From Turbatrix aceti (Eukaryota > Nematoda > Chromadorea > Rhabditida > Panagrolaimidae), in the NCBI GenBank assembly GCA_963969345.1, contig OZ017767.1, positions 2,108,001 to 2,172,000 on the forward strand: a stretch of DNA of 64,000 nt. Direction: 5' to 3'. Position 1 is the first letter of the stretch, and each line of letters opens with the position of its first letter. Shown one piece after another: positions 1-64,000 of the stretch. Below the pieces are notes generated by a model. The model did no database searches. It had not been told where the DNA came from and worked only from the letters and a program-made list of their open reading frames with translations. The position numbers and the translations under genes are program-made.

Positions 1-530
1 TTGCCCAGGTGTTCGTTCACCTGAACCACGGGTGAACGGGAATCGGAGCAAGCTTGGGCTAAAATGTATTCGTCAAGTTTAATGATTCATTGATTTCTGA
101 AACTTACTGGGCTTGTCGTCCGTCTCGACATGGTCCATTTCCTTGGCACCAGCGGGCGTCTTTGCTTCCTCGTCGACTTCTTCGGGATCAACGGTCTTCA
201 AGGTACTCAACTTCTCGGGTTCCGGGGTATCGGAAAAAGTCTCTGCTTCCGATTCTGCGCCACTGGGCATTTCGTCCGTCTCGACAGCCACGTCGGTTGG
301 CTTCGGCTCGGCCAGCGGCGACGTTGCGACTGGCTCATCAACTGCGAGGGTTTCATTGTCAGTTTCAGGAGGGTTGGCGCTCAACAAATCCGTCTTGCCC
401 TCATCCTGGGGTTTTTCGGCTTCCTGGGCATTGCCCAGGTGTTCGTTCACCTGAACCACGGGTGAACGGGGATCGGAGCAAGCTTGGGCTAAAATGTATT
501 CGTCAAGTTTAGTGATTCATTGCTTTCTGA
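1..530. repeat. Tandem duplication, 430-bp period (intron plus exon start)
   Basis: Bases 1-95 and 431-525 are almost identical (one mismatch near position 41/471, another near 91), and similarity continues more weakly beyond. The shared piece holds the whole short intron and the first part of the following exon of the minus-strand gene, so the duplication adds an in-frame protein repeat. Confidence 0.85.
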
Positions 531-1008
531 ATCAATCTTACCGGGCTTATCTTCCGTCTCGGTAGCGTCGTCGGTGAACTTCTTGTGGATAGCGTGAAGC
601 AGACCTTCGACGCCATAGACCATGAGGTCTTCAATCATCGCGATGGTGGGGTACGCAAAGTACATATTGGGCAACCAGTTGCAATAGTATTCTTCGTAAA
701 GAATGAGGATCTTGCGGCTTTCTATCCGTGCTGTCTGGCTTTTTTTTGTTTTGCGCGCTTCTTCTTGCATGCAGGTCCTCGCTTTCCGCCCCCTCGACAA
801 CTTATGTGGCCCGGGCGACTCACTTTTTTTTGATTGGACCACGGTGCATCGTGCTGTCTGGGGCCGTTGCGCAGCCATCGATTTGGATCTTTGCTTTCAA
901 AACATAGTTTTCAGAATGCCCCTCCGACGCAGTCAAGTGTTTTTTGTCATCGACATCGGGGAAGATTCGAATGCAAAGACAAACGACGATCAAATGTGAA
1001 GCAAACAA
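1..1008 (-). CDS. Acidic repeat-containing protein, partial (runs off the left edge)
   Basis: I do not recognise this gene. Reading leftward on the minus strand, exon-like blocks are about 824-1008, 542-738, 108-488 and 1-58, the last cut by the window edge. Introns 489-541 and 59-107 have clean GTAAG/TTTTAG ends and keep one frame. Block 542-738 encodes a Tyr/Ile-rich stretch (ILYEEYYCNWLPNMYFAYP) that looks folded. Block 108-488 is disordered and rich in Glu, Asp, Pro and Thr, like a PEST region. The start of 108-488 (TQACSDPRSPVVQVNEHLGN type) is repeated in the next exon at 1-58, because a 430-bp unit is tandemly duplicated. The 5' end is unsure: no ATG is in frame with 824-1008 and the acceptor before 738 is weak. 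It could be a real gene of which only the middle is seen. Confidence 0.4.
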
Positions 1009-1216
1009 ATGTGCAAATCAAAGAGTGAATCGTGCATAATGTTAAAAAAATATTGAGTTCATGCCAACACAATTTTTTAACATTTTCTAAGGGAAGGAAA
1101 AATGCATTACAGGGATTATCCATGAAAAACAAATTCTGTGTTTATTCGTGCCACACTGTTAAACTTGATATTAAAAATATTGACGGCCAAGTTCGTAGTA
1201 CGTTTTCACTTTCCAG

Positions 1217-2233
1217 CTACCAGCTGACGTCTGCGCACTTCACCTCACCACCGGTGAATTCTTGGATGAAGGGACAGTAATAGGAAACCTTCGTGAAAAT
1301 GTCTGAAAATTGTTTTGCACTTCTCCAACTTTCAACATGAAAAAAAATGTGATAGCCGATTTTTTGATTCAACACTCACTTTGAATATTCTTGTCTTCCG
1401 TATTGCCGTGCATGATATCCTCCAATTCTCCCAAATACTGTGAAAGCACGCCGAATTGATACGTTTCGCCGTGGATTTCCTTCAAGAGAGGTCCTCCGCA
1501 GTCGTTGGTGACGCCCATCAATTTAGCATGACCCGCACCAATCCTTTTTTTATCCTGCATATTTATTGGCAACTCGGCGGATCGCAGCTTGAGATCTTCT
1601 TTCAGGACTTCTTCTCCCAGATCATTTTTTCCCACATACTGACCGTAGCCCAGCAGGGTCATGGTGGACAGACGGCCTTGCCGGAACGCTCCTGCCAGTT
1701 TGATGGGTGTAACATTGAAAGTCTTCCCCGCAGGCAATTCAACAATTGCGATATCGTTTTTGACGGTTGGAAAGAGTCGGAAGGATTTGTGGGGCATCAT
1801 CCGGTGAGCATCATCGTACTCCACATGGTCGCGTGTAAAAATTGTGAGCGAAGATGGCAGGAACATACCGTATGTCAGAGCCTTGAGGTCGAATGACAGA
1901 CAAACGGTACAGTGCGCGGAAGTCAGAATGTGGCGGGAAGAGATTACGGTACCTGTGCAGATAAGCTGAAAGACAACAAACAAAATGGAAGGCAAACATG
2001 AAAAAAAGCTTACGTACATCAATTTTACCACATTTTTGAAAAATCATGACAACATACGGATTGCTTTTTCTGTCCTCTACCAAAGTTCCTCCAACAATGC
2101 GGCGTTGCCGGATCAGCGGAACATCCTCATTAGCAGTAGCATTTGTTGACCGTGCATTGGCCCCGCCCACAGCAGCACGGACAATGAGCAAAAGTGCTAG
2201 GAAACGAAAAACTACCACTTTTTCAGTCGTCAT
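1217..2233 (-). CDS. S1 serine protease homolog 1, nucleophile Ser replaced by Cys
   Basis: Exons 2018-2233, 1380-1965 and 1217-1302. The N-terminus has a hydrophobic signal peptide, then a short propeptide ending RQRR before IVGG, the usual activation site of chymotrypsin-fold zymogens. His57 lies in LTSAHC and Asp102 in NDIAIVEL. The nucleophile loop reads TNDCGGPL instead of GDSGGPL: the codon is TGC (Cys), and the oxyanion-loop Gly193 is Asn. The last exon gives the family tail (FTKV-YYC-FI...ADVSW). By alignment with its six paralogs in this window, residue 189 is Met, so trypsin-like specificity is not expected. This copy lacks the intron that its relatives have just before the His57 exon. 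It is probably secreted. With Cys195 and Asn193 it is either a pseudoprotease or has altered chemistry; I favour an inactive homolog. Confidence 0.88.
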
Positions 2234-2355
2234 TGACCGTAATTTTTTCTTTCTTTCGCATAAAAAATTCTCGAATCAAGATGGCAAACATTTTTGCATA
2301 CGTTTATCTTCTGTTTTCAAAAAAATACAATTCAGCGCCAAAAACAAGCACTTAA

Positions 2356-3807
2356 TTAATAAGGAGTCGGCTTCCTGCTGACGTAGACCAAATCTCCTCT
2401 CTGAATGCGTCCTGGCTTGATAATCGACATATTAACGCCAAAAATCGGAGACTGGTTGTACAAGTCGCGAAGCTTGCCTTCGGGTGCCAGACGGTAGTTT
2501 CGAAGTTCACGTAGAGGTTGGTTGTCGGCGATGAAGGCTCCTTTATCCACGTTTACGGTTGTCAGAACGCATCGGGTGCACGGCTTGTAGCACGCAAATT
2601 CTACGTCATCGCCGATTTTCACGTAAAGCCAGGAATCTTCGTCGTAGGGAAGCGTGCCCTCGACGTTTATGTTCGGACGGAAGTTTTTCATCTGTACAGC
2701 TTCGGGGATTCGGGTGTTGAGGTCGTCGAGGGAGGCTTGGGTGCAGAGCATGTACGTTGCGAGGTCTTGGTAGGCGGGCTGAAAAAAAATAAATCAGTTT
2801 TTGTCATTTTTGAAAAAAAGAGAAATTACGCAAAATGAGCCCAAAAACACTGTAAAACAGTTTTTAGAATTTTAGGTTGAAACCTTCGCTTACCCTTTCA
2901 TCCACCGTAGGAACAGGATTAATCCAAAACGAATTATTGGTTGTAAAATACCGTTCAGTATCGAGTCCTTCTCCGAAGTACAAAAGACGAATGTCGCGTT
3001 TGTCCGCTACGCCGAGGTACTCGGACACTGCCCGGCCAACTTCGTCGCCACAATCCAGGCCTTGTGCTTTTTTGTTTGTCCAGAGACTATAAAAAAAAAA
3101 TTGACGTCAAAAAAATTTTGTGCGAAAAACAAAAACAAACATGGCCTGCCGAACATCGTTGTTATCCGCAACTTCGATCATGTCGATGGCATACTCGCCT
3201 TTCTCGGGAATTTTCACTGTCAGGATGCCATCTTGAACTGTGGGTTCGATGAGCACGAGTTTCGGGTACTGGCGAGCGGTGAGGAAAAGGTGATCGCGTT
3301 TCGCGTCGACAAAGACGAAATGGCGATCCTTGTTTTCGCAGTGCTCTGCTCCGTCGGATGAGCAGTCTAGCCAGTCTACCTGCAAGATTACATTTTTTTA
3401 AATAGATTTTTTATTGTCAGAAAACAGGTAACAAACAAAGTTGAGCGAACAGTCGTTTTCTTTTTGTTCGCGAACAGTCGTTTTCTTTTTGTTCGCGAAC
3501 AGTCGTTTTTTGTTCGCGAACAAACACGAACAATTTTTCAGAATTGTTCAAAAAACCGAACAAACGCGAACATTTTTTATCTTGTTTGCGAGCGAACGTT
3601 CGCTCAACCCTGGTAACAAACCTCAATCGATTTCGCCGACTTGATAGGAAAAACAAAGAGTTCTTTGACCTTTCCGCAGTACACAAACGGTGCATTCCAG
3701 TAAGTGTATCGTTGATAGAGGTGACGACTCGTCCACGCAGCTGCAGCAGCGATTGTTGCACCACCGATTATGGCAGCTGCACACTGTGTTTTGGTTAGGG
3801 AATCCAT
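2356..3807 (-). CDS. MOSC-domain mARC-like molybdenum protein
   Basis: Exons 3622-3807, 3141-3379, 2894-3086 and 2356-2778 join in frame to about 346 residues, the usual length for mitochondrial amidoxime-reducing component (mARC) proteins. Residues 1-35 carry a short N-terminal membrane anchor (an Ala/Ile-rich helix). A MOSC N-terminal beta-barrel follows (KELFVFPIKSAKSIEV). The MOSC domain then shows the family landmarks QGLDCGDEVGR, NFRPNINVEG, EDSWLYVKIGD, CTRCVLTTV, SPIFGVNM and GDLVYV. The Cys in CTRCVLTTV matches the molybdenum-ligand region of vertebrate mARC. Family knowledge: mARC reduces N-hydroxylated compounds at the outer mitochondrial membrane with cytochrome b5 and its reductase. 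It is transcribed divergently from the receptor gene at 4392. The first intron contains a minisatellite. Confidence 0.9.
3441..3535. repeat. Minisatellite, about 24-bp unit, in a mARC intron
   Basis: About three copies of a unit built on GAACAGTCGTTTTCTTTTTG followed by TTCGC, the third shortened. Degenerate GAACAAACGCGAAC-type sequence continues to about 3605. It lies wholly in the first intron of the mARC-like gene. Confidence 0.85.
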
Positions 3808-4391
3808 CCGGCAACGCAGCAATCAATCTCGATGACAAAATTTATTTTTTATTTTATTTTTTGCGCGAGCGTAACCAAACAACCGCAAAAACAGTTGACT
3901 GCACGATCCCCGATGGGTTATCATGTTTGGCGTCAAATCAATAAAAAACCGCGTGTGTGCGTGATCGTTGCACTTTTTGCACGGAAGTAGGGGTAAACAT
4001 GTTTGCAGAAAAATTGATGACAACGGAATTGAAAAAAAAAACATTTTTTAATTTTTTTTTAATTTTAAAAAGTTAAAAAAAGTACGTAGTTCATTTCAAA
4101 TATTTTTTAAAGCACGTTTTTTTACGTCATCTACAGTATCTTATTGGTCAAAAACAAAAATTTTTGTGAAAACATTTGGCTTCTGCCGAAACTCCTCAGC
4201 TGATTTCGTGCGACGCATAAATTTGTTGTCAACCCATAAATAGTCTCCCCAGTCTACTGTGCTTCACGTGCCGCCTTTCCATTGTTCCCCCATGCCTCCA
4301 AGGTACAAATATCCCTGACCAAACATCTTTGCGCCCATTGGTTTTCTCTTCTCGTCTCCAAGCGTGACACCATTGTGCATGCTACCTCAAG
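3808..4391. other. Divergent intergenic region
   Basis: AT-rich DNA between the minus-strand mARC-like start and the plus-strand receptor start. It contains an AT-rich box (CATAAATAG near 4235) that could serve as a TATA-like element. I see no other gene. Confidence 0.5.
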
Positions 4392-6205
4392 ATGCGGTGC
4401 GCAGGTCTCGAAAAAGTTCTCCTATTCACGGCTCTTCTCAGCACCGCCGTAGTAATTTGTCTGTTTTTGGCATACTGTTACAGTATGGCCAAAACGCTTC
4501 AAAAGATGGGTCGGCACAAATGGGTGTTATTCAACCAGATGGCATGGTTTGTGGCATTCCACATTTTTTATGCCCTTCTTGTGCCTTTGATTTTGAGCCC
4601 CTCAACTGGGGGTGTATCGTTGTTGTTTCCGGATATTTCACCGATTGTCGTGCACATGATTCATCAGTTGTGGTTTATTTGTTGCGTTAATTCTTACGTC
4701 TGCACTGTTACTGCTTTTACGTATCGGTTTACTCTGGTGAGTTTTTTTTAAAGTGAAATATAATTTCTCAAAATAATTTTCAATTTTTTTTGCGTAATTA
4801 CTGTTTTTTTTGACAATTGAAATCTCAAAAATATTAAAAAAAAAATAAAAATGGCGTCAAACTACAATTTTTTTGCAAAAACAGAAATTTGGATTCTGGC
4901 CGACAAGAGCACGTAGGAACGAAGCTTCACACGTTTTTTTCACACCGAATGTTGTACGAAGCCTGATGCCATTCTGAAATACGCATTTACAAACAATTGA
5001 GCGTAGGCAGTACTATAAGGAGACTTTCTTTCATTTTCTGACTCAGAATCAAAGTCCAGGGAGTTCGAAATCAGTGCCAATACTGACTTCGACTGGCTTA
5101 AAATCATTTTTCATTTTGACATCAGAACCAAAGTTTCATTTTTTTACCAAATTTTTTTAGCGTACTTTGTCTTCTGTAACGACATTCTGAATAAATACAA
5201 AATTGACAATGGCGAATTGAGGTCATAATGCACTTTTTATCACCTCACCAAAATTTTCTAGACTACATTTTTTCGCGCTACAGTACATATTTACTTGCAT
5301 GACTCTCTTTGATGTAAAATTGAACTTTAAGGGTCACCGATGACGCTTGCGTAGTGCCGTGGTTGTTTTTTTGTCACGCTATGTACCCTGTAAAAAAGCA
5401 CAAAATATGTAGTCAAGTATAAAAACAAAAATAAATATAAATAGTGGAGTTTGATCGACTTTGGTGTTTTTTATTTTTAGTTTAAAAAAATAATAGCACA
5501 AAAATAAATACTGTACAGTTGTTTTTATGCCCCCGCAGCTCCGCAAAAAATAAAAATCTTAAAACAAATATTTTTTAGACGTACATCTACAAAATCTCCC
5601 ACTCCCAACTCTTCATTTACGCCGCGGCCGTTGCCCATACCGTATTCCCCCTGCCTTTCCTCATACTGTCATCGCACTTTTACTCCTACGGTCACGAAGC
5701 CTTTTACGCGATCGTCATCATGAAGAGTCAGGATTTAATCGATTACGCCCGGATGGGGTCACTTTTCGCCTTCGATGACCACCACATGGGCGACATCACG
5801 CCCTTCATCTTCTCAATTTCGACGCTTATACTCGCAGTGCTCTTTTTCATGTTCATCGCCTGCATCGTCCGATGCAGAATTCTCAAGTCAAAGACCCCGC
5901 ACGCGACCCGGGGTCAGCAGACACTGCTCAGCCTCAATTCGGTGCAGATTGTCGTCTTCGCGTGCTTTCAGGCGATTCCCACCGCTGTTATCGTCATGAA
6001 CGGGACCATGATCAAAAGCCATCGAATAGGCCTTGTGAACTTGGTTGCAGCGTTGTACTACTTCCACGCTCCGATGCAGCTGGGCGTCACGCTTTTCATG
6101 ATTCGACCGTATCGAGAAATTGTGGTTAAAATGATTCGTCCGCGTGAGAGTCGTCAGAATCTCACGAGTGTACTGGAATATCATTCTTGTAGCAGGAAAC
6201 GGTAG
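4392..6205 (+). CDS. Seven-transmembrane chemoreceptor, Str/Srh-like
   Basis: Exons 4392-4736 and 5579-6205 join in phase 0 to 323 residues, the typical length of nematode chemoreceptors. Seven hydrophobic segments are visible: three in the first exon (LLFTALLSTAVVICLFLAY, WFVAFHIFYALLVPLIL, WFICCVNSYVCTVTAF) and four in the second (FIYAAAVAHTVFPLPFLIL, FIFSISTLILAVLFFMF, SVQIVVFACFQAIPTAVIV, LVAALYYFHAPMQLGVTLF). The end, MIRPYREIV, carries the PYR motif common near the C-terminus of Str-superfamily receptors. The substrate is presumably an environmental chemical sensed in ciliated neurons, inferred from the family only. The intron is unusually long (842 bp) and contains one copy of a repeat found again just downstream of the gene. 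The Str/Srh assignment is by pattern and not certain. Confidence 0.82.
4868..5040 (+). repeat. Dispersed repeat, copy 1 (inside receptor intron)
   Basis: About 170 bp match 6298-6472 in the same orientation. Shared blocks include ATTCTGGCCGACAA, GCACGTAG, GAAGCTTCACACGTTTTTT and CACACCGAATG, with an ACGCATTTACA block further on. Divergence and small indels suggest an old duplication or an unclassified interspersed repeat. Confidence 0.8.
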
Positions 6206-6297
6206 GAACATGATGCCAGAGGTTGCGCTTTACTGTGAGGAAGAAATAAAGATTTTGGATAATTGGATGAAAAAAATTTGAAAATCAAACTATATAC

Positions 6298-6472
6298 ACT
6301 TTTTTTTGCAAAAATAGAAATTTTTATTCTGGCCGACAAATGCACGTAGAAAGGAAGCTTCACACGTTTTTTCCACACCGAATGGTATTTGAAGTCTGAT
6401 GCATACGCATTTACAGTTAAGTGAAAACAGGCAATTTTTATAGGGGGGGCTTTTTTTAAATTTTCTGCTAAA
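6298..6472 (+). repeat. Dispersed repeat, copy 2 (downstream of receptor)
   Basis: Direct copy of the 4868-5040 block, located about 90 bp past the receptor stop codon. The two copies flank the receptor's second exon. Confidence 0.8.
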
Positions 6473-6864
6473 AATTGTAAACAAAAGTAAACAATTCAAA
6501 CGCAAAAAATTAAAAAAAACATTTTATAAAAAAATTGATCACAATTTTTTTATAAAGTTTGTGAAAAAATTGATCACAATTTTTTTATAAAGTGCTTGAC
6601 GATCAATTTTCAATAAAAATTTTTTTTAAATAAATAAAATTTTGTAAAAAAATATTTTTTACTTATAAAAAATTTACAGTTTTTTTGTCGACAGTATCAA
6701 AAAATTGTCCCGATGCCGCTGAATCCCGCCTAGCTTCAAAAAACACTTTACAAATATAATATTTAATTATGATAAATTTAAAAATGCATGCATAGACAAA
6801 AAAAGATTTAAAAAAAAACTACCTGCTACCGGTAATGTTTTTAATTCACAACCATCTGGGTGAT
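6473..6864. other. AT-rich intergenic sequence with a short direct repeat
   Basis: No gene is seen. A unit containing TTGATCACAATTTTTTTATA is repeated twice between about 6534 and 6594. Confidence 0.6.
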
Positions 6865-7749
6865 TTACGACCGACGTGCTGCAAAAAAACACACAACTTT
6901 ATTTAAATTCAAAATCCCATAAAAAACCAACCTGAAGTTCCGGTGGCCGGGGACTCTGTCGTCGCAGATGGAGTCGAAGCCGAAGCAGACGACGCAGACG
7001 AGGTGGGGCCTGGAATGGCTAAAAACCGCTTTTAAAAACCAATAATCGACAAATGATTTTTAGAAGATCCAAATTTTCGATCAACATAAATATTTTTTTT
7101 CGGAATGAAAAATCAAACCTCGATTTCCCGGAGTTGGAGTTAAAGCTCGAGCTCGAGTCTGCCGACCGTTTCCCCTCGTCGTCGTCGTCGATCCTCTGCC
7201 TCTTTGCACCGGACCTCGAACAGGCGGTATATAGCCAATTGTGCTCAAAGGCACCCGCCAGGTGACGCGCGGTAGTCCTCGCGCGCGCAGAGCTGGAACA
7301 GCTTGCATTCCCGGCAGTCGGCCTTAAAAAACCGCCCATCACAATAGTAAACCAAAAAAAAAACATTTTGTCTAACCTGGTGGAAACAAAAACCGATTCT
7401 GGAACCGTAGTTCAGAAGTAGTACCGCGTCCAGGACGGAGGCCAGTTAAAGAAGACCATGGCGAATGAAATCGCAGAAGCCCTAACATGTTCGCTGGACC
7501 TGATCGGGCTAAAAAAAACAAAAAAAAATAGACAAAAAAATTTCAAAAGACAAACCTTGATTCGACGTCATCGGTATATTTGCTGCGTTCAACTGAGCAA
7601 CAGGCCGAGGAGGCGGAATCTGGGCACGGCTTTCACCTGAAGGATCATTCGGCCTGCATTCATGAATGCTCCATCGAACCGATCGCCTTTGCCGTCGAGT
7701 GCTCGTGCTGGGAATCGTCGGTGAGGTGATCTCGTTCGACGGGGGCGGC

Positions 7750-7793
<44 letters not shown>

Positions 7794-10700
7794 GCGTACC
7801 GTAGCGCATTCCGGAGTCGACGGTGCCACTTCAGCTGGAGCTAAAATTGAGCACAAAAAAATAAAAATAAGAAGAAATAAAAATAAATAAATTTAAAAAA
7901 TTATTTTTTTGCAAAAAAAACAAACCTCGACTGACAGAAGTGGGTTCGTTTTCAACAGACTCGCTTCCATTTGGCCGGGAAACGATCGCACGATCTGGAT
8001 TCTGAATGGATTCTACTCTTGATGCATCCGACCCTTAAAAAAAGTAAAAATTTTTTTAAATGTCAAAAAATTTTTTTGCAAAAACCCCAACCTTCGATGA
8101 CAGCCGTCTGTTGATTCTCGGTATTCCCGCTGCGATCATTTGGGAGAGGTGCCGACGAGAAATCGGCATCATGGGTCAAATCTGGATCTTCGGAAACTTG
8201 CGACGAAAAAATCTGAGAAGCATATGACTGGGAAGAAATTTGAGAATTCGAACTGTTGGACAACGGCGTCATGGGTTCGATTTCCATTTCTGACTCAACT
8301 GAAAAAAAATCTGTCAATTTTAAATTTACCAAAGTTTGAAATCCAACCTGATTCTTGTCTTTCCGACGTCGACGATCCTAAAAAGATTTACAAAAAAAAA
8401 TTATGAAAGAATTTACAAAAAAAATTTATAACACCCAAAAAAAAACAAAAACAAACCGTCATCAGTTTCGATCGACTCGCTCGCCCGCGTCTGATCCAAT
8501 CTGGAAGCTTTCTCTCGTCCAGGACCCTCTCCATCGGTCATTTGTTTTCGTCGTTTTTTTATTGCCGATTCAATGGTTTCCGTGTTGAAAAAAACGACCA
8601 CCGGCGCACCCTCGTCGATTCCGCAGAGCCCGATGACGTCCCGGAGAGTCATTTCATCGTCCAAAACCTGCTCGGTCTCCGATTCGACAAAAACATACCT
8701 CTTGTTTTTGGGCATAAGTTCTTGTTTGACCGTTTTAATCAACGTATTAGACGTTAGATCGATTGATCTGTCCGGATTTCCCATATCCTGGTTAACAGTG
8801 GGAATTTCCCCTGCATTTTTGCGACCACGCGTGCGCACTCATTTCTTGCCGCGATTTTGTCTAGCCTCTTTTTTTGCTCGTTTTTTGCGAAGTGTGTTGT
8901 GTTCGACGAGGTATCCTGGAGCCAGGAATAGAGATTTCAATTTCGCATTTTTTTTACATTACTAGGCTTGGATAGTCGTATGTTTTCGCGCCAGAACTGA
9001 ATTTTTTTGTCTTGTGCGCTTTGCGTTGGAAGCCGGAAAAAAACCGGCAATTTTGGATTTCGAAGGATCCCCACTTGGCGCAAAAACATCCGGTGTTCCC
9101 AAAATTTTTTTTGGGAACTACTATCAGTGTGGTACACCTCTATGCAAAGTTGCTTCTCGATCGATCCGATTCTTTTCGAGAAATTATCTACCACCTAACT
9201 TCCACTAGAAAGACTATTATCCTATGGAAAAAAAACAATGGATGCCATATATCGTTAGTTTGAGTCAAGGTAATGTAGGAAATCGATATCGAAAAAAAGA
9301 TCGACAACAGACTGGCGGTAGCGTGATTTATCACCGAATTTGTGATCACCGATAGTGAAAGAGCTGATATGAAAATATCTCGAAAAGAATCGGATCGATC
9401 GAGAAGCAACTTTGCATAGAGGTGTACCACACTGATAGTAGTTCCCAAAAAAAATTTTGGGAACACCGGATGTTTTTGAGCCAAGTGGGGATCCTTCGAA
9501 ATCCAAAATTACCGGTTTTTTGCCGGCTTCCAACGCAAAGCGCACAAGACAAAAAAATTCAGTTCTGGCGCGAAAACATACGACTATCCAAGCCTAGTAA
9601 TGTAAAAAAAATGCGAAATTGAAATCTCTATTCCTGGCTCCAGGATACCTCGTCGAACACAACACACTTCGCAAAAAACGAGCAAAAAAAGAGGCTAGAC
9701 AAAATCGCGGCAAGAAATGAGTGCGCACGCGTGGTCGCAAAAATGCAGGGGAAATTCCCACTGTGTGGTTAGACTTGATCGGTCTTCTGTGGCTATCAAA
9801 TTCGTACAAGTGAAGCGTGACCATATCCAGAGGCTTCATCAAAAAGCGCTTGGAATTTTCCTTGGAGTTTTTTTTCTTGTCTGAAAAAAAAGAAATCAAT
9901 AAAAACAGTCAAAAATTGGTTCAATGACAAAAAACTAGAAAAAAAATCGATATACACATTTTTTTACAATTTTAAACATTTGTGTAAAAAAATAAAATTC
10001 GTTTCGATGAATAAAATATTGACTTACGCGGAACCGAAACTTGTGTTGCCGGGAATGAGTTCGAGGCGGCATTTTTTTCTTCTTCAGCGCAATGAACTCC
10101 ATCGGAATCGATGGAAGCAGCCTGAAGGTCTGAAAAAAAAATAAAAGATCCAATTTCGGTCAGCAAAATCAAAAAAATGCTTTTTTTGAAAAATCGATCG
10201 ATAAAAAAATTCAAACTCTACCCGAGTCTGAAGCCACTGCAGCCTGGGGTGTGTCCGAAGTGACCACATTTGACGTTTCTGAGGAAAAAACCGTTTCCGT
10301 TGTTGTTGTTCCAGTTTTCGAACCCTGGATGCGTTTTTTCGGTTGAATTGAACGCTGAGCCGCTACCTGCCCTACAAATTCATCGGTGCCGACAGCGCCC
10401 GGTAGAGCTGCTTGCTGGTCTGAAAAAAAAGATCGATCGAACTTCGGTGAACTGAATTTTCTAGTACAAATTTTATTTGTCGGTTTTAGGCCAAAATAGA
10501 AAAAAAGATCAGTTTTTTTTCAGAAATTTCTAAAAACAAATCTGAAATCGAAAATTTTGAAGCTGCCTGACCTGAGCACGGTGCGGAGTGTTCCCAACAC
10601 GAAAATTTTTAGCGATTTTGTAAAAGTGTTATGTATTCGTCGACAGTTTTCGGGTATTCATATCATTTGCATTTTTTTGGCATTTTGCCATTGTGTCAAG

Positions 10701-11587
10701 CTAAGATCAAGCTTTTTATAGCACTTCGCACTTTATCGATTGCTCGCAAATGAACTTCGCTGCAGGAGTCCAAAGATAGAAAATATCGAATTTTGCTTTA
10801 GGCCTCCTGCCTTCCCTGTACTAAAATTTGAAAATTTCGTCTCAGTCCTGTCTTGGCACTACCCAAAGCTTCAATTTAAGCCGGCATTTGTGATTCTTTA
10901 TCTACAGGCCTTGACGGAGAGGGCAAATGAAATTTTGACTATCTTGACTACGTCGCGGGTGCACCCGTTGTACGATGATTCTGCCCAAATCATGCTTTGT
11001 TTTACTAAATCCGACCTGCTGATGCCAAAGAAACACAAAAAAAGTAGCTATCACAATCTGCAAGCGACCGAAGCGGATTTTTTTCCGCAGCAATGTGGGC
11101 AACTGCCGTTACATTTGACCTCCTTTTCAACAACCGCTATCGGCAGGAGTTCAGCGGCGGTTACTTCGGGTTCTGAAAAAAAACAATTTAGTCGTGCAAA
11201 ACTGAAAAAAAAATAAAAGTACCTGGTTCGATGATTATGATATCAGGTGAATCACCTGTGGTATTTGCTTCCGTTCGGTTGGGCGGCGAGTCCCGTGAAT
11301 TCGTCAAATCTAAAACTTGGGCATAGGGAATAGCAACTGGAGCAGCCACAACTAAAACACACACAAAAAACAGAAATTGTGGCCACAAACACAATTTACA
11401 AAGTTCTGGGAAAAAAATAAGCTATGACGTCAAAAACCGTCAAAACCTTACCTGGGATTCTCGGCGCTCCAGATGGGATCGGTGGGTTCGTTGCCGGTCG
11501 TTGCTCAGCCCGCGGTTCATCGTCATCGTCATTCAATCCCATTAAAAAAGCGACCGAAAAAGGCTTTCTTTTTCCGGGTCCCGCCAT
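6865..11587 (-). CDS. Large disordered protein with a ubiquitin-like-looking core; one exon split by a foldback element
   Basis: I do not recognise the family. Minus-strand exons: 11452-11587, 11223-11351, 11113-11172, 10222-10419, 10028-10129, the split exon 9772-9880 plus 8457-8794, then 8348-8377, 8092-8298, 7926-8033, 7556-7840, 7377-7508, 7119-7322, 6932-7018 and 6865-6878. Every intron is phase 1, and the joined frame is open for about 712 residues once the 8795-9765 insertion is set aside. Most of the protein is low-complexity: an acidic N-terminus with DDDDE, Ser/Thr-rich stretches, a run of 18 Pro, and a Gly/Arg-rich tail. The split exon encodes the one folded-looking part: MVTLHLYEFD, then TLIKTVKQELMPKNKRYVFV, DDEMTLRDVIGLCG, APVVVFF. 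Its strand-helix-strand pattern resembles a ubiquitin-like fold; this is inference. Exon 3 has a weak donor (GTAACGG), so that junction is the least sure. Confidence 0.6.
7739..7795. repeat. GGC/GCC trinucleotide tract encoding poly-Pro
   Basis: An almost pure GGC run on the plus strand, read as about 18 consecutive prolines in exon 7556-7840 of the minus-strand disordered-protein gene. Its length is likely to vary between individuals. Confidence 0.9.
8795..9765. mobile_element. Foldback (long inverted-repeat) element inserted in an exon
   Basis: Arms 8795-9181 and 9378-9765 are inverted copies about 387 bp long and almost identical: I count only a few differences, for example GGCGC versus GGCTC near 9076/9480. 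The loop (9182-9377) is unique. TGGTTA occurs immediately outside both ends (8789-8794 and 9766-9771), a likely 6-bp target duplication. The tips read ACAGTGGGAA and TTCCCACTGTG. Long open frames through the arms are mirror images of each other and resemble no known transposase, so the element looks non-autonomous. Inside each arm a small hairpin (TTCCCAAAA...TTTTGGGAA) is also present. Removing the element and one TGGTTA restores an open exon of 447 bp. Confidence 0.88.
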
Positions 11588-12229
11588 TGTACCCTAAAAA
11601 AATACGCTCTGAAGTGTTTTTTTAACCAGACACGCAAAAAAACACATGTATTTAAAAATATACGTGCATAATAAGCGAACAAAGAAGCCAACAATATAAC
11701 AGATCAGCGAGAAAAGAGAACAATGGAGCTAATGTGACAAAAAAAAGAAAAGAAGAGCCACAAAAAGAAAAAAATATGAGAAACACGAAAGACGGCAGTC
11801 GTTGTTGTCAAACCACCACAACATCATACTTGAAGAAAACCGTGAGATCATCGGGAATCATTTACTCATGCAAAATCAGGCACACACACACACAGAAACA
11901 GCAAAAAATAAAATGTATACCTATATTTTGTTATTTTTTGTTTCTCTACATCAACTTTTTCGCGTCGAAACCAATCGGGTACGTATATCTTTCGTTTTTT
12001 CGATCACTCGCGAATTCTCTGACATCAATCTATCAACACAGTGCAAAAATGTGCATGAAAAGGTCAGCCAGCAATTCGGCAGTTTTTTTTTTATGAATGC
12101 CCGGTCACGTCCTATCAGCGGTTTGTACCTTTTTTTCGTCTTTGCTTCGCTCGTATTTAAAATCATTATTTTATTTATTATGTATTTGCGATCATTTTTT
12201 GATACAAAACAAAAGAAAAATAATTTCTT
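11588..12229. other. Intergenic region
   Basis: AT-rich sequence between the start of the disordered-protein gene and the 3' end of protease homolog 2. Contains a short CA run near 11879-11893. The plus-strand frames here have no codon or family support. Confidence 0.5.
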
Positions 12230-13214
12230 CTACCACGGAACATTTTCGCACTCGGCCAAACCACCGGTAGTATCTTTAATGTAGTCGCAGTATGCTGGAA
12301 CCTTCGTGAAAAAATCTACAAAAGTCAAATAATTACTTTGATAAATATTTAGAAAAATCATTGACTCACCGATAATTTCCCTGTCGTCAGGATCGCCAAA
12401 CAAAACCTCTGATTCGGTGCCAGCCGCGCGAGACGCTACTCCAACTTGATAGACTTTACCGTTCGCAACCTTTATGAGTGGTCCCCCGCTGTCGCCTTGA
12501 TACGTCATTTTTCGCGCCCTTCCGCCAGTCATCATGGTGTCATCCATCTCAAAAATAGGCAGCTCAACTTTTCGAAGTTTGTAATCGTCTCTTAGCACGA
12601 CATTGCCACCGGCGAGGTGTTCATCGTGGAAACCGTAGCCCAGGGCGGTCAGAGTTTTGACGGATGGATCCACGTTGGCCCCCAACCTGACAGGTAGGAC
12701 GTCGAATTCTTCTTTATTGAGTTGGATGATGGCAATATCTCCTAGAGCATGGGGGAAAGTATCGAACGCTTTGTTGTAATCTGTTCGGTTGATGTTCGTA
12801 TAGACGTGGGTAGATCCATGAGTCATCATACGAATATTATCTTTGTTGACGTAACGACTGAAATTCAAATAACGTGAAAATTAAATTATATATCACATAA
12901 AAAACTGACTATTTAGGATCGGTTTCTTCAATATCACAGAAAAGACAGTGGGCAGCAGTCAGCACGTGCTTCTTCGAAATCACGCTACCGGAGCATTGAT
13001 TCTGTTTGACACGAATATAAGGACAGTACGTCGAAATTATGACCGCAAACGTGTGCTCACCTTTTGGAACCAGTTCACCGCCAATGATTCTAGACTGTCG
13101 GGAGAGTTCTTTGTCGTCAGATGGGTCGTCGGACGGACGATCAACAGCACCAAATATCGGCAGCGAGTTGGCAACAGCCAGGAAAAACAGTGGCAGAAAA
13201 AAATGAACATTCAT
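12230..13214 (-). CDS. S1 serine protease 2
   Basis: Exons 12910-13214, 12370-12857 and 12230-12315. A signal peptide (FFLPLFFLAVANSL) is followed by a propeptide ending SRQSR and the mature start IIGGELV. The triad is complete: His in LTAAHC, Asp in LGDIAII, Ser in YQGDSGGPLI. The position equivalent to 189 is Met and there is no Cys before the active-site loop, so cleavage after Arg/Lys is not expected; a preference for hydrophobic residues is possible. The last exon encodes FFTKVPAYCDYI and ends ENVPW. As in homolog 1, the intron ahead of the His57 exon is absent. The first donor is the non-standard GTCAGT, supported by matching phase. Probably a secreted gut or defence protease, by family only. 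Confidence 0.88.
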
Positions 13215-13534
13215 TTTCGTTTCGTTGCACCAAAAGACGAAACAGAAAAAAAAAAGTCAAAGGAACGAAGAATCGATTTACCGAAAAACAGCAATCAACC
13301 GTATTAGCATCAGGATGACCTTTTATTGCGGTTGAGAGCAGAATATGAGTTTCGATAGTTTGCGTGAGTTTTTTTCAATTTTTTAATTTTTGTAAAAAGT
13401 TTTATTTTTCCGATTTTTCAAATTTTTCCTGAACTAAAATTTTTTTTTTTCATTCAACAAATTCATACATATCAAATATTAAAAACCGATTCTAACAATA
13501 CAGACACATTTTCATCGACGAAACTAAAGTTGAG

Positions 13535-13875
13535 TTAGCCATGCGTTCTTCGTCCACGAATAACGATTGTATCCAAATTTAGAATATTGATCGCTCCAGG
13601 TTTGCCCCAACTGTGAAACACTTATGTTATTAGATTTTCAAAAAAAAAACAAGAAAAACTTACTTGCCAACGATAACAGGGGCGTCTCTGATGCCAAAGA
13701 CGTTGAAGGTAAACATGATTGACAGGACGAGGAAGATAAGAGCAGCCATCAGGATGCCGGAAGTTACGGCCATGGCAAGTTTTCGGGGAGCATTTTTGTC
13801 GGACAGAAGACTGTCGCCGTCGTCGTAGGAGTCGGTTGATGAGCTACTAACGTCCGATCTTTTGCTTTCCGTCAT
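13535..13875 (-). CDS. Small single-pass membrane protein
   Basis: Exons 13664-13875 and 13535-13610 join in phase 2 to 95 residues. The N-terminal 30 residues are rich in Ser and Asp (SSSSTDSYDDGDSLLSD), followed by a basic APRKLA segment and one strongly hydrophobic helix (AVTSGILMAALIFLVLSIMF). The remainder is short and ends with IVIRGRRTHG. The basic residues before the helix suggest the N-terminus faces the cytosol. I do not recognise a family. The gene sits head to head with the secreted-protein gene at 14327, with a 451-bp shared upstream region. Confidence 0.65.
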
Positions 13876-14326
13876 CTCGGGAGAAAGAAAGAATAACTAT
13901 TTGAAGATTTGAAAAATAAATATTGTACAAAAGGCAAGCGTAAGATAAAAAAATTTACATATTGTTGAAATTTTGCTGATCTCAAAGTTGCGTGATCTGA
14001 TCTAAGCTGGTTTACGATTGAATGAATGCAAAATTTTGAGTGTATTTGCGCTATTTTCAGAAATTTTCGTAGTTTTTGGTGCTTTTTTCAAAAAATGAAA
14101 GCTGATACACATGTTTGTATAAAATTAAGCGTACATTTTAACAAAAAAAAAACTTTTTAACTGAACATGCACTGAGATGATCTAGATATCTGTGAGACGA
14201 TCTGAGCTGATTTTTGAGCCTTCGGTTCTAACCAAAAAACGTTTCTATGTATGCAAAAAGCCCATCAAAAATTTGCAACGCTTTCTCCATGAAGAATGGC
14301 CAATCACAGGGAAATCAGTCGAAAAG
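13876..14326. other. Divergent intergenic region
   Basis: Shared upstream DNA of the small membrane protein (minus) and the large secreted protein (plus). GATCTGA-type words recur at 13979, 13995 and 14199. No other gene is seen. Confidence 0.45.
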
Positions 14327-16403
14327 ATGCGGGGCGTCACGTGGTTGTGTGCGGCTTTGGCCTTCGTCGGTGTCCATGGCTTGTTCATGGACATGTACGG
14401 TCAACTCTTCCAGATAGAGCTGCTTGACGACTGCAGCTTCTACGTCTACGACCGTGTCATCAATAGCAGAGACTCTGAATGGTGCAAGCAGCCCAAATCG
14501 TCGCATTTTCCGATCAAATATAGCGTGGGTGGTTTTTCCAATGAAATATTTACATATTTTTATATCATCCGTTTTGCAGAAACGCAGCGGCAATGGAACA
14601 ATTTTTATAGGCATCTGGGCAATTTATGCCGACAAAAACAACGTCGTGCATGCCTACAATTACCACACTGACGAACCAGTGACTGAATCAAGAGGCGAGG
14701 AATTGATTCCCCAACAATTCTATGAAAGTGATGTCGGAAACCATACATTTTTGAATGGGTCAGTTCCGCCTAGCAAAGAAACCGTTGGAGGGCGGTACGA
14801 GATGATTAATTTTGATACTGTTAACCGATTGTACACGATAAGATATTTGGCATGCAAATACCCTCATCCTCCGAGCGATCTCTGTCGGATTGTGAATTAT
14901 ACGGTGGGCAATAAATTTGTCAGTGTTCAACCGGTGAGTTTTAGACAAATACAACATCATTGTTTTTTTCATCAATTAATTGTTTTAGTGCCAAAAAGTG
15001 AGGACCTGTGATCCGCACACTCTGATAAACACCGCATATTCTATCAACAAACACGACTTTAATGTCAAAGTTGTAGATGTGCCGGGAAATACGACACTTC
15101 GAAAGGCTTATGTCAACAAGCGGTCGTATGATCTGAGTCCGCTTTCAATGTCAATCAGCACTGCCATGATGGATCCCACTGTTTTTCCAAACTTTACGAA
15201 ATCATGTATGTTTTTTTTTTGCCGATTGTTGACAAAAAACTTTGACTTGCAGTTCCCATTGACACTTTTACAACGAAAATCGAGATGACAGAACCGGCGC
15301 AATATAACGCGGTGAAACTGCAAAACGGTACGTTTTCGGTCGTCGGCGAGAATCAGATGATCGAATACAAATACATTCTACCGCCGGAAAATCGTGAGTT
15401 TTTTTTGCCTTTTCGGCAGGTATTTAACAGGTTGATCTGCTTCAGACGACGACCGTCCATTCTTTTACTACAACAAGGACACCGGTCAGTACACGCCGTT
15501 TTTCTTGACCTACCAGACGACGGGAAAAGGTCTCAGCTTTACCCTCCGATTTCTTGCCGATGGCGAATTCAAAACAGTTTTAAAAGATGTCATGTATATT
15601 GCCAAATGCAGGTTTAACAATTTTCAAGGCATCATCGCAGCGGCCCCCCGGGTTGTCAGCCGGACGTCTGAAATGTTTCAAATCGAAAGTAAGTTTTCCT
15701 TTTTGTTGTTTTTTACCGAATTTTATGATTATCTTTTTTAGTCTTCTTTTTCATCAACAACAAAGCCTTCAAGTACTGTATTCTCGACGTGAAATACTAC
15801 TTCAAAACCAAGAATCACACCCTCGATGCCCCGGAAAGTTCGGATATCAATAGCTACGTTCACGCGCAGACGCGCTCCACAAAGGCCGCCAACTGCGTAT
15901 TCGGAGAAAACAAACGCAAGCGACTGAATGGCTTTGCGTTTACCAAGAGTACAGGCGTGGGCCAGCTCTTCAGTCTGGACAACACAGTTTCCAGCCCCCT
16001 CTTTCCCTGCCCAGGCTGCGACGAGACGACAGACATCCTTTGCGACGTCAATCCAGCATCAGCGGTAACATACGACGCGGCGTACTACCTGCTGACCGTA
16101 AAAGGCAACAAGACCCAGGTCATCTACATCGGCGTTAAAAAGAAAGGCTATCAGAAGTTTATCGAGTACCGAATCGACGAAGTGGACGGCCATGTGTACT
16201 TTCTTCAGCAGGTTTCCCTATTGATCGAAGCAAGGGATATCTATGATGCACTGCATGAGGGAAATCTGTACACCAGCAAAGAGGACTCGATTCCTGAAGA
16301 ACAGAACAAACCGGCAGAACAACAAGCCAGCTTCGCCTCGCTGAACCGCGTTTCGGTGATCTTTCTCGTTGCTCTCGTTACAATCCACTTATTTGACTTC
16401 TGA
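14327..16403 (+). CDS. Large secreted or GPI-anchored protein of unknown function
   Basis: Six exons, 14327-14524, 14580-14933, 14989-15205, 15253-15393, 15446-15688 and 15742-16403, join with consistent phases to 604 residues. The start codon is followed by a clear signal peptide (GVTWLCAALAFVGVHG). The ectodomain has many NxS/NxT glycosylation sites (for example NHTFLNGS) and scattered Cys residues. The C-terminus is a hydrophobic tail (VSVIFLVALVTIHLFDF) after a Ser/Ala-rich stretch, with no basic cytosolic segment, which suggests GPI anchoring over a transmembrane protein. No catalytic motif is evident and I do not recognise the family. It lies between protease genes but on the opposite strand. 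Confidence 0.8.
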
Positions 16404-16753
16404 TTCTGTTTGAGTTGGCTCCGTTGATTTGATTAAATAAAAAAAGCTGATTTGATAAATGTGGATAAGATTTGGATACTAAAAAAACTTTTCAAAAAAA
16501 CTAAGTTGGCTTCAGGATTTTTTTTCCACGATCGGATCATCCGAATTTTTGGATGACGGATGAAGTTCGACAAAAATTGGTACGAACAAAAATTTGAGTT
16601 TCTAAAACGCTCAATTACCTCCGATTTTCGTTGCAAAAGCACCTGAAACAGGAAAATTGAAAGTGAGTCACACAAACTTGGATAGTTCGAATCGGATCAT
16701 CCGATAGAATTTACACATTGCCATCGATGCACAATAAATATTTTTTTCGTTGT
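16404..16753. other. Convergent 3' intergenic region with a repeated palindrome
   Basis: Between the ends of the secreted protein gene (plus) and protease homolog 3 (minus). TCGGATCATCCG occurs at about 16534 and 16691; it is an odd-centre palindrome. No gene is seen. Confidence 0.55.
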
Positions 16754-17913
16754 CTACCACAAATAAGAACAAAAGCATAACAACAAAACATGAACGTGAC
16801 AAAAGAATGCTTCAAAAAACCGACAAGCGTGGCACTTGACTACTTCGGTTGATGTGGGTAGAGTCGTCTGTATCACAATTTGCGGAGCACTGCTTGGTGT
16901 TGTTTTCGGTAACCACGAAACTTCCTCGCACTTGGCCAAACCATTAGTTTCATAGCTAATGAAATCGCAGTAAGCAGGGGTCTTTACGAGCAAACCTGCA
17001 AAATAGTAAAAAAAAATTAATTTTGGTCAAAAGCCACGTGGATTGTAAATTTACTTTTAACCCAGGTGTTGTTGGGTGATAAGACCTCTGTAGCATTGCC
17101 GATTCCTGCGGAAACCAATCCAAATTGGTACATTTCACCGTTGATTTCCTTGACGAGTGGACCACCACTGTCGCCGGTAAATGTGCCCTTGAGCGGTCCT
17201 CCGCCTGACATGCCTTTTGATTTGATATCAAAAATACGTAATTCAGCTGCCCGAAGTTTTCCATCCATTTCTAGTCGAGGATTGTCACTTGTGTTCTGCG
17301 CTTCGTGCATACCGTAACCCAGGGTGATCAAACTCTTGATTGCAGCTTCGTTTAAATCGGTTGCCAATTTGATTGGTTTGACATCAAATTCTTGTCCGGA
17401 GATAAGTTCGATAATAGCAATGTCATTGGCCATTGTTGAATAATTGAATGATTTGTGAAGGATTACAGCGTAGGTATCGTTGTCGTTACTTTTTCGGGAA
17501 ACACTGCGGGTTACCACTAAAGGCTTGGCAAAATGCCTAAATCCCAAAAAGCTATATTTATAACTTTTCAGCAAAATAAAAAACTTACATTTTATTATCC
17601 ATACCAATGACATAAAAACAATGTGCTGCAGTTAGAATGTGTTTTTTCGAAATTATACTTCCGGTACAAACGTTCTGCAAAATAATTTTGAAATCTAAAA
17701 AAATCGGTGGAGACAAAGTTAACTTACACAATCGTCAACCAAGCAGGGGTAAATAGCTGCAACAAATTTGTAATCGTGTTCAGCAACCAATTCACCGCCT
17801 ATGATTCTGCCAGGCCGAAGGAGTTCCTCGTTGTCAGAGGGGTCGATGACGGTAACTGGCAGTGCGGTGACGAGAGCAAAGCAAAACAACAACAAACAGA
17901 ATTTTGTATTCAT
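16754..17913 (-). CDS. S1 serine protease 3 with hydrophobic C-terminal tail
   Basis: Exons 17728-17913, 17589-17674, 17055-17536 and 16754-16995 join to 331 residues. Signal peptide FCLLLFCFALVTAL, then an acidic propeptide ending LRPGR and mature start IIGGELV. Triad complete: LTAAHC, ANDIAIIEL, FTGDSGGPLV. Residue 189 is Gly by alignment. Unlike homologs 2 and 4, the last exon continues past the usual end with a Thr/Ser/Pro-rich linker and a Cys-rich hydrophobic tail (VHVLLLCFCSYLW), so the enzyme may be tethered to a membrane or to a lipid anchor. This is the first of several copies on the same strand with the same four-exon plan. Confidence 0.88.
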
Positions 17914-18120
17914 TTTTGTGATCGTGATCGATGCACGCGATAAATGAATGACAAAAGTGATTTCAAATACTAAATTTTTACATTTTTGATCGTATTTAAA
18001 TTTTTTTTATTCGTTTTTTCTGGATATTCTTTGAATTATCAGTTTTCTCGGGTGCTTTATTGCGTCTTTTCTACGATATTGTGTCCGTATTTTATTTTTC
18101 CATCAACACATAAATATTTA

Positions 18121-19139
18121 CTATGGCACTATTTCGCATTCAGTCAAGCCTTGAGTAAACGTTTTTACGAAATCACAGTAAGCTGGAGTTTTCATGTACA
18201 AATCTAAAAAACATCGAATAACCGTGATCTAAACGCCAAGCGTATTATATTATATTACCTATGATCCTTCTGTTGTCGGGATCATCGGATAAAACTTGTG
18301 TGTCATTGCCGAGATTTGCAGAAGACAATCCAAATTGATAAATGCTACCATTGACGTATTTGACAAGCGGGCCGCCACTGTCTCCCCGGTACATCATCTG
18401 TCTCGCTCTTCCACCAAACATGGCATTCGACGTGATCCGAAAAAGGGGTACATCGACTACGCGAAGTTGTGTATCATTTCGCAGAACAAGAGTGCCGTTG
18501 TCGAGGCGTTCTTCGTGTTGACCGTAGCCCAGTGCCGTCAAGTTCTGAATTTCCGGGGCATGAATGCCGGCGGCTAACTTAACCGGTAAAACGTCAAATT
18601 CTTTTCCTGGAATAAGCTCGACAATGGCAACGTCGTTTTTTGGAAACGGGAAAAACTGGACCGATCTGTGAGGTAACAGTTTGTTGACTGCGTCGTACAA
18701 TGCAGAACCACGAGTCCTGATTTCAATTTTCTCAATGAGGTGCCTAAATTTCGAATAACAATTTTTTGCAGAGAAAAAACAACTCACAAAGTGTACGCCC
18801 CCGTTTTTTTATCCGGATCAACGCACGTGACGCAGTGCGCCGCAGTCAGAACGTGTTTCTTTGAAATTACACTACCGGTGCAAGTGTACTGTAAAAAAAT
18901 TGCGGTCAATAAAATTTGATATTCAGATCACTTGCCCTAACCGAATTACAGTAAACATAAATTAGAACGACGAATTTGTAAGCATCATCGGGGACTACTT
19001 TACCGCCAATGATTCTGGCAGGTCGAAACAGCTCCTCGTTGTCGTCCAAAGGGTCGGGAGAGATAACAGTCGCGGTTGCCGGCAGTGAGATGACAAAAGC
19101 AAAACAAAATATTAGCAACAGAAGAAAATAAACATCCAT
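18121..19139 (-). CDS. S1 serine protease 4
   Basis: Exons 18942-19139, 18788-18888, 18259-18743 and 18121-18203. Signal peptide LLLLIFCFAFVISL, propeptide ending FRPAR, mature start IIGGKVV. Complete triad: LTAAHC, KNDVAIVEL, YRGDSGGPLV, with Met at the 189 position. The last exon gives LYMKTPAYCDFV and ends at EIVP, two residues shorter than the usual PW ending. The exon plan and phases (0, 2, 1) match homologs 3 and 5-7, which supports recent tandem duplication. The first donor is GTTAGG, chosen because it alone preserves frame. Confidence 0.88.
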
Positions 19140-19453
19140 GCTCGTTGCGACTAAACGTAAAGACGGAATGAAGAAGGTGAAAAGGAAGGAACAAGAAATC
19201 GTTTTGTAAATTACGTTTGCATTCTGTTTTGCCGAAAGCTAGTTACTGGTAACTCTTGCGTGCACGTCGTCATAAATTGTGCACTTCGTATTTGTCATTA
19301 TCAAAATTCTGTTTCAGGTTGGTATACATTTTGAACAAAAACATCTAAGAAATAAAGTTTTTTTATAAACAATTTTTGATTTTTGTAAAATAACCGCCAG
19401 AAAAACAACAAAAAATAAAAAAAATTATGATTGAAAATAACTTTTTTTTTCAG
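19140..19453. other. Intergenic region
   Basis: AT-rich DNA upstream of protease 4 (minus) and of the plus-strand gene at 19454. No gene is seen. A first exon of the plus-strand gene could lie here but I could not place it. Confidence 0.4.
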
Positions 19454-20440
19454 AAATCTATAACACTTGTACCGATAAAACCCGTATACAGTCGAGCGAT
19501 CCGGGGACACGGCAGACACTGAACGGCAGCCAGGTGGTGAGTCGGAGTCAGCGACGATTCATTTGATCAGTTGCTCGCCCTGTTTGTGTTGAGATCACGC
19601 CAAATGGTCTCGACGCGAAACTTGGTCAATGCTTTCTTTCCCCACTCGCGCAGACAAGTCGTCGTGCACGAGTCCCCTGGTGATCAGTCGGGAAATGAGT
19701 GACTGTCCGACCGGTGAGCTATCAGCCCTAAATGACCACGGGTTATAAAATCTGTGGGTACAACAGTTTGTCTTCTACACCAATGAAGATGCCGAAGCAC
19801 TGGAGGAGGAGGGCCCCATCGAGCCGTTCTTCCCGGCAGCCTCGACGTCCTCTGCTCAGGCGCCAGCAGAACCGGCCCAAGAAGGTAAGCTAAAATAGCT
19901 ACAAACGCTAGATCCTAAATTTATTTACTTTTTAGATGACAGTGATTGGTCAGGAGGTTATGACAACCTCACTGACATCATTGGGCCGGTGGCCACAACA
20001 CCGCTGGAGAAACCGCTGACCTGGGCGGTCATGTTTCATGCTCCCCGGGCCCGCCACGCCGTGTCCCCCCTGCTCGGCGAAGAAACAATGGGACACGAAA
20101 GACGCCGGACCTCAGTACAAAGGTCGCGTACCGTCTTCCTGGGCCCCCAGGAAGCCGCGCAAGTCTCAAATGTCCACGGAAAGGACCCCGAAGCCGAGAA
20201 GCCCGCTGAATCCAACGAAATGAACTCGGACGCCAAAGTCCACACGCCGACCAGACACTTTTCTGAGTCGGACGTGGTGATCGTACCGGAGATAAACGTC
20301 AACGGTTGCGTCATCGGTGAGTGAAACAGAAAAACAAAATTATCAGTTATAACGAAAAATGTTTTTTAGACCCGGAACTCGAAGACGTTTTCCGTATTGA
20401 ACCGAGCGTCGATCAGGCGGTTTGGTACGAATACCTGTAA
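19454..20440 (+). CDS. Acidic unknown protein, 5' end not resolved
   Basis: Exons 19454-19536 (weak), 19767-19884, 19936-20316 and 20370-20440 join in frame and end at TAA. The second exon is acidic (FYTNEDAEALEEEGP), the third contains SDWSGGYDNLTDII and a Ser/Arg-rich segment, and the last ends VDQAVWYEYL. No start codon was found. The FY-plus-acidic pattern and GC-rich exons recall the family Z gene at 28259, whose end reads FIFYAQEPEV, but similarity is too weak to claim homology. It is on the strand opposite to the flanking protease genes. I do not recognise a function. Confidence 0.5.
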
Positions 20441-20695
20441 CCGCCGGTTCCGCAGCACCCAGAACCAAGTAAGTGTCTAATATGTTCAATGCAACAAATG
20501 TTCAATGATCATTTTTCAGAATTACGGTAGATGTGAAGTGCGAACTAGCTAACCCTGTACTACCTCAGCTACCATAACCTACGCAATGTACCACCAGCGA
20601 CTCAAATCTTTGTTTCGTAATGTTTTTTGCTACTGATGTTGCGGAATTACATAAATTGATTTTTCATTTTTTTCGAAATGACAGAACCAGGGCAT

Positions 20696-21862
20696 TTAAA
20701 TTACGTAATAAAAAAACAAGCACAAAAAATAAAAAAAATAGCTGTAGTGCCGAATTGACGGCGTACTACCCGTGATGGAGACTTGAGTTGTCGTGGATGG
20801 AGATCTTTGAGTTGTCGTGATAAGCGATGTTTGTGTTGTCGATATTTGTGTTGTCTGCGAAATCTCCAAGCACTTGGCCAAGCCTTTGGTAATATTTTTA
20901 ATAAAGTCGCAGTATGCTGGGATCTTCATGTACAAATCTGCAAAAAACCAATCCACCAAAAAACTAAAATAAAATCTTACTAATAATTCTTCTGTTTTCC
21001 GGATCATCAGATACAACTTCTGTATCGTTGCCCCAATACCCCGAGCATATACCAAATTGATACATCTCGCCGCCAATGGACTTGACCAGCGGTCCGCCGC
21101 TGTCTCCACGAATCATCATTTTGTGCGCTCTTCCACCCATAATTTCTTCTTCCGATATCTGGAAAATAGGTACCTCAACTACACGCAGGTGTGGATCCAA
21201 AGTTAGTTGAAGAGTTCCATTGAGACCGAGTTCTTCGTGAAAGCCGTAGCCAAGAGCTGTTAGACTCTGAGTATCGTTTTCTATGTTGGCTGGCAACTTG
21301 ATTGGTTCGACGTCAAAATCTTCACCCGCGGTGAGTTCGAGGACAGCGACGTCGTTTACAAGGTGCTCAGGTACAATTCCTGGGTGAAGATGAATCTGGT
21401 ACGTTTCATTTTCTGAATTATTTCGAGTAGAGCTCCGCGTTAGGATTTTGAATGTCTTTACGAGATTTCTAAATTCGGTTAAAAAAAATTGTCTGCAACA
21501 AAAAAGAACTCACATCGTTGTGACGTTATAAGAACACATGACACAATGTCCGGCTGTCAGCAAGTGTTTTTTTGAAATGATACTACCTGTACAGGTGTAC
21601 TGTAAAAAAATTTAATCAACAAAAAATTCCCATCGGACAACTAAATATTTATACTTACCCAATCATCATCGCAGAGTTTGTCAATTTCAACAACAAATGG
21701 GTATTCGCCGTCGGAGACCAGTTCACCGCCTATGATCCTGCCCGATCGAGAAAGCTCCTCCTCCGCGTCAGCGTCATCGTCAAAAGGGCCGGTGCCGGTG
21801 GTCACAGCCGGCGATGTAACGAGAACGAAACAAAACAACGATAAAAAATATTGAGCATTCAT
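20696..21862 (-). CDS. S1 serine protease 5 with Thr-rich, hydrophobic tail
   Basis: Exons 21659-21862, 21514-21599, 20981-21468 and 20696-20937. The in-frame ATG at 21862 precedes a signal peptide (FLSLFCFVLVTS); an upstream in-frame extension is not hydrophobic and was not used. Propeptide ends SRSGR, mature start IIGGELV. Triad: LTAGHC (Gly instead of the usual Ala before His), NDVAVLEL, IRGDSGGPLV; Met at 189. The last exon extends beyond the catalytic domain into a Thr/Ser-rich stretch with repeated TTQ-S-TT units and a Phe/Tyr-rich hydrophobic end (YFFYFLCLFFYYVI), as in homolog 3. It may therefore be membrane-anchored through a probably O-glycosylated stalk. Confidence 0.87.
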
Positions 21863-22022
21863 TTTTGACGTGCTGGTGCGCAAGACTGAATTTTTACGAT
21901 AGTTTTTGTTGTATGTATTGAAATTTTTTGCCATTTTTTTTCATTTTCTCGCACGTTTTTTTTGCGTAAACAAAGCAAACCGAAATTTATTTATTTTTTC
22001 TCCAACACATAAGCTCAACTGT

Positions 22023-23151
22023 CTACCACGGAACTTTTTCACACATGGCCATCTTATCGGTGAACGTTTCAATAAAGGCGCAGTATGTGGGAACTTTCAT
22101 GTAAACGTCTGAAAATTTTTCCATTTAAAACACAAACGCTTAGAATCAAAAAAAACACACTCGAAATACTTTGGTCTTCGATATCACCGTGTAAAACGTC
22201 TTTCTTGTTACCCGTATGCGCGGATGCAACGGCAAATTGATACACCTCGCCTTTGAATTCCTTGACCAGAGGCCCACCACTGTCACCGGAAAGCATCATC
22301 AAACCCGCGTGTCCGCCGTTCAGGGTGTACCAGGATTCTTTAAAAATAGGAATCTCAGCGACGCGAAGTTTTTCATCCATTTTGAGCTCTAACTCGTCAT
22401 CGATGAGTTCCTCGTGCACGCCGAAGCCGTAGGCAGTCAAACTCTTGATTACGTCCGATCGATAATCCGCTGCCAGCTTGACGGGTTTGACTTTGAATTC
22501 GTCGCCTTCGTTCAGTTCGATAATGGCGACATCGCTCAGATGCTGCACAAGAAAGTGAGCCGATCTGTGTGGCCGAACAATTGCCATCGCGCCGTAATGA
22601 ATGCCCTGGGGCGTCAAGACGAAGACTTCTGGAGCCATGTTTCTGAAAAATGAATTGAAGTTGTTTCTGATTTCCGCGCGGGACCCCAAAGCGTGCGCGT
22701 TTGCGATAATTTATTTTCCCTTCGGGAACCAAAGCGCACGCTTTCAATAAAAACCTTTTTTTTGGTTTTTCAGTAAAAAAACAAAACTTACAATGAAAAC
22801 GTCATCATTTTCATATTCCGTTTTATGCACATTACACAGTGAGCGGCAGTCAGGATGTGCTTCTTGGAAATCACACTACCGGAACAGACGCTCTGAAAAA
22901 TAGGTAAGAATACATTTTTTCACCTGAATTTTTCAGGAAAAGCATACCTCTCGAAAGTCTTTTCCACATAATTTTCTGACGAGTACGACAAATTTATTCT
23001 CGCCATCTGGAACAACTTTTCCGCCGATGATCCTTCTTAACCGGCTAAGTTCTTCCCCGTCGTTACCGGTATCGTTATTTCCGAGCGAAACGGCAAAAAC
23101 CAAGCACAACAAGAACAACAGACGACTTCGACTGCGGTTGATGGCAAGCAT
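22023..23151 (-). CDS. S1 serine protease 6
   Basis: Exons 22948-23151, 22792-22892, 22161-22642 and 22023-22108. Signal peptide LLFLLCLVFAVSLG, propeptide ending SRLRR, mature start IIGGKVV. Triad complete: LTAAHC, LSDVAIIEL, LSGDSGGPLV, with Met at 189. It is most similar to homolog 7: both share MSPEVFVLTPQG/MAPEVFVLTPQG, WYTLNGGHAGL and KSLTAYGFG, and so form a subgroup. Intron 2 is longer than usual and contains GC-rich words GCGTGCGCTTTGG and GCGCACGCTTTGG in near-inverted arrangement. Confidence 0.89.
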
Positions 23152-23346
23152 TTTGTGATTGTCTGACTGATTCCGATGTGAATATTCGCAAGCTTTTTTT
23201 GCTGGCGCACATATTTATTTAAATTTCCGCTTTTCTGGACACTATCACTAATCTTTGTTCCTTCGACAAATTCAAGAACGACGGTTTTATGTGGAATTTG
23301 CGCACGCATCCTTGTTATCAACGGTTCAATAACTGGCGTAATCTTT

Positions 23347-23448
23347 GTATAAATTACCTAAGTTTGAGGTATGTAATCAACGCTACCCCCGCGAGTGCAG
23401 GTGGCATAAAACTAATTTTTGGAACGCTGTCTTTTTTAGGACAGCAAA
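23347..23448 (+). ncRNA. Spliced-leader (SL) RNA gene, divergent SL1-like leader
   Basis: Positions 23347-23368 form a 22-nt leader whose last 17 bases are AATTACCTAAGTTTGAG; nematode SL1 differs there by a single base (CCC instead of CCT). It is followed at once by a GT donor (GTATG). About 45 nt downstream is an Sm-binding site, AATTTTTGG, then GAACG and a hairpin GCTGTC/GACAGC (about 23426-23445) followed by AAA. This is the order in SL RNA: leader, donor, folded intron part, Sm site, 3' hairpin. The total of about 102 nt fits the usual size. The first five bases of the leader differ from SL1. Identification rests on matching known SL1 RNA landmarks by eye. It lies alone between protease 6 and PEX14, not in a visible 5S array. 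Confidence 0.85.
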
Positions 23449-23513
23449 CAGAAAAAATCTGACCGTTATTGTTTTCGTTCTTTTGTGTCCTGCAGCGATA
23501 AAAATAATATTTA

Positions 23514-24522
23514 TCATGACAAAGCTTCGCTAAATTCGTCTTCACTCATCGGAGAAGTGCTAATAGCTGCCGCAGGTGGAGGCGGTCGTTCATTCTCTTT
23601 GACAGCTTCTATCTGCCATGCCGGTAGGGTCGGCGTCTGGAAGGAAACTTTTTTCGTCGGTTTGTGTTGCACGCCATTGTTGATCGGCTGCTGGAAGACA
23701 GGTGCCGGAAACTGAGACGTATTCAAGAGAAGGGATTTGACGATTTCGACGTCTGTTTGCAGACGTCTGAAGTCAGCGTCACGGGTTGTGGCTTGTTGGG
23801 AAAGGAGATTGAGTGTCTTGGACAGCTGCTCTTGTTGCTTGGATACGGTTTGGAGGGTTTGATCGACCGAATCAATGATAAACTTTGTCGAGTTTTGGAG
23901 GTCACTGATCTGAAATTAGAATACTTCAGAAATAGAAAATAAATTTTGAATATTTTTATATTGGGTTTACGATCAAAAAAATCGAAAAATTTTTTGAAAC
24001 AAAAAAATAAAAATTGTGAAAATGTTTTGTTCAAGAAAAATTTACCTGAGACTTGATGCCATCCATCCTGTCATCTCCCTCCTCCGGATAGTTGAAAAAC
24101 TTGGGCATCACCCAACTTCTGACAAACTTGTAAGCCATGTACGAAGCGCCTCCGATGACGACGATGGACTGCGTGAAGCCGTAGAGTTTTCCCGTAAAAG
24201 TGGCTTCCGGCGGAGGATGCATGCCATAGTACGGCATGGACGGTCCTTGTCCTTGCTGCTGCGCGGAAAATCCCTGATTGTTCGACTGAACGAGGCTCGA
24301 AGATGCGGCCGAGATTTCCTCTTCGGTGAGGCCTTTTTCGATGAGAAAATTTTTCTGCTCATCGAAAGACGTGCCCCTGACTTTAGGAGAAGACATGAAT
24401 TGCCGAGCTGCCGATACCATGTTTTCTCGGAGGGGTTGGAGGGTCGGGGCCGAGGTCGGGGCCGGGGTCGGAATTAATTCCGAGGCTTGAGGGGGGTCCA
24501 GGGAAGGCTGATCTTCTGCCAT
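23514..24522 (-). CDS. PEX14: Peroxin-14, peroxisomal import docking protein
   Basis: Exons 24046-24522 and 23514-23909 join in phase 0 to 290 residues. After a Pro-rich start, residues about 33-75 form the conserved PEX14 N-terminal helical domain (RENMVSAARQFMSSPKVRGT, then FLIEKGLTEEEI), which binds WxxxF/Y motifs of the receptor PEX5. A single hydrophobic helix follows (SIVVIGGASYMAYKFV), then a coiled-coil region in exon 2 (heptad-like from DLQNSTKFIIDSVDQTLQ) and a Pro-rich, acidic C-terminus. Order and length match PEX14 of other animals. It is embedded among protease genes on the same strand and appears intact. The SL RNA gene lies just past its stop codon in the opposite orientation. 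Confidence 0.9.
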
Positions 24523-25298
24523 CTAAAAAAACAAAAAAAATGTAATGAATGGCTCCAGGTAACAAGATGCGCACGACAAAGGTACAATTTTTGTGATCCA
24601 TGTGAACTTCAAATTGCGGGTTAATTAATGAACTGTGATGCTACAAAAAAACAATTTTTTACAATCAAAAATCAGCAAAAAAATCGTTAATAAAATTTAT
24701 AAAAAAAATTTAAAAAATAATTTTTTTATTCACAGAATGAAAATACGGCGGCTAAAATTTTTGCAACAACGTACAAACAAAAATAAAGACACCAACAACT
24801 CACAAAATTAAAAAAAATGGTGTGACTATTAACCAGACGTGTAAAAAATCACGCAGCACTACACCAAAAATGATAAAATAGTGCACTCGCATGAAAAACG
24901 AAAAAATTAATCCAACAATCAAAAAATTAATCAGCAAAAGTAACGGACGTGTGTCAACTAACTCCTTCGCCGAGCCGGTGTAGCCAGTGTTTTTAGTCGA
25001 TCGATAAGAAACGGAAAACGCGAAGACGAGCAAGATGGACAAAAATGAAGGTGGGGGCGCGTGTTGACGTTGTCGTTATCGTGATCGCCGTGTTTTTAAT
25101 TTGATAACTACGCTGTGGTTTGGTTTGTTCGCGCACAATCAATTGCGGTTGATGTTCTACCTGCACGTGCACACGTGAAAATTGAACGGTGTAGGATTGC
25201 TTTGTTCATTGTAGTCTGATGTCAATCAACAAAAAAATCATAAAAGAATAATTTATTTTCACATTCAAACGAATAAAAAAACCAATCAACTCAATTGT
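24523..25298. other. Intergenic region between PEX14 and protease 7
   Basis: AT-rich upstream region of PEX14 plus the 3' flank of protease 7. A minus-strand hydrophobic frame at 24800-25042 has no ATG and is not called. A GTGCACACGTG box lies near 25166. Confidence 0.45.
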
Positions 25299-26316
25299 CT
25301 ACCACGGAACTTCTTCGCACCTGGCCATTCCATTGGTGAACTGTTCAATGAAGTCGCAGTATGTCGGAATTTTCATGAAAAGATCTAAAAAAGTTTTTTT
25401 CGAAAGAAATGCCGCAAACAAGAAAAACTTACCGGCAATACCCTCATCCTTGATATCACCGTTCAAAATATCGTCATCGCCCATTGGATACGCCGAAGCG
25501 ACGGCAAATAGATACACCCCGTCTTTGAACTCCTTGACCAGAGGCCCGCCGGTGTCGCCAGCGAGCATCAGCAAACCCGCGTGTCCGCCGTTCAAAGTGT
25601 ACCAATTTTCTCCAAAAACAGGAATCTCAGCGACGCGAAGTTCATGGTCCATTTTGATCTCCTTTTTTCCGTCGACAACTTCTGCGTGTTCACCGAAGCC
25701 GTAGGCAGTCAAACTCTTGATTATGTTTGAATTGAATTCACCAGCCACTTTGAGGGGTTTTCCTTCGAATTCGTCGCCTTTGTCGAGTTCGATGATGGCG
25801 AGATCGCACACATGCTCTACAAGAAAGTAAGCCGATCGGTGGATCCGAACATTCGCCATTGGGCCGTATTGGGCGCCCTGGGGCGTTAAGACAAAGACTT
25901 CTGGTGACATGCGTCTACAAAACTTTTTTGCTTGCATCCATAAAAAAACATCGTGTAACTTACAAATTGAACTTCACCGCTGTAACATCGCGTTCAACGC
26001 ACATCACACAGTGAGCAGCAGTCAGGACGTGCTTCTTGGAAATCACGCTGCCGGAGCAGGTGCTCTGCAAAATAGATGCACTCGTTTTTTTCTCATGAAT
26101 TTGAAAACCTACAAATTCGGGCTTATCGGAGAACTCTCCTTCCTCTTTTCCACAGTATTTTGTGATGCGTACGACAAATTCGTTTTTGCCTTTTGGGACA
26201 AGTTTACCGCCAAGAAGTCGTTTCGCCCGGGTCTCGTCGTCAGCGGTAACGTTCGTCGCAAGCGAAGTGGCAAAAGCCAAGCACAGCGAGAACAACAGAC
26301 GACAGTCGGCTAGCAT
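25299..26316 (-). CDS. S1 serine protease homolog 7, nucleophile Ser replaced by Thr
   Basis: Exons 26113-26316, 25964-26064, 25433-25914 and 25299-25384; the ATG at 26316 starts a signal peptide (LLFSLCLAFATSLA). The mature end after RAKR is LLGGKLV, with Leu in place of the Ile/Val that normally inserts after activation. His57 (LTAAHC) and Asp102 (CDLAIIEL) are present, but the nucleophile loop reads LAGDTGGPLV: codon ACC, Thr for Ser195. Residue 189 is Leu. The rest is well conserved with homolog 6, so loss is recent or selected. Ser-to-Thr at this position usually abolishes or strongly lowers activity, so a regulatory or decoy role is more likely. Intron 26065-26112 is 48 nt, stop-free and in frame. 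Confidence 0.88.
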
Positions 26317-26739
26317 TTTTGCTTCTGACAATGAGTGTGATTATGAATTTTTTTTCAGCGGGAATACTTTTTTATTTAAATTTTTGTTTAATTGACATTT
26401 TCACGCACAATTTGTTTAATGCAGTCGCAGAAATCAAATCCGCTGAAATGTTTCAAAAACTTTGAAGCACTGCAAATTAGAAAACTATTTTATGAAACCA
26501 CGCAGATTTATTTAGATCATTGTTACACCTCAAAAACGTTGGCACATTTGAAAGGTTTGGCATTTACTAGCTTGTGCAATTAATGTAAAAAAAACCCTTT
26601 GCATAACTCCTTTGATGCTTTTTCCGAATTTCAGTGCCTTTCCAATCTGTCACATGCTTTGCACCAATCCTTCTTGCTCCAGCAGTTTTTTGTTATAAAT
26701 TTTGCTAAAAATTGAAAAACGCCACTTGGCACTCACAAA

Positions 26740-26900
26740 GACGTCATGCTCACCGGATTCGCGATCATTTCATTGAGCGCGTTCTGTACGATGACGGCGA
26801 TTTTGGCGGCGACTTTTAGCCGATTTTTCTTCTTCTTGGACTCTTCCATGACCCGCGTCAATGACCTTCGAGTTTTCTATTTTTTTTCTAATTTTTTTAT
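26740..26900 (+). pseudogene. Truncated Srt-like chemoreceptor 5' fragment
   Basis: AAAGACGTCATGCTCACCGG (26739-26758) and the next 40 bases match the starts of the receptor genes at 46049 and 47472 (same leader AAAGAC-TCATG and protein GFAIISLSAFC), then similarity ends. Upstream, AATCCGCTGAAATGTTTCAA near 26438 also matches sequence upstream of the 46049 gene (45718). No further receptor exons follow. This is the remnant of a duplicated receptor. Confidence 0.75.
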
Positions 26901-27284
26901 GTACTTATTCAAGCATAAGATTTATCATCCCACGTTGACCGTTGTTTCTTTTTGCATATATTGATTGTTTTGATCGATAAACAGTAAAAAAATTATATTT
27001 TGAAACAAATGATTTCTGGCAAGGACAAAAAGAAACACAAGGAAGCAAAAAAGTGTACACAATACAAAAATTGAAAAAAAATGGTGAATTTGAGAATGAA
27101 AAAATGATTGTGGACAAAAAAAAGTAAGAAAAGTGTACAAAATTAATTTTATAGTGGAATTTGTAGTTTGGACACAAAATAAAAATACAACAAAACGTTT
27201 GAATGCTAGAATAATATTTTTCTGGGAACGATTTTCGTCGTATTCGTCGTACACTATCCTCAAAGACGTTCTCAACTGATTTTC
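26901..27284. other. AT-rich intergenic sequence
   Basis: No gene is seen between the receptor fragment and the family Y fragment. Long A/T runs only. Confidence 0.5.
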
Positions 27285-27919
27285 AAAAAACCGTCGAGGC
27301 GCTATTCGCCCTAAAGACACCCGAGCACGCGGAGTACTATCTCCGCAGCCTGGACAGCATTGTGTGGGCACCCGTCGACATCCTGGGTGTCAAGATGTTG
27401 CTCTCCAACTCCGCCGTTCGCCGAAAAGATAATAAGCAGGCCCTCAGTGGCCCGGGTATGTTTTGGAAATTACAAAAATGTGTTTTATGGAAACATTTTT
27501 TAGAGCCGCAGATTTTCCTGTGCCAAATGTCTGCGATCTTCCGATCCAGCAACCAGTCAATCAGGACCAAGTCGGTGAGGGCGCTCGCCGGACTCCAGAC
27601 TCCTGAGCAGGCGGCTCACTACCTCCAGAGTCTGGAATCCATCGTCTGGGAGCCAATTAACGTCGCGGGTGTCCGGGCCCTGCTCGTCGACCAGCACGCC
27701 CGGCGAGAGGATCGCGAGGCGGTCCTCAACGGCCTCCTCAACATCCTGGAGGCGACGGAGCAGGAAATCAGTGATCGTTACCTGCACGATCGCTTCCTGG
27801 GCCAGAACGGATCTTCAGCCCCTCATTGCCACCTCAATTCACACCCTTTGTCTTCTTCTGACCCTTTATTCGAACACATTATCGTTGTTGCTTGGTATAT
27901 AAAGTTTTTTTACAAATAA
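27285..27919 (+). pseudogene. Truncated family Y gene (helical-repeat protein), copy Y2
   Basis: Two pieces of the family Y repeat are present. The first (27285-27456) reads KTVEALFALKTPEHAEYYL onward and ends with donor GGCCCGG/GTATG, as in the intact gene at 32752. After a 46-nt intron (27457-27502), an exon beginning GAGCCGCAG passes into MSAIFRSSNQSIRTKSVRAL, which is the start region of the intact gene. It ends in unrelated sequence and a stop at 27919. The second repeat is almost identical to 32752-33020. The order suggests a fusion of the second half of one copy to the start of another. It may still be transcribed, but the Pro-rich tail is missing. Confidence 0.65.
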
Positions 27920-28258
27920 TTATGCATTTGTCTTACAATTTGGTAAACAAAGAGATGTTGGGAAAAAATGGCACAGATCAAAGTTCAAAATCTTTGGCAA
28001 ATAAACGCAAGCCACACAGCACAGATGAAGCAAATCCAGTTTTTTTAGACAAAAAAGAGAGCACACCTACTACATCGATGGCGGCACGCGCACACCTTTC
28101 CCAGACTGCACAGCGCAACCGTCACAGTGATCAAACAAAAAGCGCCAAAAAGGGATCGTTGCTGGGAAGCATGCCGACAAGCTCCGCCCGTGCTAATGCG
28201 TGAGTAGGAAGAAAAGCGCCCAAGCTAGTCATTCTTTACAACCAGAATACCAAGAAGT

Positions 28259-30355
28259 ATGTACTTCGCATTTGTGTTTTCCATTGTTTTGGAATTTATC
28301 GTTTTTTGCACGCTTCTTTGGTGCCTCATCCAGAAGCGAACGGCAAAGCCGGGGCGCAAAGGTAAGCATACTAGAATCCGAATTTGGTCTTCAATCAAAA
28401 TTAAAAAATTGCATTTTAGAAAAGCGCGCCTCCCGCAAGCCGAAGTCGGTTGAATCCGGCAACCCGAAGTCGACCGGACTGTTAAGCGGCATCAAAAGCT
28501 GGCTTGCAGGGTGCTGGACCAGCGTTTGGCACCGCTCAGCCAACGCCTCATCACCCGTTCCTGAAGTGAAGCCGACGCGCTTATGCCGCCAGCAAGTCTG
28601 CAGCCAGCAAGTCTCTGCAGCCAGCAAGTCTCCATGCCAAAGTGACTCAGGCGTTCATCTCTCTGGTCCAATAACAAGCAATGACGCCGACGAACTCAAA
28701 GTCGGTCACAAACGTCCAAGCGTTGACGTGCCCGTCCCAGTGACCCCAAGCGATGAGAAAGACGTCCGCGGTCAGCAGAAACAAGCCCACGTTTCCGATT
28801 TTTCTCAGGCGTCCTCGGCTTCGTCTTTCATGACTGAAAACAACGCCGGACAAGCTACTCACCCACAAAGCTTCAACCGCTCGCGCGCGGCTGCAACCAT
28901 GGTCGTCGTCGATTCGAAGGGTAAGTAAATAAAATTTGAAATTTTTACCGAAAGTCAGAGTTTCGACATTCATAAAGCAATAAAAAAATTTACTTGAAAA
29001 ATAATGCTTACCTTTGCAGAAAACGAGCCAGGATACCAAGGTGCCTCTGGAATTGCCAACTCTCTTTCTGGCAAAGACGACGACAGCGAACTCTCCAAGT
29101 CAGCGTTGAACAAATCACTCAACCTTCCCACGTTCTTCGATGACAGTTCTGCCTACAAAGTCCCTCGACGGCACTCAAGCGCTGATGTGTACTTCGTAGC
29201 GGCCAAGAATAACGCTGCAGATGCCTTTTCGATGGCCGAGGACCGCGATCAGAAGGATCCGGCGCGCAAAAGCTCAGCTATCCCCCAGTCGATCCCGTCC
29301 GCTGTTCTTGGATCAACCTTGGCATTTTACTACGGGTCCGACGACGACGAAGATTCCGTCAAAGTCCAAAGAATGGCTCAAAACGACGGTCAGCAACAGC
29401 CAACCTCGAAGATCGCCCCGGCTCCTTCGACAGCTCCTCCAGGATCTCCACTGGCGTTCTATTACGGGTCCGACGATGACGAAGATTCCGTTAAACTTGA
29501 ATTGATGGCTCAGAATCCTGGACAAAATCAGCCGGCGTTCGATTACTCGAAAATCACCCATGCTCCCTCGACACCTCCCCACGGATCCCTCTTGGCGTTC
29601 TATGACGGGTCAGCCGACGACGAAGATTCCGCCGAACTCGAATGGATGGCTCAGAATCGGCCAGCGTACTCGAAAATCACCCAGGTTCCCTCGACTGCTC
29701 CTCCCGGATCCCCTCTTGCCTTCTACCATGAATCAGAGGACGAGGAAGAATCTGCCGAAGTCCAAAACGATCACCAGAAGCCCTCTACTGCTCCTCCTGG
29801 ATCCCCTCTTGCCTTCTACCATGGGTCCGAAGATGAGGACGAATCTGCCGAAGAAAACCGCGATCAGAAGCAGCCTGCGCACGAGAACCCACAGATCCAT
29901 CAGGCGCCCGCGATCATTCCCCCAGGATCACCTCTTGCCTTCTACCACGGATCAGAGGACGAGGAAGCACCGGCCGAAGAGCCTGAAGTCGAAGGTAATT
30001 TTAAACCGCAAAAAAGCATTTTAAATATTAACCCAACTTATTTTTTAGAAGGAACATACTACGACTTCGACAGCGTCGAGGGCCTTCCGGGCATCTTCGA
30101 AATCATCTTTGGTGAGTTATAATTTCCTATGCATTTCAAAAAAAACGGTCACCATTTTTAGCCCAAGCCAACGCCGTCCATCCGATCCTCGGCGAAGACG
30201 ATTTTGCTCACCCCTTCCACAGAGAAGAAAAACTGGACATCCCCTGGCCGAAGGAACTTCTTCCTGGTGCCGCAGGTCCGCGGGAGTCGACACCGATTGT
30301 GGCCGGGCACCGTCGCCCTGCGTTCATCTTCTACGCTCAGGAACCCGAAGTCTGA
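28259..30355 (+). CDS. Family Z: membrane-anchored protein with acidic FY-GS-DDEDS repeats
   Basis: Exons 28259-28361, 28420-28920, 29020-29994, 30049-30111 and 30162-30355 join, all introns phase 1, to 611 residues. The N-terminus is a hydrophobic anchor (FAFVFSIVLEFIVFCTLLW) followed by a basic segment (QKRTAKPGRK), typical of a type III or signal-anchor protein facing the cytosol. The middle is Ser-rich and disordered. Exon 3 holds six imperfect repeats of about 30-45 residues built on PPGSPLAFYYGSDDDEDS followed by MAQN-type spacers. The last two exons encode YYDFDSVEGLPGIFEIIF and FAHPFHREEKLDIPWPKELL, ending FIFYAQEPEV; this end is conserved in a decayed copy at 32099. I do not recognise the family. 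It lies between two copies of family Y on the same strand. Confidence 0.72.
29318..29990 (+). repeat. Coding tandem repeat (PPGSPLAFY-GS-DDEDS), six units
   Basis: Within exon 3 of family Z, repeat cores occur at about 29320, 29450, 29585, 29703, 29806 and 29928. The cores are well conserved (GSPLAFY, then an acidic run with a central Ser), while the spacers vary in length from about 10 to 30 residues. Confidence 0.9.
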
Positions 30356-31739
30356 AGCGTCGCCCTGTGCTACCGCAAATCACTGAACAATCTGTGCAAT
30401 GATTGCTAACTAACCTGTCAACTCCAAACCGTTGTGAATGTAAGTTATCTTTCAAAAACATACAATTAAAATTTTTTTTGGACCAAAAATTATAAAAAAA
30501 ACGGTTTCACAAAGTTTTGCTCATATTTTTTATATCCAAAAATTCAGCTTTAGACACTGTTCTAAAATACCAACTAAATCCGATTTTTTTTCAGGTGAAT
30601 CTTTTACATGTACCATCTACCTGTACGATAAAACTCCATATTAGCCATCGACTACACCGTGGGACACTTTGACAATAGACAGCAACAGTCAGCGGCAGCG
30701 ATTCGGAATGTGGCAAGGAGAGTGGAGGTAAAACAGGACAAAAAGGATGGCACATTTTTGGTATTGTTTTTTGAGTCGTCATCTCTCCTTGCCACGTCCG
30801 ACTCGTTGCTGCTGCCAAGAAGAAGGGGGTTGAGAGGTGAGTTGTTTTTTTTCTTTTCGGGTCTTCGGAGACTAATTTTTATCCTTTTTCAGGGCGGTTG
30901 TTATCGGTTGACTTGACAGCGTTTCGACTCCTTCGGCGGCATCGCATCGGTTTCGGGCAACGAATGCAGAAACCCGAGTGCTCTTCGGCAGTTTATGATC
31001 AGCAACGGAAGCGGTTGATTGTCAGCGACGGATTGTTGCGGATGTCGGCAAAGATTCGTTGGCTGCCCTTCAGCCGGTGGTTTTGACACCTGGCCAGCTG
31101 TCGGTGCGCCAGAATCTGCTGTTTCCCGCTGAAGCTTTCGTGGAGGCAGTTTTGAGAGATTTTCAGTTGCAAGTCGGCTGAGATGTTTGAGATTAGTCGA
31201 CCGGAGGCTGGTGATTACCGATAGACAGTAAGATGTTTTGGAAGCGCATGCATCATTTGCAGTTGTCTCTGACAAATTCCGATGTCGACAGGTTGCTCTT
31301 TACCGGTCGTTTCGTCGCATGCGTGATTGTTTCTATACCTGGCTAGGCTTGACTCGATCGATCTTGCGTGCGTTCATATAACTTCTGTTGGACTGTGTGA
31401 CTATGGGCAAGGCTGTTCATCTCCGTAGCGCGGGCTATGCTTTTACGTAGTCTGGGCGCTTCTAGTCGACGATAGCCAGAATTTCATCGGCTGTCCTTCC
31501 GCTGTTTGTTGAGTCTTTTTTTTGCAATAACTCGACTTGAGACACTAGGCTATCGTTGCGAGTTAATAGGAAGTATGCTCACATCTACAAGGTGATGATC
31601 GACGGTTGATTTTGGGTTTGGAGTGTAGCAGTTGCAGCAACGACGACCAAAACCACGTCTTGAACATTGTAAATGCGATAAGTTGCGCTAGAGTTGTTGA
31701 ATTTGACACCAGCTGGGCTCGTCACGATTCGTGAGGTCC
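30356..31739. other. Intergenic region without a supported gene
   Basis: The first 250 bases are AT-rich 3' flank of family Z. From 30650 to 31740 the DNA is more balanced in composition, as in decayed exons, but I found no intact frame with matching splice sites. A minus-strand frame at 30901-31275 (124 codons) has no support. Confidence 0.45.
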
Positions 31740-32000
31740 GTGCGCTCAGCGTGCCAAAATTGTCACCACCGATCCCGGTTGCTTTTCAAGATCGCAGACT
31801 GCCGCCCAAGCATCGGCTTCATCGTCTGCTCGTCCCTCTTTTGAAACACTGAAACGCCGCGGATCAACCAACGCTGACACAGGTGGCGCACATGCATCAC
31901 ATCCAAGGGAATCTCCCTGTCGGCAAACGACGACATCATGCATGACAGACTCAGGTCCTGCATCCACCTTGGAAGAAGCCCTGAAAGACGGTGCTGAAAG
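31740..32000 (+). pseudogene. Decayed family Y tail exon fragment
   Basis: The stretch GATCCCGGTTGCTTTTCAAG ... CTGAAACGCCGCGGATCA resembles 33932-33969 of the intact family Y gene (GACCCCGGCTGCTTCCCAAG ... CTGAAGCGCCGTGGATCA), with indels that destroy a common frame. It precedes a decayed family Z end, so this is the trace of a duplicated Y-Z pair. Confidence 0.55.
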
Positions 32001-32098
32001 CCTATGTCTATGGCAGAACTGTCTTTTGATCGTAAACATCCCTCAATTTATACCCTCAATTTATACCCTCCCCATATTTGAACACATTATTGTTGTTG

Positions 32099-32290
32099 CT
32101 TGTTTATTTCTACGACTCTGACAGCGTCGATGGCATACCGGGTGTCTTTGAAATCGTCCTCGGTAATGGGGAAAACAACTTTGCTCACCCGTACCATCGA
32201 AAGGAAAAACTCGACGTGCTCTGGTCAAAGGACCTCCTTTCTCGTGCACCTGTCGACGCCGATTGTTGCCGGGCACCACCTTAGCAAATC
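32099..32290 (+). pseudogene. Decayed family Z 3' end
   Basis: Encodes FYDSDSVDGIPGVFEIVLG followed by NNFAHPYHRKEKLDVLWSKD, clearly related to the last two exons of the gene at 28259 (YYDFDSVEGLPGIFEII; FAHPFHREEKLDIPWPKE). The intron present between these parts in the intact gene is missing, along with about 10 codons, and the final part is out of frame. No upstream exons were found. Confidence 0.75.
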
Positions 32291-32751
32291 CTTCGTCTGA
32301 GGCGTTATGAAGCCAAAAGGAGCCAACCGCAAGCAAATCGCTATTCAATCCGTGCAACAACAAAAGCCGGCATGAATTTGTTGTGAACAAATTCCTGACA
32401 AAATATTAAAAAAGTAATAACAACCATTTGGAAAATGATTTGAAATTTTAACAAAATCATGTCGCCCGAAAATTTTGTACTTTAGCCAAAATACGAACTG
32501 AAAACAGAATTTCAAAACACAGTCACATGAAAAAAACATTTTCTGCACGTTATGTGAATGCAAATTCATACCTTTGCGTACTCACAGTTTATGCGTGCTC
32601 ATAGTTTAGACACCGAAAATAAAAACAAAACAACCCAAAAACGGTTCATGCAAATTACAAAAAAAAGCAACCCACAAAGCAAAGTTTGGAAGAAAAAGCC
32701 TTACAGAATTTCTGTGTCATCGATAATCGATTGTTTACTCCTTCTTCTATC

Positions 32752-35700
32752 ATGTCTGGCTACCTTCATCCCAGCACCCAGCCAATCCGAACCAAGTCAG
32801 TCAGGGCGCTCACCGGACTCCAGACTCCTGAGCAGGCGGCTCACTACCTGCAGAGTCTGGAGTCGATCGTCTGGGAACCGATCGATGTCGCCGGTGTCCG
32901 GGCCCTGCTCGTCGACCAGCACGCCCGGCGAGAGGATCGCGAGGCGGTCCTCAACGGCCTCCTCAACATCCTGGAGGCAACGGAGCAGGAGCGCAGCGAG
33001 CGGTACCTGCACGACCGCTTCCTGGCTCGGGAGTCAGGCGGACCGGGTATGTTTCTGAAACCACAAATTTTTTTTATATAGAAAAACTTTTTAGAGCCGC
33101 TGTACACGGTGCCGCACAAAATGCACACGCTGCTTGTGCTGGACGAAGTCGAGATGGCGGAGCTGTATCTCGACACGGTGAACGGGGCGGTGTTTGACCG
33201 CATCGCCATCGACAAGGTCAGGCGCGTCCTGTTCACCCCGTCCGCCTGTCCAGAGATGCAGGGGAGGGCCACTCACGGCCTCCTCAACATCTTGACCGTC
33301 CTCGAGCGCAAGCGAGAGGTTCGGTCGCGGATTGTGCGGGCGAAGATGGTCCTCAAGCTGGAAGGACGTAAGTTATTTTTTGAAATTATGAAAACGTTTT
33401 TTATATGACAAAATTTTTAGTGCGGAAGCACGCTCTGCGCCACGGGCACGTCGACGCGGACTCGTCGATGCCGCCCAACGACGACACCCTGCAGGGCAGC
33501 GCAGTCATGCCGGAGGTCTGCTACAGCCCTCCTGCCCGCCCGCCTCCGACCAACACCCAGGAGGTCCAGGAGGGTCCTGCAGCAGCGCCCGAGGCAGAGG
33601 CGCCGGCTCCCGAAGCAGCGGTCGACACCAAGAACGTCCCGCTGTCTTCCGGAGCCGAGTCCGACGACCCCATCGGCCCGCCACCAGCCGAGGATTTCTT
33701 TGGCGAAGAAAACTGGGACTCGTCGGACGGGCCTGAGGAACCCGCTGCGCCTCTTCTTCTCTTCAAGCCAGCGGAAGTCCACAGTCCGTCCTCGGACTCG
33801 TCGTTGCTGGCGCCAAATCCCGGTGCCTGGATAACCACCGCTCGCTCAACGTCACCAGCAGCAGCCGTGCCCCAACCGATGAACGCGGCGTCCAGCAGCG
33901 GCAGCTCGATGCCATCCCTGCCTGTCGCGACCCCGGCTGCTTCCCAAGACCTGAAGCGCCGTGGATCAGTCGTCGCTGAAGGTGAACCCGCTGCTCGTCG
34001 TCGTCGCACCACGCCGGAGACATCTTCGTCTCTATCGCCGGCTTCCGCTCCCGCTCCGCAGTCCACGCCCGCTCCAGCTCCGTCCGCCTCCTCCGCTCCG
34101 TCCGCCGCTCTCGTCCGCTCTGCTCCCGACTCCCACCCGTCTGCCGTGCTCACCGCCCCGACACAGGACCCTTCAGCCTCGTCTGTGATGTTCACCGCCC
34201 GTCCTGTGTCGCCGGCCATTTCCGTCTTTGCCACTCGCCGCCTTTCGACTCCGACTCCCGTCCGTCCTGCATCGACCTATCGCGTTGCCCGTGCTTCGCG
34301 ATCCCGATCTCGGTCGCCAATCGCCGTCGCTCGGTTCGCCCCCGTCTTCCCGGCTTACCTTGTGGACCCGGCCCCAGCCCCATCGACTGCCGGCCCTTCG
34401 CCGTTCTTGCTTCTGCAGAACGAACGCCTGGCACGGAACACCGGTCAGTTTTGTATCAAATAATAAAAAAAAAATCAATTTTGAAAATTTAAAAACGCTA
34501 AAATGAATTTTGTGAAAAAACAATTTTATATCAACATCGAGTTTAAATATTATCTACAAACAAAAATTTTATTTTTGCCATAACGCGTTTCTGCCTTTAA
34601 GCAATGCTATACATATTCGAAATCAGCGTTGGCAAAAACATTGCCAAAAAAATTATTGCCATAAAAATTATTCTTACATTGCCAGAAAAATAGTTTTAAT
34701 AAGATTTTTTGTCCCAAAAATGACAGTAATGCCAATTTTGCATAACGTCATTTATGCAAAATTGGAAATAATCGAAGTCAGTGGAAACAATAGAAATCGT
34801 TGCAAAAAATTTACAAAATCGAAGTGAAAATATTTGAAATGGTCACCAAACCCCATTTTTTAACACAAATGTTTTTATAAAAATCTACTTGCTTGAAATT
34901 TTAAAAACTATCAATTTTCTAGCCGCCTACTCCCCGTCCGCGGCGATCAGGACCGGTCTGCCGGTGAACACCGCCCCGATGCCGCTCCGACGCCCGAACC
35001 TTGCTCCCACCACACCCGCGTCCTCGACCATCCTCGGCGCTGTCCGCAGAGCCCCGACTCCGACTTCCACCTCGTCTCGCTCTCTCAACTCCGCCTCTCA
35101 ACTCCGTCATCCGACTCCCGCGGCCAATTCTCCGGCGTCGCCCGCTGCGACCACTTCTCCGGCATTCCAGCGCTCGCTCTCGTCTCTGGTCAACGCCCCG
35201 GCAACCGATTCGGCAGAAGAGGCCAGCTCTCCATCGCAGGCCGCGCTCTGGTTCGGCGCTTCGGCGTCGGATTTCGGATCGGGTCCGTCAAGCCTGATCG
35301 GATCGGCGCCAGCCACTCCCGCCCCCGCAGCTCTCTCGTCTCTCATCCGCACGTCCCAGGCACCGTCGTCTCCCGAACTGGAAGCCACCCAGTCCTCCAC
35401 CACGTCGCATGCGGCGAACGAGCCTGGCCATCCGCGACGCTACGGACTTCGTGACCGCCAGCCGACGCGGCGTCTCGAAGTCGGCCAGCTCCGGGTCGTC
35501 GGTGGAAAGAAAGTCCCGGCGTACATCGAGGAAACGACGGTACGCGTGGATCCTCCTCGCCGGCCAAGAGGTTTGTTTTTTTTCAAATAAAAAAAATATC
35601 CAGAATACCAGATTTTTTTTATAAAATCGGATTTTTTGTTTTTCAAAAACTGTCAATTTTTTTATAAACAATAAAAAATATTTTTTGGCCAAACCAGCAA

Positions 35701-35789
35701 CTTTATAGTGAATAAAACAATTCCGCATTTTTGTAATCCACTATAATTTATCTTTTTTTTATTTTTAAGCACCCCGAGGCGGTCAGTAA
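32752..35789 (+). CDS. Family Y: N-terminal helical repeats with a long Pro/Ala/Ser-rich tail
   Basis: Exons 32752-33046, 33095-33367, 33421-34443, 34923-35570 and 35770-35789 join, all introns phase 1, to 752 residues. Two diverged helical repeats of about 75-90 residues fill exons 1 and 2: repeat 1 has SVRALTGLQTPEQAAHYLQS and EDREAVLNGLLNILEATEQE; repeat 2 has TLLVLDEVEMAELYLDTVNG and THGLLNILTVLERKREVRSR. Both share the GLLNIL-LE core. The rest is disordered, rich in Pro, Ala and Ser, with Arg clusters (AARRRRT, SRSRSRSP) that could serve as nuclear signals, and a basic end (RRYGLRDRQPTRRLEVG). The protein could be a nuclear scaffold; this is inference. I know no family with this repeat. 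GC content and codon use differ from the AT-rich flanks. Partial copies lie at 27285 and 31740. Confidence 0.75.
34444..34922. other. Long intron of family Y
   Basis: 479-bp AT-rich intron with short repeated words (TTGCCA and AAAAATT around 34625-34700). No nested gene is seen. Confidence 0.6.
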
Positions 35790-36600
35790 TCATGCCAGGC
35801 CACCGGCTGATCCACTGTTCCGCGATTCTGGCTCTTCCTATTTGCTTCGTTTTTTTTCTACATGTTCTTCTTTTTTTTCTCTTCGATGTCCTCGTCCAAC
35901 GCATGGTGCTCCGTTCTCCGGTGTTTCCATCAATCTCAAGGTGCTCCTGGATTTTATCATCTTCTGGGCCTTCCCGCACCTCAATTTCCCTGACTATGCC
36001 ACATCACTGCGACCCTGCAGAATCTCCCAGTCGTCTTCGAGATGTTCGCCAGTTCAATCGACGGTCCTCATCGCCGGCCAAGAGGTTTGTTTTTTTTTTT
36101 GAAAAAAAATGAAAAATATCCAGAACACCAGATTTTTTATAAAAACCGGATTTTTTGGACTTCAAAAACTGTTTATTTTTTATAACCAATAAAAAATAAT
36201 TTAACTTGTATAGTGAATAAAACAATTCCCCGTTTTTGTAATTCACGTTAATTAATGTTGTTTTAATTTTTTAAGCACCCCGAGGCGGTCAGTATCATGC
36301 CAGGCCACCGGCTGATCTACCGTTCCGCGATTCCTGGCTCTTCCTGTTTTCTTCTTTTTTTTCTGCATGTTCTTCTTTTTTTTCTCCTCGATGTCCTCGT
36401 CCAACGCATGGTGCTCCGTTCTTCGGCATTTCTGTCAATCTCAAGGTGCTCCTGGATTTTATCATCTTCTGGGCCTTCCCGCACCTCAATTTCCCTGACT
36501 ATGCCACATCACCGCGTCTTCTGCTGTTCCCGGAACCCCGCCCGAACATGTCATGTCTCGTGTCCCAGTCGTCTTCAAAATGTTCACCAGTTCGAATTTC
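35563..36600 (+). repeat. Tandem duplication of the family Y 3' region (about 510-bp unit)
   Basis: Unit 1 (35563-36073) and unit 2 (36074-36600) both start with GCCGGCCAAGAGGTTTGTTT, contain an intron-like AT stretch, an acceptor TTTAAG, then CACCCCGAGGCGGTCAGT, and end near CCCAGTCGTCTTC. Each unit therefore holds the last intron and exon of family Y plus flanking DNA. In unit 1 the family Y frame stops at 35789. In another frame the units encode NLKVLLDFIIFWAFPHLNFP with mostly silent or conservative differences, so part of the duplicated stretch may be or have been coding. Confidence 0.85.
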
Positions 36601-37188
36601 TTTGGCGTGAGCATGGATGACTTTACATTCCTTCTCCTGACTTCCGTTCTCGCTGCTCTCAAACGTTTCCCGGTCATCGAATCCGGCCTGATTCCACTAT
36701 TCACCGATCGGAATTCTCTTTGTCAATTTCCGGCGAAACGCCTTCGGTTTCCTCGTCAAAATCGAACGCCGGCGACAGTTTTTTTTCTTCCGAAGCTCCA
36801 CGGACCTCCTCGCTTTGACATTCCCGAACGATTTGGTACAGACCGCTTCCATAGCGCCTTCAACGTCAAATCCGAATTGAATACTGACCACATTTTGCAA
36901 GATCAAGTTCAGGAATCTGACAACGCCGCATCCGATCAAGCAAGTATCAACGTTCGCGCTCCTGTCGAGATGGACTCAAATCTTTTGCGACAAAAAATTC
37001 GGTCAATTTTCTATCGCTTTCACTCGGACGTCTTTGACTTGTCAGAAATTACGCAACTTTTCAATGCTACTGACCTGACTTACTTTCTGACTTCTGACCT
37101 TTTTTCTCCACGGCAGAGGATTTTTCTACACCGTGCCAGCCTGACAGAAGCTCAAACAGCCAGAATGGCCCCAAAATTCTTCCGATGA
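36553..37188 (+). CDS. Uncharacterised 211-codon open frame
   Basis: Single open frame from an ATG in unit 2 of the duplicated region to a stop at 37188. The start (VPVVFKMFTSSNFFGVSMDD) partly derives from the tandem repeat. The middle and end are mixed, with FDLSEITQLFNATDLTYF looking like amphipathic helices. I recognise no domain. The length and the absence of long homopolymers favour coding, but no splice or homology support exists and a decayed gene is an alternative. Confidence 0.4.
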   Translation: MSRVPVVFKMFTSSNFFGVSMDDFTFLLLTSVLAALKRFPVIESGLIPLFTDRNSLCQFPAKRLRFPRQNRTPATVFFLPKLHGPPRFDIPERFGTDRFHSAFNVKSELNTDHILQDQVQESDNAASDQASINVRAPVEMDSNLLRQKIRSIFYRFHSDVFDLSEITQLFNATDLTYFLTSDLFSPRQRIFLHRASLTEAQTARMAPKFFR

Positions 37189-37872
37189 GGCTCATTCGAT
37201 GTTTCCCGATCCCATCGGCATCACTAACGCCAATGCTCAAATTCTTTGAATTCCACGATGCTTACAAGTCTCATCACCTGAAGGATTCGAGATTGTCTCA
37301 GCATCAGTTTCCTGATTTTTTTTGATAACGTATGATTTTATATATCCAAAAAGTGACAAGAAAACTGTGCATTTTTAGGCAATTTTCGAACCGCTGCCAT
37401 TTCGTTCTCATCTGTTTGCATCCCCGGAAAATTCAAAATGTGCTCTGGATTTTCAAAGACAGCAGCTGGCAAACTCGAGATGCGTGCGTGTTTTCTGACA
37501 ACACTGACTACAATTTTGTCCCCAATGTCTACGGCGCCTGCAAATCAGACGAAATCATGGTCATCTTCGAGCACGAAATTTCAAACGCGTTATGTCGGCA
37601 ACATGGTCAACAGTCCTGCTCGATACGAATGCCAACGTCGACTGTGATTCTAACTCATCTGACCAGAAATGTTTCACTTGGCCTCTGAACTGAAATCAAA
37701 GACAACATCGCTGATGAAAAGCCGGACTCAACATGAATGATCTCTGACGTGTTTCCAGTTTTGTTCGAGTTCCGCCAACTGACGGCACACGGTTCACTGT
37801 TCGTTTGCGCTTGGTCGAGATGTTGTCCCTCGACAAATTCACAGGCTTCGCAACCGTTTCCAACAGCTACGC

Positions 37873-38520
37873 CACGGTACAGAAAACTCACCACGCGACG
37901 TCTGTGCTCTCACGATCATCAATAATTACGAAATTGATTTTTTTCTTCAAGATTTTATTTTCGGTAAGATTTTTGAAAAATAATTTGTATGTTTAATTAA
38001 CAATTTTTTTAGGTATCAAGAATAGCCAATGGTGTACCTCAGCATACCCCCTTTACCTGTCTTCCAAGAAAATGTGCGTCCGGCCAAAATTCATGCCATC
38101 AGATCCTGCCCTGCATGCAGCCGATGCGCCGATCGAACTCAAAATCCTGGTTGCAAAATGTGCCAAGGCCAGTTGCTTCCGAAATTCTTTGCTTTTTACT
38201 GCCAAAAAAAACGACATTGAATCGCCACGGTACAGAAAACTCACCACGCGACGTTTTTTTTCTTCAAGACTTTATTTTCGGTAAGATTTTTGAAAAATAA
38301 TTTTTGTATATTTAAATTACAAGTTTTTTTTCAGGTATCAAGAATAGCCAATGATGTACCTACCCACTGATTACCCACTGTCTGGCAAGAAAAGTGCGTC
38401 CGGCAAAGATTCATGCCATCAGATCCTATCCTGCCGCCAATGCGCCGATCAATCTCAAAATCCTGGTTGCAAAACGCTCAACTGCCAAATGTTTGTGAGA
38501 TTCTTTGCTTTTTTTCCGCC
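37873..38520 (+). repeat. Tandem duplication, about 350-bp unit
   Basis: CCACGGTACAGAAAACTCAC, an intron-like GTAAGATTTTTGAAAAATAA, an acceptor followed by GGTATCAAGAATAGCCAATG, and TCATGCCATCAGATCCT occur in the same order starting at 37873 and 38223. In the first copy the stretch after the acceptor is open for 90 codons (KNSQWCTSAYPLYL onward). In the second a TGG-to-TGA change stops it. I read these as duplicated exons, the second decayed. Confidence 0.75.
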
Positions 38521-38567
38521 AAAAAAATGCATTGAATCGGAAAAGACAAGACACGGAAATTTCATTG

Positions 38568-38992
38568 ATGGCATCTTTTTCGAAGCCCTCAGGTGAGTCA
38601 ATTTCCAATTTTAGTCATATAAAATATACAAAAATATTTTTTAGAAGCTTTCAAGCCGTATACCGCACTCCAAAACGCGATAGCCGTCGACCAGAGTTAT
38701 CAACTGGTCACAGGTTTTATCAATAAGACCTCATGCCATTTCCGACATTTCCTGAGGCTGGTCAAGTCAAATGTGCTGCACGCCCTCGCTGAGAACCGAA
38801 GCTGCAATCACCGCACTGATGAGTACGAAGACAAAATTTCTCAGACAGTGGGTTCAATTTACTAATCATTTGATAATTTATACCATTTTTTTCTTTTCAG
38901 GATTGCCACTCATGCCACCCACAGAACGCAGCAGTCGGTTAGCAGAGACTTCAGTTCGTCTCATGCAAACATGCTTGCTCAAACGCCAATAA
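38568..38992 (+). CDS. Small unknown protein (107 residues)
   Basis: Exons 38568-38592, 38645-38851 and 38901-38992 join, both introns phase 1. The ATG at 38568 gives MASFSKPSGEAFKPYTALQN, then an amphipathic stretch (CHFRHFLRLVKSNVLHALAE) and a basic end. No signal peptide or known motif. The phase-1 intron habit matches the family Y and Z genes nearby. Support is only frame plus splice sites, so this is tentative. Confidence 0.42.
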
Positions 38993-39567
38993 ATACACCG
39001 ACTCCTGCCGATGCTCTAGACTTTGGTGGAAGGCGCCGAATACGATGACCACTACCTGAAGCTCCCCGCGCTGATTCCAAGCCCTCCTGTCACGATCTGC
39101 CGTACAGTTTTCTCCGGCGCAACATCGGACAGAAGTCGCCGTCAAAGTGAGCCGTTCAAAGTCCACCACGCTCTGTTTCTCCCGGATCACCCATCTCACA
39201 ACAGAAGATGTCGGGCAGACGTTCGGCTTCGAGAGCATAGCAGGCATGATTGCCATCAACGCAGCGCCTCAATGGCATGAACGGCATAGCATACGCCTCT
39301 GCAAAGGCAAAATGCGGCAGCTTCACTGCCTCCGGTTAAGAAGCGCTCCACCGTACAATACGGGGCCGCCGTAGAAGGTAATTTTTTTTTTTGTTTTAAA
39401 AAAAAATTTACTTTGGTGCACAAAATTAGGCATAGTTTTGAAAAAATCATAATTTTGAAAATTGACAAACAAAACTGACATTTAGTGAAATGACAAATTC
39501 ATTTGCGATGCCTTCGGATAATTTGTTTGATCATAAAAAAGCGCGTGTATTCATTTTTCTAATTTTC

Positions 39568-39700
39568 AGGCACTGCCCAAAGCCCCGATCCGCATACTCA
39601 GGCGAAGGCCCCGGCGGCCAAGAGTCAAACGGCGACACCGGTAGCTACCGTCGCCCGCCGCCGGGGCAACAACGGCGTCTTGGCGGCTGCCGAATAAAGC
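39568..39700 (+). CDS. C-terminal exon of an unresolved gene, Ala/Arg-rich
   Basis: After a good acceptor (AATTTTCAG at 39560-39568), a frame reads TAQSPDPHTQAKAPAAKSQT and VARRRGNNGVLAAAE before a TAA at about 39697. The preceding exon ends at about 39379 (VQYGAAVEG, donor GTAATT, phase 1), but its frame is closed by a TAG only about 80 bp upstream, so the rest of the gene is not resolved. The exon contains the first two palindromes of the inverted-repeat tract. Confidence 0.35.
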
Positions 39701-39822
39701 GCCGCCAAGAACCACAGAGGGCCTCGCCAGCCCCATTAGAAGTTTATAAACACCGATTACGGTTATAAGGTGGGTTCTTGTTTTTCGATAGTATTTTTTT
39801 TATATTTTTTATTTTTTTGCAG

Positions 39823-40361
39823 GTGCCTAGATGCCCACAAGGATCAAAGTCCCCGACGGCACAAATCTAAATGCCGTCGGGGCATTAATGGCATGAGAAA
39901 ACCAGAGGGCCTCGCTAGCCCAGCCGGCTACGACGGGGCGACAACTTTTGTCGCCCCGTACGACAAACTCAACGTAGCCGGCAGCCAGCCGCAACTGCCG
40001 AAGAAACACGGCGACGGCAACTCAGAGGCAGTCATCGGCGACGCATGGGCTGAGGCACTGTGCCGGTCCGGAGGTAGGTTCCGACAATAGGGGGCACCTG
40101 GTATTTTTGGATTTAAATGTGGGATATTTATTTATATGACAAACCGTTAGCGATGGGCCATTGGCTCAGAACCGGAATAGGTGCGCGCAGACCGGCACGC
40201 ACTTGGTTGCGGACCGGTCAGCCCCTGCGACGTCGGGCATTATTTCTACTATTATTTCAATTATTTGTGTTGTTATTAATTATTGTAAAACAGAAAAAAA
40301 AGTGCCTAAAAATGCCACCAGAAAAAAAAGTGCAAAAATGCCAAAAAAAAAAGAGCCATAA
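39823..40361 (+). CDS. Lys/Arg-rich unknown protein, two 3' exons
   Basis: Exon 39823-40073 is open throughout (LDAHKDQSPRRHKSKCRRG, then ATTFVAPYDKLNVAGSQPQL) and ends at donor GTAGG in phase 1. Exon 40294-40361 continues EKKVPKNATRKKSAKMPKKK to a TAA, a strong nuclear-type basic tail. The upstream start is not found. Exon 1 contains two of the most perfect hairpins in the tract (39851-39882 and 39923-39982), so its protein is partly the translation of inverted repeats. PEGLASPA echoes TEGLASPI just after the stop at 39700, another sign of local duplication. Confidence 0.4.
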
Positions 40362-40705
40362 CAAGGGCCAACTTTCTGTCTAGCAAATAGACAAAGAACG
40401 GCGGTGGATGGTTTGTCAGCCATGGTCGAAAGACCGACCACCGAAGCATACTTTTACCGGCAGCTTTGGTGGTTCCACTGGGGTCCCCATGGAGGGGCCC
40501 CAGGCAACTTTTTATGAAAGTTGCCAGCCGTTAGATGATCGCTGTCCCGGGTGACGAAGTCTGTCCCACCCGGATGACTATGGCGGGCTGCCTCGTGGCC
40601 CGCTGCCCTCGGTGACGTCCAAGACCAGGGCACCTGCACAGCGACATCCCCTAATGGTGAGTTATCTGGGAAAATTTGGAGATGAATAATCAGGATTTTG
40701 TATTT

Positions 40706-40812
40706 TTCAGACATCCGCCTGACCAGCGAAGAGGCTTATAGGCTGCCGGCCTTCCTGCCTGCCCGCCGCGGTTTTAACCGCCCAGGGCCGCCACCACGAG
40801 GCATTCGGACCT
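40706..40812 (+). CDS. Possible C-terminal exon, Arg/Pro-rich
   Basis: After acceptor TTTTTCAG, the frame reads IRLTSEEAYRLPAFLPARRG and PGPPPRGIRT before a TGA. The preceding exon-like block ends at 40655 with donor GTGAGT in matching phase and reads GDVQDQGTCTATSPN, but it is closed upstream by a stop near 40575. I cannot build a full gene, and the block may be non-coding RNA instead. Confidence 0.25.
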
Positions 40813-41619
40813 GAAGAGAATCGGTTCGAATGCGTGGCACTGATTTTCATCTCTTTTTGAAGGTATGTTTTTTTGAATTTTTCAAAAATCAGAAACAATT
40901 TAATTTTTTTCAGACGCAAGGTCTCTACGTGAACATCTTTTTTCATCTTTATCATGAACTCAATCGTCCACCGTCAACAAGAATCACGGTGACATAGTCA
41001 CTGTGATTCGAGGGTCACAGTCACGTCAGGCTGCACCCGCCGATGCGCCAGCGTCTTCACACTATCAACTGCAAGCATTATAACTTGCCGCGCATCACGA
41101 AAATCGAAGCGCCATCCAAAATGGGTAAGTTAAAATAAAAATTGGTTTCCGGGATTTCTAATCGAATTTTTCATTTTCAGATCTAAGCCACTTCCTCTCC
41201 ACGTCCATTCCACCCCTGGTTTGCGACCCATCAAATCTTCCATAATTTTGTTAGCCGTACGCAGAAATTGGTATGTTTTTCTTCCTCCCAAATGCCCATC
41301 AATCAATTTCTTCCTTTCCAGATGTCCACTAAACTAAACGCAACACAAACATCAAACGGCCAATTGCACCGCCAACGCCGATGAATTCATGGTTAGTTGT
41401 ATTTAGAACCTCTGCTCATTCCAACTTCCTATTTTTTTCAGATTTGCAATCATGATCGGGGCCGCGTGTCTCACCATCCAGAGGCACGCGATCCGGCGTT
41501 GACATCGCAGACCATGGAAGTGTCTGCATCTCTTATGTATCCCGTATCAACTCCTATTTCTTATCTTCGTTATGAAACATTCTGCCGTGCCTGCTTCCCG
41601 ATTTATGCAGGCACGCCCG

Positions 41620-44600
41620 ACGTTGTCTCACTTTGCGCGCATACTATCCGGGGATTGAGTAACAGGATAAGCTATTATAGATGTTTGTCGGGGGTGGAAA
41701 TATAAAAGTTGTTACATAGCCTGACTTGACCGAATTGGTCTTGTCGCTGGCTGCCGGCTTCGGCTGGCCCAGGTGCCTTTCTAGCGTTGGCCCCTTCGGT
41801 TTCGGCCGCCAATGATGCCCTTGCCGATGACACGGGCTTATATCTAACGGCCTATGTTCTGAGAGCGGCTGCAGATAATTGAAACACTTAAACGGCAAAG
41901 ATATCGGGCTCCAATGGATACAACAACAAGCATCAGCATCAAACAGTGAGTTTTTTTGCACATTTTTTCAAAAATATTTTTTTATTCTTCAGAAAGTTAA
42001 TTCTTTAATCCTTCTTCATCGTCCCCATCTGCCATGATCCAGTTCTACAACTCCGAATCGAAATCCACTACATCACCAATATCATCTTCATGCACATTTC
42101 TACCATACGAAAATGGTATCATCGAAAAAGCCACCGGCGATAATGGTACAACTGGTTGGTTTGGTATACGCTTTTTTTTGTTGAAAAAAATAAGTGCAGC
42201 AATTCAAAATGTTTTTGGAATACATTTTTTTTAACAAACAAGACCAAATTCAAAATTCAATTTTTTTTTCAAAAATTTTGTTTCCACAAACCCAAAATCC
42301 GGAATTCTCCGGTCTGGCGCCGCCAGTCTTTTGAGATTCAACACAAACAATGCACAATGGACCCGCCGGATCATCATCCAGTAATTGGTTTTTCAACAAC
42401 TACGTCCACTCCAACAACTACCTATTTATCGTCTGGTTCGACAACTTTCTACGTTCGCAAGTTTTCGTTTTCGACGACTCTGTTGGAACTTTTTCAAAGC
42501 ACTTTTTTGGCTGCATGCTATCATTCCTACCGTAGCTGCAATATATACGGTAGGCAAACTGACTTCATGTTTGTTTCTCAAATTTCTGAAATGGATATAC
42601 GCTTGTTGGCTTATTTAACACCTTCGGTTGGTTTTTCATTAAAACAATTGTTTCAAAAAACAAAAAAAAATTTCAGGCACCAATTTTAACCAAAAACACA
42701 CCTCTTGACAGTCCAGCATGAATCACCATCCAACGTATCGAAGCAGAATCGCGAAATTCGTCGAATTTTTCAATTGATTTGCGGAAATCGACACACTTCT
42801 CGCACACAAGCCTTTCAATAACAACGGCAACGTCAACTACAACCACCCGAATTTTATCGTCTGAATCGATCACTTCCTCACTGCACACTTCAACGCAACT
42901 AACAAAATTTTACTGCTGCCGAGAGACGCATGCAAACAAGGAACCAACGCAGACTTGACTTGACAATCAAATTCCCTGATAGCATTCACACGACATGGAA
43001 TTGGATCAATGTCGTGAGAATTGTCGCCAAATCTTCACTTTCTGTCGGACCAAAGACGTTCAGAACGCCAACGTTGTTCAAAAGGTTACACCTGGATGAA
43101 CACGTCATCCTTTTCTTCTGCTCAATTCAATCGACAACGATCGTTCCAAGTCGAGATGTCCTGCAGTCACACACAATGCTACACCTACGTATGACTGCAG
43201 AGCCAGACTCACCTCTCACGAAGCGATCAGCATTTGGCTTCATCTGGTCGAAGCCGCCAGCTTCATCGACCACCTGCAGAGGCATCGCAGGACACTTGGT
43301 TAGTTAGATGTTTATGTTAGAAATTTGAACCTTAGAACTAAACCAAAACTGTACCTTTTTTATGCCAAAAGCCAATTTTATTGTCTTGTTTTTTGGTATT
43401 CGTTTCAATTTTTGATTTTTTCAAAATATTTGTTTTACAAAAATGCTATTACCATGTACTTCCTGACATCATCCGACTCTGTTTTTCAGAAAAAATCACC
43501 TCAAAGATGCTGTCTTGCCGTTCCGTCACCTGCCTGCTCGTGACCATTTTTGACGGTCTTCCGCGATGCGCATTCATCAAAGATCGTCTTTCCAGCCAAT
43601 AGTATTGGCCCAATACAAAAAACCGCGGGGCGATATCAACTCAACACCGAGTTCAAATGGCAACAACTCATCCGACAACACCAATTTTTGAAATCTTTGG
43701 TCCAATTTCGAATGTTATATTTTCAATTTTTTACAACTTGGATGTTGGCGCCGAGGCCTGCAAAGGCCAGGCCGCCATTTCCCAAAACTTGTTCGAAATA
43801 AATGAAAAAGGGGAAGGGGTGGGACAAAGAAACGCGGAAATAAACAGCATAAAAAATCAAAAAATAAATTTTACTTCTCCAAATCCTAATTTTAACCTGT
43901 TGTATTTTTTGTTAAAACGTCATTCTTTGCTAAATTATTTTCCCCGATAATTCCCTTGATTTCTTTGTTTGTTATCAAAAACTGGAAAACCATTTAATTT
44001 TGTACTTTTTGTAATTTTTGAATTGTCCCAATATTGTTATTTTATAGATTTTTTGATTGTTTAACCCACCTTTATAATCAGTCGTCATCGCAGGCGTAGA
44101 GGCGTAGATGCAATGGGCCAGTGTCCAAGTTCTGCAAAAAAGCAAGCACAAAATTAATTTTTTTAGAAAGAAAAACTCTGTGGCGGTGTCACCACTGAAA
44201 ATAGGGCGCCGGAAGAAGGGGGCGCGAAAGGAAGACAAGGGACTCACCGAACGCGCTCGCTCGTGAGCGCGTGTTCGAGGCGAGTCGTGGAGGGAGTTGT
44301 AGGTAGCAGGTCGCGGCACGGTGCAGCGCGAACCTGGGTGAAGAAATAGACAGAGAAATATAGTATCTTTATCACTCACAACAAGTAATAAAGGAAAACA
44401 ACAAGAACAAAAATAGGCCAGATGGCAAAGAAGAGCGCAGCCTAAAATCGGGAGAAATCCTAACAATAATGATTGAACAACAAAGAGGAAAAGGGAAGCA
44501 ATTGCGCGCCATGGGGGTTAGACTCCCGCCATCGCGGGAGGACCGAGACGTGCGTGCGCATTGCGAGGGAAAATACGCTCGCGTAACGACAAGTCAGGAA

Positions 44601-45190
44601 ATATGAAAAAAGTTAGCCCCGAGTCGCATCGTTATCATGTTTTCTAGCGTTGAAATAATTGTCTGTCATCCTGTTCCGCCTCGCCCACCTCACCTAGCAG
44701 GAACACGATATAAAATGGATTTACAGTACCATCTAAAATAGCGGCTAAACAGCGCTTGAGAATAAAAACAAAAAAAACATCAAAAACGATTTATTAGTCC
44801 TTCAAAAAGCTCCAAAAAGCAAAAATACAACATCAGAGGAGCCCCTGTTCACCTAAAATCCATCATGAATAGCTTCAAAATCCTGTTAGCCATTTTAATT
44901 TTAAAAGAATCCAATTTTGCTGAAAAAGAGAAAGAAAGTGGAAAAAGGGGAAAAATTGCAATAAAAAAAACGCAGCACAGACAGCAAAGCACGAAGCATA
45001 ATATACCGTACAATCCAAAATCGTGGCGAAACAACGCACTGCTAAAATCGCTTTGGACCCGGAAAAGCTCGGTACATTTATAAGGCTTAGCGTTGGGCTT
45101 GGTCGATTAAGGTGCTACATCTTTTAGCTTGTTTGCAGATTGTTTTCTAATTTTTTGCCACTTTGCTTGCACCACCCCCATTTTATGTAC
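41620..45190. other. Region without a supported gene; further hairpins
   Basis: Mixed GC-rich blocks and AT-rich spacers. Perfect stems continue here: CCTACCGTA/TACGGTAGG (about 42527-42556), CTGCAGTCA/TGACTGCAG (43161-43169/43192-43200), GGCCTG/CAGGCC (43755-43760/43768-43773), CTCCCGC/GCGGGAG (44523-44529/44534-44540), and a longer imperfect one, CGAACGCGCTC with GAGCGCGTGTTCG, at about 44249-44278. A short open frame at 42034-42143 (MIQFYNSESKSTTSP) with a GTTGG donor is the best exon candidate but is isolated. Confidence 0.45.
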
Positions 45191-45192
45191 AC

Positions 45193-45537
45193 CAAGGCAT
45201 AAAATCCGGCCGGCCGGCTTTACGATTCAGGGCCGGCCGAAAAAGCCGGGAAAAGCCGGAAAAATATTCGAAAGTTGATTTTTTTCAAAAAAAGTATGAT
45301 TTTCTGACGTTTTTGTGCTTCATTCGTCTTTTTTTTACTTTTTACGACAGGGGAATTTATTATTATGCATTTTTCCATAATATTAGGTTGTTTCCAAAAA
45401 AAAATTTTTTTTAATTTGGTAAAATTTTGCGAAAATAACCCTAAAATAAAGCACGAAAATTTTTTTCAAAAAATAGGCCGCGGCCTGAAAATTTAGGACG
45501 GCCGGCGGCCTGATTTTTAGGCCGGTTTTATGCCTTG
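45193..45537. mobile_element. MITE-like element with CAAGG termini
   Basis: Left end CAAGGCATAAAATCCGGCC and right end GGCCGGTTTTATGCCTTG are inverted copies with one indel. GGCCGGCC-rich words recur inside both flanks (CCGGCCGGCCGGC near 45207; GGCCGGCGGCC near 45500). The interior is AT-rich and non-coding, total about 345 bp. A clear target duplication is not visible. The terminal CAAGG resembles that of the MITE at 61292. Sequence directly after it (GGAACTGACACTAAATTTG) matches the 3' end of the adjacent receptor family, so it sits in a receptor remnant. Confidence 0.75.
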
Positions 45538-46048
45538 GATGGAACTGACACTAAATTTGTTGTAGTTATGTATCTCGATCGAATACAAAATTTTGGTGAT
45601 TTACGGCACTTCGAAGCATTTTACAAAAAATCCTACAAAAGGCGCGAGTATCCTGAAAAAATCTTGGGGATATGTCCAAACCTAGCAAACATAAAATCGC
45701 AATCTAATCACAGGTATTGAATCCGCTGAAGTGTTTCAAAGTAATAATTATTTTTATCCACCCCCTATTTACTATAAATATGATGTATGTTCTTGTATTA
45801 AATTTAAATTTCTTCTGTACTACATTACGTAATGAGGTTACATTAATTTGCCATAAAATTTATGTAACACGTTCGCAAGTCTCGGCGTCTGGCTTGTTTC
45901 CTTCAAAGGTGGGCATGTCTTTGTGTAGTTAATACAGTGCCCACCTTGGGGTGCGTTTATTACAACAAATAAAAAGATTGTCTACAAAATCCATTTTTTT
46001 AAGCTGAAAAACTTCACTTTGACCTCTCGTGAATGACTCAAAGACATC
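45538..46048. other. Receptor remnant and upstream region
   Basis: 45541-45570 encodes GTDTKFVV, as in the tail of the receptor at 46049 (GTDTEFVV), and is probably the 3' end of a lost copy. 45717-45740 (TTGAATCCGCTGAAGTGTTT) recurs at 26438, upstream of the truncated receptor. No intact gene. Confidence 0.6.
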
Positions 46049-47084
46049 ATGTTCTCCGGATTTGTGGTTATTTCATTGAGTGCGTTCTGTATTATCCTTA
46101 ACGTAATTATGATTGTAATAATCTGTAAGAACCCTCAATTTTTGCAAAACAATGCTTACAAATTTATTGTCGTCATCGGCATTGTGGATATTTTTCAGCT
46201 CGTCGTTCAGCTAATTGGAGGCATTTATGCTGTTTTTCCTGAAACCTTTAACAAATCCACATCTGCTTTATTCGGACCATTAATTGAATCCGGGTATATC
46301 GCCTACTTGGTTACTAATATTGTACTGGCGTTAAATCGATGTGCTTCAAATTTCTTTCCATTTCTCGAGCAACGTGTATTTTCGTTCAATGGCATGAAAT
46401 GGTGGTATGCATGTATTGCTTGTGTTTTTCTTACCCATACTGCAACCAATCTCTCACCATGGTCATCCATAATCTATTACCCTGAAACGCTCACCTGGCG
46501 TTACGACACAATGAACTATCCATTTGCGGCTGATGTAAAAAATGTGGATTTTTTCATATCCATGATTTGTCCTCCAGCATCAGGTATCTTATACATAGTT
46601 ATGTTTTTAGGAGTCGTCTATAAAGTAAGTTTTGTTTTGTGAAAAACTTTTATGTTTAGAAAAAAGCTTAGAAACATATTTGTAATATTTATTTATCTTA
46701 CAGCGCAAAAAATATGGTTTGACGTCAAATTATAAAACGGATATGAAAATCCTCATCCAATCCATTATCCCGTTTGTATCAAATATCCTACTGAATTTGG
46801 GATATTATTTATGTAAAATGTGTTACGAAAATGAAATAATCGCAGCTAGCATCAAATATTTGTGGATTCTTAATTCCGCCCTTAATGCATTTGCATTTTT
46901 TGCTTTTTCCGGGTTCGATTTTTTTATACTGTATTGTATCATACAATGCTGAATAATGTGTTTCAGGGTAAAAGTGATTAAACAAGTTTCATCGGCTGCC
47001 GTTGTGAATCCCTTTGTCCGACATTTGCCTGAAGGAACTGACACTGAATTTGTTGTAGCTCGTGTTATAACACATATAAGATAA
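46049..47084 (+). CDS. Seven-transmembrane chemoreceptor A, Srt-like
   Basis: Exons 46049-46624, 46704-46930 and 46967-47084. Hydrophobic segments run from GFVVISLSAFCIILNVIMIV through FIVVIGIVDIFQLVVQLIGG, IAYLVTNIVLAL and WYACIACVFLTHTAT to the last helices in exon 2 (IIPFVSNILLNLGYYLC, LWILNSALNAFAFF). NIVLALNRCA after helix 3 and the general plan suit the Srt/Srx group of nematode receptors. The second intron would be only 36 nt (GTATTG...TTTCAG). Splicing it restores an open 38-codon tail (VKVIKQVSSAAVV...GTDTEFVVARV). Without it the frame stops at 46952. Same phase and position occur in receptor B. It is a tandem duplicate of B; the two share high identity. Confidence 0.8.
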
Positions 47085-47471
47085 TTTAAATAAAATATAA
47101 ATAAGTACTCAAGGTTTTTGCTTCAATGCTTGTGGTTTTGGAAAATTGCATATAATGAGGGTGTCAAAATGCACAAAAAATTGCGGCGGGTCAACATTAT
47201 TACTATGTGTGAAAATGCACTTTCACGTTCTGTTAAAAAAATACGCCTGAGGCTAGGCTGATTAAGGTTAACCCTTGTGCATTGTTTTTTTATGTTTTAC
47301 TTTCTTTGCCACTCCCAATACCACTCCCGTTCAAAGTAGAACCACCCCCTCAAAGTAGAATGGAAAACAATGTAAAACCACACCCTCTTATTTTTTCTTT
47401 TTTAAATTTTTAGAAAAACTAACACTGAATTTATTGTCGATTTGCACCCACGCGATAGCGCCAAAGACATC
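47085..47471. other. Spacer between tandem receptors
   Basis: AT-rich. ACTGAATTTATTGTCG near 47423 matches the tail of receptor A, so the spacer includes the end of a further duplicated unit. No gene. Confidence 0.5.
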
Positions 47472-48412
47472 ATGCTCGTCGGATTCGCGATCTTTTCATT
47501 GAGCGCATTCTGTATTATCCTTAACGTAATTATGATTGTAATAATCTGTAAGAACCCGCAAGTTCTGCAACACAATGCCTACAAATTTATTATCGTCATC
47601 AGCATTTTCGACATTTGTCAGCTAGCCGTGCAGCTTGTTGTTGGCATCTACACAGTTTTGCATGTAACTTTTTCCGAATTCGCGGCTGTGCTATCTGGAG
47701 CAGTTTTTGAAGCCGCGTATATCGTCTACTTGTTTGCAAATATTGTACTGGCGTTAAATCGATGTGCTTCAATTTTTTTTCCACTTCTCGAGCAACGAGT
47801 TTTTTCGATCAATGGCATGAAATGGTGGTATGCATTTATTGCGTGTATTTTTTGTACTCATAATGCAATCAATCTCTCACCATGGTCATCTATAATTTAT
47901 TACCCTGAAACGCTTACCTGGCTTCACGACACAGAAAACTATCCTTTTTCGGCTCATGTAGACTATTTTGAACTTTTAGTAGCTATGTTTTGTCCGCCAG
48001 CTTTTGGTTTTCTAAACATTGTTATATTATTAGGAATAATCTATAAAGTAAGTTTTTCTTGTAAAAAACAATACACCTACAAATATTTGTGTCTTACAGC
48101 GCAAAAAATATGGTTTAACGCCAAATTATAAATCGGATATAAAAATTTTCGCCCAATCTGGTATCCCATTTGTGTCAAATTTTCTATTGAATATGGGATT
48201 CTTTTATTGTAAGATGTGTTACGAAAATGAAATAATCGCAGCTACCATGAAGTATTTGTGGATTCTTAATTCTGCCCTCAATGCAATCGTATTTTTTGTT
48301 TTTTCCGGGTTTGATTTTTTTATTCGGTACCGTACAATTCTGGTAAATATGCTTCAGGGTAAAATGGATTAAAAAAGTTTCGCCAGATGTCGTTGTGAGC
48401 CCTCTTGCCTGA
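47472..48412 (+). CDS. Seven-transmembrane chemoreceptor B, Srt-like
   Basis: Exons 47472-48047 and 48100 onward. Exon 1 is exactly the length of exon 1 in receptor A (576 bp) and encodes the same helices with about three quarters identity, including WKWWYAF-type and YYPETLTWLHDTENYPF segments. If a 31-nt intron (48327-48357, GTACCG...CTTCAG) is removed, the end reads VKWIKKVSPDVVVSPLA with stop at 48412, parallel to receptor A. If it is retained, the protein ends MLQGKMD at 48372. The ATG at 47472 is used because it matches the start of A; the upstream in-frame codon is TTG. Ligand unknown. Confidence 0.8.
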
Positions 48413-48434
48413 AAAAAACTGACGACCCCGCTCA

Positions 48435-50477
48435 TTACAAATATCGAATACGCTCAAGTGCTTCGAATACTTCGGAACCCCACAAGTTGGAAAACAATTT
48501 TGGTGCTCCAAAGTTCGTCAGATTTTTGTAGAACTGGACAGTCTCATTCATGATGTTTGCAGATTTCAAGGATTCTGGCGAGAGTATCCACGAGGAGAAA
48601 GAACCTCCGATCCATGATTGAGGATCTAAAGCCTCTGCTTTAATGCTGGACGTTTTAACAAAGTCAGCTAGAGTATCCAGAAGCTTTTTTTGAACTCTCA
48701 GAAATTCCTGGCTCGTTGCCGGTGTGAATGTGTTGTACTTTGAGAAAAGCATGGTGTTTGCCAGAAGGGGAGATGGCATGTCTGAAAAAATTATTTTCCG
48801 ATAATCGATCTCGTAAAAAAATGACTTTTGCCAATTATAACTCACTTACCCCCAAAGCCAGAAACTTCTTCAAATTCAGAATCCTCTGTCGAGATATTGA
48901 TAAACCACGTCGGATGTTCGTAGGCAGCGTGAATCATTGCATCGAGTGCTGCAGGAACGGAAAACCAGAAGTCACCCAAAAATTGATTGTACTTTTCAAA
49001 GGCACTGATACCGTCGTCAGAACAGTTGTAAAATTCCTTGATGTCATCGGCAATAGCCGGAAGTGTAGAAGCTAAGTATGAATCTATGAATTCATGAAAT
49101 TCGTCGCAAGCGAAGGAGTTACGATCATTTTTGGATACTGCGGTAGATTTACCGAATGCTTGAAAGTAGCTTTGTGTGAATACAGTACCTAAATTAGTAA
49201 GAAAGTTAAAAAAAGGAAGAAAAAGGATGCTTGGCAAAGTGTTCTAAAGATACAAACTGTTTGGCAAAGTGTTCAAAAGTTCAAAATTCTTGGCAAAGTG
49301 TGTCAAATGTTGAACACTAATTTTTTTTAATTTTTATCTAAAAAATTACTTACTTCGAATAAGTCCCTCATTCGGAGTCGACAAAAAAACAGCTGGTATG
49401 GATTTCTCAAAATCGCGATTGTAGATGCCCAGTTTGATGTCTTCGACGTTTTCAAAATTCGGTGCAAATTCCATAAAATTTTTCGAAGCTCTTGTCAGGT
49501 TATTTTTACCTGTGACCGAGAAAATCTTTTCTGCCGGCGTCATTTTCATAATGTACCAGGGATCGTCGATGTCATCCAAGCCACTGTCATTTCTCAGTTG
49601 CTCAGCAAGAACAATCGAGGTTACCTCGACTTTCGGGGCTTCTGCCCAGGGCGCGAACACACTCCCACCCATTAGAATAAGACCCGCAATTTTGGTTCGA
49701 AATTCCGCCTGAAAAGCCACAGCTTCGGCCAAAACCGCACCGGCATCGATGCCGAGAATTGTGATCTGGGTGGCGTCTAATTCAAGAAGATCCGCAGATT
49801 TGTGGATCCATCGAAGAGCCAATTGAACATCGGAGAGTCCCAGGATTTCGGACGACGTGGTTGCATTCCCAGCAAAAAATCCAAAAGCCCCGAGGCGGTA
49901 GTTTACGGTCACGACGGCTATTTTCCGTGTTATCCAGTTGGAAAGGAGACCGTCGATAAAAAAATCGTCTGATCCGCCGAAGTTGAACAATCCGCCGTGG
50001 ATGACAAAAAGCACGGGGATTTTACTTTTGGATTCTGCGCCTTCAAACGATTTTTTTTTTGATTTTTTGTTGAAAAAAATCCAAACCTGTTAACATCGGT
50101 TTGAAAATGTTCAAAAACAAGCAATCTTCGTTGGAATTGAATTCACCCGGATAGGATCCCAAAGGAATGCATCGGCGCCCGAAATGAGACGCCAACAAGC
50201 GCCTAACTCTCGGCGCAGGTTCAGATGGACGGAAACGAAACTCTCCGATCACGCTGTAGGCATACGGCACTCCCAAGGCGACAGCAGCGTGGACAGCATC
50301 TCCGGTTTCCGGATCGCGGACAGTTATGTTGATGCCTTCGAGCTCGCCAAAGGGGGTTTTGAGGACGGCTTCGTGATTGCGGTCGAATGACTTGAGGCAC
50401 GTGGGGTTGGAGGAGTCGATTTGGAGGTGCAGAGTTGGGTTGAAGGAAAATAAGAGGAATAACAGGAGCGGGAGCAT
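48435..50477 (-). CDS. Carboxylesterase-like protein lacking catalytic residues
   Basis: Exons 50087-50477, 49354-50040, 48850-49188 and 48435-48781 join to 587 residues, normal for type-B carboxylesterases. Signal peptide LLLFLLFSFNPTLHL. Family landmarks: ALGVPYA near the N-terminus, EDCLFLNIF, VIHGG (oxyanion hole), VTVNYRLGAFGFF and DVQLALRWIH. The nucleophile elbow reads GIDAGA where active members have G-E-S-A-G: codon GAT, Asp for Ser. The usual HxxDLxY histidine site reads FGGDMPSPL, so His is missing as well. The end matches the family (QFYKNLTNFGAP--SNLWG). It is therefore a catalytically dead, probably secreted esterase-like protein, comparable in principle to neuroligin or glutactin type adhesion proteins, though no transmembrane segment is seen. 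Confidence 0.87.
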
Positions 50478-50936
50478 GTTGACAATTTTTTGAGTGACTG
50501 ACTTCGATTTTTCTGGGGAGTGGAAGGGCGTGAGTCAAGGTTTTTTTGCCCGTGACGAGACATGATTCATTGTAAACCAAGCTCAGATGAGCAATATCCA
50601 AGTCGCGATCGATAATCTCCATTGTTACGCACAAAAACAAAAACTGGTTCAATTGATATCCATTTTTTTGAAATTCCGTTAGATTCGGTTTTAGTCAAAT
50701 TCTAAAAAAAAATATTTCTTTTCCAGCTCTAAAAAATTGTGGTACCAAAAAAAACTTTTTTTTTATTGTTCAAATTCGATTTAAAAATCTGAAAAAAAAA
50801 ATTCTGTGCCGGTTCCAATTTCGATATCCCAAAAATTTTCCAAACCCAACAACATTGTCAATAACCTCAAAGCATTTATTCAATCGTAAACATCAATGAA
50901 TTGTCCACACAGTACCACATCCACGGTAAATATTTT
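50478..50936. other. Intergenic region
   Basis: AT-rich DNA between the start of the esterase-like gene and the end of the phosphatase gene, both on the minus strand. No gene is seen. Confidence 0.5.
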
Positions 50937-52669
50937 TTAGGCATGACCCTTGGCTCTCTTTGCTCCCTTTTTTCTGTTGATAAAACTTTGATAGTCCTCG
51001 AGAAATTTTTGGACATCATCGCTTCTCGAAATTAAGTTTTCTCTTAGCAGAACATCGATAAGGCACCGAAAGACAAAAACGTATTGCTGATCGTTTTGTA
51101 TCGAGCTCATTCGTTGTTTTCGAATATCCTTGACCGCAGTTGGCATGTTGAATCCAAAATCGTTGAGTGTGACGAGGTGGTGCACGGCTCTGCAAAAAAA
51201 ATCAAACAAAGATCCTCAAAAATAAAAACATCGAAATTTAGAGTACCCAATTTTTTTTTAATTTTTGCACCTTTATGAATTTTTGTTTTTTTAAAGACGT
51301 AATTTTTGAACAAAACAGATATTTTGGGGGTTGAAAAAAACGAACATTCGGGTACGCGCGTTCGAAAACCACGTCGAGTACCCGACAGCTTGGGTCTCGA
51401 AGCGAAAACTCACATTTCAAGAAGCACGAAGGATCCCGTCCTGCCAATCCCTGCTGAACAGTGACAGACAATCGGCTTCTTAAAGTAGGTCGCGTGGACG
51501 ATCGTTCTCAAACCGGTGATCGTACTCGGCGAGTCAGCAACCGTATGATCGCTCCATCCCTTGTACAGTAGATGGGTTACGTCATGGACCTTGTCATCGC
51601 CCATCTTGACTTGAAGCCTGTGCTTGACAACGTCCTTCGTCGCCGGCACGCTGTGCGTCTTGCTCATAACCCTCACCATGACCATACCGTACGACTTCCA
51701 TTCCGAGGGCTTAGGTTCCCTTGCATCGTTCTCATTCGACTGCGGCGGCGGCGGTGGCGGCGGCAGCGGAGTATAGGGAGGAAAGTACTCCGCGCACTTT
51801 TCTTTTCCGTCTTCCGTGTTCTGGCAGAGCTGAAGGATGACCTTGGACTGCTGCTCGATGACCATCTGCCAGAATTGCTCGACCGTATTTGAGAGTGGGC
51901 CCTGCGTGCAGATGTAGACGAGGTCAGGATGAATCTGAACGTAGGATGCGTGGATGTAGTCACCGTACTCGCCATCTGTGTTCTTGAGTTTGACCCGAGT
52001 CTGGTCGAGACACATGACGTCTTCGTACCGGTTCGCGTCTGCGTGCTCGGCGCACGCGTCGCAGGATCCTTTCGGCACGAAGGATTTCACCACGTGGACG
52101 AATTCCTCGCGTATTCCTCGTACACCGATGCCCGTCATGCCGTGGATGAAGGCCGAGGCTGCGGCATTTTTGGAAGGATTTTTTTCCTAAAAACCGAGGA
52201 TTTTCGGGTCTCAGAACGAAAAAAATGGGATTTTGGTCTTACAACGAAAAACCTAAAAAAATAGGATTTTGGTCTCAGAACGAAATTGTCTCGACGCGAA
52301 AAATTAAAAAAATCGGGATTTTGGTCTCAAAACGAAAAACCTAAAAAAAATCGGATTTTGGTCTCAAAACGAAAATCTAAAATCGGGATTTTGGTCTCAA
52401 AACGAAAAATCATTCCCCCCGGTGGTCTCCAAACGAAAAAAAAGAAAACATACGGAAGAGGATCGGTTTTTGTGACTGCTTATACCGCGTTGAAACTTGG
52501 AATCTGTGACATTGAGCGCACCGCCGCCGGTCTCTGTAGTTGCTCCTCCTCTAAATACTCCAACTGAGCACTTGGAGTTGTCTCCGTACTGTTGTTTCGT
52601 TCCCTTTCGGCCTCTGGTTCGTCCAACTTTGTTGCCGCTACAAGCAGTCTTCGTTTCTCTGTTTGCCAT
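50937..52669 (-). CDS. Protein tyrosine phosphatase 1
   Basis: Exons 52454-52669, 51414-52186 and 50937-51189 join to 413 residues. A basic, Thr/Gly-rich N-terminus (about 72 residues) precedes one classical PTP domain: NRYEDVMCLDQTRVKL, YIHASYVQIHP, CTQGPLSNTVEQFWQM, signature loop VCHCSAGIGRTGSF (Cys nucleophile and Arg present), and the C-terminal QNDQQYVFVFRCLID. The WPD loop reads WSDH: the general-acid Asp is kept but Pro is Ser, which may slow loop closure. A run of eight Pro interrupts the domain where the paralog at 52903 has none. Nematodes have a large family of such PTPs, many expressed in sperm; a role here is not known. The start ATG shares its flanking sequence with the paralog. 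Confidence 0.87.
52190..52445. repeat. Minisatellite in phosphatase 1 intron
   Basis: Irregular copies of a 30-36 bp unit containing GGATTTTGGTCTCAAAACGA and AAAA runs: about six copies from 52202 to 52432 in intron 52187-52453. Single copies of the GGTCTC-AA-CGAAA word also occur elsewhere in the 51-56 kb region. Confidence 0.85.
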
Positions 52670-52932
52670 GGAGTATGACCGTTGAGTCAAATGACTTTTC
52701 CGAAATGATTGATCGACTAGACATTGCCGACCGGACACGGATAGCCGTGTCTCAGACCATGTTAATTCTTTATGGGAAAACGAACTAAAATTACGGTAGA
52801 TTGGGAAAATTTGCATCCCAGCACGGAGTATAATAATCACCCGTGCGAAAGACAGCAGTCTGGCATTTGGGAAACGGTCATTTGACTGCACAGTCATACT
52901 CCATGGCAAACAGAGAAACGAAGACTGCTTGC
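52641..52932. promoter_or_regulatory. Head-to-head inverted 5' duplication between two phosphatase genes
   Basis: 52641-52707 and 52863-52932 are inverted copies that include both start codons and about 40 bp upstream of each (CATTTGACT, CATACTCCATGGCAAACAGA). The 233 bp between the two ATGs must contain both promoters. Splice-leader acceptors or TATA elements are not obvious. The symmetric arrangement suggests shared or mirrored control. Confidence 0.7.
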
Positions 52933-54469
52933 ACTACCGGTAATTCAACTAGACGAAAGACGACAACAACAAAAGATTCGAAAAAGCGAGGAGGAAGAAC
53001 CTACGGCGACAATGCCAAGTGCTCCGTGGATATCAACAAACGAACCTCCGATTCCAACGATGGTGGAAAAAAAAAGAATTTCGTCGTCACCGATGCCAAG
53101 TTTAAAACATCAAATAATGAAGATCATTCGGCCCATTCGCTTTCGGTAATTTTTACCTTTTTTTTACACTTCTAGCGCAAAAATTGATAAAAAACGGTGC
53201 GAAATGCCCAAAATAAAAAAAATCTTGTTCAAAAAAAAATGTTCGCTTCGAGAAACTGTTTTTCTTTATTTTGGTTCAAAAAAGTTGTCCGAAAAGTTTT
53301 CGCTTTCGAGAACCGCGCTCATTCAACGTAATCTCAACTTTCTTACTGTTTTACGGTATTTTCACGTTTTTACCCCAAAAATCATCTTTTTTTTCTGTTT
53401 CGCAACCCAAATCTCCATTTTCAGGAGACAGAAAATCCAAAGAATGCTGCAGCCTACGCATGGGTAAAAAACCTAAAGGTCCTGACCCTGAAAGGAATCC
53501 GGAAAGAATTCATGACATCTGTCAAGAGCTACGTGCCAGAAGGATCGTGCGACGTCTGCCGGGATAACGAGCCTGCCAATCGGTACGACGACGTTCTCTG
53601 CCTCGACTCGACTCGGGTCAAGCTTAAAAACGAAGCCGAGTACGGTGACTACATCCACGCATCCTACGTCAAAATCCACGCTGATCTCACGTATATATGC
53701 ACGCAGGGCCCACTCTCAAATACGGTCGAGCAATTCTGGCAGATGGTCATCGAGCAGCACTCCCGGATCATCCTTCAGCTCTGCCAGAACACGGAAGACG
53801 GCAAAGAGAAGTGCGCGGAGTACTTTCCTCCTTTTGCTGGGAAGGACGCAACGTGGGTGTCGTATGGCCGAGTATCAATCAAGAACGTCGATCGGGATAA
53901 CAACGTCCCAGGCATGGCAAAGACAACCAAGTGCAAGCTTCAGGTCAAGTTGGGCGAGGGTGAAAAGGTGCACGAGATCACCCACCTCCTGTACAAGAAT
54001 TGGCCAGATCATACGGTCGGTGATTCGCCGAGTACAATCGTCGCGTTGAGAGCCTTCGTCAATGCAAAATGCCAAAAAAAGCCGATTGTCTGTCACTGCT
54101 CGGCCGGGATTGGCAGGACGGGATCCTTCGTGCTCTTAGACTTGTGAGTTAAAAAAAATATAAATTACACATTTTTAAGCCTAAAAATAAATAAATTATT
54201 TTCCAAACTTCAGCGCCATGTATCACATCATGACACTCAACGACAAGAACTTTCAAATGGTTGAAGCGGTGAAGACGATTCGAAATCAGCGTAGAAATTC
54301 GATACAAAACGACCAGCAGTACGTCTTTGTCTTTCGATGCATTATCGAAGCCCTGCTCAAAGAACAAATCATCATGCCTAAACACGTCGAGAAGTTTATC
54401 GATGACTATCAATCGCTCATGGCTAGGAAAATGCGAGAATATCAGGCCAAGGTAAAGCGACAGCATTGA
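52903..54469 (+). CDS. Protein tyrosine phosphatase 2
   Basis: Exons 52903-53145, 53425-54143 and 54214-54469 join to 405 residues. It starts MANRETKTAC like its paralog, followed by a Thr/Lys/Asp-rich tail of about 80 residues and one PTP domain with all motifs intact: NRYDDVLCLDSTRVKL, YIHASYVKIHA, CTQGPLSNTVEQFWQM, NWPDHTVGDSP (WPD loop) and VCHCSAGIGRTGSF. It appears catalytically competent. The exon plan and phases (0, 2) equal those of phosphatase 1. The two genes diverge from a common 5' region, the result of an inverted duplication. Confidence 0.9.
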
Positions 54470-55008
54470 CTATTGACTTTTCGTACGATTTCTTGGCTTA
54501 TGTTGATAATAAATATTGTGCATTTACATATATTTTCGCGTCGGGAACCACGATCATTTATCGTACCTTATTTTTTACCGTTCTGGGCCGAAAAAAAATT
54601 TCGCTTCGAGACCCGTGCTTTTAACGTTTTTTTGCATTTTTTAACCTAAAAATTATGTTTTACGAATCAAAAAAGTTTTTGCTTCACGCGAAACAAATTT
54701 CGCTTCGAGACCCATATTTATCGTAAAAACTATCGAAAACACAACGCAATTTTTTTTTCCATTTTTCAAATCCGTAACCAAAATCAGGAAATTTATTTAA
54801 AAATATATTTTAAAAAAAGCGAAATAGACGACAACATAAAACATGAAACTGGTATGCATAATGTTTTGCACCAGATATTACCAAATATATGCATGTGTTG
54901 TGTGTGTGCTACAGGAATAAACAGGATTTTTTTGATACCCTTGGAGTAATTATTTATCTTTCTCGGGGGCGGAGGCGGCAATCGTCTGTCTGGCGGATGG
55001 ATGACTGA
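54470..55008. other. Convergent 3' intergenic region
   Basis: Between the ends of phosphatase 2 (plus) and the otubain (minus). Two inverted copies of the GGTCTCGAAGCGAAA word lie near 54600 and 54700. No gene. Confidence 0.5.
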
Positions 55009-56699
55009 CTATTCAATATGCGTGCTCGAAGACGTGGACGTGGAAGCATCCGTCACCGATGCCGACTGTGTTGCTTCACCGGGAACAGCGACCGCGGCAT
55101 CCGGAGCCAAAGATGACTTTTTGTAGAGCAGATCGTAATGACCAGGCCGGAATAACATGTGCAAAATGGGATCTGCAGTTTGGCTATTGATGTTGTCAGC
55201 GTAAAAGTCAATATGCCATCCACCGTCTGGGGCTTGGGATCGGTCCATGTACTCGATTCGAAGAGATGTTTCTGCAAAAAAATGACAAATGAACTTCAAA
55301 TAAATTTTTTAAAGTTATAAAAACTCACTCAGAGCATTGACAAGGGCAATGATGGACAGGTGATCGCATTCACGCCACATGGGTTCAATTTCGTCTCGGC
55401 AGTACGCGTCCAACGATCGACCACCCTCGATGAAGCCGGAATAGAGAATTTCATTCTCGCGAAGGTATCCAGATGCTATAAGCCTAAAAAATTGTTTTAC
55501 GGTAAACAATCGTAATTTACGAGGTCTCAAAATGAAAAAAAACATGGTTTAAAATTTTAGGCTACACTATACCCCAAAAATAACCTAAAACAACAAAAAA
55601 CCCACCGAAGATAAGCAACATAATAATTAGCAATGCCATCTTGGTTGAGATCATCCATCAGGGTATCGACGGTCTTGAGATTATCCTTAATGGATTCCAG
55701 AAGAGTTTCCATCTGCAAAAACACTCCGTAAACCCCTCAAAAATCAAAAAAGTACTCACCGCATCGCAAAAGTCACCCGTCGTGAGTTCAGGGAAGCCGA
55801 AGTTGAACAACCTCTGACGCCAGCTTTTGACCAGCTCATAAAGCCTGTAAAAAAGCCAATTTCTCCATCAAAAGTGCTTTCATGCAGTAAAAAACCCACG
55901 GAGGAAGTTCATCACGATTGACGATGACGCGCTCGATGATGGAGGTCAGGACAGCTCGGTAGAAGCAGTTTCCGTCGCCACGGATCTTCCGGATGTGGGA
56001 GTACGTCTGGGAGAGCTCCAGGGCTTTCTTGTGGAACTCGGGCGAGGTTTCGGCGTCGTAGGCGGCGACCAGTCCGGATTCGGTCGTTTCCTTTTGGCTT
56101 ACCAATGCCTGGGTCTTTCGAACCTGCAAAAAATGGTCAAAATCGTGCAAAATGCGGGATTATGGGTGAAAAAGTGGATAAAAAAACTGTAAAAAAAGTA
56201 AAAATAGGTAAAACGAACAAAAATCGTAAAATCTATCGTAAATTGAAAGATAATATCGAAAACTGAAAGTTAAAGCGACCGAAAGTAACAAAATAGAAGA
56301 AAAGTTAGTAACGATATTCGAACGTAACCCAGAAAGTGAAAAGTAGGACTTTTGAACATTATCCAGCAAACAAAAGTAATACAACGCGCCCAAAATGAAC
56401 GTTACTCATCGAAAAAGGTAAAATCTTCCATTTCCGCTTTTTGTCATCAATTTTCATCATTTTTTAGCCTAAAAAAACCAATTCCACGCCTCAAAACTCA
56501 CTTCTTCTTCAATTTGTTGCATCTGTTGCTGGGATTGCTCGTACATGAGTTGTTCGCTTTCGGCAAGTTGTTGGGCAAGAGTCTGGTCGAGCATCTCCTG
56601 AGTCGTCGGCGACGGCGGAGGAGGCTGAGGCTGCGGTTCCTGCGCCGACTCAGGCTGCGGCTGAGGCGCCGCTTCCTTCTCGCCTGGTTCAGCACTCAT
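55009..56699 (-). CDS. Otubain, OTU-family deubiquitinase (OTUB1 type)
   Basis: Exons 56502-56699, 55900-56123, 55760-55844, 55606-55712, 55329-55483 and 55009-55271 join to 343 residues. An acidic, Gln/Pro-rich N-terminus with a coiled coil (LMYEQSQQQMQQIEEE) precedes the peptidase C65 domain: YSHIRKIRGDGNCFYRAV carries the catalytic Asp and Cys, FLRLIASGYL-type and FIEGGRSLDAYCRDEIEPMW are family-specific, IEYMDRSQ follows, and RPGHYDLLYK has the catalytic His. Family knowledge: OTUB1 cleaves Lys48-linked ubiquitin chains and also inhibits E2 enzymes such as UBC13 through its N-terminal helix. It has a longer N-terminal extension and a Ser/Thr-rich tail past the His motif compared with human OTUB1. 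All catalytic residues are present. Confidence 0.93.
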
Positions 56700-57864
56700 C
56701 GTCTCTCGCTGTCAACAGGATTTGATTCTCCGCGAGGTACGAAATCGCCAAAATTCGTAAACGTAGAACCAAGAACGACGGAACACAGAAAGCGATGAGA
56801 AAACGCGTAAAAAAAGCTTCGACGCCGCGGCGACAATCAGACACGAGTCATAAAAATTTTTCAACGCTGGCTTCTCGACACGAAAAATAGACAGAGGATT
56901 TTTGCGCGCTTTTCTCGTTTTTCTCTTGCCCGCGCTTTTTTCCGCGGCCTTCCTTCCTTCTTCTTCGCTGCTGCTGCTGTCGAGCGCGGGGTCAATTTAG
57001 GTCTGCTTTTTTGTGCACGGTGATTTGCAGTTTTTCTGCCAAAGTTCTTTTTTTCTTTGTTGTGTCTCAGATGATGTTTTGCTTCGTCGGGCTACTACTA
57101 GTCTGTGTTGTGGTTGGTCAACATGCCAAGATGGCTTTTTTTGAGGGGGTTTATACTTTTTTTGGGGGATTTGTAGTCCATCGGGGTGACTTTTTGTTAA
57201 TCCAATGCGCACAACAGAAAGATAAGTTCTGCAGCTTCATTTTCCCCCAAAATTGCCATTTTCACCCCCTTGTCCCCCAAAAAAAGGTCAAAATAAGCCC
57301 ATTTGCGCTTCGCGCTCGCACCAAAGTGTCGGACTGCCTTCCAGGCTTTTGGCACCCTGCGCAGCCATCCTGGGCTTCCAGGGTAGAATGTGAGGTCAGC
57401 AAAGACCAAAAATCGTGTTTGCCAATTTTTTTCATTTTTTGTCGTTCAAAAATCGCTTTTGTCTCCTTTTCCGGTCGATTTTACCTTTTTTCAGAGTGTT
57501 GGAACGAAACTCATCCCTGGCAGTGTCTTTATGAGGCCTCATCTCATCGTCGCGGACTAGAGGTCTGTTTTTCCTGATTTTTTGTACTCTGGTCATTTTT
57601 TTAGGCCAACGAGCTGTAAATTGAGATACAGCACTATGAATCATTATTTTTTGTATTTCGCGGCTTTTTTCTTTTCTTTTGCAACCTTTTGATGCTTTTT
57701 TGCATGTTTTTGAGTCAAAATGGCCTAACAATTCCTATTTTCATTCCCTCTTTAACCAAAAATCCTCACAAAATAACTTCTAACTCGTAACCGTAGTTTT
57801 GCCTAATAAAAATCACTGGAGGGTTAAATTGTCTAAAAACCGGGTGGGTTAACCGCTTTGTAGA
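56700..57864. other. Divergent intergenic region between otubain and CDC25
   Basis: 1.16 kb upstream of both genes. It starts GC-balanced (CGACACGAAAA and CCGCGG words near 56825-56950, possible promoter of the otubain) and becomes T-rich. Overlapping frames at 57011-57577 (plus) and 57197-57409 (minus) have no splice or family support. Confidence 0.5.
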
Positions 57865-60680
57865 ATGCCTAATGATGCCGCTGCTTTTTCTGACGTTCTC
57901 GATCAAGGCGAACGTCTCGTGGCTGTCTCGTCGTTCTCTTCTCGGACGCTTCTTTCAAAGACGGACGATGAATCAAGCAATGATTCAGGGATAAGTGATT
58001 TGTCTGCGCATTCATCGACGACCACTCTTGCTCCTCCCCCGGCCGATCTGACTCTCGTAAAAGAGGTCAAAGACGATCTGCCCAAACCCGTTGACGACGA
58101 AAACAACTACGAAGACACAAACGCCAGCAACTCACTCTTTCTGCCTGATTCGTCGACGCTTCACACGATTTCGCTTGTCTCTTGTTCGTCTTCTGCTACT
58201 TTCAAGGCCTACGAAACTTACTCGTCCCAGAAAAGTGATCTTGCTTTGGTGAGTGTTTTTTTTTTGGCTTTTTAGTATTTTGCGCGTTTTTTCGCAGGAA
58301 TTGGACAAACCATCCGAAGCCCTTCCTTCTGGCTGGTCGTCAAGTGAATCGTGCCACAGCGAAGACGACGAGTACGACGCGATGCAGCAGGTGATTAACA
58401 GCAAGGAAAATTCCCCTGCTCCTTCGGGGAACAGTTCCAACCTCGCCGATGTCATGCCATTTGATTTTTTCTTGTAAGTTTTTTTTTAAATTTTTGTAAA
58501 AAAAATTCTTTGGTTTTTATTGGAACAGTTTTTTTTTAATTTCTTAAAAATTCTTTTATTACCTTAAAAATTTCTAAAATAGTTTTTTTTACCCCAAAAA
58601 AAGTTGTTTTTTTTATTTTTTATAAATCTTACTTCAAATTGTCAAAATATGATTTTTTTACGTTTTCAAAGTTTGTTTTTGCCACCTTTCTTTTGTTTTC
58701 GGAAATGTGTGCCCAAAATTTTCCAAAAAAACCATTTCCTCACCCAAAAAGTCAGTTTTTTTGCCATTTTCACTCCAATTTAAAAAAAATCAAATTTTTA
58801 TTAATTTTTTCAGTTCCGCGGAAGACAACAAGATGAATCCCAATAACAACAATCTCCTTCACACCCCCTCTTCTCGCCAACGCTTTTTTCCTTCCCACAA
58901 AGACGAAACTCCAAAGTCCACCCTTTTTGCTGGCCGTAAGCGTTCCAGCGCCTGTCTATTGTCGCCTGTACTTACGACGTGTTTTGATAATGTTGTTGAT
59001 GACGTATTTCATCCACCAACCGACGACGCCGATGCCGTACCTCCTCGTCGCAGACAGCGTCTCTCGAATGCCTTCCTCAATCCTGTCAATCCAATTATTC
59101 GCAGTGGTCAGACTGAATCCGTCTCCGGCAGCGAAAAACAGGTTCTTTTTCGACGCGCTTTTTCGAACACGGATGGAAAGCGTCCGCGAAGCTTCAAGAA
59201 ATCGCTCGAAGTTCCTCCGTCCCCGCAGTTGGAAGTCAATTTTGACTTTAGCGCTTCTCGACGGGAGCAGTTGGCCGGCGCCAGTGATGCTTTGGTGAGT
59301 TTAATTTTTTTTTTGGGAAAATTTAGGGGTTTTTTTTCAGTCCGAAACCTCGTCTTCTTCATCCCGCGCTTCGGTACCTCTGCTCCGCACTACTTCGATG
59401 AGTGTTTTCGAGTCGAAGGCCAATCTCAATGAAAGCGGCTGGAATCCGCAGATTTTGACTGTTGTACGTTTTTTTTGGAAAATTGTTTCAACATTTATTT
59501 TTGCATCTTCAGACCTACCGTCTCCCAGCTGTCGAGATCCCCAAAGCTCCGTCGACTACTTTTCGCTCGATTTCGGCGGGGACTCTGAAGAATCTCGTCA
59601 CTACGATGTCGGAGGAGGAATTTAACAACGAATTCATTCTTCTCGACTGCCGGTACCCGTACGAATTCAATGGGGGACATATCAAGGTTTGTGATTTAAA
59701 AAATTGTTTGTCATCAAAAAGTCGAAAAAAATTTCGAAAATTTTAACCATTTTTTCTGCTGTTGATAATTTTAAAAAAAAAGTGAAAATATGACAAAAAA
59801 AATCTGTCGAAATTTTATCTGCTTTTACGAAAAAACTTTTTTTTTGTTGTCAGAAAATTTTCAACGATTTTTTTGCATTGAAAAAAATCCATGTTTTTTT
59901 TCAGTACGCGAAGAATTTCCACGACCGCAAGAAGGTATCCTCTCTTTTTTTTCCAACCAATGATGTCGACTTTTGTGCCGCAAAAGAACGCGTTCCTATT
60001 TTCTACTGCGAATTTTCCGAAGTTCGTGCTCCTGGAATGTAAGTTTATTTTTTTTCAAAAATTTGTTTTTACGTGAAATTCGTTTCAGGGCCCAGGCACT
60101 TCGCCACTTGGACCGTACAAAAAACGAGTCATCCTACCCCTACGTGGATTACGCTGAAATGTACGTTTTGGACATGGGATACAAAAACTTTTTTGAAACT
60201 TACCACCGCCACGAAGACCACGTTTGTACCCCCGATCGCTACGTTCGCATGAAGTCCAAGCGCCACGCCAAGCAGTGCAAGCAGTTCACCTATCACCTGG
60301 CGGCCACTTCCCGCCACAGGGCGCTCAACTTCAACAAACGCCCTCCCCAGCCCCAGCTTTCGATGCTGGCGAGCGCCGTTGCCGGCTCTACCAGCTCGTC
60401 TTCCATGGTTTCTTTTGACACATTTTTTGGCTCCCCGCTGCAGTCTTCGACTCCGAGCGTTCAGAAGCGTCGCGATTCTTCCAAGAAGCCGGCCGAGGCT
60501 GTCGCCAGTGCCGATGCCAGCGATAGCCTGCAGAGCGAAGCTGGCGGAGTCCTCGACCAGGAGCTGGCCAAGGAAGCCGCGGCCAACGCTATGACCGCCG
60601 AAGAAGAAGCCCGCTATCACCAGTGGGATTCGACCCTCGAGGAATCCGCCATCGATATGAGTACTGCTAGCATGCGGTAA
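57865..60680 (+). CDS. CDC25-type M-phase inducer phosphatase
   Basis: Exons 57865-58248, 58298-58473, 58814-59294, 59341-59463, 59513-59686, 59905-60038 and 60089-60680 join to 687 residues. The long N-terminus is Ser/Thr-rich and includes acidic DDESSNDSGISD, which may be a phosphodegron-like segment. The rhodanese-fold catalytic domain starts in exon 5: FILLDCRYPYEFNGGHIK, VPIFYCEFSEVRAPGM (Cys-x5-Arg loop), HLDRTKNESSYPYVDYAEMY, MGYKNFFETY and CTPDRYVRM. Family knowledge: CDC25 removes inhibitory phosphates from Thr14/Tyr15 of CDK1 to trigger mitosis or meiosis. The residue before the nucleophile Cys is Tyr, while most CDC25 proteins have His. The C-terminal 140 residues are low-complexity, basic then Ala/Glu-rich. 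The Cys and Arg are present, so activity is likely. Confidence 0.92.
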
Positions 60681-61291
60681 GAAAGAAAGAAGAAGAAGAA
60701 AACAAACACGTGGCGATCTAACATTTTTTGAATGCTGAAAGGAGGGTTTTTTGTCACATACAATATTTTGATTTTTTTTGATTGATTGATTACTGTTACT
60801 ACTTTGAAACTTTGTGGAATAAATGATTGGGTCTTGCGTCGGTCGGTTGGATTTATGGATGCGTTTTGGATTATCGCTCATTTATTTTTGATTTCTTTTT
60901 GGGATTTTTTTTTGGAATCCGCGTCAATCCCAAAAAAACAAATTGCGACAAAAAAATTGCGACGTTTGATTCCCGGAACGCAATTTTAGGATCTAAATTC
61001 AGGGTCGTGATTTTCGTCTCAGGAAACCGGCACAGTTTTTTTGGTCCTGAAAATGGCGAATGAAAACGAATCAATTTTTGTTGTTTCTGATCAAAAATTG
61101 TTACTTTTTTTTGTTTTCTGACGTTTTTTTAAAGATTGCCTGAACGCTTTTTTTAAAACAAGTGCCTAAATTTTTTTTCTGCCGAAACCAAAAAAAAATT
61201 GACTTTTGACACAATAGTTTTATTTTTTTGAAATTTCTGCCTAGTTTTATTTCGTTTTTTATTCCCTGAACTTTTTTGTTCGAATCTAAAC
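60681..61291. other. Intergenic region with a direct duplication
   Basis: T-rich 3' flank of CDC25. The block 60988-61095 (GATCTAAA, CAGGAAACCGGCACA, GAAAATGGCGAATGAA, TTTCTGATCAAAAATT) recurs at 61431-61545. No gene is seen. Confidence 0.7.
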
Positions 61292-61431
61292 CAAGGTGTT
61301 GCATGTCGTGTAATTACACGAGCTACACGACGAAAATTTATATAAATGAGTTAAAAACAAGGGAAAAACCATGTAAATCAGTGAATTTTCGTCGTGTAGC
61401 TCGTGTAACTTACACGACATGCAACACCTTG
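61292..61431. mobile_element. hAT-like MITE with 8-bp target duplication
   Basis: 140-bp palindromic element. The termini CAAGGTGTTGCATGTCGTGT and its complement are identical for over 20 bp and the inverted repeats extend about 47 bp with one indel. ATCTAAAC flanks both ends (61284-61291 and 61432-61439), an exact 8-bp duplication as hAT transposons make. The interior is short and non-coding. Confidence 0.9.
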
Positions 61432-61677
61432 ATCTAAACTCGCAGTTTTCGTGTCAGGAAACCGGCACATTTTTTTGGCAGTGAAAATGGCGAATGAAGA
61501 CGGAAATCAATTTTTTTTTTCGTTTCTGATCAAAAATTTGTTTGAAAAGCATCAAATGGGACTATTTTTTGTTTTTCAATGTTATGAACTTTTCTAGGCT
61601 GGATTTGGGCTTCCTAACCCTGTTTACCGCCGTCCAACAGCCTAACTAACCCGTCCACTTCCCCTGACCGTGCCCGA

Positions 61678-64000
61678 ATGGACGATTGCCTGATATCCTT
61701 CTCTCCGTTTGCCCCGAAACCCAAACCGACGGTCGACAGCATCACCGCTTCCACCACGGCAGCGGCAACGACGAACGCGCCTCGGGGAATTCTTCGGAAA
61801 TCCACAATGTCCACCGTCGAAGAACTTCCTTCGAGCATTGAAGTCGCGACTATCGGGACTTCGGCCGCGGCCATCGCTGCAGCTCATACACCTGCCCCCA
61901 CTGTTTCTGAAGATGCTACCAAGACAGGTGCAGGTGAGCAGCCAGGTGCTCCGAAACCGCCTCGAAGAAATCTCGCTGAACTGACAGAACGCGCGGTTCA
62001 GAATATCACAAATCGAGCCCGAAGACTGTCTGTCGGGGCTCCGACAGAGAGGAAGGTCCTTCCCAAGGATCAGCCGAAGGTTGTGGCTTTTGGACTGACG
62101 ACAAAGGTGGATGACACGATCAAGGTAAGTCAGGTGGATTTTGGGGGGAAAAATTGATTTTGGGTTTTTTTCAGGGCGTTCGACCACAACTGACGAGACC
62201 GCTGGGCAGCACTGCAAAGGACGTCCAGGAACTCAAGAAACAGGTGAGTACCGGGTTTTGGAGAAAAAAAATCGAATTTCTGGTTTTTTGGAAAAAAATC
62301 CTTTTGAAAATTCGAATTTTTTTTGGGTTTTTTGCATTCTCGACACGAAAATTCGGACTTTTTAGAAATACAGTCATTCAAAAAAAATTTTCTTAGGTAA
62401 AAAGTTTTTTTTTATATTTTTTAATAAATATAAAAATTACATAATTTTACCGTTAAATTTTGTAAAAACCGATATTACAAAATTTTTGACGAAAAAAACG
62501 TTCAAAAAAGCACCTTTTTTTGTATTAGTAAAAATCCGAACTTTCGTGTCAGGACCAGCGAATTCAATTTTTACGGTTCCTCAATTTTTTTTTTCAGTTC
62601 GAAAACCAAGCCAAGACGATCTCCGACCTGAAGGACGAATTATCCAAGCTGCAAGCCCAGAACGAAGAATGCCGGGCGGAGTACTCGACCCTGCTCTACC
62701 TCTGCGACAAGCAAGACGTACGAATCATGAAACTCGAAAGCGCCCTGCTCAAAGGATCCGGATCCGTCCTTGGTTCATCATCGAATTCCACCACCCCGGC
62801 CATTTCCACTCGACGCCTCTCGCCACCCATTCAAACCCCCGGATCAAGCACGAATTTGCTCAATTTGGATTCAGAACGAGAAAAGGAAGTACCAGTATCG
62901 AAGATCATGGAGGACCGAGTGTCGAGTCAGGAACACAGATGGAAGTCGAAGCCTCTCGACAGCATTGCACTGAAGAAGGGCGAAGATCGCATGCTGCCGA
63001 GTCAGAGGCTGTTGGCTGAGTTTGCGGAGAGGAGGAAACTCAACGCGACCATTGCTGAGGCGAATCCTACTGCTCATGCGTCGGATCAGGTTGGTTTTTT
63101 TTTTCGGTGAAAATTGATTTTTTTTTGGGTAAATTTACCAAAAAGTGTCATTATATTTAATTATGTTTTTTTTCTATTTTTTTGCTTGAAATTATTTTTT
63201 TGAAGTTCTTTTACCTAACTTTAGATTTTTTTGCTAATATATTGCTATTTTTTAAATTTTTACAAAAAATTGTATCTTTGACGATGTTACCAAAAAATTC
63301 GTATTTTTGATATTTTTTCTAAACTTTTCTATTTTTCCTAATAAAACTTTTGACGAATTTTTACCTGAATTTCGCCATTTTTACGGTGTTTTTTTTTTTA
63401 ATTTTTTTACCGTTTTTTTTATCAAAAAAATGCTTTTTTTTTTTTTAACTTTTTTTTACCAAAAACACAGTAAAATACGTTCTGCTGATAACTTTGTCGT
63501 GCAAGGGAAATGAAAACTCCAGAAACGCTATTTTCCACAAAAACGGTTATTTTTTCCCTAAAAAACCGGCAAAACACCCAAAAATGAATTTTTCCAGGGC
63601 ACAAACTCTCGGAACGCAAACAACGTTCTCACAACCCGTGATCTGAACGTTTCCCTCCCAACCAAGCCCACGACCACGTCTACGTCTGCAACGACCAACG
63701 CTATCGTCAAGCCCGAAGACCAGATCATTGACCTCATCCGGAAGGATCCAGACTTTCTTCAGCGAGTTGCCCAACTCGTTCGCCAGGATCAGTCTCAGAG
63801 AAGTCCATCAACGCCGATTGAGCATGCCGCCGATTTCGACCTGAGCCAACCGGCGAAACAAACGACGCCGAAGGCCCCTCGACCAAGCAGAACCCGGTCC
63901 GGTAGGTCAGCAGCTGGCGCGGACCTGAATCACAGCCATTACGCCGGGGGAAATGACACGTTCCGGGATCGAAGCTACCAACCCCCGCCGCAGCAACAGC
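61678..64000 (+). CDS. Coiled-coil, Ser/Pro-rich protein, partial (runs off the right edge)
   Basis: Exons 61678-62124, 62175-62243, 62598-63089 and 63599-64000 (cut by the edge) join in phase 0 throughout, giving 391 residues so far. Exon 1 is disordered with a basic helix-like part (NLAELTERAVQNITNRARRL). Exons 2-3 encode a coiled coil (AKDVQELKKQ, FENQAKTISDLKDELSKLQA, RAEYSTLLYLCDKQDVRIMK), then Ser/Thr-rich disorder. Exon 4 contains EDQIIDLIRKDPDFLQRVAQ, a short helical motif, and Pro/Arg-rich sequence (KAPRPSRTRSGRS). I do not recognise the family. A cytoskeletal or centrosomal role would fit but is a guess. Confidence 0.75.

Follow-up and report, generated by a model that had tools for sequence, protein, structure and literature searches.

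Is a mobile element that interrupts a nematode gene within one of its coding exons a newly born intron, or does it simply break the gene? This question is raised by a locus of Turbatrix aceti, which we analysed within a window of 64,000 nucleotides (assembly GCA_963969345.1, contig OZ017767.1, positions 2,108,001 to 2,172,000 of the forward strand). Positions given without a contig prefix refer to this window, and features for which no strand is given are unstranded. An earlier note on the same DNA had proposed that a foldback element acts here as an introner-like new intron. The explanation that we favour, with a probability of about 0.74, is a non-autonomous cut-and-paste foldback miniature element of the Transib/RAG type that inserted recently into the exon and probably disrupts the gene.

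A foldback element within a coding exon

The element is 972 bp long (8794..9765) and interrupts a coding exon on the minus strand (8457..9880, running from 9880 to 8457) that measures 447 bp without the insert. Its tips read AACAGTGGG...CCCACTGTG, with CACAGTG as the tip of the family, and its two inverted arms of 394 nt each (left arm, 8795..9188, plus strand; right arm, 9371..9764, minus strand) are 99% complementary and separated by a loop of 182 nt (9189..9370). An inverted repeat of this length and identity is beyond chance matching, and the RNA of the element is predicted to fold into a hairpin of -789 kcal/mol. The near-identical arms described in the earlier note are thus real, as their length and identity and nine other near-full-length copies attest, with the sizes of 971 bp for the element and 387 bp for the arms corrected to 972 bp and 394 nt. 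The letters TGGTTA, which the note had read as flanking the element, do occur on both sides, but the duplicated target is an exact 5-bp TGGTT (left copy, 8789..8793; right copy, 9766..9770) and the sixth base is the element's own. The duplication appears to be 6 bp long because the first base of the element, position 8794, is an A here, as opposed to the C that the eight remaining intact copies of the family carry.

The earlier note outlined the host gene as 6865..11587, on the minus strand. An ATG lies at 11587, and a rough gene model, some exons of which are doubtful, gives numerous short introns. Removal of the element together with one copy of the duplication restores the 447-bp exon with an open frame in this rough model, just as had been claimed. 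Two pieces of the host protein were tested against Pfam without a match, none of 7,998 scored candidates was a relative at E<=0.01, and a 337-bp part of the exon occurs only once in the assembly. The protein encoded by the exon gave weak matches to the rest of the genome (E 0.006-0.09).

Elsewhere in the window, trypsin-like protease frames were noted by eye at 1369-2275, 12230-12880 and 17017-26000, apparently a local gene cluster. Inverted blocks that are 77-89% alike lie at 51039-54364; they contain long open frames that resemble each other and run in opposite directions, by eye apparently a tyrosine-phosphatase-like gene pair. Chemoreceptor families mark the host as a nematode. Rfam gave no gathering-level match within the window.

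Copies, sister families and transposon class

Copies were sought by DNA search of the 59.9-Mb assembly (28 contigs), and the best candidates were scored, so that the number of copies is a lower bound. At least ten near-full-length copies, including the one in the window, make up family A, and the other nine match the window copy at 92-99%. The intact set consists of nine copies, namely the window copy and L002-L009 (relabelled L031-L038), whereas a tenth copy, L010/L039, has decayed and does not enter the intact-copy counts. Pairwise identity within the intact set is 95.7-99.4%, the window copy carries just three private changes, and exact 5-bp duplications flank all nine copies. A pair of facing family-A tips within 54 bp, at C1:3887210-3887263, is perhaps a remnant that has lost its middle.

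The same search, with best candidates scored, revealed a sister family near 74% identity to the element, and in all there are two sister families (B and C) beside family A. Family B has the tip CACGATG and exact 5-bp duplications in five of eight scored copies; of the eleven loci examined for B-like matches, three were left unscored because they have no intact pair of B tips (L041, L045 and the B-like match at L050). Four of the seven aligned copies (L040, L042, L043 and L044) are 100% identical over 973 bp, with L047 excluded from the identity table for its length. Complete identity at four loci means very recent movement, and two of the identical copies, L042 and L043, nevertheless have no exact 5-bp duplication. 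Family C has the tip CACAATG, with eight tip pairs 0.8-2 kb apart by hand count, and an exact 5-bp duplication is absent from both copies examined (L050 and L052). At L051 (C5:2870100-2878100) a tip word belongs to an LTR element, in whose long terminal repeats it falls. Its repeats of 391 bp are 99% identical, its single long open frame shows by eye a zinc-knuckle stretch and no obvious polymerase, and a 445-bp inverted repeat follows the frame.

The tips of all three families (CACAGTG, CACGATG and CACAATG) are inverted ends that start with CAC and resemble the heptamer of the V(D)J recombination signal (RSS), for which passages of PMC8289069 give the consensus CACAGTG. The 14 exact duplications, nine from family A and five from family B, have a GC content of 60%, compared to 43% in the window. 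Thirteen of the 14 start with YG or end with CR (a YGNCR tendency), which is expected for a fraction of 0.224 of random 5-mers (P=4e-8, post hoc, as the pattern was picked after inspecting the duplications). GC-biased 5-bp duplications are described for ProtoRAG in PMC8289069, with a base preference common to Transib and RAG, and passages of PMC7204232 state that RAG-like elements, like RAG and Transib, nearly always make duplications of 5 bp. Heptamer-like tips together with GC-biased 5-bp duplications are our reasons for assigning the element to non-autonomous members of the Transib/RAG type. Nematoda are listed among the groups without RAG-like sequences in a passage of PMC7204232. Elements of Transib identity were reported in the hookworm A. 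caninum according to an excerpt of PMC2041818 (2007), so Transib in nematodes would not be new.

Against this assignment stands that we found no transposase, with queries that are insensitive, so that it rests on tips and duplications, and that three of eight scored copies of family B and both examined copies of family C have no exact 5-bp duplication. A search with PF12940 gave no match in the genome, and the control genomes were equally silent. The vertebrate RAG1 core reached a best E=0.8 in the genome, and a RAG1-like protein query had no match there. Such queries are insensitive, since the RAG1 core reaches PDB chain 6pqn, named a putative DNA-mediated transposase and presumably HzTransib, only at E=0.0015; among the matches listed for the RAG1 protein searches (39 and 21) no protein was named Transib. 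As for an autonomous partner, facing tip pairs are at most 2 kb apart among the pairs listed, except for one 4.8-kb pair in L043, where no long frame between the tips is fit for a transposase.

DNA transposons of the hAT5-like group also make 5-bp duplications, and the element might be a foldback of this or another superfamily with the same duplication length whose tips resemble the heptamer by chance. The failure to find a Transib transposase would fit this origin, within the insensitivity of all queries used. However, three sister families all start with CAC and retain a heptamer-like tip, and the GC-biased 5-bp target fits Transib/RAG. We therefore regard a different superfamily as unlikely.

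A candidate splice pair and the intron readings

On the gene strand the sequence reads AACCACACA/GTGGGA ... TTAACCAG/GATATG, the slashes marking the cuts. The candidate donor GT lies in the element tip (CACA/GTGGGA; 9760..9761, minus strand) and the candidate acceptor AG at 8788..8789 (minus strand). As the earlier note had stated, the pair is present and in phase 0, and splicing would turn SNQD into SNHTD; the pair is also in frame and stop-free. It had derived the GT from the element tip, which holds, and the AG from the duplication, which holds in part: the AG combines the last base of the duplication with a host G. The junction had been given as 9759/8787; by hand count we predict 9762/8787, which keeps the acceptor side and corrects the donor side.

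How much does this pair mean? When the family tip was placed in silico at 6,795 positions in 13 open frames of the window that were taken as coding, 9.8% of the sites offered an in-frame, stop-free combination of the tip GT with an AG within 8 nt, and 22% did so within 15 nt. The GT/AG fit seen here may well be chance. As it stands, the locus indicates how easily an element with inverted ends mimics a spliceable intron by chance, in about 1 in 10 cases.

One way of reading the locus is that this single insertion is spliced out by means of the tip GT and the AG at the edge of the duplication, and that the gene works with one extra residue, a one-off birth of an intron and not a property of the family. 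The frame-preserving pair itself speaks for it, as does its rank: it comes third among 40 pairs that keep the frame and lie no more than 150 nt from the element ends. In the predicted RNA fold the acceptor lies outside the long stem, and a private C-to-A change of the window copy places a T at acceptor position -7. Passages of PMC9860276 describe that introners in other eukaryotes carry the 5' site, co-opt a 3' site or add codons. Both sites nevertheless score near background. A splice model cross-trained on 48 donors and 37 acceptors, noisy since some of these are clearly not introns, places the tip donor at rank 42 of 69 and the acceptor at rank 33 of 72 within the region. Across the window, 63% of the GTs and 44% of the AGs do at least as well; among the training sites, 4% of the donors and 8% of the acceptors score lower than these two. 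With a C. elegans-like matrix, whose frequencies are from recall, the donor scores 2.1 and the acceptor 2.5, compared to medians of about 6 and 8 in 22 introns of the rough model, which favours strong sites and contains doubtful introns. A few of these introns score below the tip pair, and 3 of the 22 donors do so with respect to the tip donor. A first, unsupervised splice model had drifted to GC-rich sequence with few stops and was dropped. The tip GU is moreover base-paired within the hairpin stem in the predicted fold, and equally good pairs arose at 9.8% of the simulated coding insertions. A gene model computed on the filled allele chose cryptic sites inside the element instead of the tip pair; this is given little weight, as the program yields doubtful exons elsewhere. 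Taken together, we consider one-off splicing at this insertion quite unlikely. Very unlikely in our view is the more specific proposal that a Transib/RAG-type foldback, with its RSS-like tip CACAGTG as a usable 5' splice site, created a precisely spliced intron in a nematode; if it were true, transposon ends of the V(D)J type would be linked to the birth of introns.

A broader form of the idea is that the whole family is an introner, with copies spreading mainly as new spliceable introns. That the element is non-autonomous, has inverted ends and duplicates its target would be in line with it: according to passages of PMC9860276, inverted ends occur in 72 of 177 introner families and duplications in 49 of 130 that could be assessed. 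The same source describes introners that bring one splice site with them and take the second from the duplication, and introners that add codons, so the mechanism proposed in the earlier note is possible in principle. The passages of the introner literature searched, including PMC9860276 and PMC9169325, gave no report of introners in nematodes, and the main text of PMC9860276 contains no word beginning with nematod.

Since the empty site of an introner should be an exon, we used the frames across the empty sites of the intact family-A copies as a test, which covered open frames and codon usage. The longest open frame measures 516 bp for the window copy, 492 bp for L031, 375 bp for L033 and 120-237 bp for the other six. 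Codon usage scores are 0.18 for the window copy, -0.04 for L031, 0.07 for L033 and L038, and negative for the other five, on a measure that separates poorly (medians of 0.33 for coding and 0.07 for random sequence, with the 95% mark of random sequence at 0.40). L031 thus has a 492-bp open frame but non-coding codon usage. L033 lies by eye just upstream of an ATG, and L037 sits in a LINE-like element with RVT_1 and Exo_endo_phos_2 frames on its two sides. By open frame, codon usage and the rough gene model, coding context could be established for one of the nine, the window copy.

The earlier note had suggested a test of whether other copies lie at annotated introns with GT and AG placed alike, and neither the location nor the placement was borne out. 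Judged by open frames and codon usage, the copies do not appear to lie predominantly at introns of coding genes, with one of nine in established coding context. Splice-site placement is not consistent across family A: 7 of 18 strand-ends have an AG no more than 8 nt away, and four of the nine copies have none within that distance on either strand. The tips of families B and C (CACGATG and CACAATG) also have no GT at the position used here. A family-B copy, L040 (C1:3672995-3673967), lies inside a Peptidase_S28 exon (match 1.5e-110), shortly past a GGSYPG stretch. For this copy no GT-AG pair close to both element ends (about 10 nt) is in frame, a further point against an introner family. Other S28-like frames occur elsewhere in the genome. 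That the family spreads as an introner appears to us highly improbable. A young mobile foldback in a nematode exon, the other part of the note's proposal, is borne out by arms, copies and identities, whereas its intron-generating (introner-like) nature is weakly supported by the sequence.

Probable gene disruption and comparison with known systems

An ordinary gene-breaking insertion is the most likely reading of the sequence, because the resemblance to an intron is close to chance level. In the preferred scenario, a transposase encoded elsewhere would recognise the CAC-heptamer tips, and the element would have inserted recently into the coding exon and duplicated the 5-bp target TGGTT. Unspliced read-through meets a stop at 9596, 58 codons from the AAC of the duplication, and the inserted length of 977 bases shifts the host frame. 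With the frame running into a stop inside the element and shifted beyond it, the insert would act as a disruption. The transcript would carry a hairpin of about 394 bp, which could be edited or diced, and any splicing around the element would probably be inefficient and may use cryptic sites instead of the tip GT and the flanking AG. Both the transposase family and the effect on expression are what we infer from these features; loss of function is not proven, given the young age of the insert and a host frame that the rough model shows as open apart from it.

Should the assignment to Transib prove right, a nematode contains very recently active elements with ends that correspond to the heptamer of the V(D)J signal, and T. 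aceti might become a useful animal for studies of RAG-type transposition. If splicing were shown, the locus would provide a datable birth of an intron in a nematode.

Among known systems, Tc1 insertions in C. elegans can be removed by splicing at cryptic sites. The locus resembles them in that a DNA transposon sits in an exon of a nematode and might be removed in part by splicing, and differs in that the splicing here is a candidate read from the sequence. C. elegans foldbacks of the Tc4/Tc5 type likewise have long near-perfect inverted arms in a nematode host, but duplicate TNA, whereas the duplication here is 5 bp. With introners, as described in passages of PMC9860276, the element shares its non-autonomous nature, inverted ends and target duplication, and possibly a GT in the element with an AG at the duplication; there is no sign here of an enrichment in coding sequence or of a shared splice-site placement. 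From Transib/RAG-like elements it differs by its 394-nt foldback arms, its nematode host and a transposase not found with insensitive queries, and it shares with them the GC-biased 5-bp target duplications and the symmetric CAC ends with an RSS-heptamer-like tip.
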